From Bolinopsis microptera (taxonomy: Eukaryota > Ctenophora > Tentaculata > Lobata > Bolinopsidae): a stretch of DNA of 64,000 bases. The notes beneath the pieces are model-generated. The model worked only from the letters and a program-made list of their open reading frames with translations. It did no database searches and had not been told where the DNA came from. The stretch's first letter is position 1. The number at the start of each line of letters is the position of its first letter. This document shows, one piece after another, positions 1 through 64,000 of the stretch. A program made the translations under genes and the position numbers. The stretch lies in contig NC_087075.1 of the NCBI RefSeq assembly GCF_026151205.1, positions 4,314,359 to 4,378,358 of the forward strand. The letters are read 5' to 3'.

Positions 1-360
1 ACCTACCACGATACATTCAATCCGGAATACAAAACATTGAATCTTATGACAAAGATATTTCAGCCTTATTGAAATCTGAAATAAGCATTCAAGCATTAAC
101 ACTCTTGATTGCATGCACTCAGCAGTGACAATTTAGCAGGAACTTTATCGGATACAATTCAGTTCCCTGGCTCCAAAGTAAACCCAAGGGCTTCATAGCA
201 ACATAGAAAGTATACCGGAAGGGCTTAGTAAACCTAGTAAACACATAAAGATGCAACAAAGATTATGGATTTAAATGAGTAGATTATTCCAGAAATACAT
301 GTGCTAAGTCCAAAGGTGCATAATACGTAGGTATAGCTTACACGTTTCTCCTAATCAATT
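1..360. other. No gene recognised
   Basis: AT-rich sequence with no convincing reading frame or repeat. It could hold intron or further exons of the minus-strand gene whose third exon ends at 676, but I found no exon I could support. Confidence 0.4.
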
Positions 361-570
361 ATGTTGCTATTATGAACTGATATTATGTTGTTATCATGTT
401 GCTATTATGTTGCTTTTATGTTGTTATTATGTTGTTATTATGTTGCTATTATGTTGTTATTATCTTGTTATTATGTTGCTATTATGTTGTTATTATGTTG
501 TTATTATGTTGTTATTATGTTGTTATAATGTTGTATTTATGTTGTTATCATGTTGCTATCATGTTGCTTA
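361..570. repeat. 11-bp minisatellite, unit ATGTTGTTATT
   Basis: About 19 imperfect copies of an 11-bp unit, with GTTGTTATT/GTTGCTATT variants. Short open frames across it (Leu/Cys/Val/Ile-rich) are a by-product of the repeat. Confidence 0.9.
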
Positions 571-675
571 TCACGCCACAGTAGGTTTAAATTGAGCTTA
601 ATAACGATTTAAATATTGACGAAAGCTAATGTGACTAGAAAACGAATAAACACGGTTCATACACATTCAATTTAC

Positions 676-1617
676 CTCGATAGCACTGCTAGATTCATCT
701 GCTACATCACAAGGTGCTTCACAAACAACCTCGGCTCCTTGGGGCTCGGTTACAGCTTCAGGCTCAATAATAGCTTCAGCTTCAGGCTCCGATGTCATAA
801 CGACATCGTTTTCATGTGTTGAAGTTTCCTCGTTATCAAGAGATAAGAGGTCGGCTGATTCCTCTGCTTTTGCTTCACTTTGCTCTTCTGGTACTTCACT
901 TGCCTCTGTTGAAAGGTTGTCAGAAAGTGGCTGGGGTTCAAAAGCAGGGCTAAGCGGAGTTTCTTCTGGGGTGGGTTCCTCTGGGGTGGGTTCCTCTGGG
1001 GTAGGTTCCTCTGGGGTAGGTTCCTCTGGGGTAGGTTCCTCTGGGGTGGGTTCCTCTGGGGTAGGTTCCTCTGGGGTCGGTTCCTCTGGGGTAGGTTCCT
1101 CTGGGGTAAGTTCCTCTGGGGTAGGTTCTTCTGGGGCGGAATCTGCGGGGATTGGTTCTTCTGGGGTAAGTTCTGCAGGGCAAGGTTCTACAGGAGAGGG
1201 TTCCTCGGGGGTAACTTCATGTACTACCTCTTCTGGAGTTCCTTGATCTGGGGTTATTTCGTCTTGGGCTGTCTCCAATGGGCTTTCTTCTGCAGGAGCA
1301 GCATCTACTTCAGGAGCAGCATCTACTTCAGGAGCAGCATCTACTTCAGGTACTTCCTCATGAGATAGTTGTTCTGGGGCTGGCTCCTGTGGGGATGATT
1401 CTTCGTGAGCAAAGTCATCAAAAGAAGCTTCAACTGGTTCAGCGGCAGCGAGTTCAGCATCCTGATCCAAGCTACCAATATCAACAGAGTGTTCCTCAGC
1501 GGGCGCATCCTCATGGCTAGGAATATCCATGTGTTCGTCGCAAGCAGCGCAGTTTTCATCCGGTACAGTATCTTGGTCTACTTCCAGAGTGACATCATCC
1601 AGATTAGCGAGGCTAGG
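676..1617 (-). CDS. Exon 3 of Pro/Glu-rich repeat protein gene
   Basis: Open for 314 codons on the minus strand. It starts after an acceptor ending TTTCAG (1620-1618) preceded by a pyrimidine-rich stretch, and runs to a GAG|GTAAAT donor at 676/675. If that donor is not used, the frame stops at 667-669. The product is very acidic. Residues from about 957 to 1210 encode a run of TPEEP pentapeptides from a 15-bp tandem repeat, and 1297-1350 encodes three EVDAAP copies. The flanks are Glu/Ala/Ser-rich without recognisable domains. Before the repeats lies a small Cys pair (ENCAACDEH). It follows exon 2 in phase 0. Function unknown; composition suggests a disordered acidic tether or scaffold (inference). 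The alternating unit makes length polymorphism between alleles likely. Confidence 0.7.
957..1210. repeat. 15-bp coding minisatellite (TPEEP)
   Basis: Tandem copies of TCCTCTGGGGTAGGT, nearly perfect from 957 to about 1140 and degenerate to 1210. The unit is a multiple of three and encodes TPEEP on the minus strand, so copy-number change keeps the frame of exon 3. Confidence 0.9.
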
Positions 1618-2013
1618 CTGAAATGCTACACTTCAAAACTTGTGCAGAAGAATTTGACAAGTTTGAAAGAAACGATAAACGATCTCGAGAAGTTTATACT
1701 TTTTTATAGAAAAGAGTAAATGGAAGTCTCAAGAGTTGTTCATCTACATTAGCTGAATAGCTCAGCAAAAAAGATGCTGTGATAGACTTTAATTCATCTT
1801 ATTATTATTTAAAAAGGGATGATGAAAGTTCAGCTTGCATGCGTTATAGCTGCTTCATGTCCCAAATTTTATGATTCTCTTACTTCCTACTCTACAAATA
1901 TTCTACACTGTAATAATATCGAAACCACAAAACTACAGGACTAACAAATTATTTAATTAATTTTTAAAAACCTCACAAAAAACCCAACTTAACACAACCG
2001 GACAGGAACCTAC

Positions 2014-2226
2014 CTCCTCACTCATCTGGTCCATATTAACATCGGGCTCAGCAGCTAAACCGTTATCAATATCGCCGTTATCTGTTGGACCGTTATCTGC
2101 GGGACCGTTATCTGTTGGACCGTTATCTGCGGGACCGTTATCAGTGGCTTCTTCTTCTTCAGGGTGGAGGTTATCTCCGGGGAGTTCTGATCCGGGAATC
2201 TGTTCTGCTACGTCGTATTCACCAGC
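2014..2226 (-). CDS. Exon 2 of Pro/Glu-rich repeat protein gene
   Basis: 213 nt (71 codons), opening after CCTGTCCAG (acceptor, 2229-2227) and closing at GAG|GTAGGT (2014/2013). Both junctions are phase 0, matching exons 1 and 3. The other nearby acceptor (AACAG|ATTTAACC) would give an immediate stop after exon 1, which favours this boundary. The peptide begins AGEYDVAEQIPGSEL, then an acidic stretch HPEEEEATDN, then alternating NGPADNGPTD decapeptides from a 30-bp repeat. No known domain is visible; it continues the acidic, disordered character of the protein. Confidence 0.6.
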
Positions 2227-2775
2227 CTGGACAGGTTGCCGGTTAAATCTGTTCGAATATATTATTGGAAGTGTTTTACTATACCCTACGCACGAGGCTG
2301 GCATTTATTTCGAGGTTATGACTTTATTATGTGTAAAATTTATGTTTGTTTTGCTGTTTAACCCTTGAAATTGTACAGGAGGGCCTAAAGACACTATAAG
2401 GACTTCTGAAGAATCCAACATAACTTCCCAAATAACATGACAATCATTTCATGGGAATGTCAACACAACAGTGATAAGAGGGGGATAGGTCTGACGGTCT
2501 GTAGTAGACTCACTGTAGAGACATATTATACTTTTTTGACTTATTAAGTTATTAGATCGTTTCATTGACTCAACCCTACATACTCAGTTAGTTTTTACAC
2601 GAATTTCATTTGATTTTATAACCTAAACTAACCAATGAAAATTAAAAAAATATTGACCGTCAATCATATCATCCCTCTCTTAATGTAGTGCTTATTATAG
2701 TTTCCCTTAGTGTAATGTGGTAAGCTGGTTACAGCGGGACTTAGCGCCTCTATTTTACACTACCCTACTAAGCAC
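2227..2775 (-). other. Intron 1 of the Pro/Glu-rich protein gene (inferred)
   Basis: Non-coding interval between the inferred exons: GT at 2775-2774 and AG at 2228-2227 on the minus strand. AT-rich, no internal repeats noticed. The second inferred intron is 2013-1618. Confidence 0.5.
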
Positions 2776-3006
2776 CTGAGCTTGAACCCTGAGCCGCGCT
2801 ATAAGCAGATTCTGTCTGTTCACCAGCTTCACACCCTGAAACAGCAACTCAGAGACCTCCTCACTGTTACAGTAAGAGAAACTGTGTTTTGACAGAGAGT
2901 TTAGGTCACGTGACGCGGTTAGAAACAGACATTGTTCCAACCAAGCTGATCTGTCTGCTTCAATTTCAGCAAATTTGCGGGAGAGGCGGTCTTTGGAAGC
3001 TGGCAT
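2776..3006 (-). CDS. Exon 1 (start) of Pro/Glu-rich repeat protein gene
   Basis: Starts at ATG 3006-3004 and gives exactly 77 codons, ending at CAG|GTGCTT (2776/2775), phase 0. The peptide starts MPASKDRLSRKFAEIEADRS and continues with a helical, charged segment, ending LVNRQNLLIARLRVQAQ. It looks like a short coiled-coil or helical module, unlike the repeat-rich exons downstream. No signal peptide follows this Met. The frame stays open upstream, so an earlier start or upstream exon is possible. I do not recognise the family. The 77+71+314 codons read through without a stop, which is the main argument for one gene. Confidence 0.55.
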
Positions 3007-3418
3007 GATGTGTACTCTTATACTTTGTATTGTATTAAAGTAAACTAAGAGCCACACGATACGTACGATGTTCACAGATGAGCACAGATAACGGACACGA
3101 AATTCAGCAACGTAACGGAAGTGTGTATTACTAAACGCTAAACACTATTGTTATTTTGAGTTCTGTAAAGTTCTAAGGTGCCAACTTTTCGTGCGTGGAG
3201 TATAGCTCCATTTTATGTGAATTTATGTGAATTATATAATATAACTTTATTCAAATCAGAAATTGAGCATAAAGTAGCATGTTAATGATCTTTTAGAGTG
3301 TTGAGAACTCATTTTAAGATCTAGCTGGTGTTGTGATGTTAAAACAATATGCTTTGTCAAAATCTAAACTAAAATTTATTCTAAACATAATGTATTTATA
3401 ACCAGTTTTTCTACTTAC

Positions 3419-3448
3419 CCCCAGTTGCTCTTCGAAATCTTCAGACAT
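3419..3448 (-). CDS. Possible alternative first coding exon (10 codons)
   Basis: ATG at 3448-3446 begins MSEDFEEQLG and meets a very good donor, GGG|GTAAGTAG (3419/3418), in phase 0. All junctions of the gene just downstream on this strand are phase 0, so it could join exon 2 at 2226 as an alternative acidic N-terminus, or belong to another gene. It is too short to be sure. Confidence 0.25.
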
Positions 3449-3508
3449 TGTGACCCTAAGGTGAATTAACCGGTTAGTTTCACGTTGTAAAGTTCGAGGA
3501 TTGGGTTT

Positions 3509-3822
3509 GGGACTGGGACTGGGACTGGGACTGGGACTGGGACTGGGACTGGACGACGGGACCGGGACTGGGACTGGGACTGGGACTGGGACTGGGACTG
3601 GGACTGGGACTGGGACTGGGACTGGGACTGGGACTGGGACTGGGACTGGGACTGGGACTGGGACTGGGACTGGGACTGGGACTGGGACTGGGACTGGGAC
3701 TGGGACTGGGACTGGGACTGGGACTGGGACTGGGACTGGGACTGGGACTGGGACTGGGACTGGGACTGGGACTGGGACTGGGACTGGGACTGGGACTGGG
3801 ACTGGGACTGGGACTGGGACTG

Positions 3823-3854
<32 letters not shown>
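3509..3854. repeat. GGGACT hexamer array
   Basis: About 57 nearly perfect GGGACT units with few interruptions (for example GGACGACGGGACC near 3550). The strand asymmetry gives G-triplets every 6 bp, so G-quadruplex formation is plausible. Long VPVPV, SQSQ and GTGT frames across it are artefacts of the repeat. Confidence 0.95.
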
Positions 3855-4369
3855 TTATAACCCTGCTTAAGATCAAGGTTTTGATCCAGGTAAAGGTAAA
3901 AGGTGGGCAATCAGCTCCAGAGTAAGAGTAAAATTACCAAAAATAATAATTATTTATAAGGTTACAAATAACACTTAAATAACAATAGCTGTTTAAGTGG
4001 TGAACGTTTACCAATAATTATAATATCCAATAATTCAAGGCCATTTAAACGGTTAGCAATCTGTAGCTGCTAATTTCACATCGATTTGGTCCGATGTAAT
4101 TGCTATGATCAGTAAATCATAATAGCTACACACATCCACTTACCACAATTTACCACTTATTTGTAATGATAAGAAAGTAGTAATTTAATAATCATAATGT
4201 GAGGCTCCAACTATCGGCTAAGCTATTCAGACCATTCACAAACAACATGACATCATGGTAACTAAATAGCTCAATAGCTCAATATAACAGGACACACTGT
4301 TACACTTCTGTTACAGTACATAATGTTACAGTGCGTGATGTTACAGTACATAATGTTACAGTGCGTGAT

Positions 4370-4818
4370 CAGCAAATCTGAGACAAGGCCGATTATTGTC
4401 CAGCAAATCTGAGACAAGGCCGATTATTGTTCAGCAAATCTGAGACAAGGCCGATTATTGTTCAGCAAATCTGAGACAAGGCCGATTATTGTTCAGCAAA
4501 TCTGAGACAAGGCCGATTATTGTCCAGCAAATCTGAGACAAGGCCGATTATTGTTCAGCAAATCTGAGACAAGGCCGATTATTGTTCAGCAAATCTGAGA
4601 CAAGGCCGATTATTGTCCAGCAAATCTGAGACAAGGCCGATTATTGTCCAGCAAATCTGAGACAAGGCCGATTATTGTCCAGCAAATCTGAGACAAGGCC
4701 GATTATTGTCCAGCAAATCTGAGACAAGGCCGATTATTGTCCAGCAAATCTGAGACAAGGCCGATTATTGTTAAGCAAATCTGAGACAAGGCCGATTATT
4801 GTTCAGCAAATCTGAGAC
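4370..4818. repeat. 31-bp satellite, about 14.5 copies
   Basis: Head-to-tail units that start CAGCAAATCTGAGACAAGG and end GATTATTGT followed by C or T. Units are almost identical apart from that last C/T, implying recent homogenisation. Just upstream, 4310-4369 holds two copies of GTACATAATGTTACAGTGCG. Confidence 0.95.
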
Positions 4819-5540
4819 CGGAGTAATAAAGTAGTAATAGTATAACTGCAATTAATATAATATGGGAGACTGTACCGTTTGATTAACATCAAAGATAGGT
4901 ACAATTACATCCCACACTTAACATCGTGTCTGGTTTAAATTAAAGCTTATCTTAGTACCTGGTTCTAACATTTATTATATGAGTTTACTGTTTACAGCAG
5001 ATGATTATGTTCATATGGGGTCAGATTTATAAACGATTATGTTTATATTTATTTAGGAAACATCATCTGGACTAAATATTTACATATTTGGGGCCAAAGA
5101 TGCACGTCAAAAACACATCTTTGTGGAGATTTTGTAGTGAAATCTTTTGAAGTCGCGAGAATATCGTAAGCAAGAAAATGTGACGGTCGTGAAAACTTTA
5201 TTGAATTTCACATTAAATTCAAGGAAAGGCACTGGATTTATTAACCTTACAACCAGTGACATTCCCTTTTTACATTCCCTTTTTATAACTGGATAAAAAG
5301 CTAACAAACAGGTAAATTAATTCAGAGGTAATCTAAAAATTCGGGGAAACATCTTGTTTCAACCACGTACAAGAATCATCAATATTTAAAAATCCATTAA
5401 AGCAATAATGGAAACAGCATACCATAAGCTGTGTGCACAGAAAATATATATCAAAAATATAATATTAACTAACCAACATAAAATATTTAAGACAGGCAGT
5501 TGAACAATACGCGCAGAGCTCAATTACGATACTATTACTC
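4819..5540. other. AT-rich stretch, nothing recognised
   Basis: No supported gene. Short open frames near 5.1-5.3 kb lack a proper start and splice context. Confidence 0.4.
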
Positions 5541-5544
5541 CTCC

Positions 5545-5830
5545 CACCTGATTGGTCTTCTGACCCCCACGTGACCAGAATACCGCGCTCTGATTGGCTC
5601 CCCACAATCACATGACGGTAAAACCAAAGGTATAATAGTACCAGGAAAGGTGGAACTGTTTAACTGTGCTTTCAGCGGCGACAAAATTATTTTCCCGGAG
5701 CTGCTCCGAGAGCGGATTATGTCTTTTTGAGTACGGTTAAAGAGGTTTAACTGTCAGCCCTGAGCACGTGATATAGTGGCCTTGTCACGTGGGTAGCACA
5801 TGGGCAGCACGTGGGCAGCACGTGGGCGTC
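5545..5830. promoter_or_regulatory. CCAAT/E-box cluster, probable promoter
   Basis: Contains two ATTGG (inverted CCAAT) boxes near 5550 and 5593 and CACGTG sites near 5569, 5764, 5786, 5807 and 5818. The last three sit in a short GCACGTGGGCA repeat. GC content is raised relative to flanks and a CCCGGAG stretch lies near 5694. I could not assign a first exon, so direction is unknown. Confidence 0.4.
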
Positions 5831-5869
5831 TAACGAGAGTTTGTTGGAATAAAGGATCAAATGGATGAT

Positions 5870-7130
5870 AATACCGGGTGATATTTGAGCAAACATTAAA
5901 GATTATTCAAGGCGAGACGGAGAGAAAGTGGAAGGAGAATTTTGTGATAATTTTAATGAAATCGAGAATTCTCGATTTAGCAATTTGTCGCCGTGCCTAG
6001 ATCTGTGAAATCAGGCTGAATGATCAGATTTTAAAGTTTTTACTTAATATGGTAATTTTATGTTGGAGAATTAATTCATGACATCTTTACGTTCCTTTCC
6101 AGGAAAATTATGTGACAGCTAATTTGGTGCAACGGTTAAAATTTATTTAAATTTAGCACGCGTCTCCCCTATAGTTGAATTTTGTTAAGGATTGAAGGAC
6201 TGGAATGCGAATTATGTCATTCCTTAAAATGCCCAAAAAATAATTCTGTATGTATCAGTCATTGAAGACAATACATCAAATCAAAGATGCGATTCAAGGT
6301 CGAACAAAACAATACATTACATTTATATTTTCAGAGGGTACATTTATTGAATAGGCTCCGTATAAGTTATAATAGCTTACCAATCTAAAGCGAACTGGTT
6401 TACTTTAACCAGTACATTTTAGGTAAATGAAAATGAAAATAAACATTTCACAATAAATAAAAGAATAAAAGCAGGGATGTGTATGTGTATATTATATATG
6501 GCCTGCAATGCTGCAAACCTGGGAATCACTTAATAGTCCGTTTCCAATGGCAATGGCGCAATTTAACTCGATATCGAGCTGAGCATAAATTGGTTCGAAT
6601 TACCTTACAAGTTGCAATGTAGAAATTATTTCTATCGTAATTTCATAAAGAAATTCTTAGAATTCGAGGTTAGATCAGGTTTGACAGGCACGTCTGTCTT
6701 GCGGCCGCTGACCAGTCGGAACAGAAAAGACGTCATCAAAAGTAAAAAATATTTGACCATATATTTTGCAGTAGTCATCCTTGAAACGGGAACATTCTGA
6801 CATGGATAATATATTCGTACCCTACAGAGGATGACTGGTTATCACTTATCAGTTATAAAACCGGTCTGGGGCCGGGGTCAATGTTCTTGAGCTTACTTCT
6901 TTACTTGTGAGAGCTAAGGTGAGACCGACTGACGGAGAATCTTCATCACCTGAAGACTGAAAATACGACACAAACATCAGGATACAAACAAAATAAAAGG
7001 ACAAAATGACAAAAGCTAACCAAAATATGGTAAAATAGAAAAGTAGCACCAAGCCGAGACAAAATATAGCGGATACTAAGAAAGTAAAGTAACAGAAAAC
7101 TAAGAAAGTAAGAAGTGTACCATGAACCAC
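5870..7130. other. No supported gene; one possible small exon
   Basis: Mostly AT-rich non-coding sequence. Near 6953-6890 on the minus strand a good acceptor (long T-rich tract ending GTATTTTCAG) is followed by 20 open codons (SSGDEDSPSVGLTLALTSKE) and a GAA|GTAAGC donor. This could be a phase-0 exon, but nothing links it to others. Confidence 0.25.
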
Positions 7131-7178
7131 ACATTTATATTACCAAATCAGCAATTACAGGAATCAGGTGAAACTCCA

Positions 7179-7274
7179 GACGCGTCCTATCACGTGATGA
7201 GAGACGCGTCCTATCACGTGATGAGAGACGCGTCCTATCACGTGATGAGAGACGCGTCCTATCACGTGATGAGA
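7179..7274. repeat. 24-bp repeat with palindromic E-box, 4 copies
   Basis: Four perfect copies of a unit beginning GACGCGTCCTATCACGTGAT and ending GAGA. Each holds two palindromes: ACGCGT and the 10-bp ATCACGTGAT. This gives four phased CACGTG sites at 24-bp spacing. Confidence 0.95.
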
Positions 7275-8560
7275 GAGTGTGATTTTAAGTGTCATGTGAC
7301 ATGTGATCTGTTGTGAATGTGAATGTAAGTGTTGTGAGCTGATGAGTGAGTATAGTAGTGGTAATTTGAGAGGGGCTACACTACCAGACAGATTCATACT
7401 GACCAAACTATCAAAAAGAAGTGCACTTATTTAGAGCACAAAGAAGGGTAGAAATTAGGTGATTTCAACTATATTTGTCATTCTGACACGACAAATACTG
7501 TGCACCAGTATTAACTCGGTGAGTAGTTGTTATAAATGGGTGTGAGGGTAATTGGAGATCGAGTACCCGCCACATTCCATACATTCCCTCACATTCTCAC
7601 CAACAGTTTAATATAACGTGACAACCTGTTAGTGGTGTTGTCAACTGTCACCACTTAATTTGATGTCTTGTTGGGTGAGGTGGGGAGCTTGAGTGGGGAG
7701 ATTGGATTTAACTGGACATTCTGGCAATTCTGACAATTAAATTCTGGAGATTCTGGGACACAATTATATAAGATTGGGGAGATTAGGGCTGATGTAGTGC
7801 GAAGAATTGTGGTTAGAATTGACTGTAAAACAGAGAAAATTATTACAAAATAAACGGTTGTACACACATGAGAACAAGTTTCCCGTGCCAACAACACAAC
7901 GATCAGAGGTACACACAGCTGCACTAGTTATGAGTTAAGTATAACACGAGATGCACTATAATAACACTCACTAAGATACATGTTGAGAGAGAGAGGTAGA
8001 AGATACAGGGCGTGAATACTGAGAACAGATTCACTGCCAAGTCATCTCTCACTGGGTGGTGCTATCATCATTCCTACACACAAACACGTCAAGAAGGCGA
8101 GGAATGTTCTGGAATGTTTTACAACACTGAAAAGTTCCTCAATATTTGAGATTAAACGGTCTGAAACTCACTTCCGCTTGGACTCAGACAGAAAAGTCAC
8201 GTGATCATGACAACCAAGTCATCTGAATCACGTGACCTTGACAACCATGTTCCGAGACAAAGAAAACAGGAAACATCAACGCTGGTAAACGACAAACAGA
8301 TACCTTGGTAAGGAATCATACAGCACAGAACACTCACCAGATGGGAACATTTTACTGGATTCTTTAGTAAGATAGCCGAACAGCATACACCCTCCCACCC
8401 TCCTCTCACTATGAGAGAGACATTTTATGTTATGTAAGTAATATCTAGCATAATATTGTATTATAATATTTCTTACTTTCATGATAAAGTAGAGGACATA
8501 ATAAGTGAATCTCCCCTTAATATATCCCATATTATGTAAATATTCACTCTGAGTACAGAG
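7275..8560. other. No supported gene
   Basis: Several splice-like signals on the minus strand (an acceptor CTGTTTTACAG near 7834; a CATCTG|GTGAGT donor near 8337). The intervening peptides are low-complexity or cannot be joined in frame. CACGTG sites lie near 8199 and 8231. Confidence 0.3.
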
Positions 8561-8564
8561 AGAT

Positions 8565-8640
8565 GGATAGAGAGGGAGGGAGGCAGAGGGAGAGGCAAAG
8601 GGAGGGAGAGGGGGAGGCAGAGGGAGAGGGAGTATTACTA
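8565..8640. repeat. Purine-rich GAGGGA/GAGGCA simple repeat
   Basis: Imperfect purine tract of AGGGAG and GAGGCA units; low complexity. Confidence 0.8.
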
Positions 8641-9640
8641 ACAGTTTAACATGTATAGTTAGAATGGGTTGGGATGTATGTTTATCTGTGTCACGTGACA
8701 ACACTATGTCACGTGTCAATACTGGAGTATTACAGAGATAGGAGGGCGATGAGGGATTTGAGATTGTGTGCGGAGGATACAAATGCATGAGAAGGCTTCA
8801 GCGAGTGATTTAATGTTTAGTGTGTAACTCAAATTATGATTTTGATACTCACACTTGGACTCGAGCAAGAATGTTATTAAAGAGAAAAATAAAGTTTAAG
8901 TTACTTGGTGCATACTGCATCTAAGCCAGCTATTCAATTTGCTAATTCAGGCTCAACTCAACAGATAGTGCAAATTTAACCATGAGCGAGTCATTGAATC
9001 TCTTCAAAGTTTGCAATTATCTTCAAGACATATCGCTTAGACTATGCGACCATTTACAGTATGCAGTTTGAAGTCATCAAGAAGAGACTCAAGCAGCACT
9101 TAATTAAAAAAGTAAATAATTAATTAATCAAAAAAGTTTGTTAAACCAAGTTTACTTAACTCATTAAGAGATTAATTAGATTGTCTTTGAATCTTTAAAA
9201 GCAGTGGACAACGAAAATAAAGGTATTTCATTGGATTGTTACGTGTAAGTGCTTAGTGTGTAACAATGTAACACTATTTCTACACTGTAACGTCCTCTCT
9301 CTATCTCTCTTTATAAAAGTTAAAGATTGATATAAAAACAAGAGGGAAAATGTAGAAAAGAAAACTAGAGAAAAAATGTAGAAAAAGTCTACATTCTAAC
9401 AAGACACTCGAACCAGGCTAACAAAATATTTTACTGACTCTAAATCTCTAAATAATCTAGAAGTATTTGAGAGAGATGAGGATTGCACGCTTATCATGGC
9501 TACATATTTCGTTCATTGAGGTAAGTTCAGCTGTATTTTTCGCACACAGTCACCATCTCTAATAATATACATAATATTATAATACTGCCAGAATAGTGTG
9601 TAATGTTTGTGCGTCAGGTTTGTGGCTGATGATTCTGATC
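8641..9640. other. No gene recognised
   Basis: AT-rich. CACGTG sites near 8692 and 8709. Nothing else recognised. Confidence 0.35.
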
Positions 9641-9644
9641 CAAA

Positions 9645-9690
9645 AGAGAGAGAGAGAGATAGAGGTAGAGATAGAGAGAGGTAGAAGGAA
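9645..9690. repeat. GA microsatellite
   Basis: Imperfect (GA)n with GATAGAGGTAGA interruptions. Confidence 0.85.
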
Positions 9691-9902
9691 GTGAGTGTTG
9701 AGGGTGTGTTTTGTCTGTGGTATTCCCTCTCTCTCTCTACAACTAAGTAACACACAACAATATTGTCACAAAACTGCCAGAACACACTCCCACACTACCT
9801 GTTAAAACTCACCTCAATTCCTACAATTCCTACACACACATTTTTGCCCTGTTAGCAGCCCACTAATTTATCTGTCCAGCCAGGGAGGGGTAGGCTCCAC
9901 TG

Positions 9903-9956
9903 CTACCTCTCTCTCCAGCTCTCTCTCTCTACCTCTCTCTCTCTCTCTCTCTCTCC

Positions 9957-9989
<33 letters not shown>

Positions 9990-10018
9990 GCTCTCTCAGC
10001 TCTCTCTAGGTCTCTCTA
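9903..10018. repeat. CT microsatellite with CCAGCTCT interruptions
   Basis: (CT)n blocks separated several times by CAGCTCT; low complexity. Confidence 0.9.
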
Positions 10019-12095
10019 GCTGCCCAATGTGGAGTATATTCTCCAGTTCCCTTGACATAATACTATAAGAGAAGCGCTAGAACGCTAGAACAGCGGGGTT
10101 TTAGAGCGCTGTTAAGGTTTAGTATTAAAAGGAGGATTGAAGGGAGGTATGGGATAGTGCCGTGAAGTAGGGATGATGACATAAGGGCGCGACTGGTAGA
10201 CAGATAATAGTGGTAGACGCAGGGAAGCAACGACAGAGGGGTTTTAACAACACGCGGTCGACCAACAGTGCATTTCAAAATGGTTACTAACCATTGGCTA
10301 TATCAAGAAAGCATACAGGAAGTTGACAGTGAGTGATATAAATTATTGAACGGTGCATTCTCTGAGTTGCGGAATGGGACTCTCAGTTGGCACTTGCCCA
10401 TGATATACCAGCGGTACAGTAGGCGGGGTGGTAAGATGGTCGACACGCTTAAGCGTGGACAGGGAGGATAGCAGTCACGGTGAGGACAGGGAGGAGTTGC
10501 AGCAGGAATAGGAGGGGGTTTTTAACAACACACTCAACCAACAACTCGGTAAATATCATGGTTAGATTAGGACGCGAATAGTAGACTGGGTGGTAGATAT
10601 GGAGAAGCGTGAGAGTTGTTAGAGAGTTAGAGGAAGACGTAGAAAAGCATTCGTAGTGCAGACAAGCGTAGACAAGCGGTGGCTTTAACAGTACGGTCCA
10701 CCAGCTCTGTTGATAATATGGTTATACCAGTAGATGCTGACAGTGAAGTATTCAAGGTGGGCACTCTGAGTAGTAGTATGATAAACAATTGGCACGGACG
10801 GACGGAGAAACTTATATCAGATTCTAGGATAATGTGTAGAAATATACTGAGACTCAGTGTGAGAGGCTGTAATATTCCACCATCCCCACTTGATATACAT
10901 TCAGAAGCTATGACTATGATATGATTATATGAAATGATTCTAATTATTCCATCCTTAGGTTTGTTTTGATGGTCAAATCTTGTCTTCATTGTTCATCTTT
11001 CAAATTCAGTCTTCCAAAATCAAGAAACATAACAGAGGCAGAATGTAAATTTAAATCTATACCATGTGCAAAGAAACACAGACAAATCAATGTTACCAAC
11101 AAAACAACAAGGCCAATGAGTGACACGTACTAAGTCGGTACTTAAATATAATGGTTAGATTATCATGGCATGTTATATGTTGACAGAGAGTGCAACTCGT
11201 CAAGTCATAATCTATTTACAGTTCTTATAGCTGTAGATATTATATTAAATCATGGTGATTGTAATTGCAACAAGGATGTGACTACCAAATGAAGTCGGAA
11301 CAAGTTCCATCAAGTCATCAGTGATGTTGCTTTTTGAGTTGCAACTTTTTAAAAGGGAAACGTGTGACCATAGGTACGTTATGCCTCAGTTAAACGTAAA
11401 AGTATTAAACACTCCTGAATTATTAAAACTGAAAGTCACAAAGCGTGTGCACCAGGTTGCAGGTCAGAGCCCAACAACAACCATTAACATTGTATCGACA
11501 ACGCCTTAAGAAGCTGAAGCCAAAAAATGCTTCAAACATTAAACAACAAACAACAAAAGAACATTACGTCCTGGGCTACAAATAAAAGCAAGTACAGCAG
11601 AAGACAAAAAATGTTATGAAGCAATGCGAACACCTCTAGCCAGGTAAAGAAACCCAAACAACGGTAAGTCCTCTACGGTTGTCATGGTCACGTGTTCCCT
11701 CCGATCACTCCTACACATCCGGTCCCTCCTGGGTTGGAGACAAGTTATGACGTTATGAGGTAGCACTGACTCAGTTTAGGCTGTTAAAAAGGGACACCTG
11801 ACAAATGACAATATTCAACTATGCAACTATTCAGGAGCCTGTCATGGCAGTAACGGACTACACGTATTTAGTAAAGATACTGAATCTTGATAGTTATGCG
11901 ACGTTAATTTGTTATTCCTAAGAATGAATCTTGCTGCAACGTTTGACTTCTAACCTTAATCTGAAAATCAAGTAAAACCATTTATCTGACCTTTCAAAAC
12001 AAACTGCAGTATAAATCATGCACAGGAATATGTCGTGATGGTAACGAACGACTAATACTGGACAATACTTCAGGTATACCCCCATAGAAACTAAC
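10019..12095. other. Gene-free; diverged copies of a short segment
   Basis: No supported gene. Three or four diverged copies of a segment with the pattern TTTAACAACAC ... CCAACA ... ATGGTTA occur near 10235-10290, 10515-10570, 10680-10725 and less clearly 11095-11155. See findings. Confidence 0.3.
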
Positions 12096-12154
12096 AGCAC
12101 AATCTGTGCAGTTAAAAGCACAATTTGTGCAGTTAAAAGCACAATTTGTGCAGC
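12096..12154. repeat. 21-bp tandem repeat, 2.8 copies
   Basis: Unit AGCACAATTTGTGCAGTTAAA (first copy has C for T). Each contains the imperfect palindrome GCACAATTTGTGC. A related AATTGTGCAG occurs near 12194. Confidence 0.9.
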
Positions 12155-14020
12155 AAAGGAGCACACAAATTTTCTGTATTAACTTATTAACTGAAAATTG
12201 TGCAGTATAAACAGCACATCTGCGAACTTTATTCTGCACAAATCGCTAATCGCTATGTTACTAGATGCTAAAACTTAATTTATGTTATTCCTGTGTTTAA
12301 TAAAGCTGTAAACTTGATGTTTACAACTTTCTGTTTAGTATGCACTGTAACTTTTAGTAACGGTACATTTATGCTGCATTCTAAATATTTCACTGTACCC
12401 AATAGCATGCAGTACAAATATTCAGTACCACCAACTTCCCAGCATTAACAGATAAGTAGAGGTCTCCCCATGTTAAACGACAGGTCGACAGCGTTGAGAT
12501 GGAGCCGTATAACATGGGTAAACTGTAAAACAGAGATTCCAAATATGTTTAAATATTTTCTCTTCAATCTCTTGCGCTCACGCATATTTTTTGTTGGAGA
12601 TTCGAAGAGGGCTGGGAAGTGTCTGCTGTTACTGGAGTAAGATGTATATTACAGTCGCACTACAGTAACCAGTAGAGTGTATTCTCGTATCTCCTTATAT
12701 GGGCATCACGTGGAGGACAACTTCAGCTCATATTTGCAGCTAGAGAAGAGAAACGGTTAAAACACAAGTTTAACAGATTTTAGTTCTTATTTTGAACCTC
12801 TTACTGCAAAGTTGTGCACAAGGCAGCACTGAAATGAATTACAAACAACTGAAAAAAGGAGTAATTCAAAACGAAAATGTTAAATGACAGACACACTCGC
12901 TAGAAAGTGTGTCTGTCTCAATTGCAAAACTATGATCAATTAAAATATAAAATACAAAATATAAAACCCCAACTAAACGGCAAGGAATGCGTTAGGTTTT
13001 CTATCACGTGACACGGATATTACTGAACAGCCAGTATAAAATACTGTGGTTAAGCTACTAAGTAATACGAATTAAAAGGAAAGATACTAAATCAGTTAAA
13101 GTAACTAACCACGGCATATCGCGCCGATATTCCAAAGATTCGCTGCATATTTAAACACCAATTTTGGAGTTGGCGGATCAAAAAACTAAATTCAAAATAC
13201 CAGTTTAACCACAGGAAGCCTCACGTGTTTTACAAGTAGACAGGCTGGGTATAAAGGTTGAGAACTAATATAATCTTTAAAGCTCACGGTCTCCACTATA
13301 AAGGCCTAGACTCTGTGCATTAGCTAGTGGGACCATGTTACATGTATTATGCATATAAATGCGTTATTTCTTTACCATAATGGTTACACGTGCAGCAGCA
13401 GCACTATGTACAGCGTGACAGTCTGGAGGGGGTATCTCACATGTACAATCAGGATAGGGTCCCCTGTATTAAAGGAGGGTCTCTCTCTCCCCTGTATTAC
13501 AGGAGGTGTGTAGCCTCCTCTTTCAGCACAAAGAACAGGTCTGCCACCCTCCTTACAATAACCAGTATTACCACGTGTGGTACAAGGAGGCCATTTAATA
13601 TTTATAAAATATATACTTGTGTACAGGTAGGAGGGGATTGCTACTAAATACAGGTGGTAAGGTGGATCTCTTAATATTTCGGATTAGATTCTCATGTCTC
13701 ACCCATCTGTTACCAGCCAAGATCAATGACGAGTATCACAAGAAAGCTCACAAAGAATAGGGCCCATCAAACTGGACGCCTCTCTTATCTCCCCCTCCTC
13801 TCTCCTCCCTCTCTCTCTCTCTCATTACAAATACAAATCATACAAAGCAGTAATAATTACACAGTACAAGACACAGCGTGTGATACAGTAAATGATACAG
13901 ACATGTAAATGGTAATACTTATTACCACTGGGCAGCAGTATTATACTATTATACTTTAAGAGAGAATGGACAAATGGCGCACCGTCTTCTTTGGGTTTTA
14001 TACCCTCTCTCCCCTCCCTC
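12155..14020. other. No gene recognised
   Basis: Includes one variant of the dispersed CTTATA(A/T)GGGCATCACGTG motif (12694-12712), CACGTG sites near 13006, 13223, 13385 and 13573, and a (CT)n tract near 13795-13825. An open frame at 13390-13647 lacks an ATG and overlaps repeated CCCTGTATTA/AGGAGG segments; not believed. Confidence 0.35.
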
Positions 14021-14023
14021 CCC

Positions 14024-14403
14024 TCAAACCCCACCCTCTCATAAGTCATACCCCACCCTCTCATACCCCACCCTCTCATAAGTCATACCCCACCTTCTCA
14101 TACCCCACCCTCTCATACCCCACCCTCTCATACCCCACCCTCTCATACCCCACCCTCTCATACCCCACCCTCTCATACCCCACCCTCTCATACCCCACCC
14201 TCTCATACCCCACCCTCTCATACCCCACCCTCTCATACCCCACCCTCTCAAACCCCACCCTCTCATACCCCACCCTCATACCCCACCCTCATACCCCACC
14301 CTCTCATACCCCACCCTCATACCCCACCCTCTCATACCACACCCTCTCATACCCCACCCTCTCATACCCCACCCTCTCATACCCCATCCTCTCATACCCC
14401 CTC
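14024..14403. repeat. 15-bp minisatellite, unit TCATACCCCACCCTC
   Basis: About 25 units, mostly 15 bp with some shortened copies (for example around 14272-14330) and two AAGTCATACC interruptions at the left end. Open frames on both strands (SYPTL; RGWGM) come from the repeat. Confidence 0.95.
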
Positions 14404-14501
14404 AAGAACACGAAGAACAAGACATATATAAATGGTAATGCTATTACCACAGGTATTATATTATCATACTTGATGAGGGTCATGGTGTGCAGTATGAGAG
14501 T

Positions 14502-14553
14502 GGGGGGGGGGTACCAAGTACTAAGTGCATGATCCCTCCCCCCCCCCCCCCCG
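14502..14553. repeat. Facing G-run and C-run
   Basis: A run of about 10 G near 14502-14512 is followed about 30 bp later by a run of about 16 C. Both lie next to GATGAGAGTGG/TATGAGAGTGG. The runs can pair as a hairpin or form quadruplex-type structures. Confidence 0.8.
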
Positions 14554-14599
14554 ATGAGAGTGGTGTATTCTTGACAGACTTATTGGATGTTAGACCGTC

Positions 14600-17500
14600 A
14601 TCTATACCACATAATACCACTACTGCTAGAGTACTAGACCGTCATAAGCGTCAAAGAAGGGCAGATAGCTGAGTATTGTGAGGTTTATGAAGGAGCACAA
14701 GTCAGTACAGTACACGGCAGAATGGTTGACTCACGCTTAAACTTTGAAGTCATTTTTGGTCTAATGAAATAGAGAATAATAGTGAAAATAATGTGAAGGA
14801 TCAGAGGGGATCAGATGTGATTCCTGGTCTCTAATCAGGATTCAGAGGTTATGATAACTTATTTCCACAAAACTACAAAAGAAAGAGTGAATGTAACTGA
14901 TCTCGCACTATCAGATTGCAATTATAGTTGACAATTCTGTAACTAATGTCGGGTGTCAATAGTGTTATTTAAACTGTGTACTTGTGTATAACCCATAATC
15001 ATATTATGTAATAAACTGTAATATTTAAGCCGATGCATTATATAATTTGCTTTGGTAAAATGTATACTGTTTCAATAGACTAGTGGTTATCAAAGCTAAT
15101 TGCAAAAAAAATAAAATGGTTGTGTTAAATTGTCATTATTTTATGCGTTCTGCAAAACCTATCATCAGTAAACAGATAATCCGCACCAGCAAGCAAAACA
15201 AACAACAGAAAAGATTGTCAGTGCGATGGTGGGATATTCTCAATTGAATTTTTCATTATATTCAAACAAGATAAGAATCTTATAGTGTCCGGATCACTTA
15301 TCAAACATTCAATGTAAAATATTGAGAGGAAAGAGCTGGAAATGTGAATGAAATATTACGTGGGTTATAAAAGGCATAATTTTGTTAAACGTTTAAACAC
15401 AAAATCTGAGCGAACTGTGAGGCTGGAAACAGGAACAATTTGACAGAAAAAACCATTCAACTATTCAGAGACATGCAGAGAAAACCATTAAACTTTTCAT
15501 AGAAATGCAGTTAATCCTTTAATGCTGTCACTTTAAGTTATAATATCTGCTATAAAACCTGTATAATAACGCGAGTCATTCTCAGAAATATTCATTGCTG
15601 TCACTTTATTACAGAGAAAGATTATTCACTCATAAAAAGTTACAATATAAGAATATAAGAAGAAGAAGTTAAAATATAAGAACATTAAAACGGAGAGTGA
15701 CCATTATGTCAATATTAAACATTAGCTTACGCCGCTATATAAAAGCGATCTGACAACCAAAAGATCTACCAGAGCAAAATGAATAAATGCTCAGATAATA
15801 AATCGAATAATTAAATAATTAATTAAACATTTAATCCCGTTCCAGACGTCTAGTGTACACATGTCTGAAGGGAGACTGTAGTGCACTAAGGACCATTTAC
15901 CTGGTTGCTAACTTCTTACCATTTTACAACTAAACCACTGAAACTGACAACTGTATTATATAGTGGTTGGTTTGAGTAATTATTATAAATGTAGTCTGAA
16001 ACGAGTTTCGCGCTTCTCTCTATTATCTCTATCACACATAAGCAAACGTAACTTATCAGTTCCATTCCAGTATCTTCTCAGCCAACTTCTACACCCGCGG
16101 TGTGTAAAAGTAGACGTACTAAATCCGGGAATCATTTCCATTTCCATCTTCTCCGTCTGGAGAAGTCTGCTGTTTGTTCCAGGGTTTCATGGTTACAGGG
16201 TTTCTTCAGCGAACACTAGACATATCTATGACTAACTTTTTAAAACGCCCAAATTCAGCTGCTCCGAAAATGCTTCCAAATGCATTTTTAGATAATGAGA
16301 AATTTGTCATTATGTCAATCAGAGTTTATAGAAGCTTTTAACGTATGCAATCCCGGATAGCTGTGACAAGGAATATTCAGCTAACTATCAAGAAACTAGA
16401 AATGTACGTAAAACAGAGGTTACTCGGTAAACACTACCTGTAAACTAAAACTGCAGAGAAATTTCGTCTGCCATTCACAGTACACACAGAAACTGTGTGC
16501 TGTAAAATTAAATATCTTTCTAATTAGTAGTTGCCTGGAAGACGCCCTCTGGCAGAAATGAAATTTAAGGGATTAAGCCAGATTTAAAGAACTAAACCAT
16601 ATGAAATGAAATAAAATGTTAAGATCCTGGGAAATTTTAAAATCCTTCTTAATTACGTTGATTTGATTGGAACCTTTTACAAAGTTGTACAATCCAGCAA
16701 TGAGAATAAAACATAATCAACATCATGAGGCATTACGTAGGAGAAGTGGTTGGTAAACATACGTTAGCAGATTAATACACTTTAAAAGATCAATTCAGTC
16801 GACTAGCTCCTCCGCAAGCGTTGCAGTCGACTAAGAGAGTAAACCTAGAGACTGAGTAACAGTAACCGGATTAGTAAAGTTACTGTTATTAATGTTGGAG
16901 ATTATAAGCGATTATATGGGATAACTAGGGGTTTAGCAGGCGACTATCTTCTCCGCAAGCGTTACATGCGATCATATAGCTAAATTATTAAATCCCAGTC
17001 ACTGACAGTAAATAAACTAATTAATTAAAGTAATTGAACCAAAGGCAGCATGGGAGGACGAGGATATCAAGACTGCAAAACTGCTTACTAAAGAGATAAT
17101 TGTTATGCTCTTTTGGATTTGAGTAATACCCTCTTTAAGTTTGTATCTAGAGGCTTGGCTGTTATATTATTAACGATGAGATCAGAATGTTAACTGCAAA
17201 ACCTCTTTTACCTTCAGAAGAATATAATCAATATTGTAAAATTTTCACAATAATCGTTCAAAAAGAAAAAGGAATTGTTGAAAAGTTAACGAAATGGTTG
17301 AACCGGGCGACTACCCTCGACAACAGGAACAGATAAACGAATAGTGTTGAATAAACGAATAAAAGGTGTTGAATACATCATAATAGTATAATACGTTGTA
17401 ATACAACATGTAAAAGCAGTACAAGAAAGTGACCAATGTATGTCATGAAGGTGATAATAGCGGAAAAGCGCCACTTCCAAACCGGTACAGGTGCAAATTA

Positions 17501-17890
17501 CTGAATTACCATGACAAAAATAACGCAGAACAACAGAAATTTAGTGGTTTTGGCGTCAAAGATTCTAAAAGATGGCAGTCACACAACCCTGCCTTCAATA
17601 TGATATTACCACTCAAACAAACCGAAAAACAGACACACAAACAGAAGCACAACCCGACGCACAAACCGACAAACAGACGCACAAACCGACAAACATGTAG
17701 CAAGAGAAGCTGGGGTCCTCCGTTAACTGACTACACTTGCACTTACGTAGCCAACACTGTCAAACTGACTCTCTCTCTCCGCCCTGACCTACAGAGGTTT
17801 CTCCCAGCCTAATTACCTCACATCTCACCCTCAAATACCTCATTTTACCTCACTTACACCTCACTTTTACCTCACTTTTACCTCACAAAA
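14600..17890. other. No supported gene
   Basis: AT-rich. Two related segments containing CTCCGCAAGCGTT lie at 16797-16835 and 16939-16977. An open frame at 17429-17812 contains a Thr/Lys/Asn-rich part made by repeated ACAAACCGACAAACAGACGC; not believed to be a gene. Confidence 0.35.
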
Positions 17891-18125
17891 CAGCAACAAA
17901 ACCAACTCCACACTTCCGGCTCAAGACCAGCCCTCGGGAGCAAGCATTACCAGCAACATGTGTGTTAGCCGGGCTGGTTCGAACTTGTCGGAATCAACCC
18001 TGACAAGCCCTCACGACTCACTCTCTTGGCGGCCCTGTCAACACGTATCCAGCCAATCAGAGAGCTGGATTTCGCCCACGTGTCCTGGGATTCCGCCCAC
18101 GTGGGTGAAATAGACCAATGAGAAG
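17886..18125 (-). promoter_or_regulatory. CCAAT/E-box/ETS promoter-like region
   Basis: CCAATCAG (near 18052) and CCAATGAG (near 18115) surround two CCCACGTG sites (18078, 18098). On the minus strand a CCGGAAGTG ETS-like site follows near 17920, and a GTGAG|GTAAAAG donor lies near 17888. That order fits a minus-strand start with a non-coding first exon (inference); I could not find the next exon. Confidence 0.4.
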
Positions 18126-19017
18126 CGAGGATTTTAACTGGGGATGTATATTATGTTGTGCGATTACGTGGTTATATGAGATCACAAGAATTTTCGTGTC
18201 AGCTATTTTGCATATTATATTATTACGATATTAATCATAATGAAATATGTTATATTGGATTAAACAAAGGCTCTACAAAAATCACTGGGGGCGAGTGTGA
18301 GATGTGACCAGGTCAGACGCCACCAAAATAAACGTAATAACAACATATTCATGCGAAATATTAAGTTATATAAAAGATATGTATAACTTAATAAAAGATA
18401 ATGTAACACAGTCGAGAGGGATCCCTGACAAATACCCGGGATGCGAAGTGGAAGGGAGATTAGAGGGTCTCCCGCTGTCAACCCGCCCGGCGACATGTTC
18501 CTCTGTTAAACTCGTATAAAGGCATCATACACCAACCACTGAGGGGTGGTTCACAATCATACACCAACTGTGCTGTGATACACACCAACTGTGCTGTGAT
18601 ACACACCAACTAGGATAGTACACTGCAGGGTGTGAGATGTGATTGTGTGATAGTACACTCGGTGTGTGATTGTGTGTGGGGTTCTGTACGTTACAGATAA
18701 CAGTACAGGTCACGAAGTATGCATGGCTCGTAAACCGGGTTTGTGAGTTGTGATAGGGCCAACTTTACATCAGACCGGATTTTAACACCGAGCGTAGGAA
18801 GAGTTATGTAACGTAAGTAAGTAAGGATATATTCCGTTAAGTTGTGTTATGTAGAGCGTGTCAATTATTTAAAGTATTTCAATCACGCACAATGCGTGAC
18901 TGTGGTGACTGTATAGTGACGCACGTAATATCACACCCAGAAAAGTGAAATATCCAATAAGGAACAATAAGGCTGTCAAGTAGCTGCAGTGTTTAACACG
19001 TTACACGGCGTGTTACA
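18126..19017. other. No supported gene
   Basis: Contains small direct repeats of ACACACCAACTGTGCTGTGAT (18556-18610) and otherwise nothing recognised. Confidence 0.35.
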
Positions 19018-19083
19018 GCGTTACAGTGTAACAGTGTTACAGCGTTACAGCGTTACAGTGTAACAGTGTTACAGTGTTACAGT
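19018..19083. repeat. GTTACAG(C/T) short tandem repeat
   Basis: Roughly eight imperfect 8-10 bp units in which GTTACAGTGTAAC forms a palindrome. Confidence 0.8.
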
Positions 19084-19517
19084 GGCTGTATGTAATGACA
19101 TAGGAATCCTTTATAGATAAAATCAGCTGTCCAGCAGCTAGTCTCCTCTTTCTTAAGATGTCAGAGTTCAGGTCAGTTCCCTGATGATTCTCTTCGTCTT
19201 CTCCTTCACAATCTATTTCACGAGACACCGTTAAAGTTTACCAAATATCTGCTAGTTCTCACTTCCGGAGCCCGGACCTTTATATTGTAACCCTCCTTCC
19301 TTTACTTTAGAAAGCTGAGGCCGGTAGAAGAGGTACGCGAGTAGAATGAAGATGCATCGAGGCTTTATAAGTTTATAAGGTTGTAGAAAACAAATATTAA
19401 AACGGCGAGACAATCATTGAAGCTATGATGGAGGGCTTGCCAAGCAACATTAATGGTAACATAGCCTATAACACAAACCAAATGACGTATAACATAATAT
19501 CAACGTTCTTATACCGT

Positions 19518-19593
19518 CGACAGAAACAAGTACATCAACATTAAAACGACAGAAACAAGTACATCAACAACAAAACGACAGAAACAAGTACAA
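19518..19593. repeat. 29-bp tandem repeat, 2.6 copies
   Basis: Unit starts CGACAGAAACAAGTACATCA and ends ACATTAAAA or ACAACAAAA. Confidence 0.9.
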
Positions 19594-20397
19594 CGCATTT
19601 TACTGAGGTCACCTGAGCTATATTGAGTTAGAGCAGTCTACCAGAAGATATACTAAAGTAGAGTTAAGTAGAGTTACAGAGCCTTACAGAAGAAACAACT
19701 CAGTTTCATCTTTCTGTACTATAGTCTTCTTATGTTGTTAAAGCTTTATACTTTTATAGTATTGGTATCTATTTTTACCTATTGTTACCTTTTTATCCTT
19801 GCTAGTTTATTAGGATTTTGGTACCAAGTCATCTTAATTACCCTGCTATGTGCCCGTTCCCCTGGTTCATGCAGGTCTAGTTATATAATAATAATAGAGA
19901 ATAATCCACAGAATAAATAAAAGTAGAGTGGTGGTTTACAAGTGGTCTACTTTGATCACTAGTTGTAAACACCACGTACACAGACCGGCTGTACATCGTG
20001 TGATTAGTCCTGATTATTTAATTAGTCATCTAGTTGGAGGAGACTCCGTAAAGAGTAATGGAGCGGTGTGGATTATTGTTAATTATTAATTCTTAAGCTC
20101 ACGTCAAATGATCAATGGTGAAAATCATTATACGATCGTCGCTGAATCATATATAGCCTGCACTGTGTACACTGTACAGTGTGTATTTAATTATGTTCGA
20201 TTAGTTCTATAAATTCTCTAATTGATATTCGTAGCAGACTCCACTTATAAAGCACTTCGGATAATTCCTGTAGAATTTAAGGCAAATCTTTAATTTTAAA
20301 GGCAGGGTGTATAGATTAATGGAGGAAATCACTACGTGTATGAGAATTAGCTGACGAGAACTTTGGAAAGGTTTACAAGCAAGAGGAATATATTTTC
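19594..20397. other. No gene recognised
   Basis: AT-rich, no supported gene. Confidence 0.4.
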
Positions 20398-20550
20398 GGT
20401 AACCTGGTAACTTGGTAACCTGGTAACTTGGTAACCTGGTAACCTGGTTACCTGGTAACCTGGTAACCTGGTAACCTGGTAACCTGGTAACCTGGTAACC
20501 TGGTAACCTGGTTACCTGGTAACCTGGTAACCTGGTAACCTGGTTACCTG
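20398..20550. repeat. GGTAACCT octamer array
   Basis: About 19 units of GGTAACCT with GGTAACTT and GGTTACCT variants. The core GGTNACC is self-complementary, so the array can fold on either strand. The same octamer recurs inverted at 21.0-21.5 kb and again at 34.1-34.3 and 34.6 kb. Confidence 0.95.
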
Positions 20551-20934
20551 AACACTTGACAATCATTTGAAGTTTGGGTGACACACATTAGCACGCAACT
20601 TTACCCATGGTTGAGCCACAGTAGTCACTAAAGGCACGGTTAACGAATAACGATTAGCATAATATTATGAGGACGTTATATTTATCAAGAGTTCTTGGAC
20701 GATGTCATCTAAGTTATCATCAAAATAATGAAGATCAATCATCAAATTATGTGAATACCTACGAGTGTTAACCGGTGTCATTTGAGCATTTGATAGAAAT
20801 GCGGAAATGGCACATACCATTTACCAAAAACCTGCCAAAAACCAAGCGACTTATTTAAACAAAAAAGTTAACTCCCCACAGCAATACAGCATGACCGTGA
20901 CAAATGTTTGTTCCGTGTGTTTGTACTGCAGTAG

Positions 20935-21565
20935 TTGACACGGTCAGCAGTAGATAGCAGGTAGAGTTGACACGGTCAGATTAGCTACGTGTGGTTACCA
21001 AGTTACCAGGTTACCAGGTTACCAGGTTACCAGGTAACCAGGTTACCACGGTTAGCAGTAGATATTGGGTAGTTGACTAGTAGATTAGCTACGTGTGGTT
21101 ACCAAGTTACCAGGTTACCAGGTTACCAGGTTACCAGGTTACCAGGTTACCAGGTTACCAGGTTACCAGGTTACCACGGTTAGCAGTAGATATTGGGTAG
21201 TTGACTAGTAGATTAGCTACGTGTGGTTACCAAGTTACCAGGTTACCAGGTTACCAGGTTACCAGGTTACCAGATTACCAGGTTACCAGGTTACCACGGT
21301 TAGCAGTAGATAGCGGGTAGAGTTGACCAGCAGATTAGCTACGTGTGGTTACCAAGTTACCAGGTTACCAGGTTACCAGGTTACCAGGTTAGCAGTAGAT
21401 ATTGGGTAGTTGACTAGTAGATTAGCTACGTGTGGTTACCAAGTTACCAGGTTACCAGGTTACCAGGTTACCAGGTTACCAGGTTACCAGGTTACCACGG
21501 TTACCAGATTACCAGGTTACCACGGTTAGCAGTAGATATTGGGTAGTTGACTAGTAGATTAGCGT
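20935..21565. repeat. Higher-order array: octamer blocks plus unique spacer
   Basis: Blocks of AGGTTACC units (reverse complement of the 20.4-kb octamer) alternate with a spacer containing GCAGTAGATATTGGGTAGTT followed by GATTAGCTACGTGTGG. The spacer recurs about six times (from near 20945, 21056, 21183, 21302, 21389 and 21527). Octamer number differs per block, so units vary from about 90 to 135 bp. Confidence 0.9.
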
Positions 21566-21730
21566 GACGGCCTCTACTCAGTGGAGTTAGCAGTGATTAT
21601 CAGTAGCAGGTGAGGTAAGTGTTGACATATTATCAACTCACCAAACCAGTCAACTTGAAACATATTCCAGATCAGGAAACAAATCTACAGTATTACACGT
21701 GTCAGATTATCATGTGGAATGTTACTACAA

Positions 21731-23620
21731 GAGGCCCTGAAACACGGACCCTAGTGAGAGGCCCTGAAACACGGACCCTTAGTGAGAGGCCCTGAAACAC
21801 GGACCCTAGTGAGAGGCCCTGAAACACGGACCCTTAGTGAGAGGCCCTGAAACACGGACCCTTAGTGAGAGGCCCTGAAACACGGACCCTTAGTGAGAGG
21901 CCCTGAAACACGGACCCTTAGTGAGAGGCCCTGAAACACGGACCCTTAGTGAGAGGCCCTGAAACACGGACCCTTAGTGAGAGGCCCTGAAACACGGACC
22001 CTTAGTGAGAGGCCCTGAAACACGGACCCTTAGTGAGAGGCCCTGAAACACGGACCCTTAGTGAGAGGCCCTGAAACACGGACCCTAGTGAGAGGCCCTG
22101 AAACACGGACCCTTAGTGAGAGGCCCTGAAACACGGACCCTAGTGAGAGGCCCTGAAACACGGACCCTTAGTGAGAGGCCCTGAAACACGGACCCTAGTG
22201 AGAGGCCCTGAAACACGGACCCTTAGTGAGAGGCCCTGAAACACGGACCCTAGTGAGAGGCCCTGAAACACGGACCCTTAGTGAGAGGCCCTGAAACACG
22301 GACCCTAGTGAGAGGCCCTGAAACACGGACCCTAGTGAGAGGCCCTGAAACACGGACCCTAGTGAGAGGCCCTGAAACACGGACCCTTAGTGAGAGGCCC
22401 TGAAACACGGACCCTTAGTGAGAGGCCCTGAAACACGGACCCTTAGTGAGAGGCCCTGAAACACGGACCCTTAGTGAGAGGCCCTGAAACACGGACCCTT
22501 AGTGAGAGGCCCTGAAACACGGACCCTTAGTGAGAGGCCCTGAAACACGGACCCTTAGTGAGAGGCCCTGAAACACGGACCCTTAGTGAGAGGCCCTGAA
22601 ACACGGACCCTTAGTGAGAGGCCCTGAAACACGGACCCTTAGTGAGAGGCCCTGAAACACGGACCCTTAGTGAGAGGCCCTGAAACACGGACCCTTAGTG
22701 AGAGGCCCTGAAACACGGACCCTAGTGAGAGGCCCTGAAACACGGACCCTAGTGAGAGGCCCTGAAACACGGACCCTAGTGAGAGGCCCTGAAACACGGA
22801 CCCTTAGTGAGAGGCCCTGAAACACGGACCCTTAGTGAGAGGCCCTGAAACACGGACCCTTAGTGAGAGGCCCTGAAACACGGACCCTAGTGAGAGGCCC
22901 TGAAACACGGACCCTTAGTGAGAGGCCCTGAAACACGGACCCTAGTGAGAGGCCCTGAAACACGGACCCTTAGTGAGAGGCCCTGAAACACGGACCCTTA
23001 GTGAGAGGCCCTGAAACACGGACCCTTAGTGAGAGGCCCTGAAACACGGACCCTTAGTGAGAGGCCCTGAAACACGGACCCTTAGTGAGAGGCCCTGAAA
23101 CACGGACCCTTAGTGAGAGGCCCTGAAACACGGACCCTAGTGAGAGGCCCTGAAACACGGACCCTAGTGAGAGGCCCTGAAACACGGACCCTAGTGAGAG
23201 GCCCTGAAACACGGACCCTTAGTGAGAGGCCCTGAAACACGGACCCTTAGTGAGAGGCCCTGAAACACGGACCCTTAGTGAGAGGCCCTGAAACACGGAC
23301 CCTAGTGAGAGGCCCTGAAACACGGACCCTTAGTGAGAGGCCCTGAAACACGGACCCTAGTGAGAGGCCCTGAAACACGGACCCTTAGTGAGAGGCCCTG
23401 AAACACGGACCCTTAGTGAGAGGCCCTGAAACACGGACCCTTAGTGAGAGGCCCTGAAACACGGACCCTTAGTGAGAGGCCCTGAAACACGGACCCTAGT
23501 GAGAGGCCCTGAAACACGGACCCTAGTGAGAGGCCCTGAAACACGGACCCTTAGTGAGAGGCCCTGAAACACGGACCCTTAGTGAGAGGCCCTGAAACAC
23601 GGACCCTCAGTGAGAGGCCC
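21731..23620. repeat. 27/28-bp satellite, about 68 copies
   Basis: Unit GAGGCCCTGAAACACGGACC plus CTTAGTGA (28 bp) or CTAGTGA (27 bp). Apart from this single T the copies are identical; the last has CTCAGTGA. The order of the two unit types is itself repeated (see findings). No transcript or protein is indicated. Confidence 0.97.
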
Positions 23621-24393
23621 CAATTAGCTGCAGACAGATGCCCCTTTGGGAGAGTGGTTTTATCGTACACTCCCCCGCAAATATAGACACTAAAACCCTA
23701 TTAAAAGTGACCCCCAATTAGCTGCAGACACTACTGATTAGGGTGTGTGTGTAAGGGGACAGGTTGGTATCATGTGTAAGGAGTGAGGGACTAGTCCTTA
23801 TCTACACAGCACACCATGATGACAGATTGTGTATAGAGATAAGACATGTGAAGAGTGCTATAGTGAGATAAGAAGTGTCTCCTAGCTCGGCGTGTTTCCT
23901 GTGTTGAGAAACTATAGAAAGGGAGACAGTTACAGCCTAGGGTTACTAAAGCAGTGATATTAAAGTATAATTGGAGGTAAGGTGCGGTTACAATTCTCTG
24001 CTAGACAATTGTCTGATGTATAAGTTGTGATTTACTGCAAGTATTTCATAATAAGGTGTGCCAACTAAATAGCAAGTAGGTGAGAAGACTTTAATATTAT
24101 AGAAAGGGTTGAGTTGATAACTGCAGGTTACAAGTATCGACTACAGTTTATACCAGCACTAGTTCCAAATCACTAATACTCTGGAGATGATGAGCATGTT
24201 CCGCAGGGAGCCCGGAGCATATTAAAACACAAGTGCGGGAATGACGAGAGAAGTACAGTGAGTGTTGATTTTAGCGACTGATTGAGGTTGTCAAAGCATG
24301 CGCTGCGTGCGTGAGAGAAAGTTTTAAAACCGTTTACGACGGAACCAAAGTGAACACCATACTCAAGCTCATTGAAGTTAAGATGATACCAAG
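23621..24393. other. Satellite flank; no gene recognised
   Basis: Right of the satellite, ACCCCAATTAGCTGCAGACA-type sequence occurs twice (about 23619 and 23710). The rest is unremarkable. Confidence 0.35.
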
Positions 24394-24470
24394 TACAGTA
24401 AAACCTCTCTATACCGGGGTTCTCGAGGTAAACGTACTTCAAAAGCGTGGAGAAAATCCGGTGTTATTGA
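24394..24470 (+). mobile_element. Possible pogo/Tigger-like transposon end
   Basis: TA followed by CAGTAAAACCTCTCTATACC at 24396 resembles the terminal sequence of pogo/Tigger elements (CAGT.. ACCTCTCTATA). The opposite end was not found; the 41-bp repeat begins immediately to the right. Confidence 0.3.
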
Positions 24471-24730
24471 GAGATCGAGGGAGATGTTACCTCCTTATAA
24501 GGGCATCACGTGAGATCGAGGGAGATGTTACCTCCTTATAAGGGCATCACGTGAGATCGAGAGAGATGTTACCTCCTTATAAGGGCATCACGTGAGATCG
24601 AGGGAGATGTTACCTCCTTATAAGGGCATCACGTGAGATCGAGGGAGATGTTACCTCCTTATAAGGGCATCACGTGAGATCGAGGGAGATGTTACCTCCT
24701 TATAAGGGCATCACGTGAGATCGAGGGAGA
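24471..24730. repeat. 41-bp repeat with E-box motif, 6.3 copies
   Basis: Unit begins GAGATCGAGGGAGATGTTAC and ends CTCCTTATAAGGGCATCACGT. Each unit boundary recreates CACGTGAGATCGAG, so six CACGTG sites lie 41 bp apart (about four helical turns). One copy has GAGAGAG for GAGGGAG. Confidence 0.95.
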
Positions 24731-25319
24731 GGATAATGTGACATAAAATTGTAACACTAACTGAAACGAAGATAACTGAAATGTGCCCCAGGGCTCATGC
24801 TTACTAGTAGTCTGCTTATTACGTAATACGTGCCAAAAGAAAAGTTTCGCATTAGAACTTTTAAACTTTATGAACCAACATACCATGAACGTAGCAGCTG
24901 TTTTACAACAAGGCCGACAACAGGAAGGCATATTACGCAATACTGAGCTATCAGGTATTGCAGCTATTATGTCAAAAGCAAGGTTGTTGTGAATTTAAAC
25001 TTCATAAATATACCCTGACATTATTAGCCGGGAAGTCACGGAGTTAAAACAATTCCCATCTAAACATCTAAAAGCTGAGGGTAGAACAGACTCGTTCTGA
25101 AGAAGTGAGTAGTTTGTGACCTTATAAGGGCATCACGTGGTTGTTTGTGACCTTATAAGGGCATCACGTGGTAGTTTGTGACAGCTCGACTGTGACATGT
25201 TTTTCTGCGCTCACACTCATTAAAATTGATGAAAACCCGGCTAAATGCCCTAAGATACACTTGTAAAGAATAGACCAGACTCTTTACAAATAATAAAGCT
25301 ATCTGTGACCATTTCCTGC
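24731..25319. other. Coding-like short ORF remnant; no supported gene
   Basis: A frame open to a TGA at 24990-24992 reads LLNFMNQHTMNVAAVLQQGR and looks protein-like but has no suitable start. It may be a decayed transposon gene. Two further copies of the 19-bp CTTATAAGGGCATCACGTG motif lie at 25121-25139 and 25152-25170. Confidence 0.3.
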
Positions 25320-25323
25320 TTAA

Positions 25324-27372
25324 AGGACCAGTTAACTGAAAAATTTGTAGTCTCCAATTTGGCTAAGATTTAAATCAGCTGTGACAAACCGGTAAAGAAT
25401 CGTATCGCCGAAAGAACCAACTCTCTAGCGTATGTGTAACGCGTGTTATTGCAATAATAAGCTGTGGTCTCGTGACGTCATAAAGTCCCTCAGTGCGCGC
25501 TGGCATAGCGTATTATAAGTTGCAAATGTTTATCGTTGTCAATAAAACACCTGTAACTCACTCAAATTTTAGAATTATGACTATTTCCCTAGTTCTCCAA
25601 AATCCTTATAGTTTTGGCTATCATCCTAACTAAAGGAATAGCTGATTGGATGTACAGTGCTCACGTCATGATTTTAAACAGTGATATAGGTTCTTGAACA
25701 GTGGCGGGTGAATGTACGATTAGAAAGTTTCTGCTATTACAATTACTTATGTCATATGTGATAATTTTGGATTGTTTTCATTGCTAGTTATACAATACAC
25801 AAGCAGGGAGGCTGTACCGATTATTTTTCCCAAGTCCATGAAACTCTAACGAATTTAGAAAGGATCTAGATAAGTAGGAGTTTGTTCAATTCCGATAGCA
25901 ATTATATTTATAGCATAGCGAAATTTCTAACCTAAATCCGCATGGCATGTGTCAGCCAGTATACATTAGGAGACAAGAAGTCTGGCTACTTTACGGCCGT
26001 TCCTCAGGGACCATTAGTAGAAGTAGCTTCTATCAGAACAGTGCCATGGGAACAGAATTCCCGCCAAAATACCCGGTCTACCAAATAGTAATAGTGATTG
26101 GAGTGTACGGTGTGCGGTGTGTTTTGAATTAGACTTACAGCTTACCTAGTTGTTATCCTAATTGCATTATCATCGGTACATAACGTAAATAAACTACTGG
26201 TAAGTTTAAATACCAAGTGCAAACGTGTTCAGTCAATCGACCCACTGAACAACTATATAATTTCCAAGACCCTATTATTCTTTGGCCATATATTACGGCA
26301 CGATCGATTGTTAGATGGCTAAACGACCAACGTTAATCTATACAATTCTAAAACTATGAGCTAGCACTTTAATCTAAAAATACACTTTTTATATTACTCC
26401 TGATTTTTACATTTCACGTAAAACATTGTCGCCACAGGCTGATCATGGACACTAACAGCTTAATTTGAGATAAATGACTTATATATATTATGAGTTTCTC
26501 TAAAGTTAACTCTAAAGTTGTGTTGTCCAGTCATTTATGGACATTTATGGAAATGAACCCGCAAATGTTCAGATACTCACGAAACTTTGCACAGACCTTC
26601 CCGAAGGTATGAATAAACGATTTTCGTTTGGAGACATTTTTTTGACCGTGAAGAAAACCCAGAAGGGCCACGCCCATATTGACCCAATAACGTAACCGAC
26701 CGCTTGCTTCTGAAGGTCGTAGAGACTTCAAAATAGGCTTAAACGAAGCCGCATATGCATGTTTATATAGGAGTTATTGAGCAACACATGGCCTAAAATC
26801 CTTACTTTTCGATAAATTCGCCAAAAACCATTTTGGGCGTGGTGCTGAGCCAATTTTCGATAGGATCGTGATAGAGTCTTTAGACAGAGTGCAAAAGAAC
26901 CGCAATTAGCATATTAATATATGACTTACAAACAAACATATGCCTTAAAGTGCTTACTTTTTCAGTTATTGGCGAAAAACTGATTTTCGGTTCCAGAAAT
27001 CATGCAAAACTATGGGTATCTGGTAAATTGGGCTATGAAGGCCCTAAAGGTTTTTGAATGTGTGCAAATTGTGCAGAATGGCCATGTTTATATACAACTT
27101 ATGAAGCAACATGTACCCTAAATTACTTACTTTTCGAGTTATTCGGGGAAAAACATTGTATTATGTCCATTTTCTACCTGTAAAATACAGTCTCACAAGC
27201 TCCTCTGCGCGCGCAAGGGACTTTATGACGTCATCGCCAAAATAATACAAACGCTATTTACACGCGTTAGAGAGCAGTTAGAGATTTAGGAATTTCGACT
27301 CGTTGCTTAGTTTGCTATTTGTCACAATCTGTCAAAATATGAGGATGATTTTTTTTTTAGTTAACTGGTCCT
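25324..27372. mobile_element. 2.05-kb inverted-repeat DNA element with TTAA flanks
   Basis: Ends are AGGACCAGTTAACT (left) and its reverse complement (right), each next to TTAA (25320-25323; 27373-27376). Similarity between the two ends continues imperfectly for about 200 bp. It includes TGACGTCATAAAGTCCC near 25474 and, inverted, near 27220, and an ACGCGTGT motif. TTAA duplication is typical of piggyBac-type insertion (family knowledge), but I see no transposase, so it is a non-autonomous element. Three diverged internal repeats around 26785, 26935 and 27110 share CTTACTTTT..CG followed by GAAAAAC. It sits about 90 bp upstream of the AlkB-like frame. Confidence 0.7.
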
Positions 27373-27461
27373 TTAAACAAAATGAACAGTTCTTAGCTCA
27401 TAGTGTCACACAAGTCACTACTAACTAACATAATATTGTCAATGGTTAAACACGGCTGTGA

Positions 27462-28667
27462 TTAGGATTTACAACTGCAACAACTACAACTTCTCACGTT
27501 CAAGATATAGAGGAGCAGCCCTTCATCGCACTGGATTCCGGTAGCTTTCTCGAGAGGTTTGAGTTTGAAAAGCTTAATTCTGAACTGACTTTTGAGTGCA
27601 GCTTTGCGAATAGGAAAGTAACTTACTTCGGTGATTTACCTTACAAGTACACTGGGGGTTATCACAAGAAGAAGGCCTTGCCAAATGATTCATATCTCAC
27701 TGAAATTCTACTTGCTGTGGCGGATATGTGCAAATCAAATGATATTGATTACTCCGAGTTCAATAGCTTCATGGTGACTAAGTATGATACCCCCGACGAT
27801 TACATACCCCCTCACTCGGATGATGAACAGTGTATAGCTAGAGATAGTAATATTCTCACAGTTTCTTTCGGGGGAGCTCGAGAAGTTGTTTTCCGTCGCC
27901 GCCCACCTGGCGAATACCGCAAACAGAGCTTAACTGTGAAGCACGGCGAGTGCTACGTCATGTCACGTAAATCTCAGGATAGTTTTGACCATGCCGTCCC
28001 CAAGGTTGATCCTGCTAATTTTGACAGGCCGAGGATTAGTATAACACTTCGAAAATTGACCCCTAACATCCCACAAATCCCCGCCAATGAACCTCAGCGA
28101 CCCAAACGGGTGTTAGTATTATCAGACAGTAAAAACTCTTCTTTCGACTGTTCCAAGTTTAAAGCGCCCGTAGTTGCCTTCCGCGAAAATCTCTTCCTGC
28201 TGCGCGATCTTGAGGAACACAAAGAATCTATCAAATCCTCGGACATAGTTCTTATTAGTGCTGGGGTAAACGACATGAGGAAAAATGGTGTGAACGCCCA
28301 AATTTTGCATGATCATGTCAGAAACTTTGTCGTACAGTATCCGAAAACCCAGTTTCTATTTGATTCCGTTACAAACGTGACCATGAATGCAGACCCGTAC
28401 AATGAACTGAACCCGAACATTAACTTCTTCAATCAGCTTATGTTTAAATGCTCCCTTCGTCATGCCAACATACATCTGTTTGATAACCTATCGTTCGGAT
28501 GGGGTCATCTAGCACGTGACGGCCTACACTTTAACTACAGCGGACAGAAAGTCACGTCTGATACCTGGGTCCATGTTGTATTAGTCTGCCTTGGATTTAG
28601 ACGTGGCCCTTTACCACTACGTTATGACTTTGTGAAATTGCATGAAGAGTCTCAGTCCTGGAAATGA
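27462..28667 (+). CDS. AlkB-like dioxygenase fused to SGNH esterase (LINE ORF1, 5'-partial)
   Basis: Open for 401 codons from the base after a stop at 27459-27461 to TGA at 28665-28667, with no ATG before codon 89, inside the first domain. Codons about 15-200 are an AlkB-type 2OG-Fe(II) dioxygenase. The NRKVTYFGDLPYKY segment precedes the core; the iron ligands are HSD (118-120) and His177 (FDHAVP); the 2-oxoglutarate Arg is in RISITLR (191-197), matching the family's Arg-x5-Arg. Codons about 215-375 are SGNH-hydrolase-like: LSDSK for block I, AGVNDM for the GxND block, DGLHFNYSG for the DxxH block. AlkB proteins demethylate nucleic-acid bases; SGNH esterases occur in ORF1 of CR1/L2 LINEs. 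A combined role in protecting or processing element RNA/DNA is inference. The missing start suggests truncation or an unseen upstream exon. Confidence 0.8.
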   Translation, partial: LGFTTATTTTSHVQDIEEQPFIALDSGSFLERFEFEKLNSELTFECSFANRKVTYFGDLPYKYTGGYHKKKALPNDSYLTEILLAVADMCKSNDIDYSEFNSFMVTKYDTPDDYIPPHSDDEQCIARDSNILTVSFGGAREVVFRRRPPGEYRKQSLTVKHGECYVMSRKSQDSFDHAVPKVDPANFDRPRISITLRKLTPNIPQIPANEPQRPKRVLVLSDSKNSSFDCSKFKAPVVAFRENLFLLRDLEEHKESIKSSDIVLISAGVNDMRKNGVNAQILHDHVRNFVVQYPKTQFLFDSVTNVTMNADPYNELNPNINFFNQLMFKCSLRHANIHLFDNLSFGWGHLARDGLHFNYSGQKVTSDTWVHVVLVCLGFRRGPLPLRYDFVKLHEESQSWK

Positions 28668-29355
28668 ACGATAAATCCATTTAACAGAATAGTAAAGTTT
28701 CAATTTAGAGATCAAAGTATAAATCGTATGTGACCAAATATTTAAGTCTTTAGAAATGCACTGAACACAAGAAACAAAATCAATTTCCAACAAAATAATA
28801 CTTACTACAAACTTTATGCTCGGCCTTGTAACTTGATGCAAGAGTAGCGAATTTAAATGTCTAATCTTCTTTTTAGAGAGATAACGCCGATGATAAGGCG
28901 ACTTACATTAAAAAGTAATTAAGTACACGTAATTTGCCACACGCGATTCCGGTGCCATGTACTCGGCACTGAAATACATTGTACACACTCTGCACTATGC
29001 AGATACACTGACAGACACACTGACTAGTGACTTACAACAACACAAGCAAGCTGTTGCCAAGTGCAACATAAAATGTCTGAATCTCTACGGTTGCTAGGTA
29101 ACCAAAAAGTAGAATTTTCAGTCTAGTAAAGAGTAAATTGTAAACACAGTTTTTCGTTTTTCAATTTTTAATTTTTGACGATAATCTCTCACACAGAACT
29201 GAAAGTTCTCGTTAGATTTATCAAATTAATTTTCTTATTTTTCTTACTTCTTCCTCTCTTTTCTCCTCCTCCTTTTTCTTTCTCTTGGTATATCTATATA
29301 TAGAGACCGCAGGTATAAATACTTATCGGTGAATCTCGGTAATTGCAATCTTTAA
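28668..29355 (+). promoter_or_regulatory. Inter-ORF spacer with polypyrimidine tract and TATA-like site
   Basis: 688 bp without coding potential between the two frames. It ends with a T/C-rich tract (about 29228-29287), a CTATATATAGAG palindrome near 29299 and GTATAAATAC near 29313, then ORF2's ATG at 29356. This may be the promoter or translation-entry region of ORF2, or the true 5' UTR of a one-ORF LINE (inference). Confidence 0.35.
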
Positions 29356-32300
29356 ATGTCAAGCTTACCTAAAGCGAAAGTTTGTGATAAATGTAACAAA
29401 CGTATTCCAAAAACCGCGCCTCTGCTTACTTGCTCACTTTGCAACGACACCAAGCATCCTAAATGTATGAGACTCTCGAAATCTGATTCCCTGCACATAA
29501 TATCTTCAGGCTTTTCTTGGACCTGTTACGATTGTTTAGCCAGTGCCCTCCCTATCAATGCGTGCCATTCACCAGTCGAGAAGCCTGCATTCGGGCCTGT
29601 ATTCAAAGTTAAATGCAATTCCTGTGCAGGATGGTGCTATTCACCAAAAAACCTAAGATATTGTAACTGGTGTGGAAAAAGTATACATTCCAAGTGTATG
29701 AAACACGAGTTAGGTTGTAAAACATGTTGTGAATCTATGATTCCTGGTTTCAACTACGAACCACACCATCTACTTGATGATTACAGCCACCTACATGACT
29801 TATTTTTTAATCCATATGATAGAGAAAACATTGCAAATGATATAGGTAATCAACTTGATGATGAACAGGACAGGGAGTACTTTGATGAAATTTCAAATAT
29901 ACTGGTAGAATGTAGATATAAGGAACAGAAGCACGTACAGAACTCAGGAGCAAACGAGCTGAAATTATTTTCACTGAATATTCGATCGCTGATCAAGAAT
30001 ATTGAACACCTGCGAGAAAACATAGAAACATACTGCAAGTACGATGTCCTATGTCTGAACGAAACCAATCTCATTGAATCCAATTTGCCCAATGGCGTAA
30101 CTGATATTTTACTCGAGGGTTTCCATGAACCTCTACTTAAGGGCCCAAACAGAACTTCGGGTCGGGGTGGTGGTCTTGCAATTTATATCAATAAGCGAGT
30201 GTGTGAGTTTGAGAATATTGAACAATTTATTCCTAATCTCCGGGACGTAGATGAGATCACCAAATCGGCAGGTGAATTCATGTTGGTGAAAATTAACAAC
30301 TGTAAAGGACTCAACAAAACCAAACTAATTGTTGACGTTTATAGGTCTCCATCACGTGACCCCGATAAGTTCATAGCTTTACTTGATTCCGTACTATTAA
30401 GCTTAGACCGTCACAACAGAAAACACATAATGTTTGCTGGAGATTTTAATTTAGACCTCATAAACCACAGCAACAATGTACATTGCCAAAATCTAGTGGA
30501 CACCATGTCGAAATACGGTTTTTTTCAGCTTGTTGCACGACCAACACGAGTTACAAGTCACAGCAGGACCTTAATTGATCATGTCTACAGCAACGATGTT
30601 CAGCATACTCTCAGTTGCAATGTCCTGACAGTTGACATTTCAGACCATTTTGCCACCTTGACTACGATCTCTCTTGGTGATTTCTCTTACAGTCCTGCTA
30701 ATGATCGATCCAAAACCGAACGATCACAAAAGCGTGATACACGTGCATTCAACGCCGCTAATAACTTAAAATTTTACGAACTGATCGACGCTGAAAATTG
30801 GGAGCAAATAACATCAAACATGGATGCTAATGAGCAGTATGATAAGTTCAACGAAATTTACAACAAGCACTATAACACCGCGTATCCAATCAAATCTAAG
30901 CATGTCAGAAGGATGAATGAAAGGAAAAACCCCAAGCCTTTTATTCTGCCGTGGCTTGAAGACGCGTGTGCTCGAAAAAACTTGATGTATTTTGAATCCA
31001 CAGTTTGCCCCACACAGAAAAATGTTGCTACGTACAAAAAATTGAAAAATTTTTGTGAAAAACATATCAATCTAGCAAGGGACAAATACCACAAAAAATA
31101 CTTTGAAGAATATCAGTACAATTCCAAGAAACAGTGGGAGATGATAAATAAACTTCTAGGCAGGAAAGCTAAGCAAAATTCCAAATTCAAATTGAGGAGA
31201 GATGATGGAAACTTGATAAATTCGAACCGCGATGTTGCTGAACATTTCAACGCGTACTTTGCTAATATAGCAACTAGAATCAAAGATCAGATCAGTGCGC
31301 GTACCACTTTCGACCCTGGCGGGCATGCAAGATATTTAGACAGCCAGGTTGAGGAGAGCATGTTCATCTCGCCAACTGATCCTGTCGAAATCCAACGAAC
31401 AATATGTACCTTGAAAAATAAGGCCACACAGGATGTAAAAGTTGAGCCGCTCAAGATTGCCAAGGATTGTCCTAAGTTTTGTGGAATACTCTCAAATGTA
31501 GTAAATTCTTCCTTCAATGAAGGCTGCTTTCCGACATCACTGAAAATTGCAAAGGTAGTTCCTATCCTTAAGGGAGGCTCAAAACTAGATGTGAAAAACT
31601 ACAGACCAATATCATTGCTCTGCACCTTTTCAAAAATCTATGAGAAACTCATGCACAGAAGAGTCCTTGACTTCCTGGAGCGACATAGCACTTTATTTGA
31701 AGGACAATACGGTTTTCGGCCGGGTCGGTCGTGTGAACATGCGCTCCTTGATGCAACCAACACGATTAGACACAACCTCTCCAAAAAAGAGGTCTCTCTA
31801 CTCCTCCTACTTGATTTTAGCAAAGCGTTTGATGTAATTTCCCACGATATTCTCTTAGACAAACTGTATCATTATGGCATAAGAGGACTAGCACACCAAT
31901 GGTTCAAGTCTTATCTAAGTTCCAGGAGTCAGTATGTTTCAATAGGGGGCACAAATTCTTCCTCACAGTCCATGAGACACGGAGTGCCGCAAGGCAGTAT
32001 TTTAGGACCTTTACTTTTCATAATATATATCAATGACATGCCAAAAATCAAATCGTACGCTAAATTTGTTTTATATGCTGACGACGCAAACATAATTATC
32101 TCAGGTAAAAATCATCAAGAAATACTACAAAAGATGACCGAATTTTCACCTTTATTGATAAACTGGGTAGATCAAAATGGTCTTTCGTTAAACCTTAAGA
32201 AAACGAGCTACATGCTCCTCTCACCCAACAGAACCTCAACACCTGACGTAAATATTCAAATTGCAGGCACCACTATTGAGCGAAAAACTGAGGCCCGATT

Positions 32301-33018
32301 TCTTGGCGTAATTGTTGACGAAAAATTGACCTGGACCAGTCACATTACTGCTCTTAAAGCGAAAATGATGCGGTATATTGGTATTATGTACAAAATAAAA
32401 AGTCGGCTGCCGATTAAAGTTAGACTCCAGATATACCAAAGCTTTGTACAGTCTCATATAAACTATTGTTCATTGATATGGGGTTTTGCTGCAAAAAGCC
32501 ATATAGATGCTTTATTCAGCAAACAGAAGCAAGGAATAAGGGCTATTATGCCTGGCTTCGTAAACTACTACTTTAAGGAAGGTGCCTTACCACAACACAC
32601 AAAGCCATTTTTCAGTGAACATGAAATTCTCACTGTGCATGGTCTTATCGTTTACAACTCAATTATCTTGATGCATAAAGTTAAAAACATGCCACAATTA
32701 GTCCCCAAAAACATCTCTCAAGCTTTTCCCGCCGACATACCCACAAAACTTTCTGATCACACGTCAGCCTGCTCCTGGCTCCAGTTATACGGGAAAAGAC
32801 ACTTTCAAAACAGTATTTTCTACAAGGGACCACTGCTCTCTGTCTTCGCAGACAAAGCAGACGTTACTACACTTCCGACATTATTTTCGATAAATCTGTT
32901 CAAGAGTAGTGCCAAGAAAATGCTACTTAATCTTCAAAGTGATGGTGATGTTAACGAGTGGCAACCATTCCTACTGCACAATGTTCCTGGCCTAAGACAG
33001 TCTAGACGTGAAATTTAA
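29356..33018 (+). CDS. LINE ORF2: PHD finger, endonuclease, reverse transcriptase
   Basis: 1220 residues, ATG to TAA, uninterrupted. Residues 10-60 form a PHD-type finger (KVCDKC, LTCSLC, KHPKC, WTCYDC). Residues 87-125 are a second Cys/His cluster (CNSC, CNWC, HSKC, CKTC). Residues 203-435 are an AP-type endonuclease: SLNIRSL, LNET, YRSPS, AGDFNLDL and SDH. Residues about 730-1000 are the reverse transcriptase: PISLL, FEGQYGFRPGRS, LLDFSKAFD, GVPQGSILGPLL and catalytic YADD (907-910). The C-terminal 200 residues form the usual thumb and tail without an RNase H. Target-primed reverse transcription is the known mechanism of the class. All motifs are intact, so this copy is young and may be active if ORF1 is not required from this copy. 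CR1/L2-Jockey group by domain order; exact clade needs a tree. Confidence 0.95.
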   Translation: MSSLPKAKVCDKCNKRIPKTAPLLTCSLCNDTKHPKCMRLSKSDSLHIISSGFSWTCYDCLASALPINACHSPVEKPAFGPVFKVKCNSCAGWCYSPKNLRYCNWCGKSIHSKCMKHELGCKTCCESMIPGFNYEPHHLLDDYSHLHDLFFNPYDRENIANDIGNQLDDEQDREYFDEISNILVECRYKEQKHVQNSGANELKLFSLNIRSLIKNIEHLRENIETYCKYDVLCLNETNLIESNLPNGVTDILLEGFHEPLLKGPNRTSGRGGGLAIYINKRVCEFENIEQFIPNLRDVDEITKSAGEFMLVKINNCKGLNKTKLIVDVYRSPSRDPDKFIALLDSVLLSLDRHNRKHIMFAGDFNLDLINHSNNVHCQNLVDTMSKYGFFQLVARPTRVTSHSRTLIDHVYSNDVQHTLSCNVLTVDISDHFATLTTISLGDFSYSPANDRSKTERSQKRDTRAFNAANNLKFYELIDAENWEQITSNMDANEQYDKFNEIYNKHYNTAYPIKSKHVRRMNERKNPKPFILPWLEDACARKNLMYFESTVCPTQKNVATYKKLKNFCEKHINLARDKYHKKYFEEYQYNSKKQWEMINKLLGRKAKQNSKFKLRRDDGNLINSNRDVAEHFNAYFANIATRIKDQISARTTFDPGGHARYLDSQVEESMFISPTDPVEIQRTICTLKNKATQDVKVEPLKIAKDCPKFCGILSNVVNSSFNEGCFPTSLKIAKVVPILKGGSKLDVKNYRPISLLCTFSKIYEKLMHRRVLDFLERHSTLFEGQYGFRPGRSCEHALLDATNTIRHNLSKKEVSLLLLLDFSKAFDVISHDILLDKLYHYGIRGLAHQWFKSYLSSRSQYVSIGGTNSSSQSMRHGVPQGSILGPLLFIIYINDMPKIKSYAKFVLYADDANIIISGKNHQEILQKMTEFSPLLINWVDQNGLSLNLKKTSYMLLSPNRTSTPDVNIQIAGTTIERKTEARFLGVIVDEKLTWTSHITALKAKMMRYIGIMYKIKSRLPIKVRLQIYQSFVQSHINYCSLIWGFAAKSHIDALFSKQKQGIRAIMPGFVNYYFKEGALPQHTKPFFSEHEILTVHGLIVYNSIILMHKVKNMPQLVPKNISQAFPADIPTKLSDHTSACSWLQLYGKRHFQNSIFYKGPLLSVFADKADVTTLPTLFSINLFKSSAKKMLLNLQSDGDVNEWQPFLLHNVPGLRQSRREI

Positions 33019-33640
33019 ACTTTTAACATTTAACCTGAATCGAATTTCAACTGAAACGAATATAATCTAAGTTTAAATTAAGTCTATTGTCTAATTAATG
33101 GCTTGCAACAGGGAGCAGTATGAAAATCACACAACCCAGCACATAGAAACTACACTAAATGACACAAATTTAAATGACAACTCGCAATTACTGACTACCA
33201 ATATAATAACCGCTCGCATAACTACCCCCACTTAGCGTAGATAAGCAAGCATTTCACTGCCGCTAAATTCTTTTTCCATACATTAATCTCAATCGCGCAC
33301 TCATAATTACTGTAAGCGCTGAGTTACCGGCCAAAATCATTAATCACTGATGGTAAAATTTTGCACAAAATTTTAAAAACAATAGTCCAAGCTGTTCAGT
33401 GCAATTCTAAACTTCTTAACCTATAGGTTATGGATGTGTAATATCATGTGTAGCGTGAAGCGTTGTGTTTTTTAAATCTGTAGTTCATAGTACTTCATGA
33501 TCACAGTGTACTTTTTGATAAACCGTGTGCAGTGCCCTTTCCAGAGGGTTTTTTTAAAAGAATTCTTTAACGTTACTATTTTCTATCTATTACTGTTTGT
33601 ATTATAATTTTGAGTAAACATTAATCGAGTAAACCGCTCG
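33019..33640 (+). other. Probable LINE 3' UTR
   Basis: AT-rich, non-coding, ending in GTATTATAATTTTGAGTAAA near 33600-33620, which resembles LINE 3' ends; the boundary is a guess. Confidence 0.35.
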
Positions 33641-34108
33641 ATTCCCAATCAACATACCGTTATTAAACAGCAGTCCAGGAATCAGAGTGACACAGCTAAA
33701 GACCCTGAGATTCCTTCCAAAAGATCCATTTGTCTGTGACAGAAAGACAGTGACATGTTGGCAAAGGAGAATGTACCAGGCTCTGATTCCCAGAGCAGGG
33801 CCTGACTGTGATTCTGAGAGCTGTCAAGCCTGACTGACCTGTCCGACCTCCGTCCCGTTCATTTATTCCTTACGAGAAAGTTCGATCTAAGGTTTAAATT
33901 GTCATGACATAATTCCGTTTATAGCTTCCAAAGAATTTAAAAGAGTCTTTATTTTAATTACAAATGCCAATCAAGGTATGGGAAGAATGTGTTCAGAGTA
34001 GTCCCAGAACAAAGCTTCTTATAAGGGCATCACGTGGTATAAATCATAAAGCACGACAACAAGTTAAAGCCTACACTTGATAGATCCTCCACTGTAGCCT
34101 GGATACTT
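33641..34108. other. No gene recognised
   Basis: One copy of the dispersed CTTATAAGGGCATCACGTG motif at 34018-34036. The only other item noted is the phrase CTGTAGCCTGGATA before the octamer array, which recurs after it. Confidence 0.35.
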
Positions 34109-34298
34109 GGTAACCTGGTAACCTGGTAACCTGGTAACCTGGTAACCTGGTAACCTGGTAACCTGATAACCTGGTAACCTGGTAACCTGGTAACCTGGTA
34201 ACCTGGTAACCTGGTAACCTGGTAACCTGGTAACCTGGTAACCTGGTAACCTGGTAACCTGGTAACCTGGTAACCTGGTAACCTGGTAACCTGATAAC
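34109..34298. repeat. GGTAACCT octamer array
   Basis: About 24 near-perfect octamers, same unit as at 20.4 kb. It is bracketed by two copies of ACTGTAGCCTGGATA (about 34091 and 34320), suggesting array growth between a duplicated flank. A run of about 13 G follows near 34362. Confidence 0.95.
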
Positions 34299-34575
34299 TG
34301 TCAGATCATCTACTCCTCTACTGTAGCCTGGATATAGGACACTACGGTGGAACTTTTTAAAGGGGGGGGGGGGGATCGTACGATATACTCAACTAATCAT
34401 GGAGAAAGAACACCATAGCGGAATTTGGGAATTGGTTATATTATGTGGCTAAAAAGCAAAATTTTTATTAAAGCAATCAAGGAAAAAGTTGATAAAAGGC
34501 AGAGTTGTTAAAACTAATCAAGGAAAATGTTGTTATAAAGCAAAGTTGTTCAAAACCAATGAAACCTACAGCTCC

Positions 34576-34630
34576 GTAACCTGGTAACCTGGTAACCTGG
34601 TAATCTGGTAACCTGGTAACCTGGTAACCT
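34576..34630. repeat. Small GGTAACCT array with duplicated flank
   Basis: Seven octamers (one GGTAATCT) between two copies of ACCTACAGCTCCGTA. Confidence 0.9.
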
Positions 34631-34639
34631 ACAGCTCCG

Positions 34640-36110
34640 TAGCTGCAGACTGTATAGGGTGCCGGATCAGTATTATGACGTAATGAAAATACTAAAGAAT
34701 GCAATGGCAGCAATGAACGCAGACACTGGACATTACAAGTAAATGTCTTACAGCCCGTGTTTATATGTTTTACATGCCGTCACAGCGTGGCTGCAGTTAC
34801 TGCTGGAGACTTAAAACAAATCCTTTACAGCAGTGGTACTGTGCGTCAGTTCAAGACAGGCTAATAAAACTTTAGAACTTTGGAAAGGATACCAAATAGT
34901 GAAATACTCATATTATCTGCATTATGCAATGACTGTAGACTGTAAACATAACAGAGTGGTTACCGCTTATTATGAGTGTCTTACATCTCTGTTAAGTTTA
35001 CAATATGACGTTATCGGCAACTGTAAACATTCGTGTCAGGAGAGTTTTTGGAGGTGACACAACACTACGATGACATGCTCGGTAATATTTCCCTTGGTAG
35101 GTTGTAATACTTTCCTGTTGGCATGTTGCCAGTAAACCAGAGTGGTTGCGACGGATCCGAAGCACAATTATTACCTAGTTAGTTCTAAAACTGATGCAGG
35201 GGTAACCAGTGAGGGATACGCAGACCTGCATGCTCGGTAATGTTCGCTTTGGAATGTTGCCAACAAGCCACAGCACTCGATGTAAAGCAGGATTGGTATT
35301 TCCCTCGGAGGCATCTCGTAATGTTTTGTATTCTCCGGGCAAAACGCCAGAAAACCAGAAAAAGTAAGTGACAGAGCCAAAGTACTTGTCACTTTATGGT
35401 TTATAGGTTTATCAATAATATGTAATATGTCCCAAAACCTTAAAACTGATGTGGTTACTGGTGGGGTTAAATGTTTTTTAATGTGAGAACTGATACACAA
35501 CGCTGTCATTCTCGCTAATATTCCCTGTGGGCATGTTGCCAATGAACTACTGAAATAGAGTACTCGATTTAAAACAATTCATAATTTTTGACAGAACCTA
35601 AGATAAGTCAGTTTATTGATGCAAATCAGTCTGCAAAACTCTAAAAGCACTGTGGTATTTTGCCAAAAATCATACTTCTACGGAGTTTTAAGCATTATGT
35701 TATAATAATATCTAATTCCGGTCATCTAATCTTGAGACTTGACAGAGCAAAAATGCTTATCATTTATCATTTTATCAGAGCATAATATCAGCATTTTGAC
35801 AGATTCCGAGAGATTTTGACAAATTTAAATAATTAAACTTATAAACTGACAGACTAATTAGAGATATTTTACCAAGTTTTGGGCAAATAAATAACAAAAA
35901 CTGGCTCGAGCGTGATAATATGAAGTCTGATTTGCATTTTGCAGTCTGCAGTAACAATCCTTCAGTACCATGTCTTAATCAACTCTTTTCTGACAAATGA
36001 CATATAAAATAATAATTAAGCACTTTTGTGAAAACTAAATGACTGAGAAAAGTGCTTTAAGTGCTTAAAATCTTAACTAAAAGTTACAGCATCAAAAACA
36101 TTATCAAGAA
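34640..36110. repeat. Diverged tandem segments, no supported gene
   Basis: From about 35058 to 35580 three or four diverged copies share CTCGGTAATNTT..CCCT and GGCATGTTGCCA (near 35060, 35232, 35290 and 35512). A minus-strand open frame across them (35171-35542) has no ATG. The remainder is AT-rich. Confidence 0.4.
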
Positions 36111-36117
36111 ATGCTAC

Positions 36118-36304
36118 CTAAACTGGTGCTGAGGGGGTTGATCTTGAAGAGGGTACGTTCTCTGGAAGCCTATTGTTCTTAAAGTTTAAAACTGTTGGCA
36201 TTTTAGGAATTTTCCAGATCATTGTTTGGCCATAAGCTGGTATGAAGTACGTTTTGATCACATAAATTTGTGTAGTACTACTGTCCTTCAATTCCTCAAA
36301 TCTC
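36118..36304 (-). CDS. Terminal exon of unrecognised gene (candidate)
   Basis: Open to TAG at 36120-36118. The peptide includes RFEELKDSSTTQIYVIKTYF, then IPAYGQTMIWKIPKMPTVLN, and ends STPSAPV; the composition is protein-like. If spliced from the exon at 36449 (phase 2), the acceptor CAGATCAGAG at 36305 keeps the frame and completes a Leu codon. Alternatively an in-frame ATG at 36321-36319 (MSADQRRFEE) could begin an independent 67-residue protein. Family unknown. Confidence 0.4.
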
Positions 36305-36448
36305 CTCTGATCTGCACTCATTTAACGAGAGCAAGTATAAACAATAATAGCGGATGCCAACAAATCTACAGAGTATAGCTGATGTAGCTTCTCAAACAAA
36401 GGGAACAACAAAGCCATTACATTATATAGAAAGTTTTTCAGCACTCAC

Positions 36449-36591
36449 AGCAGGTTCATATTGCAGTTCTGGATGCGACAGCATATACGATAAGCTGAAC
36501 TACTTGAGGAAAGGGCTGAATAGTTGAGAGCATCTAATTCACTTTTATTAAAGAATCTGCATGGACTTCTGAGACCAGGATAAGAGTTGCT
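36449..36591 (-). CDS. Internal exon of unrecognised gene (candidate)
   Basis: Begins after a textbook acceptor (long T-rich tract ending TTTTCTTGAAG). Only one of three frames is open (47 codons plus 2 nt), and it ends at CTGCT|GTGAGTGC. The peptide opens SNSYPGLRSPCRFFNKSELD, continues ALNYSALSSSSSAYRICCRI and ends QNCNMNL. It is Ser- and Cys-rich but not low complexity. The 144-nt intron to the next exon begins GTGAGT. Upstream exons were not found; a CCAAT/E-box site lies at about 37.03 kb. No family recognised. Confidence 0.45.
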
Positions 36592-37477
36592 CTTCAAGAA
36601 AACAACAATTTCAAGAAAGAAAAAAAAATTCCAAAAAACCCTTGCATACTGCATAGTCAGCATATTATAGTTGTGTGGCGATACTTCACCAGAAAAATGC
36701 AATCCTTTTCAGCAAGAACCAATACAAACTATGCCATTATCAACCAAAATAGACATTATGACGTAGTAACACGTGATCAATTCAAGCATGATAAGGGGCA
36801 CCCTGCACATCACCGAACATTGCTGTCTGTAAATGTGGTGAACTTATGGAAATATGGCAAACTTATCTTATATCTTATAGTCGAATTAATAATTCCTATG
36901 CGATCATCAATCTTAATAAACATTAGCTAAGCATCTAAAGCACTGAGTGTTTCATGAACATGTGGTACATGTCATTAATAACATCAGTCAACTTGCTACA
37001 GATTGATCTAAGTCAATAGTGGACGCTGATTGGGTATTTGCTGTCACGTGTCATCAAAATGTTATAAAAATCACAAAACTCCACATCTTTAAACTTGTAG
37101 TCGTCTAGACATGTGCTGATCTTATTGGCGTTTATCAACCGTTTATTTTAAGTAGGATTTTATTAACTTCTTTAGGGTAAATGTGTGGGTTAGAGTTAAT
37201 GGTAGTAGAAGTTATTAGTGGAGGGATAGGATTTATTTTAAATTTTTGTTTTGATGCTAGTATTGTAGGAGTATCTTGGAAATATCATTTGTCTTAAAAT
37301 AGCGGTATAGGACAGTTACTTATGACGACCTAAAATCTACCAACACTCGCTAAAACCGCTCACTAAAAATTGAAAATACCACCGTGTAACAAACCGGCTA
37401 AAATACCACGACTGACGATGGTATTGTGCAGTAATTATAGCTGCTAAGTACACTTTAACAAACCACTCAATAAGGTA
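36592..37477. other. No assigned gene; possible promoter element
   Basis: GATTGGG (inverted CCAAT), TCACGTGTC and TTATAAAA lie within 37028-37068, a compact promoter-like group. The TATA-like element would suit plus-strand transcription, but the first ATG after it closes at once. Confidence 0.3.
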
Positions 37478-37632
37478 AACTAGTAGCAAAGAAGGTTATA
37501 ATATAATAGTGTGTAACAGAACAGCGAGGTCAACTAGTAGCAAAGAAGGTTATAATATAATAGTGTGTAACAAAACAGCGAGGTGATTTAAAGAAGGTTA
37601 TAATATAATGGTGTGTAACAAAACAGCGAGGT
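37478..37632. repeat. 54-bp tandem repeat, about 2.9 copies
   Basis: Unit contains AAAGAAGGTTATAATATAAT and AGTGTGTAACA(A/G)AACAGCG. The third copy lacks the leading AACTAGTAGC. Confidence 0.9.
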
Positions 37633-37717
37633 GATTTAATATGATATCTTATCAGATAAGATGATCTGACGACAGTTATACTACTGTTGGAGTGTTAGAG
37701 TGTAGACACTACCCACA

Positions 37718-37910
37718 GTACCACGTGACTACATCACACTGCTTCGGGTGTCACGTGACTACACCTCACTGGTCAACTTGACCAGTGAGGTGACCGCTTG
37801 ACCAGGTCAAGCGGTCACTAATACTCACAGTACCACGTGACTACATCACACTGCTTCGGGTATCAGTGTCACGTGACTACACGGACATCACACTGGTCAC
37901 TAACACTCAC
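37718..37910. repeat. E-box direct repeat around twin hairpins
   Basis: TACCACGTGACTACATCACA followed by CTGCTTCGGGT occurs at about 37720 and 37830. Between them lie two adjoining near-perfect hairpins: 37764-37790 with 13-bp arms (CCTCACTGGTCAA) and 37790-37818 with 14-bp arms (GTGACCGCTTGACC), each with a 1-nt centre. Four CACGTGAC sites are present. Confidence 0.9.
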
Positions 37911-38690
37911 AGTTTAGTAAACGTAACATTCAATTCCCAGAGTTACTCAACTGTTAAGATGCTGTTATTTGATCATGTTTATTAATAAATACCTAAATAG
38001 TACTCATCCTAAGATTTGACCGGAATTTCTTAAATTCCACGAATATTGGGTGCCTTTGCTACCGGATACAGAATGTAACAACATTTCAAAATATTTGAAC
38101 GTGTCGTCACTGTATTGAGGTGGTCGAATAGATTTAACCTTGAAGCATTTTCTCCCCTATAATTTGATTCAAGCCGATTAATGTAATAAATGTAATACGG
38201 ACAGCGAAAACATAATATAAAGGTTGCTAAATCATATAATAAGCTTATTATATCAACAAAGAGTTCAGAGCTTGACAATTATAACAACTTATCTTTATTA
38301 TACGTCATAGTTATATGACATGATGGTTGCTCCAGCAAAGCTACAAGCTGATACTATGAGGTTAATGTCCGTATGCTCCAAACGGTAAAGTCGACTTTAA
38401 AGCCCATTTAAAGATTGAACATAAAGGCCAGTTACCAAGCTGTGATTTGGTACAGCTTCGGCTGGTGATACACACTCTCTAGCTAGTAACTATGAACTAT
38501 AACTATAAGACAAACGAGTAATGCAGATATAAATTGGATTATAACTTACTTACAATATTTATATTCAGTATAGTGTACAGTGATGAGAGTGATCCCTATT
38601 TGATCGCCGAATGCCAAGTATTCTGAAATTTAACTCTGGTTTGTCTATAACTGTCCTGGTACCGGAAACAACAGATTTAATTGACATATG

Positions 38691-38760
38691 AGTCAATTCA
38701 GATACCATCTATGATTCATTTAGTCATCTAATTGAATCATAAATGATATCTGAATTGACT
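38691..38760. repeat. 70-bp hairpin
   Basis: Arms of 28 bp begin AGTCAATTCAGATA and end with its reverse complement TATCTGAATTGACT. There are only about two mismatches and a 14-nt loop. Likely the remains of a MITE or a fold-back insertion. Confidence 0.85.
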
Positions 38761-38794
38761 CACATGTCTGAATGAATCATAAATAAACCCATCA

Positions 38795-38983
38795 AATGTA
38801 AAACTGGGTGCTTATCATTGTTTTGGTGATTAAAGGCTTATGATCTATTTCAATGAAAACAAATAAGAAATCGGGAATCGAGCAAAACTTTGCTAAAAGA
38901 CCTGCCTGAATGGTATAATAAAGTGAAGAAATTGTGTTGAAAATGCAGTGAACTATAAAAAGTTGAGGAACAGGGCGCGACAT
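38795..38983 (-). CDS. Possible small gene below a CCAAT/E-box cluster
   Basis: ATG at 38983-38981 gives 63 residues starting MSRPVPQLFIVHCIFNTISS, rich in hydrophobic residues, ending MISTQFYI. It begins about 20 bp after the promoter-like cluster, on the strand leading away from it. A splice donor inside is possible (GCAG|GTCTTT). No homology recognised; chance ORF remains likely. Confidence 0.2.
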
Positions 38984-38999
38984 TGATATGATTCTGACG

Positions 39000-39100
39000 T
39001 TTATATACAGCCAATCATAACACCGTACTCAAACCACGTGATATAAACCAACCAATCAGAACACAGTATTCAACCCACGTGACATAAACCAACCTATCAA
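39000..39100. promoter_or_regulatory. Duplicated CCAAT/CACGTG module
   Basis: Two tandem copies of a module: CCAATCATAAC .. CCACGTGATATAAACCAACC at 39012-39052 and CCAATCAGAAC .. CCCACGTGACATAAACCAACC at 39051-39093. Each pairs a CCAAT box with an E-box about 20 bp away. This is the clearest example of the CCAAT/E-box arrangement in the window. Confidence 0.5.
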
Positions 39101-39236
39101 AACGTTTTCCCTGTTCGCTCTAATAGTGAAGATTGCCGATCGGATCTTGTCAAATAAAAACGTCAACAGAAATAAGAAAATTAATCAGAAGGTCGTGACT
39201 TCATTTCCCGCTTTCTACATAATATCCCACCTTGTA

Positions 39237-39412
39237 GTGCCGCGAATCTTACTGAAGTACTGACATTCATTCAACGCAGGAGGTACTAGTACTTACTGAA
39301 GTACTGACATTTATTCAGCGCAGGAGGTACTAGTACTACGCAAGTGCCGCGAATCTTACTGAAGTACTGACATTTATTCAGCGCAGGAGGTACTAGTACT
39401 ACGCAAGTGCCT
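39237..39412. repeat. About 64-bp tandem repeat, 3 copies
   Basis: Units contain TTACTGAAGTACTGACATT and CGCAGGAGGTACTAGTACT; the middle copy lacks the GTGCCGCGAATC start. Confidence 0.9.
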
Positions 39413-39419
39413 GATTCAT

Positions 39420-39747
39420 GCCTCGGGCCCTATAAGCTTTATAGAAGACATTATACTCATAAAAGCAAAGCTGCGGTTCATTTAGAGAGGTGCGGTGAGG
39501 GCCCTAGATTTACGAGGATAGAGATAAATAGAGCGTTTAGCTCAAAACACACTGCCCCACGATTATTATATTTACCATAAATTAAGCGCACCACTTTCCA
39601 ACCATTATTTAACAACTCCACCAACAACATGAACAATGAAACACTACTTCAGTAGTGCACACAGTCACATCATTAAATGAAGTGCCAGAATAACGTTACT
39701 GCAGGACACCTAATACAGATATAACACAGGACAGAAATACAGAAACA

Positions 39748-39788
<41 letters not shown>

Positions 39789-40243
39789 AAATACAGAAAC
39801 ACAGGAACACAACATGTGAGTGATTGCGAGGAATACGTGATATTACAGAGCACCTTCGACACTGCAATAATACTATAATACAGGGACCTCATTGAAAAAT
39901 GATCCCTTATATTCATGCTCTAAATGCAACATTAGACTTGGCAGTCAGTGAGTATTGTGCGGAAAAAGGAGCTCAACTCCCAATCTAATGATAATATATA
40001 GATCTGCACTTGGCAACTGCCACTAACACTGTAACCATTAGCAGTAGCTAACTGACACTGTAGCTACTAGCTCACTAGTAACTGGGTTTAACTGGAATAC
40101 AGTGAGTATAGTTAATATAGTGAATATTGAAATACAATAATATTATAATATAATATAATAATATAATATTGAAATACAAAAATTATATACTGAGCTGCGC
40201 TTCTGAACACATAATGTGAGTGATTATTACTCAAACAATCAGG
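39420..40243. other. No gene recognised; CT microsatellite
   Basis: (CT)n at about 39750-39786 is bracketed by CAGAAATACAGAAACACA on both sides. The rest is AT-rich. Confidence 0.6.
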
Positions 40244-42262
40244 TAAATAATGCAGTACATGTATTGTAAATAATGCAGTACATGTATTGTACATAATGCA
40301 GTATATGTATTGTAAATAATGCAGTACTTGTATATTGTAAATAATGCAGTACATGTATTGTAAATAATGCAGTACTTGTATTGTAAATAATGCAGTACAT
40401 GTATATTGTAAATAATGCAGTACATGTATTGTAAATAATACAGTACTTTTATGTTGTAAATAATGCAGTACATGTATTGTAAATAATGCAGTACATGTAT
40501 TGTAAATAATGCAGTACATGTATTGTAAATAATGCAGTACATGTATTGTAAATAATGCAGTACATGTATTGTAAATAATACAGTACATGTATTGTAAATA
40601 ATGCAGTACATGTATTGTAAATAATACAGTACATGTATTGTAAATAATGCAGTACATGTATTGTAGATAATGCAGTACATGTATTGTAAATAATGCAGTA
40701 CATGTATATTGTAAATAATGCAGTGCATGTATTGTAAATAATACAGTACATGTATTGTAAATAATGCAGTACATGTATTGTAAATAATGCAGTACATGTA
40801 TTGTAAATAATGCAGTACATATATTGTAAATAATGCAGTACTTGTATATTGTAAATAAGGCAGTACATGTATTGTAAATAATGCAGTACATATATTGTAA
40901 ATAATGCAGTACTTGTATATTGTAAATAATACGGTACTGTATTGTAAATAATGCAGTACATGTATTGTAAATAATGCAGTACATATATTGTAAATAATGC
41001 AGTACTTGTATATTGTAAATAAGGCAGTACATGTATTGTAAATAATGCAGTACATATATTGTAAATAATGCAGTACTTGTATATTGTAAATAATGCAGTA
41101 CTTGCATATTGTAAATAATGCAGTACATGTATTGTAAATAATGCAGTACATGTATTGTACATAATGCAGTACTTGTATATTGTAAATAATGCAGTACTTG
41201 TATATTGTAAATAATGCAGTACATGTATATTGTAAATAATGCAGTACATGTATTGTAAATAATGCAGTACATGTATATTGTGAATAATGCAGTACATGTA
41301 TTGTAAATAATGCAGTACTTGTATATTGTAAATAATGCAGTACATGTATATTGTAAATAATGCAGTACATGTATTGTAAATAATACAGTACTTGTATATT
41401 GTAAATAATGCAGTACATGTATATTGTAAACAATGCAGTACTTGTATATTGTAAATAATGCAGTACATGTATTGTAAATAATGCAGTACATGTATATTGT
41501 AAATAATGCATTGTATTGTAAATAATACGGTACTGTATTGTAAATAATGCAGTACATGTATATTGTAAATAATACGGTACTACATATTGTAAATAATGCA
41601 GTACATGTACATTGTAAATAATACGGTACTATATTGTAAATAATGCAGTACATGTATTGTAAATAATGCAGTACTTGTATATTGTAAATAATGCAGTACG
41701 TGTATTGTAAATAATGCAGTACTTGTATATTGTAAATAATACAGTACATGTATTGTAAATAATACAGTACTTGTATATTGTAAATAATACAGTACATGTA
41801 TATTGTAAATAATGCAGTACATGTATTGTAAATAATGCAGTACTACATATTGTAAATAATACAGTACTACATATTGTAAATAATGCAGTATATGTACATT
41901 GTAAATAATACGGTACTATATTGTAAATAATGCAGTACATGTATTGTAAATAATGCAGTACATGTATTGTAAATAATACGGTACTACATATTGTAAATAA
42001 TACAGTACTTGTATATTGTAAATAATACGGTACTACATATTGTAAATAATGCAGTACTTGTATATTGTAAATAATGCAGTACATGTACATTGTAAATAAT
42101 ACGGTACTATATTGTAAATAATGCAGTACATGTATTGTAAATAATACGGTACTACATATTGTAAATAATGCAGTACTTGTATATTGTAAATAATGCAGTA
42201 CTTGTATATTGTAAATAATGCAGTACTTGTATATTGTAAATAATGCAGTACATGTATATTGT
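40244..42262. repeat. 2-kb AT-rich 23/25-bp satellite
   Basis: About 85 units of TGTAAATAATGCAGTACATG plus TAT, with 25-bp versions (CTTGTATAT) and shorter TACGGTACTA versions mostly to the right of 41.5 kb. Overlapping long minus-strand frames (up to 561 codons) exist only because the unit lacks stops in those frames; not a gene. Confidence 0.97.
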
Positions 42263-42965
42263 ATCAACTACATATTATGCAGCTGTACAGGGTGATCAGT
42301 ACTCTCTTTAAGATAAGAAGGTACTCACTGAGTAGTGAGTACCTACCACTATAATACAGAGAGAGAGAGAGAGAGTACCTAAATATTATATAATGGTTTT
42401 ATACTCACTATATTAAGATATTATATAGTTGGTATACATATAACTATAATACAGAGGGAGAGTACTGGTTTGATACTCACTATGATTTGATTTGAAACTT
42501 TTACAAATAGTACATAATACCTAATATACAATACAGTAAAGAGAATTAAAAACAAACGACATCATGAGGCATTATGTTGTGTAAAAGTCGTAGACCATAT
42601 TGTATAAAATATACTAAAAGCATGGGTAAGTGGCACAAGTTCTGGAGATATACGTATTACAGGTAATATTTCTACCCCAGACTCACTAACACCACCTCCA
42701 TCTAAACACACAAATTTAATCTAAAACACACAAATTTAGAATTATCAAAATAAATAATATAGATAGATAATGTCATATAGTTGGTATACACAGAACTGTT
42801 GGTTAACCCAATTTCACACCACACACCGTAAAACTTCGTAACACTTCGTTAACTGGTCGGCTACAAGACGTGTTGAACTGTTGAACTGTTGAACCAATGG
42901 AAATACTGACTAGTATACCTAATACTAACTGTGCACTATACTTGGTTAATGGTTGGACACTATAA
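42263..42965. other. No gene recognised between two satellites
   Basis: AT-rich with a short GA run near 42357-42375. Confidence 0.4.
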
Positions 42966-44738
42966 CGGCTAGTATGTAATAGTAGCACCACTATAATAAC
43001 CGAGCAGCACAAGGCTAGTATGTAATAGTAGCACCACTATAACCGAGCAGCACAAGGCTAGTATGTAATAGTAGCACCACTATAACCGAGCAGCACAAGG
43101 CTAGTATGTAATAGTAGCACCGCTATAACCGAGCAGCACAAGGCTAGTATGTAATAGTAGCACCACTATAACCGAGCAGCACAAGGCTAGTATGTAATAG
43201 TAGCACCACTATAACCGAGCAGCACAAGGCTAGTATGTAATAGTAGCACCGCTATAACCGAGCAGCACAAGGCTAGTATGTAATAGTAGCACCACTATAA
43301 CCGAGCAGCACAAGGCTAGTATGTAATAGTAGCACCGCTATAACCGAGCAGCACAAGGCTAGTATGTAATAGTAGCACCACTATAACCGAGCAGCACAAG
43401 GCTAGTATGTTATAGTAGCACCACTATAACCGAGCAGCACAAGGCTAGTATGTAATAGTAGCACCACTATAACCGAGCAGCACAAGGCTAGTATGTAATA
43501 GTAGCACCACTATAACCGAGCAGCACAAGGCTAGTATGTAATAGTAGCACCACTATAACCGAGCAGCACAAGGCTAGTATGTAATAGTAGCACCGCTATA
43601 ACCGAGCAGCACAAGGCTAGTATGTAATAGTAGCACCACTATAACCGAGCAGCACAAGGCTAGTATGTAATAGTAGCACCACTATAACCGAGCAGCACAA
43701 GGCTAGTATGTAATAGTAGCACCACTATAACCGAGCAACACAAGGCTAGTATGTAATAGTAGCACCACTATAACCGAGCAGCACAAGGCTAGTATGTAAT
43801 AGTAGCACCGCTATAACCGAGCAGCACAAGGCTAGTATGTAATAGTAGCACCACTATAATAACCGAGCAGCACAAGGCTAGTATGTAATAGTAGCACCAC
43901 TATAACCGAGCAGCACAAGGCTAGTATGTAATAGTAGCACCACTATAACCGAGCAGCACAAGGCTAGTATGTAATAGTAGCACCACTATAACCGAGCAGC
44001 ACAAGGCTAGTATGTAATAGTAGCACCACTATAACCGAGCAGCACAAGGCTAGTATGTAATAGTAGCACCACTATAACCGAGCAGCACAAGGCTAGTATG
44101 TAACAGTAGCACCACTATAACCGAGCAGCACAAGGCTAGTATGTAATAGTAGCACCACTATAACCGAGCAGCACAAGGCTAGTATGTAATAGTAGCACCA
44201 CTATAACCGAGCAGCACAAGGCTAGTATGTAACAGTAGCACCACTATAACCGAGCAGCACAAGGCTAGTATGTAACAGTAGCACCACTATAACCGAGCAG
44301 CACAAGGCTAGTATGTAACAGTAGCACCACTATAACCGAGCAGCACAAGGCTAGTATGTAATAGTAACACCACTATAACCGAGCAGCACAAGGCTAGTAT
44401 GTAATAGTAGCACCACTATAACCGAGCAGCACAAGGCTAGTATGTAATAGTAGCACCTCTATAACCGAGCAGCACAAGGCTAGTATGTAATAGTAGCACC
44501 GCTATAACCGAGCAGCACAAGGCTAGTATGTAATAGTAGCACCACTATAACCGAGCAGCACAAGGCTAGTATGTAATAGTAGCACCACTATAACCGAGCA
44601 GCACAAGGCTAGTATGTAATAGTAGCACCACTATAACCGAGCAGCACCAGGCTAGTATGTAATAGTAGCACCACTATAACCGAGCAGCACAAGGCTAGTA
44701 TGTAATAGTAGCACCACTATAACCGAGCAGCACAAGGA
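42966..44738. repeat. 43-bp satellite, about 41 copies
   Basis: Unit: CACAAGGCTAGTATGTAATA then GTAGCACCACTATAACCGAGCAG. Variants are ACCGC for ACCAC, AACAG for AATAG (clustered around 44100-44330) and ATAATAACC at the first copy and near 43857. The array is strictly head to tail. Confidence 0.97.
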
Positions 44739-44874
44739 ATGTACTCCAGATCTCCTCCGATTATTATACCCATTTTATACCTGTTACTACCGGTAAAATA
44801 TACCTGAAATTACCCTGAGACTATTTAACAACTATTAAAGTATTTACAACAAACGGAGAATGTGTTGATATTGA

Positions 44875-45191
<317 letters not shown>

Positions 45192-45407
45192 TGCCGAACA
45201 AAATAAGCTGCTAGTTGTGTGGAATATTTGCAAAAATAGTGCAGATATCTACTAAATATCGCAAACTGGAACCAAATTCTTAATTTTCAATAAAATAGTC
45301 CCGTCTGTAGTTATTGAAATTGATAAAATTGGCTTTCAAAAACCCAAATAAAGCAAATAATTAACGTAAGAGCAGGGGAGACCTAATTACTGTCCGGTAA
45401 CGCATCC

Positions 45408-45545
45408 TGTTGCCAGGCAACCAATCAAGTGGCTCCTCAGCAACGTGGTTAACCAATGAGAAGCCAGGGTAGAAGTCACGTGGGCTGCACGTGGGCTGCA
45501 CGTGGGCACTGTGAAGCCAATAAACAGGTGCATAAAAGTGAGTTT
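45408..45545 (+). promoter_or_regulatory. CCAAT/E-box promoter-like cluster
   Basis: CCAATCAAG, CCAATGAG and a CCAATAAAC site surround three CACGTGGGC sites (about 45478-45505) in a GTGGGCTGCAC repeat. On the plus strand GCATAAAAG follows near 45530, and then ATGGCAACAGG|GTAATG, a possible very short first coding exon near 45569. No second exon found. Confidence 0.4.
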
Positions 45546-45849
45546 TCTGGGAGAAATATGGGTTAAATATGGCAACAGGGTAATGTCTCTTTTCTAAAAC
45601 AGTTGGTTGTGATGTAATGTTACCTTTTAGTGCTTCAAAGGGTTCAATGTTTGATCATTTATGTTAATAATTAACCCTTTTTCATCCATGGACTAATAAT
45701 TGGAACCCGTACAATATGATAATATGATGTAAGTAAGATAAATGGTGAGGTATTGTACTACACGAGCTGTATTACCTTATAGGAAATGTAGCAAGTTCTA
45801 GGTAACAGGACACAAGTATGACAGGTATAAACTATAACAGGTATAATAC

Positions 45850-46334
45850 GCCGTTTTCTGGCAAAAGTGCTTAAAATTTTAAATACCACTATTTTTCAAG
45901 CACTTCTGACACATTGTTGACAGATTTTAGCATTTTAAACGGTTTCAGAAGGAGTTTTCTGGGGCCAGCCATTGGTTCTAATGGTTTCTGATGGTTTTCA
46001 GTTCTGGACCCATAACAAAATTGGTTTTAAAGAATTCAGAATTTAAAAACGGTCGTTATCAGGGACAAAAGGAAATCGCGGCATGTACGGAATCGCGATT
46101 TTTCCCATTATTTGCGACAAATTTTATGTATAGTTTAATGTATAGTCTGTTAAAATTCGCGGTATCGCGATTTTTGGCCAAAATAATCGCGAAATCCTTT
46201 TGTCCCTGGTCGTTATAACTTATAAATCAAGAGGCTTGCATATAATGAACATATTGACACGGGTGCAGAGTTGAGTCTGTACGGAACCTAGTAGTTTCAG
46301 ATCCTTGTTATAGCACATTTGTCAGAAAACGGCA
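45850..46334. mobile_element. Older inverted-repeat element containing an hAT MITE
   Basis: Ends GCCGTTTTCTG(G)CAAA at 45850 and the inverse (TTTGTCAGAAAACGGC) at 46334 match at about 20 of 22 positions. The 149-bp hAT MITE lies inside. No target duplication seen for the outer element. Confidence 0.45.
46060..46208. mobile_element. hAT-type MITE with 8-bp target duplication
   Basis: Inverted ends CAGGGACAAAAGG.. (46060) and ..CCTTTTGTCCCTG (46208). They are flanked by GTCGTTAT at 46052-46059 and 46209-46216. CAGGG ends plus 8-bp duplications are diagnostic of the hAT superfamily. Interior has several ATCGCG words; no coding capacity. Confidence 0.9.
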
Positions 46335-46339
46335 GAACC

Positions 46340-48621
46340 GGAAGCTGGATTATGTTGTAGTGGACTAAGTGTTAATTAGATGTTAATTAGGTGTCTTCAG
46401 AAGTGGACTGGGAGATAAATGACTGAGAGGAACAATTAATTAAAATGTGCTTTATCAAACACCAAATAGAGGCTGTCAATACCTCCCAACAATAGCAGGT
46501 AGCAGGTATAAATGGTATAACTGGTATAACAATACCACACAACATTGTGTTTAACACAAGAGAAACTGTATTGATAATACAATTTAATCAGCAAGCCATG
46601 TTGAGAGCATCTGGTTTGCTCAGGAGGAAGGGAGAATTTACCTGATATTATTACTGAAACTTTAATAGAGTCGTGACTGAATTCTTCTCATCACCAAATT
46701 CACAATAGCAGTTAAATCATCTATTAATTACTGAATTCGTTCACTGTTATAAAATAATTTAATTTGTTGCTGCAGATTTTATTTATTTTTTATTTGCAGA
46801 TATTATAATGATAAGGACCTGGGGCAACAGTAATAAAGTAATAATGATTTCTTTATGCAACCATCAAAGATTTATATAATAACAAAGATTTATGTGGCTA
46901 CAATTTAACTCATAATGGCCGATTTACTAATTTGTAGATTATTTAAAGTACTTAAACTTCAAATTTGTAAGTGCAAAGTGCTCAAGTAAGTGCAAAGTCC
47001 TCGAGTGTGACAGGCCACTTACGTCTCGTCTGTGTTGGATAATAGTCGTAAAACCAGCTTTGTTTATTTAACGTAATTTACTGCAGGGTAAACAAGTTTT
47101 AAGTTATTTGACAGTTTTGGGACAACTTAAATGATAACCATACATTTTTTGTGCTTTTTATTATTAAAGTGACTAAGTTTAAATAGGTATTGATGATATA
47201 TTATCTTATCTTCACATTTTATGAAATTATTACATTTATGGTAAGCACTATTACTATTATACCATTATTTAACATTATTACTATTAGGCATTAAGTAAGT
47301 TAGAAAATATTACTTCAAATAGCAAAACCCGAGTTTTATGAATGTGACAGTCAATGAAAGGAACGGATATTTAAGATTTTCCATTCCTCGTGTTAGGAAA
47401 GAAATATTTAAATGTCAGACGGAATTTAATGAAATATATTTCATTACCTAGATTATCTGGGCAGCCGAACCATCTGACGAATTTAAATGATACATATTGT
47501 AATTTTGATGCGGTAACCAAAAGAAAGCTTTAAATATAGATATAAAATTTTAATGATAAATTGCCAGAAAAGTGACAAGCCTACAATAAATTATAAGAAA
47601 TCAAATGAGCAAATTTCTTAGTTCACGCTGTACTGTGAAAATTAAAAATCAACACCAAAGTAAAATGTCCACATAATATTTCTGAACCACTGAATATGCG
47701 CATATTTTATTCATCCTTCCTATATTCTACAACCACGTGATGCGTATATTGCATGTGATAAGTAAATGAAATGTATCGGAAATATTGTTAATCAAATAAA
47801 ATTGTATCGAATGAAGAAAAGCAACCCGTCTATAACCTAAAATCTTAAGTAAATAATAAATATAATGAATAACATGCAATAACTACTCGTATGAAATAAT
47901 ATATCAGGGTAGAAATACAGATAATACGGAAGAGGTTATTGTAATATGGTTGATAGGTCGCATACCAGAAGGAGTAAATGTGGCGATTGTACAGAACCTG
48001 AAATCCCTGCTTCGGTATTAACTGTATTTCTAATGAAACACGTTTCTTGTGACGGATTTCAATTAAATGTGTGACTGTAGCAAATTCTGTGGAAAATAAC
48101 CGGGCTCCTGAAGATGGCTTTTTATAATGTGTATTATATATTACCGAATAATTCACACAGACAATTAATGTTCGTTGCGTTATGACATTACATCACCATA
48201 TAATATTGATTCGGACGTGGAATCAATCTTGTAATTGTATCCAATTCTAAATCCCAGGCCTGTCAAATAATAAACATATTTGCGGTGAGGTGACGTAAAT
48301 TTTTAACAAATTCTAGGGAAACAACCGAACTCTTAAAGATGACTCTACCAAATAAATGCTCATGACGCTTGAGATAAACACGAGAGAGAGATATATAATA
48401 ATAATAATATTGATTATACGGCAAAGTGTCAAACCATACAAGAGTTACAAGTCTTATCAGTCACGGACACAAGGACACTTAATACCCACCCCTACCAAAC
48501 TCTCAGACTACTTCATTATTAATCTGCCACACTGTTGGAGGACTTGATGGTCTTCAGCTCCAATCTCTACATTATTTGATAACAATTATCACAAGTCAAA
48601 TGATGTAATTATGAGTAAAGG
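46340..48621. other. No gene recognised
   Basis: AT-rich 2.3 kb. Open frames at 47845-48156 (minus) and 48356-48547 (plus) lack start or splice support. Confidence 0.35.
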
Positions 48622-48792
48622 CTATAGCTGATGTTCCAGTGAAATGTCACCATTGACAAGCTCACGTAATCCTTGTTTTATTAGAAATGATGCAACGACA
48701 TCATCCGCACACAAACTCAAAAGAAATCTTAGAGGAGTGAGAGAACAATCAGGTGAGAAATCATAGAAACAAAACGTTACAAACCTCACAAA
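48622..48792 (-). CDS. Candidate terminal exon, weakly ankyrin-like
   Basis: Follows a strong acceptor (TTCCTTTGTTGTCTCAG, ending at 48793) and stays open for 56 codons to TAG at 48624-48622. The segment CSLTPLRFLLSLCADDVVAS followed by FLIKQGLRELVNG resembles the helix-turn-helix rhythm of an ankyrin repeat (TPL .. V..FL...G), though it is one repeat at most. A diverged copy of this region and its intron lies about 345 bp to the right and has lost the open frame. No upstream exon found. Confidence 0.35.
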   Translation of the reverse strand, partial: FVRFVTFCFYDFSPDCSLTPLRFLLSLCADDVVASFLIKQGLRELVNGDISLEHQL

Positions 48793-49640
48793 CTGAGACA
48801 ACAAAGGAACTACTTTACATAATGACACTACTAGTCTGCCAATAAACTACACAAAGGATCTTGTTAAGAGAAGACTCACTGAACACCTTGCTTGGAGCGC
48901 ACAGATCTACTCTTATTAGCCTCTATTGAGCGATAAAAGGAGCCAATTAAGTGAACATTACAACTTTACAAGGAAGGTTTTAATTTGTAGCTGCCTTTAA
49001 CTGAAAACACTGTTTTCACGACATTAGTGGTGTTAGTTACTTACTATATTGGTAAAATCTACAAGAGTTTTGGGACAAATGGGAAAAATGTGAAGAAGAA
49101 CAAAATGTTACAAACATTTTACAAACCACGAGCAATCTGGTCAGAAAACAAAGTAACAACTTGACATAATCACATAGCTGCTCTAACAATGAGCTATACA
49201 AAAGATCTCGTTAGGAGAAGACAAACTGAACACCATGCTTTGATCGCAACAAATCAACCCTAATAACTAATCTATTGAGTAGCACATCAGCCCTAACAAC
49301 ACTATTGTGTTCTAGTATTCTACTCTATTGAGAATCACATCTACTCTAATAATTTCTCTGTTGAGATCAGAGATGAGAGGGATTGTTCAGGTAACTGTCA
49401 CATGACAGAGGTGTTAGTCAGTTACACAGTGCCCTCACAATCACATGATATTAGGGTAAGTCACGACTCACGGTGTGTGTAACCTACTCAACGCTCTCAT
49501 GTTATCTCAGCTCATTCAATGTATCAGCTTTATTGTTCATTTGAGGATACAATATTATATTTTCCGTTTATTCCATCAATTTGATCATTATATCTTGGAA
49601 TTGTGTTATGGGATGGTCAGGGCGCCTACTAACTGTAAGA
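48793..49640. repeat. Diverged tandem duplication, no gene
   Basis: The stretch about 48745-48950 recurs in diverged form at about 49090-49290 (AGAAACAAAACGTTACAAAC / AGAACAAAATGTTACAAAC; GATCTTGTTAAGAGAAGAC / GATCTCGTTAGGAGAAGAC). Confidence 0.6.
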
Positions 49641-49700
49641 TTTGAATGGTAGCACAACTGAGGGTTCTTCTAATTTAACAATTTGCCATTTACAATTTGA

Positions 49701-50073
49701 AGAAGGGAGGGAGGGAGGGAGGGAGGGAGGGAGGGAGGAAGGGAGGGAGGGAGGGAGGGAGGGAGGGAGGGAGGGAGGGAGGGAGGGAGGAAGGGAGGGA
49801 GGGAGGGAGGGAGGGAGGGAGGGAGGGAGGGAGGGAGGGAGGGAGGGAGGGAGGGAGGGAGGGAGGGAGGGAGGGAGGGAGGGAGGGAGGGAGGGAGGGA
49901 GGGAGGGAGGGAGGGAGGGAGGGAGGGAGGGAGGGAGGGAGGGAGGGAGGGAGGGAGGGAGGGAGGGAGGGAGGGAGGGAGGGAGGGAGGGAGGGAGGGA
50001 GGGAGGGAGGGAGGGAGGGAGGGAGGGAGGGAGGGAGGGAGGGAGGGAGGGAGGGAGGGAGGGAGGGAGGGAG
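49701..50073. repeat. GGGA tetranucleotide array
   Basis: About 93 GGGA units with two or three GGAA changes near the left. A G3 run every 4 bp makes stable quadruplex formation likely on the plus strand. Confidence 0.97.
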
Positions 50074-50249
50074 CCTTGCTACTCTCACGTATATTTTGCA
50101 AGAAGTTCGAAAAGAACGCCATAAATTGAGATTGGTGTACCAGATAGGAACTGACAGAGTCGATAGATGATAGGCAGAGTAGATAGTGGATAGGCAGTAA
50201 AGCAGTGTATCACGGACCTGCTAGCTTGTAACAGCATCCATTAGAAAGA

Positions 50250-51415
50250 AATAATGCAAGAATCATCACATTTAGGGGGGTAAAATATGATTTCAAAGTC
50301 TTCACACTTAAAGTTGATGAGTTATGTGACCACGCCCTTTTGCGGTATTGCAATTAACAATTATCACACTTATTTCAGGATATCTCAGCTTCTGATTGGA
50401 GCTAAGCACTCATCCTGGGCATAAAAATGGTCAGATGCAGAATCATCACATTGAGTGAGGTAGAGTATGGTTTGTAAGTATACAGACTCGAGGTTGTTGA
50501 GTTATTAGGTCAAACCCAATTTTCTTGCAAATAGCAATTAATGCATGCTGGAGGGGAGTGCAACTTTTACTAAAAATGTTATATTACTAACATTCAATGA
50601 TCAATTCCCATGCTTGTAGGAACTTGTAAAGAAAACAACTTATACATCAGATCTCAAATATTCGTCACTTTTTGTTGTCCGAACAAAAATTACGAATATT
50701 TATATATATTTATATTCGTACTTGCTCTTTCATATTAATATTCGCTCCTACTAAATCGCTCGCCCAAATTTTAAGAAGATTCTTGTGAAAAGGCCCTTTA
50801 GGCATGAAAGTGATCTAGATCGGTGTATTTTTGGACGCTGATTCCGAATCACCCCCCATGACGTAGGGTTAAAATGCTTCCCTGGAGAGTTATGGGCAAA
50901 AAACCGTTTTGGTCACGTGACAGGATAGTAAAACGTGAATTCGATTATTTAGGGCTCGGGTTAGGGTTAGGGTTGTGGTTAAGATTATGGATAGCTTCGG
51001 GGTTATGGTTAGGGTTAGGGTTGGGATTAGGGTTTATGTAAAACCGTTTTGTACGGCTGCAAAACCAAAAAAACCAAAGTCACGTGAAATTTTTGGGCGA
51101 GCGATTTAGTAAGAGCCATTAATATTGCTTATTTTATAAAACCTAACATAGGGAAAGTTCTGACTTTGGTTCTTTAAAATAACCCGATTCCTCTATCATA
51201 AGCGTAAAAATAGGGTTTGACCTAATAACTCAACAACCTGAGGTATATTGCTATAGACTTAAACCGTGCTCTACCCTACTCAATGTGATAATTCCGAACA
51301 TTCTGAAAAATCTTGCTACTTGCAATAGCGTAAGAATTGGGTTTGACCTAATAACTTAACAGTCTGAAGTCTGTAGACTTTAAAACCATGCTCTACCCCA
51401 CTTCAGGGAGTACAG
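50250..51415. repeat. 1.2-kb fold-back with four related arms
   Basis: Two forward copies (about 50250-50365 and 50435-50560) and two inverted copies (about 51180-51310 and 51325-51412) share GTTGAGTTATTAGGTCAAAC and a TAGAGNATGGTTT phrase. The 375-bp element at 50743-51117 sits in the middle. Confidence 0.7.
50743..51117. mobile_element. 375-bp inverted-repeat MITE, 9-bp flank duplication
   Basis: Ends (C/G)GCTC(C/T)TACTAAATCGCTC followed by GCCCAAA, inverted at the right. Flanked by ATTAATATT at 50734-50742 and 51118-51126. A 9-bp duplication points to a Mutator-like element (inference; the flank is AT-rich). Inside are two runs of GGTTAGGGTTAGGG and two CACGTGA sites. Confidence 0.75.
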
Positions 51416-52206
51416 TATACACCAAAACAGGGGTGTGTGTCGGCCAACCCAAATGACCTCACAGGAAGTTCAGTGACCATCTAGCACACTGATTCCAATC
51501 CAAAAAATTTCATTTCGAGAACACTCATTTTATTATTTCTGTAATCAACCATTTCCTGGTCAAAATGCATTTTTTGGAAAAACACAATTCGTTAATTCTT
51601 GGAGAGGTTATAAGTTAATAATTTAATGTGGTATTGCCGTATCGTGTTGAACTTTTGCTCGAAGTTCATTCCTATCTAGTTTAAGATGTGTGTAAAATTT
51701 TGATATCGTATATGAAAAGAATGCGTTTTTATAAATATTTCTTTTTGACTTTATAATTTTTGACCATTTTTAATGATCTGGCCCGGCGCGCGCTACTTCG
51801 TAGCTCTTGCCATCGGGCCATTTCGAGAAGAAAGCGGCGCGCGCTACTTCGAAGAAATTTAGACGAGTAACATCCGTCAATATAATTTATAAGTCAAAAG
51901 CTGAAAATTGTCCTTGGCCTGTGCCTTTTCAAAATTATTCTGACCAAAAAGTCGGTCAGGGAACATTGAATTATTTAGATGCTTACTTGACATGAAATTG
52001 CATTCTCTGAATCCTTGCGCATTTTTTGATGCCCTCAAAAATGTGTTTATTCGCAACTGGACAGTTAATCTTTTGCACCTCAAAGCTTACCTGAAGACCC
52101 AACCCCATGCAGGTTATTATGTTTATAAACAGAGCTTGTAGCGCGATCAACTACTTGGCCGCGCCGCGCGCATCAAATAATTCTTCTCAAAACCACCACT
52201 TCGCAC

Positions 52207-52378
52207 AGGGAGACTACAGTGAAAAGAAAGTGCTGCTAAATGCTGCTAACTTCTGCTGACTGCTGTTAACTGCTGCTGACTGCTGCTAACTGCTGCTGTC
52301 GCGCGCGCTCCATTTGCAGCAGTTAGCAGCAGTCAGCAGCAGTTAGCAATAGTTTCTTTGCACTATAGTCCCCCTGTG
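52207..52378. mobile_element. Hairpin MITE with CACAGGG ends
   Basis: Arms start CACAGGGAGACTACAGTG and CACAGGGGGACTATAGTGC (inverted), then AAAGAAA, then opposed arrays of TGCTGCTAACTGCTGCTGAC around a CGCGCGCG centre. Related ends occur near 52500-52532 and at 53801, so this is a local family. hAT affiliation is possible from the CAGGG ends; no target duplication seen. Confidence 0.7.
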
Positions 52379-52399
52379 TACTGAGCAGCGCGCGCCGCG

Positions 52400-52535
52400 C
52401 GCAACTGCTGCTGACTGATGCTATGTGCTAACTGCTTTAAATGTCGCGCGCGACAGCAGCAGTTAGTAGCAGTCAGCAGCAGTTAGCAGCAGTCAGCAAC
52501 AGTCAGCAGTTTCTTTGCACTTTAGTCTCCCTGTG
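52400..52535. mobile_element. Second copy of the CACAGGG hairpin family
   Basis: Arrays of GCAGCAGTTAGCAGCAGTC end in AGTTTCTTTGCACTTTAGTC then TCCCTGTG, matching the right arm of the neighbouring element; the left arm is rearranged. Confidence 0.6.
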
Positions 52536-52671
52536 TTCGGTAAATTGGCGCGGCGAAATGCACCACATAGCTAGCTAGCTTTATTTGTACCCTCTCAAAC
52601 GCATAAGTGGTATGGGCACGTTTATGCGATTTTACAATCAAATGATTAGATTTTATAATCAACAATGCAAT

Positions 52672-52932
52672 CCCAGCAGACTTTACCGGCTAGCGATATT
52701 ACTACAGGGTGATCGCCTTTTCACAGCTTGTTGAGCTACGCGCGCGCTCGTAAGTTCATTGCATTTGCACGCTTCAAACATTCCAAAGATGCAATTGTAC
52801 CGCGTACCACGTGATACGATTCAGCCAATCAGAGAACAAGAATCTGCAAAGTTAAAGCTGCGCACTTTTATAAGGCCCAAAATAAGACTTTTCGCCATAA
52901 TTCAAAATCTACGTTGTTTTAAAATTTCCCCC
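52672..52932. repeat. Direct duplication, copy 1 (261 bp)
   Basis: Starts CCCAGCAGACTTTACCGG and ends AAAATTTCCCCCT. It differs from copy 2 at only a handful of positions. Contains TACCACGTGATACGATTCAG, CCAATCAGAGAAC and CTTTTATAAGG, i.e. the E-box, CCAAT and TATA order seen at host promoters. Confidence 0.95.
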
Positions 52933-53534
52933 TAGCTGGGGGGGAAACATTACTTTTACAAGGCGAATATTTTATTGAAAACCAGACGTTTCTATCTCTT
53001 TTATTTTCGAAGTTAGGCCCCTACCAGTAAGGTTTCCTGGGCCCAGTTTACGGCGTAGCAGGGTATTTTGGTTCAAGACTTTAAAGAATCGCAAAATTGG
53101 CCGTATTATTCCTCCAAACGTACGACTTAGATGGACTGAGATTAGCCCTTAAAATACAGCTTACACTTTTTATTTTACATCTTATGATTGGGTCGTTATT
53201 CTAAACAAAATTTGTCAAGAAGTGTGGCTCACTGGTCACTTAATGTCACTTAGAGCTCAATTATAGCGACCATGGTCTGTCGACTGGCTGCAACAGGTGC
53301 ATATGATCTGTGACACGAGATATCCTTGTATTGTGTTTGGCTTGTAATAACTCTAATTGGGTATTTCGTCACAAGTCATGCGAATCTATACTTATACATA
53401 AAACCTATACAACGCGCAGTTTAAAGACTTTCGGTTTCACTTTTAAAAGCATCCACTTTGACAAAGCATAACCCGCCATTAACCCCCCCCCCCCCGGCCC
53501 CCCCCCCCCTTTGCAGCTTCTCGGCTATCTCATA

Positions 53535-53800
53535 CCCAGCAGACCTTACCGGCTAGCGATATTACTACATGCAGGGTGATCGCCTTTTCACAGCTTGTTG
53601 AGCTACGCGCGCGCTCGTAAGTTCATTGCATTTGCACGCTTCAAACATTCCAAAGATGCAATTGTACCGCGTACCACGTGATACGATTCAGCCAATCAGA
53701 GAACAAGAATCTGCAAAGTTAAAGCTGTGCACTTTTATAAGGCCCAAAATAAGACTTTTCGCGATAATTCAAAATCTACGTTGTTTTAAAATTTCCCCCT
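53535..53800. repeat. Direct duplication, copy 2 (266 bp)
   Basis: About 98% identical to 52672-52932, with a 4-bp insertion (CATG in CTACATGCAGGG) and a few substitutions. The two are 863 bp apart in the same orientation, separated by sequence that ends in a long C-run (about 53481-53510). Could be a local segmental duplication or the terminal repeats of a small element. Confidence 0.95.
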
Positions 53801-53910
53801 CACAGGAGGAGCTAAGTGCAAAGAAACTGTCACTAACTGCTACAAACTGCCACTAACTGCCACAAACTGCCACTAACTGCCACAAACTGCCACTAACTGC
53901 CACAAACTAT
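53801..53910. repeat. CACAGG end and TGCCACTAAC minisatellite
   Basis: CACAGGAGGAGCTAAGTGCA then AAGAAACTG, matching the end of the hairpin family, followed by about four units of CACTAACTGCCACAAACTGC. Confidence 0.7.
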
Positions 53911-55630
53911 TATTGCATTACTCGTTTAAATTTCTTTGAAGCTAAGCAGTAGCGCGCACCGAGCTAGTCCATTATTAATGAACAATTTTTATTTTCAATA
54001 AGCAAAGGCCATGGCCAAAAATTACATTTTTCTCATAAATCTTAATACTAGATATGAATAATTTTAATTATAAACTTCAAGCAACAATTTAAGTCGATAC
54101 TTTAAAAAATAGTTAAATTATAGCTTCTCCATGAAACAAATTGTGTTTTTTGGGTTGGCCAATTTTTACAAATTACAATTTTTACATAAGGTTGTAGGTT
54201 TATAACCTACCATACCCAAGACGCGCGCCGAGTTGGACTCGTCGACGGTCTTTTGAAGCAAATATTTTACGAGTATCACCCGTTTAATTAGGCAGTGCGC
54301 CATCGACCGTAAGACGCGCACGCTGACCATTGAATGGTTTTTTAGCTCGTATTTCGGCCAGCACATTATTTCGGAAACAATCAAAAAGTTATAATACTTC
54401 CCATATAACAATTTTGTTGAAATTTGGTCAGCTTACGTAAACACTTATGTTGTACTGAACCTAAATTAGTTTGAGCAATTTCGATGGTCAGAATTTGAGT
54501 TATCGCAACGAATTTATACCTATTTTATCATTTTTAGACCTCTTAATGACTTAATGAAGGCCAATCTCTCCAAACTAAATTAGGTTCTGTAGTTAAGTAT
54601 GATTAGAAGGTTCTGACAAATTTTCAGCATGATTCATGTTCAATGTTCAGGAACCTAAGATATGACAGAATAATACGACAAAAATCAACGAATTTCGCCA
54701 AATTACGCGACTTTTACAACTAATTTTGCTTGCTAAAGCCGCGCACTATCAAATATGGCACCTAGGCGAAACTCACTGATCATTCCAAAAAGGTTTGACA
54801 AATTTGGTACTGTGAAAATTCTCACAGTCTTTAAAAAACAATGGTACAAAAATTTTGAAAATCCGAGAAAGTTTATTTTTATCGTGCACCCCCTAGTTTA
54901 ATATAACACATATATATATAACAGGAACTTACCTGGGGACCTCAGGCTATCATGTTTATAAACGAATAGAGATTAGGCGGAATGACAGGCTGAGCGCGGC
55001 CCAGTAAGCATGCAGTAGGAACTTAATTGACGATGTCAATTCATCTCAGCTCGGCGCGGCACAGTAGCGCATCTCGCCGATCTTGTCGCTGTGAGAACAG
55101 AGAAGCCTCCATGCATTGAGTGCGCGGCGCGGCACAGTATATAACGCATCGCGCTACAAGGCAGGAACCCGTATAATATAACCCTAAACGGTGTCAAGAT
55201 TCAAGAGACTAAAATAATTATTACCTATTTAATTTGCGTTTTTGACACCACTTTTAGCTTAGGGGTCCACATTTTGGGCTTTAAAATTACTATTCCTTGG
55301 CCAATTTTTTATTTTTTCATGCTGATTTGGAGGCCATTAAAGCATTTGACCCATTCAAAAAAGTTTCAGTTGTATATCTTTTACGGTTTTTGCGGAAAGT
55401 CGCGTTAAAGTTGATGCCGTGGTGTCAGTAAAATGTTGACGGATGTTACTCGTCTAAATTTCTTCGAAATAGCGCGCGCCGCTTTCTTCTCGAAATGCCC
55501 GACGGCACGAGCTACGAAGTAGCGCGCGCCGGGCCAGATCATTAACAATGGTCAAGTAAAATGGCACGGAAAACTATCGTCTCGCTTCAAGTTTATATAT
55601 AGTAAGATATAAGGGCCAAGGGGTAATATA

Positions 55631-55814
55631 AGCGGTCGTTCACATTGACATAATATTAAGTAATCACTTTTTAGAACATTTTTACTTCCCCCCCCCCGGC
55701 CTCCGTAATCAGTTCTACACATAGCTATCGTGTCACGTCAGAATTACACTGGCGTAATTATTTGGAAACCCCGAAACCCCCCTCGGCTGATTACGTAATA
55801 TGTGAACGACCGCT
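55631..55814. mobile_element. 184-bp MITE, family A (GGTCGTTCACAT ends)
   Basis: Ends AGCGGTCGTTCACAT and inverse ATGTGAACGACCGCT, flanked by AATATA on both sides. Subterminal ATTACGTAAT and a C-run are shared with related copies at 60611-60725 (decayed) and 61063-62784 (interrupted). Confidence 0.85.
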
Positions 55815-55827
55815 AATATATTGTAGA

Positions 55828-55858
55828 TTTACAACCTACCAGCCTGGTAGGTTGTAAA
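55828..55858. repeat. Perfect 15-bp-arm hairpin
   Basis: TTTACAACCTACCAG, one C, then its exact reverse complement. Related GTAGGTTTATAACCTAC occurs near 54187. Confidence 0.9.
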
Positions 55859-55859
55859 T

Positions 55860-57755
55860 AGGTGGTAATCCTGCGCGGTCGATCGCTTATTTCGAGACGT
55901 AATACAGCTTAAAAGTTGAAGACAAGTTCAATCAAATGGATCTTTAGACACTTATTCATCTTTCGTGCAATTATCTTGAAGTAAAGTTTTTTAGAATGGA
56001 AATACTTTTAGCTTTACTGATGGAAAGTTTCACGATGTTCTAGAGTCAACGTCATCCATTTAAGTGACAAAAGGACGCTACATGTCACAGAATGACTTGA
56101 TTTTCCGTTAAAAGTAGCCATTAGGTAACTTCATGGCCTTAGCAATGTTTATTTCGTGTTGGAAGTAAATTATAAGCTCTCTGTGGAATTTGGTTAAACG
56201 TGGTATTGACGAAATTTACGAAATTACGTATAAATTGACAAAATGGCGACAAAATGGCGTACAAGGTCAACATTTGTAACGTAAACGAAACAGCGCGCCA
56301 AACAAGGTAGACTGACTCGAACATTTCTCACGTGCGAGAGCTCTACTGCGCGTTCCACAGACTCTCTGGCGCCATTTCACCGAAACTGCAGTTGTTTTGC
56401 GACGTTTGTAGCTCGAGTTATAGTTCAAAATGTTTGCGAGTAGGCGTGTTTCTGACTTGACTTATATTATTGCGTTTATCAAATACACGGATATTTGTAA
56501 ACTTATCATACTTTATGCTATCGTTTGGAAAAGTTATTTGTACATAGATTCCAGAAATTTTCATGATTGCATCATTTTATTACAATTTATCATGAGCTTT
56601 TGAAAACAGTCCGACGCTGAGCCCAAATTTCAGCAAAATAACGCCGTTTTTTCGTAACACTTTTTTTGATTCAAGGCCGTTTTAAAATCACGATATTCCA
56701 ACAATGCAAGTTTTCCCAGAATTATGGCCGTGTGTTCTGATCTCATCATCGTTAGAACTATACCATGATACCAAAAATTTATAAATCCGAGAAACAAAAT
56801 AATTATTGATTATCACCTATTGTAAACCTACAATATATTAGCGTCCTGAGCTGGTAACCAGGACACGCGCCGAGTTGGACTCGTATATGGAACAGATATT
56901 TTACGAGTTTCACCCGTTAACTAATATAATGTAATGATTCTGACCATTATCAATTATTCAAAGCCCAAGATGTATTATTATTATATATGGAGTGGGAATA
57001 CTGTATACTATCTAGAGTTTTATTAATATATAATCATTTAATCTTTATAGTTTATATTAGTTTAAATTGAATGAAAGCTCGGAATCAGTATACAAATTAA
57101 TAGAAAATAACGTTTTTGTAATATCGAATCTGCTAAAATGTTAGATATTTGCAATAATATCAAACGTTAAATTTTTAATGTAAAAACGATTTATAGTTCT
57201 ACAAAGTGTGCATCTCACTCTCAGTTATAGTAAACTGCTTAAATGTTTAAAAAGGTGCTAATTTTTATGCACTGTGTCTCTTATTGCTTATACAATTTAA
57301 AAAAGCACACCATGACCAACATTATACGTATGAAATATTTTTTCAAATTGTTAAATGATCCTGCACGTGCACTAAATTAAAATGTGTGCATACCACAATT
57401 GAACGGAAAATCGTTTAAAAGCGCTTATGAGGCACCTCAAAAAGAACACTATTTCATTTTGAGGAAAAATATTAATAAGACAAGCGACGTTCTTGAGTTT
57501 TTTTATTTTTCTCGAAAGCATGAAGTGTACTGCATTTTTTTCATAATTGCATATTATGCTGATTGGGATTACATTTATAAAAGTTATTGCAATGCTGAAT
57601 GCGTGTAATTTGAGGAGTATGCTTGTTCGGAGATATAAATCACGCCTTAAAAAAGCTCATAATAAAATTTTATTGTTCCTTGACTAAGGGTCTCAATAAA
57701 ATTATAAATAGGACTACTGATGCTGCAGTCACGTGTCCAGTTATGTCTTAATAAG
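55860..57755. other. No supported gene; decayed repeat copies
   Basis: A stretch at 56820-56925 is a diverged copy of 54188-54300 (shared GCGCCGAGTTGGACTCGT and ATTTTACGAG..TCACCCGTT). A region at 56328-56395 is GC-rich with a CACGTGCGAG and a GGCGCCATTT site and could be a promoter. A minus-strand 61-codon frame starts at 56324 (MFESVYLVWR) but has no other support. Confidence 0.35.
57669..57674 (-). terminator. Polyadenylation signal AATAAA
   Basis: AATAAA on the minus strand, about 82 nt beyond the stop codon of the laminin-G/coiled-coil gene; position and strand fit its 3' end. Confidence 0.55.
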
Positions 57756-57880
57756 TTAGCTCTCCGTACCGCTCTCGCATGGTGAGTCTTCACGGTTCAC
57801 CAGGTGAGTGTCTCTGAGGTGATCATTTATATTCTTTGTCCATTCAACTCCTTCAAACTGTCCTGAACATTTTTGTTGGT
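57756..57880 (-). CDS. Exon 3 (terminal) of secreted laminin-G/coiled-coil gene
   Basis: Acceptor TATAGTTTGTAG precedes 57880. In phase 1 from exon 2 it reads N-QQKCSGQFEGVEWTKNINDH, then LRDTHLVNREDSPCESGTES and TAA (57758-57756). The neighbouring acceptor CCCTTTATAG would give an early stop, which supports this choice. It adds 41 residues with two Cys, which together with a Cys in exon 2 may form disulphides at the C-terminus. Confidence 0.75.
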
Positions 57881-58136
57881 CTACAAACTATAAAGGGAAA
57901 TGAGGAACTCTTGTGAAAATTAACGTTCGATATGGTCTAATTGGTCTTCCGTGATATTACATTATTAGTGTTCCCTTAACGAAGTGAGGATAAAAGGAAA
58001 CTGTACTTAGATTAGATTAGATTATATTAGTATCGTTAACTTAGCAATGAAGACATCGTCAATAAAAAATGCCCCTCAGCCCACTATGTCCATTTACCAG
58101 TTTCAGATTAAATTTAAAGTAAAACTTATGACTTAC

Positions 58137-58244
58137 TAAGCATTGGATATGAGAGTTGCTCGAAGACGTCGCACACAGGTTCTTGGTGGTACTGGCGGAA
58201 GTGGTCGACAATACCTTCGGTTATATTCGTGCCAACAAATTTCC
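58137..58244 (-). CDS. Exon 2 of secreted laminin-G/coiled-coil gene
   Basis: 108 nt between a strong acceptor (eight or more T, then CAG, 58245) and donor CTTA|GTAAGT (58137/58136). Phase 1 on both sides matches exons 1 and 3. Encodes KFVGTNITEGIVDHFRQYHQ followed by EPVCDVFEQLSYPML. Contains an NIT glycosylation site and one Cys. Confidence 0.8.
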
Positions 58245-58587
58245 CTGAAAAAAAAATTGTAAATTAAAGTCTGTTTATGAGGTCACCGTGCTCTTAAACT
58301 TAATTAGTGTGCGTTACCTTATCCAACTTTATCTGCACGGAAATTAAGTGGAAGCTGGAAGCCTTAGCGTTCATATTTCTGTCCGTTCAAATAAACTTGG
58401 TCCGTTTACAGTCCGTCCAAGCTAAAGTACACTTAAATGTTTCCCTGACATGAAGTACTTACTATCCAAGAAATGAATTCTTTTAAAAAGTAAATGCATA
58501 TTACATATATAGCTAGATGTTCAGAAGTTGGAGTGATAATAAGGTTAATGAGTGTTAATAATAATTATAAAGGAAGTTTACTCTTAC

Positions 58588-59827
58588 CCAACAGTCCCCA
58601 ACTGGAAGACAGTTGCTGGAACAGTTCCTCCGTCAGCACCTTGTTGTAGTAGGGAGTGGTGTATAGGACATCCCACCTGGTGATGTACTTATATGTCCTG
58701 GCGGTCTCCAGCTGGGTCAGTGTGCTTGTTAGGGAAGTTGAGCAGGTATCCAGCTTCTCCCCTGTCTTGTTGTGCTGCGCTGACTCTGTCTGCAGTTCTT
58801 CTTGAGTGACATTCAGTACACCTTTTACTGTTCCTAGCTCTTCCTGAGTGGTATTCAGTTCCTCCTGGGTGGAATTCAGCTGTCCGATTACCGATTCCAT
58901 TGCAGCGTCTGTTTTGTTGAGGTCCCTGGTGACTACGTCTAGCTTCTCCTCAGTAGAGTTCAGTTTACCTCGCACAGCTCCTAGCTCTTCAATAGTGGTA
59001 TTCAGTTCACCTCTCACAGCTCCTAGCTCTTCAATAGTGGTATTCAGTTTATCCTCCGTCTCACTTAGTTGACTTTCCGTTTCGTTCAGCCGTCCAGTCA
59101 CATTGGCCAGCTCCTCTTGTGACCTCTTCAATCGAGTTTTTAAACACTCCACCATATCATTATCATCAATCTCTACCTCTCTCACAGATCCGCTCCTGGA
59201 CTGGGACAGTATGTGTTCCCATCGCAGATCCCCAGTTCCAGAGAATTCTGTAAGGTCCGAACACATTCCACCTTCTGCTATTTTCTTTACATCAGCCGAG
59301 CTGAGTGCCTCAGAGAATATGTTGAACTGGTAAATCTGGCCTCCGAAAATGCTACTAGAACTTGTACTGTAAGAAAATCTATTGAAGAACAGAGTTCCTC
59401 CCATTTTCAGTGTTCTTCCAGAATCTGTCGTACCTGTGCCTATCAAATTACCGTCAAGATACAGGTTGATGCTCCTCGAGGCGAGTGACCAAGTAATACA
59501 ATAGTGAAACCAGCTCCTGACAGGTGTTGTGAACACACTCTCCTTATAGTTCAAATCTCCATCTCCTACTACGTGGTTGTAGTGCCCATTAGAAGTTATC
59601 AAGATCTCATTGCCACTTGCATAGTAGTTAAACACTAGCGGGTAACTGTTAGAGGTGTCTACACGTTTTATCCAACTACAGATGGAAAAGGAATCTTGGA
59701 ACGGGGCCATATTATAAGTAAATCCAATGTAGTCATTACTGGAGGTACCAAAGTGAAGAGCAGTGTACTGCTTATCATCAGAGGCAACAGTAGGTAAGAC
59801 GATGACGACGATCAACAAGAGGAACAT
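58588..59827 (-). CDS. Exon 1 of secreted laminin-G/coiled-coil gene
   Basis: ATG 59827-59825; 413 codons plus one base to the donor TTGG|GTAAGAG (58588/58587). Without splicing the frame would stop after six more codons. Residues 1-16 (MFLLLIVVIVLPTVAS) are a signal peptide. Residues about 20-190 are a laminin-G/pentraxin-like jelly-roll (ALHFG, FSICSWIKR, WFHYCITW, INLYLDGNLIGTG, GGQIYQFNIFSEAL). Residues about 225-370 are a long coiled coil of repeated units such as LNTTIEELGAVRGE, unusual in carrying many NxT/NxS glycosylation sites (NVT, NET, NTT, NST, NKT). The full product is about 490 residues. It is probably a secreted or extracellular-matrix protein that oligomerises through the coiled coil and binds a glycan or surface ligand through the LamG head (inference). 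The gene appears complete. Confidence 0.9.
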
Positions 59828-60177
59828 AACTGCGGTTTGCGAGCGGGAATTGAAGCTAATATTATCTAGTCAGAGTATGCGGAGGTGTCACACAAAAGTT
59901 GGAACTTTCGAGAGCAGAGCTGATTTGTTTCAATATGAACCTACATGGAACCGCTAACATTTTAACGCTAGATAATGTAACGGGGTGGCACGAAAACCCT
60001 CATAGAGCTAGCAGTCTAGAAATTGATAATTTATCATTCATATTTTTAAGATCAGGCGAGGATTCGCCCCAAGTTCAGAAGTCTTATCGTGGTACGAAGT
60101 TATTTATAATACACACGAGACCGGTAGCGTGTTAACAACAAGTTGGGATTCAAATTAGAGGGTATAATTCTTTTGAA
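59828..60177. other. Upstream region of the laminin-G gene
   Basis: Should hold the promoter of the minus-strand gene; no clear TATA or CCAAT/E-box cluster is visible here. The first bases repeat TAATATTATCTAG/CGCTAGATAATG-like words. Confidence 0.3.
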
Positions 60178-60179
60178 TA

Positions 60180-60415
60180 CCTTACTCGGGAATATTATAG
60201 CGGGTTAATTTATGACTGAAAAATTAATGACCGGGAAAAATATGGCGGAATTTTCCAAAACCCACCAAGCATTAAGATGTATTACTATTAGTTTACCTTA
60301 CTCGGGAACATTATAGCGGGTTAATTTATGACTGGAAAATTAATGACCGGGAAAAATATGACGAAATTTTCCAAAACCCAACACTTCATCCCAGTCATAA
60401 TATTCCCGAGTAAGG
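60180..60415. mobile_element. MITE with TA flanks and internal duplication
   Basis: Ends CCTTACTCGGGAATATTAT (60180) and its inverse ending 60415, each next to TA. The left end and about 90 bp beyond it are duplicated in tandem inside (second CCTTACTCGGGAA at 60296). TA target and short ends fit a Tc1/mariner-type MITE (inference). Confidence 0.8.
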
Positions 60416-60610
60416 TAGATTTATTTTACATTTAAAATTTCACTGATCTTAGTTCTTACAACCTGGAAATAATTATAATTAGTAATTGGGCAAATTACTT
60501 ATTAGTAGTAAATGAAATAAGATAAATCAGTACAGAATTTCAAACTTTTACATTGTGTCTCTGGTTATAAATTATATAATTCGTTACAGTAACAATGTTC
60601 ACAATTTTCT

Positions 60611-60725
60611 AAGGAACCGTTCAAATTTTACGTAATCACTTTTTGGCCAATTTTTAACCAAATTTTAGACCAATAGATCATTCACAATTGTAGTTGTACG
60701 CCAAAATTTTTGAACTATCCCCTAT
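60611..60725. mobile_element. Decayed copy of MITE family A
   Basis: TTACGTAATCACTTTTTGGC and AATTTTTAACC match the left part of the element at 61063; the right end is largely lost. Confidence 0.5.
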
Positions 60726-61062
60726 ACTTAAATATCTTTTTGAAATGTTCAATCAAACCCGCTTTAAGTAAGGTGAATAAATTATGCAGTATACGATACA
60801 CCGGTAATATGTATTACCTTATCGGCCCTATAATTCTGCTGCTTCATCTTTAAGGTTAATTATATTAGGTACTTAACATGTATAATATAATAGCATGTGC
60901 ATCGCGTTTAATCTGTTTTTAGCTATAAAATGAAATCAAAATTTTTTGAACGAAAGATCTGGTGTTAAACCATAAAATCTCCGGAAAAGTCCAGTTTAAG
61001 ATATTTTAATCGCTGGCACAAATGCAAACCCTCTTACAGTCTTACTTAGCAATATTACTATT

Positions 61063-62784
61063 AGGGGTCGTTCACATTATTACGTAATCACTTTTTGGAC
61101 AATTTTTAACCCCCCCCCTCTCAGTAATCAGTTTTACACATAAATATTGTGTGAAAATTACACTAGCATAATCATTTGGAAACCCCCCTTCCCCCTCAGT
61201 TGATTACGTAATACCTTTATCAGACCTTATTTGGACGGACATTAAATGAACGGACATAATTATGAACGGACATTAATATGAACGCTAGAAGGCACTCAAA
61301 CCATCAAAAATCCGAATTTTTTTCATTTTTTTAAACGTTTTTTTATTTCAGAAAATTATTTTTAAATCCATTTTTATACAGTAAGTAAGAAAAGCAGTCG
61401 TTAAGCAGTAAAAATGTTAAAAGATGTGTACATGATCAGTGTTTCACTGTTTAATATCGCATATCATCTTCATCAAATGGGTTTTTGTGCATGAAATAGT
61501 TCAACGTTAAAAAATTAACCTTTAAAATTAACCAACGTTGGCCTTCAAAACGTTTAAAAACTTTTCATTCACAATCTAAAATTAAATACAACGTTAAAAC
61601 GCTGTTCAATTTTAAACGTTGCTCATATCAATTGGTTCATCTTTTTGGGCGTTCGTGTAATGTTTTTTATCCCAGTTTCAACGTCTTTTCAGTTTCAATG
61701 AGTCAGCTAGAAACTTGATCTCCATTTCCAGACTTTCATAATATTAATGGTCATTAGGCTCACATGACTATATATAACTGTCTAATTGAATAATTGGAAG
61801 AGAACTCCATCAGGCCTAGCTGAACCAAGCGGGGAGTTGATACACCTTTCACAAGCAAGAGCCACTTTGGTCTACTTGCTGTGAGGTGTCTCAGCTACGC
61901 CTACATGGGTTGGGGGTCCCCCCTTTTCTTTTTTTTTGGCTTTGCTGTTTGGTCTGCACTTATCACCATTATTTAGGACTCAACATGATTTAGTGTTTTA
62001 CAGTGTGGGAGCTTGGGAGTAACTCTTAGAGGGAATATCAGATATCTTCGATCAGATTTGCAAGGGTTTTGCTTAATACCGTCCTTTTTCCAGTTCCCGC
62101 TCTCATTAGCGATTCATCAAGAGCGCTTTTTCCATGGGATTTATTTTCGTTGACTTACATATTGCGTAGTCTGAACTCTGATATCATTGTGGTAATTTAA
62201 TTTCCCGCCGAAGCTGCAAGATTTTGCAGTTTTCAATTCCCGGGTGCATATAATTATTAATTATATAGACTTAAAATAGAATTAAAGTCGATGTACCAAG
62301 CGCTTAAGGTTGTTGCAATCTATAAATCAATTTTATATTGGAGAAAATCTTTAGTCTCGTCTAATAGACAATGTCCTTGGCAACACGATTTACCGTAATA
62401 ACTAATATATTATGTAGAGGGTGGAACAAGTTTGTAATGTTGGCGGGGACTAGCTCATGAACTATGTTGTTGAGTGCCATAATTTCGTTGACTTTTTCCG
62501 CAAAGTGCCCCTTGAAAACATAATATACTAGTAAAGTTTTCTGTGCCTCCGGCAGACCAAGGAAAACCTTTCCGCCGTTAACTTACGGCACAATAAAGTT
62601 CTCATAGTTGTCATATTCTTGATAAAAAGTTCGAATTTTTGAAAAAAGTTCAACGGACTTTAACTTGGACGGACCTTCAATGAACGGACTTTATTTGAAC
62701 GGACATTAAAATGAACGTTAAGGCCTCCAGCGTTTAATTAATGTCCGTCCAAATAAGGTCCGATAAGGTATGTGAACGACCCCT
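61063..62784. mobile_element. MITE family A copy split by another transposon
   Basis: Left end AGGGGTCGTTCACAT (61063) and right end ATGTGAACGACCCCT (62784) belong together. Removing 61214-62768 plus one TA restores a 165-bp element collinear with the intact copy at 55631-55814. Confidence 0.85.
61214..62768. mobile_element. 1.55-kb TA-flanked inverted-repeat element nested in the MITE
   Basis: Ends CCTTTATCAGACCTTATTTG and, inverted, CCTTATCGGACCTTATTTG, followed on both sides by GACGGACATTAA, with further AACGGACATTAA copies just inside. TA on each side (61212-61213; 62769-62770) is a Tc1/mariner-type duplication. No transposase frame. Its middle contains a structured segment (about 61835-61930) ending in C6 and a T-run. 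Confidence 0.85.
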
Positions 62785-63143
62785 CATATCAGTACTCCAG
62801 AAATCTATATCAATTGGTGGGCCAGATTAAACTTCACAACTTTGCGATGTGACATTTACTGTAAACCAAAGGTTTGTTGAGCTCGTCAAAATATTCTGTC
62901 ATGCATACCCAAGTTGATCTCCTTTCTCCAATCAGAAGTGGAGATATGTGGGTTTGGATATCGCAAAAGCACCAAAAAATGGCGAGGTCAATTGCGCAAA
63001 ACTGCCCCATATTCAGAAAGTCTACCCTAGCCAAATTTGTTTCTGATGGGTCCCTTGAGCCGTTCCAGGTCTCAAACCTTGGGGCGAAAGAGTAAAGACG
63101 TGTCTACGGTAATATTTTCAAACACATGACTTATAGTTTATAC
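62785..63143. other. No supported gene
   Basis: A minus-strand frame (62834-63034) reads TWVCMTEYFDELNKPLVYSK, which looks protein-like but has no start or splice context; possibly decayed coding sequence. Confidence 0.25.
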
Positions 63144-63640
63144 CTTTGAACATCCTCGATTTGCTTGAATCTCAATAATGGTGATCTGGAGTCCAGTCTT
63201 ACACTAAGTATCAGAGCTACTTCAGTTATTGAGTTATGCCCAATTGAAGGGTAACACTGGATAAGGAGGAATTATTTTAGGGCCTACGAAATAATTTCTA
63301 CGGATATTTTGTCGAGGTGAACATCCTGCACCCTTTGAACATCCTTGATTTGCTTGAATCTCAAAAATGGTGATCTGGAGGCCTGTCTTACCTAGGTTCT
63401 AATCGGACTTATCAGAGCGACTTCAGCTATTGAGTTATGTCCAATTGAAGAGTAAGACTGGATCTGGATTCTGGAGGAGTAATTTTAGGGCCTACGAAAT
63501 AATTTCTACCGGTATTTTGTCGAGCTGAACATCCTATCCTGCACCCTTTGAACATCCTCGATTTGCTCGAATCTCAAAAATGGCGAGCTTGAGGCCAGTC
63601 TTACAGGTTCCCACCGGACGTATCAGAGCTAATTCAGATT
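63144..63640. repeat. About 190-212-bp tandem repeat, 2.5 copies
   Basis: CTTTGAACATCCTCGATTTG starts copies at 63144, 63333 and 63545. Each continues CTTGAATCTCAAAAATGG and later GGGCCTACGAAATAATTTCT. Copies differ by substitutions and small indels. Confidence 0.9.
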
Positions 63641-64000
63641 GACAGGCTGAGCGCTGCCCAATAAATTCATGAATAGCTAGTTCATTAGTTTTTAACTATC
63701 ATAGAGAAAGACATACCATCTCGTGACCCCTTATTCTTAACAAGCTCAAAAACGCTACTGACGTATTTTCCGTGAAAAGCACAATATCGTGAGTTGCTTT
63801 TGTTGAGGTGCCTCGAAAGTAATCTTCAACGATTCCATGTTCAATTTTGGTAGTAGAATACCAACTTATTGCTGCAGAATCAAGCTAGTTACATACATAT
63901 TTCATACAGGTCTATCAAATTGGATGGGCTTTCGATGGAGATACAACCTGCGCCAACCATAAAAACCAAAGACACCTGACAAATTACGGGCGAGTGAAAT
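63641..64000. other. Right edge; possible start of another repeat element
   Basis: AATTACGGGCGAGTGAAAT at the window end, with preceding AAAACCAAAGACACCTGAC, resembles the right end of the 375-bp MITE at 51.1 kb (AACCAAAGTCACGTGAAAT..GGGCGAG). GACAGGCTGAGCGC near 63640 also occurs near 54982. Confidence 0.3.

Follow-up and report, generated by a model that had tools for sequence, protein, structure and literature searches.

The question raised by this locus is whether an open reading frame that joins an AlkB-type dioxygenase to an SGNH esterase belongs to the retrotransposon whose reverse transcriptase (RT) is encoded downstream of it and, if so, what such an enzyme might do there. The frame (401 codons, 27462-28667) lies in a 64,000-nt stretch of the Bolinopsis microptera genome (the window; C4:4314359-4378358), and the same 264.65 Mb assembly was searched for related sequences. 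The original prediction had taken the frame for ORF1 of a LINE. Our analysis revealed that the element is a young, multi-copy and recently mobile LINE, of which the window contains one 5′-truncated copy (L011). The features of this copy are as follows:

27488..33655, + strand: LINE copy, 5′-truncated (~6.17 of 6.78 kb; blastn against three full-length copies)
27488..28667, + strand: remnant of ORF1 (AlkB-SGNH), first ~129 of 521 codons missing, stop codon at 28665-28667
27507..28064, + strand: AlkB (2OG-Fe(II) dioxygenase) domain, frame residues 16-201
27813-27815 (H118), 27819-27821 (D120), 27825-27827 (E122), 27990-27992 (H177), 28032-28034 (R191) and 28050-28052 (R197), + strand: AlkB residues
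28092..28601, + strand: SGNH esterase domain, frame residues 211-380
28128-28130 (S223), 28263-28265 (G268), 28269-28271 (N270) and 28527-28529 (H356), + strand: SGNH residues
28668..29355, + strand: inter-ORF spacer, 688 nt
29356..33018, + strand: ORF2, 1220 aa, with a PHD-like Cys/His finger, a second Cys-rich finger (by eye), an AP-type endonuclease (residues 206-431) and an RT (residues 745-987)
33019..33655, + strand: 3′ UTR and terminus, with an inverted repeat CGAG..CTCG (33626-33640), CCCAAT and a short ATCA-type tail

The domain search that had been proposed for the fused protein matched the 401-codon frame to the AlkB family PF13532 (E 2.1e-15, above the curated Pfam cut-off) and to the GDSL/SGNH family PF13472 (8.4e-5, below it). 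The frame encodes, in the predicted order, (i) a double-stranded beta-helix with the HxD..H (H118, D120, H177) and Arg-x5-Arg (R191, R197) residues of an AlkB protein, recognized by Pfam, fold and alignment, and (ii) the catalytic Ser (S223), oxyanion Gly and Asn (G268, N270) and Asp-x-x-His (H356) of an SGNH hydrolase. Block I of the esterase reads S-D-S, not G-D-S. The extent of the frame also needed correction: it is AlkB-SGNH coding sequence, but its first ~26 nt (27462-27487) are flanking DNA outside the element, and the start of ORF1 is absent. Since the truncation falls within ORF1, where residue 89 is the first Met left in the frame, the window copy cannot make a normal ORF1 protein. 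The full-length ORF1 comprises 521 aa from its first Met, is uninterrupted in three copies, and has, from N- to C-terminus, a helical region that includes a long helix, the AlkB domain and the SGNH esterase. A SAP-like domain was considered for the N-terminal part and rejected, as none of the four members tried gave Pfam support.

The intact frame predicted downstream on the same strand is ORF2. It was matched by Pfam to an RT (PF00078, 3.2e-36) and an endonuclease (PF03372, 6.6e-13), while its predicted PHD domain is a PHD-like finger scoring below the cut-off (PHD_4, 1.3e-4). An APE-type endonuclease and an RT within a single ORF2 are characteristic of LINEs, and human LINE-1 ORF2 is among the best-scoring solved relatives of the window ORF2. 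The LINE may be called CR1/L2-like on the basis of its layout only.

Three full-length copies of the element (L012, L013 and L014; 6.78 kb each), mutually 99.72-99.91% identical, are present elsewhere in the genome. The window copy shares 99.72-99.90% identity with them over 6162-6169 bp (blastn), the homology starting at window position ~27488, inside ORF1, and ending at 33649-33655. ORF2 is free of stop codons in four copies, and those of the other three are 99.75-99.92% identical to that of L012. L012 is located in a satellite array. L013 interrupts the RT gene of another LINE on the opposite strand; when its flanks were rejoined, 4 of the 13 offsets tried (-5, -2, +1 and +4, which represent one frame) gave a reading frame without stops over the 600 codons examined. 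The copies are dispersed, some are 5′-truncated, and they end in a simple 3′ tail of variable sequence, as is typical of LINEs. Of the six copies whose 3′ ends were compared, five (L011-L014 and L029) end with the inverted repeat and CCCAAT, followed by variable, often ATCA-type tails, and L015 has a dissimilar end. No obvious target-site duplication was seen by eye at the six copies with inspected ends, and an Rfam scan of the window gave no matches at gathering scores.

The window also contains tandem arrays with units of 2-48 bp and 87-100% matches (3508-3854, 20398-20550, 21730-23620, 40243-42257, 42967-44737 and 44878-45188). An 8-bp GGTAACC-type tandem unit occurs on both sides of the LINE and also at 34108-34298. 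A 434-aa frame on the - strand (58565-59869), probably a host gene, encodes a lectin domain of the Laminin-G/pentraxin type (PF13385, 5.2e-15) and possibly a coiled coil.

Genome searches yielded 106 matches for ORF1 (103 of 737 candidates scored; five with internal stops) and 38 for ORF2 (38 of 7047 candidates scored). We read 24 of the 106 ORF1 loci: the 20 highest-listed (L011-L030) and four of lower rank (L031-L034). RT sequence, intact or broken, follows on the same strand in 19 of the 20 highest-listed loci; in the exception, L021, homology to L016 stops before ORF2. The spacer separating the two ORFs is 687 nt in L012-L014, 698 in L015, 657 in L029 and 673 in L030. In a subfamily with 59% identity it measures 794-836 nt in eight of nine copies and 1723 nt in L024 (counts that leave out L017, L021, L025 and L028).

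The reverse relationship, in which RT copies lacking AlkB-SGNH would have spoken against the prediction, was followed in part. An AlkB-ORF1 match lies at most 3 kb upstream, on the same strand, in 23 of the 38 RT frames. Among the other 15, five were read: one has a divergent AlkB ORF1 outside the ORF1 match list (L035), and four appear 5′-truncated (L036-L039; 1.8-2.5 kb read in each), their homology ending in the spacer or including only the last part of ORF1. In three of the 15 the match itself starts inside ORF2 (residues 204, 388 and 445), and one RT frame without an AlkB frame within 3 kb (C1:20004135) has pieces of ORF1 ~4.7 kb upstream.

These data bear on the reading in which a host AlkB-esterase gene adjoins a LINE by chance, or the arrangement is an assembly artefact, to which we attach a negligible probability. 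The window by itself would be compatible with that reading, and we found nothing in its favour. It is ruled out by the three full-length copies, the 19 of 20 loci with an RT downstream, the uninterrupted 521-aa frames, and the insertion of L013 within the RT gene of another LINE; the linkage data likewise dispose of the single-copy, intron-bearing host gene against which the prediction had been set. The assignment of AlkB-SGNH to ORF1 of a multi-copy LINE is supported by the same gene order and nearly the same spacing at independent sites and in diverged lineages, with invariant catalytic residues.

The layout extends to several divergent lineages. ORF1s of L032, L033, L034 and L035 all match PF13532 at 7e-16 or better, and the downstream frames of all four match the endonuclease (in L033 only at 1.9e-4, below the cut-off); the RT was found in all three whose RT lies within the stretch read. 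At E<=0.1 Pfam detected the esterase in L032 (weakly, 0.039) and L033 and in neither L034 nor L035, whose C-termini align to that of L032 at 44%. A PHD match was obtained only for the ORF2 of L032 (0.0057). L031 gave no PF13532 match at E<=0.1, but weak ones to PF03171 (0.012) and PF13472 (0.0021); its AlkB motif residues do align, and it has a partial RT match (33%) with broken frames. The match range of L033, a lineage read in one copy, is common to 27 further ORF1 loci, 19 of the 28 lying in 630-aa frames. Its esterase shares ~20% identity with that of the window element, its ORF2 has no PHD match by Pfam, and its RT is only 39% identical to that of the window element, yet its ORF1 carries AlkB; the AlkB-ORF1 layout therefore spans distant LINEs. 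Trees of the AlkB and endonuclease domains (seven rows, all within this genome) contain few strongly supported forks, and by our reading their topologies do not conflict. It is possible, judging from these sequences, that AlkB was acquired once, long ago, and carried along with the LINEs.

Relatives were also sought beyond this assembly. P0070, with 21 member sequences, is a 99% relative of ORF2. All protein relatives with a named organism belong to Mnemiopsis leidyi, a comb jelly (P0002, P0140 and P0195), except for a short record labelled as a Planctomycetes MAG (P0051). Equal source-sequence lengths, used as an indication of ORF1-ORF2 linkage in other genomes, were not found between 69 ORF1 hits and the 120 listed ORF2 rows; a second list of 51 ORF1 hits gave three, which by a rough estimate is about the chance level. 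No relative was confirmed among related loci in the collections of viral contigs and genome contigs.

A search of the genome for the AlkB family gave 151 matches (150 of 587 candidates scored), and the open frames that contain them vary widely in size. Some of these frames are very long (2225-3388 aa; e.g. C10:16875843+, C3:14441692-, C12:8338315- and C9:15868177+); a piece of one of them (L042; 400 codons, all open) has a repetitive linker downstream of an AlkB-like motif, H-K-D-D-E. L041 (C2:9636400+), among the best AlkB matches, lies in an open frame of 505 aa that has an R/G-rich stretch and the ALKBH2/3-like motif H-A-D-D-E; it is possibly a host ALKBH gene and, as such, a candidate source of the LINE AlkB domain. 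Esterase-only matches in 986- and 1019-aa open frames (C1:18539002- and C8:8269545-) perhaps represent other fusions.

To which AlkB subfamily does the ORF1 domain belong? A profile of 12 ORF1 rows matched, at E<=0.01, ALKBH3 (5.8e-30) and ALKBH2 (4.6e-23) as the only chains named AlkB homologues, the remaining matches at this level being hydrolase-fold chains; the profile also matched chain 4c1b, named an ORF1-encoded protein, at 0.0016, which we take to be the ZfL2-1 esterase. With the threshold raised to E 10, the AlkB region further matched ALKBH7 (0.5) and the uncharacterised P8A3.02c (0.2) among the best 60 of 68 rows. In structure comparisons the AlkB domain is 22-26% identical to human ALKBH3 and ALKBH2, and ABH2-DNA complexes are the top matches, scoring as high as ALKBH3; no LINE esterase structure is among the best 50 structure matches listed. 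Among solved proteins, as compared by profile and structure, ALKBH2/ALKBH3 is the closest subfamily in sequence and fold, and the HxDxE substrate site is present; ALKBH5, to which the AlkB of orchid Gypsy elements is related, did not prove to be the nearest relative. The active-site signature is H-S-D-D-E, with the acid following HxD retained: E122, two residues after the HxD Asp, corresponds by motif spacing to D135 of AlkB, and the position is Glu in 37/38, 12/12 and 41/42 rows of three alignments.

These alignments comprised the window plus 37 of 69 hits (A1, 38 rows), 35 of those 69 hits plus 7 of 51 from the second search (A5, 42 rows), and nine sequences of this genome or window plus three hits (A3). 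H118, D120, H177, R191, R197, S223, N270 and H356 are invariant in all 38 rows of A1, as is G268; these eight of eight motif residues compare with 43 invariant columns among 401 overall (hypergeometric P 9e-9, a value that ignores relatedness). In A5 the five AlkB iron/2-oxoglutarate residues and the esterase S, G, N and H are invariant (42/42). The esterase Asp is retained in 37 of 38 rows of A1 and 34 of 42 of A5. Conservation is thus stricter at the dioxygenase site than in the esterase triad. A codon model gave omega values of 0.08-0.09 for AlkB, 0.06-0.08 for SGNH, 0.02-0.04 for the endonuclease and 0.02-0.03 for the RT, weak estimates from 3-4 sequences with saturated dS (pairwise NG86 dS was defined for one pair only). 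Between lineages, AlkB shows lower identity (42-61%, four lineages) than the endonuclease and RT do (59-68%, three lineages). Near-identical copies differ by few codon changes, about equally silent and non-silent, which are too few for selection to be shown or excluded there.

Selfish RNA elements with an AlkB domain are known among plant RNA viruses, where it forms part of the replicase polyprotein; here it resides in a retrotransposon ORF1 instead. Human ALKBH3 and ALKBH2 also differ from the ORF1 domain in that the latter is part of a multidomain transposon protein. The esterase (type IV) ORF1 of CR1/L2 LINEs, e.g. zebrafish ZfL2-1, shares with the present element a helical N-terminus, a C-terminal SGNH esterase and an endonuclease-RT ORF2, whereas the AlkB domain between helix and esterase and the PHD-like finger in ORF2 set the latter apart. 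In the published description of ZfL2-1 ORF1, a linker of poor conservation follows a coiled coil and leads to an esterase that is active and binds lipids (PMC3905857). None of the ORF1 types presented in the main text of PMC4120745 has AlkB, and the terms "alkb" and "oxygenase" are absent from that text. The nearest analogue is a Ty3/Gypsy element of the orchid Phalaenopsis, likewise a retrotransposon encoding an AlkB-family dioxygenase; it is, however, an LTR element in which a separate ORF encodes an ALKBH5-like m6A demethylase, as opposed to the ALKBH2/3-like esterase fusion of a LINE (PMC9289625). None of the papers listed in our full-text literature search was seen to describe a LINE that carries AlkB; the search extended neither to Repbase reports nor to papers behind subscription, and we claim no priority.

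What, then, might the dioxygenase do? We consider it about an even chance (a probability of roughly 0.5) that the AlkB domain removes m1A/m3C from the template of the element, within the packaging and esterase model of ORF1p function. ORF1p would package the element RNA and multimerise through its long helix, the esterase would act on or near membranes, a role that published work suggests for ZfL2-1, and AlkB would oxidatively remove N1-methyladenine and N3-methylcytosine from the element RNA or the first-strand cDNA. Because these lesions block reverse transcription, we propose that the element would clean its own template, and that the yield of full-length copies would rise. Wild-type E. coli AlkB, whose D135 adjoins the N6 of m1A, is reported to prefer m1A/m3C, D135I gaining m6A activity, and reverse transcription is impeded by tRNA modifications, including m1A, unless AlkB has taken them off (PMC7968990). 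Taken with the ALKBH3/ALKBH2-like profile and E122 at the D135 position, this literature points to a putative m1A/m3C demethylase that would clear the RNA template. The multi-copy linkage, the recurrence of the layout in L032-L035 and, weakly, the low omega of AlkB also favour this reading. Against it count the lower identity of AlkB between lineages in comparison with the endonuclease and RT, the absence of a PF13532 match in L031, the scarcity of codon differences among near-identical copies, and the ABH2-DNA complexes that equal ALKBH3 in structural score.

Three other roles have to be weighed against template repair. The AlkB domain may have been kept mainly for binding, as a nucleic-acid chaperone module supplying a missing RNA-binding domain, with catalysis secondary: the esterase ORF1ps of RepBase are reported to have no structural RNA-binding domain, their coiled coil being connected to the esterase through a linker of poor conservation (PMC3905857), and AlkB occupies the place of that linker, between the long helix and the esterase. 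Binding alone, however, would not require the invariance of the five iron/2-oxoglutarate residues in 38/38 and 42/42 rows, and we regard this reading as unlikely. We rank with it a role on DNA, either the repair of 3mC/1mA in single-stranded target or cDNA at integration, or protection where DNA methyltransferases yield 3mC as a by-product. The ABH2-DNA complexes at the head of the structural matches favour such a role, but in sequence the domain is nearer to ALKBH3, an enzyme active on ssDNA and RNA, and ORF1 proteins are presumed to be RNA packagers. Also in favour of a DNA role, ALKB2 reportedly co-evolves with DNMT1/3, an association attributed to the 3mC made by these enzymes, and CG methylation is reported in the comb jelly Mnemiopsis (PMC9246332).

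Somewhat less probable still is an m6A eraser that would hide the element RNA from host m6A readers, as proposed for the orchid Ty3/Gypsy elements, whose ALKBH5-like domain showed m6A demethylase activity in vitro (PMC9289625). The H-S-D-D-E signature and the best matches to ALKBH3 and ALKBH2 argue for m1A/m3C removal over m6A erasure, and evasion of methyl marks, one of the roles first suggested for the element, is accordingly less favoured. Beyond the removal of m1A/m3C itself, we tentatively put forward a wider picture, which we think has rather less than an even chance of being right: a self-repairing retrotransposon whose ORF1p, with a working m1A/m3C demethylase, would clear RT-blocking methyl groups from the element RNA (and/or ssDNA) during target-primed reverse transcription. 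This innovation would be ancestral to comb-jelly LINEs and retained by them, and may have helped to bring one animal genome to well above 100 AlkB domains.

To our knowledge, LINE ORF1s carry binding or esterase domains and no nucleic-acid-modifying enzyme, and ORF1 proteins are poorly understood. A single purified protein would suffice to test the template-repair idea, and an element that naturally couples lesion removal to reverse transcription would be potentially useful for sequencing modified RNA. If a dioxygenase is conserved in ORF1, chemically damaged or methylated RNA templates may limit retrotransposition enough for elements to bring their own remedy.
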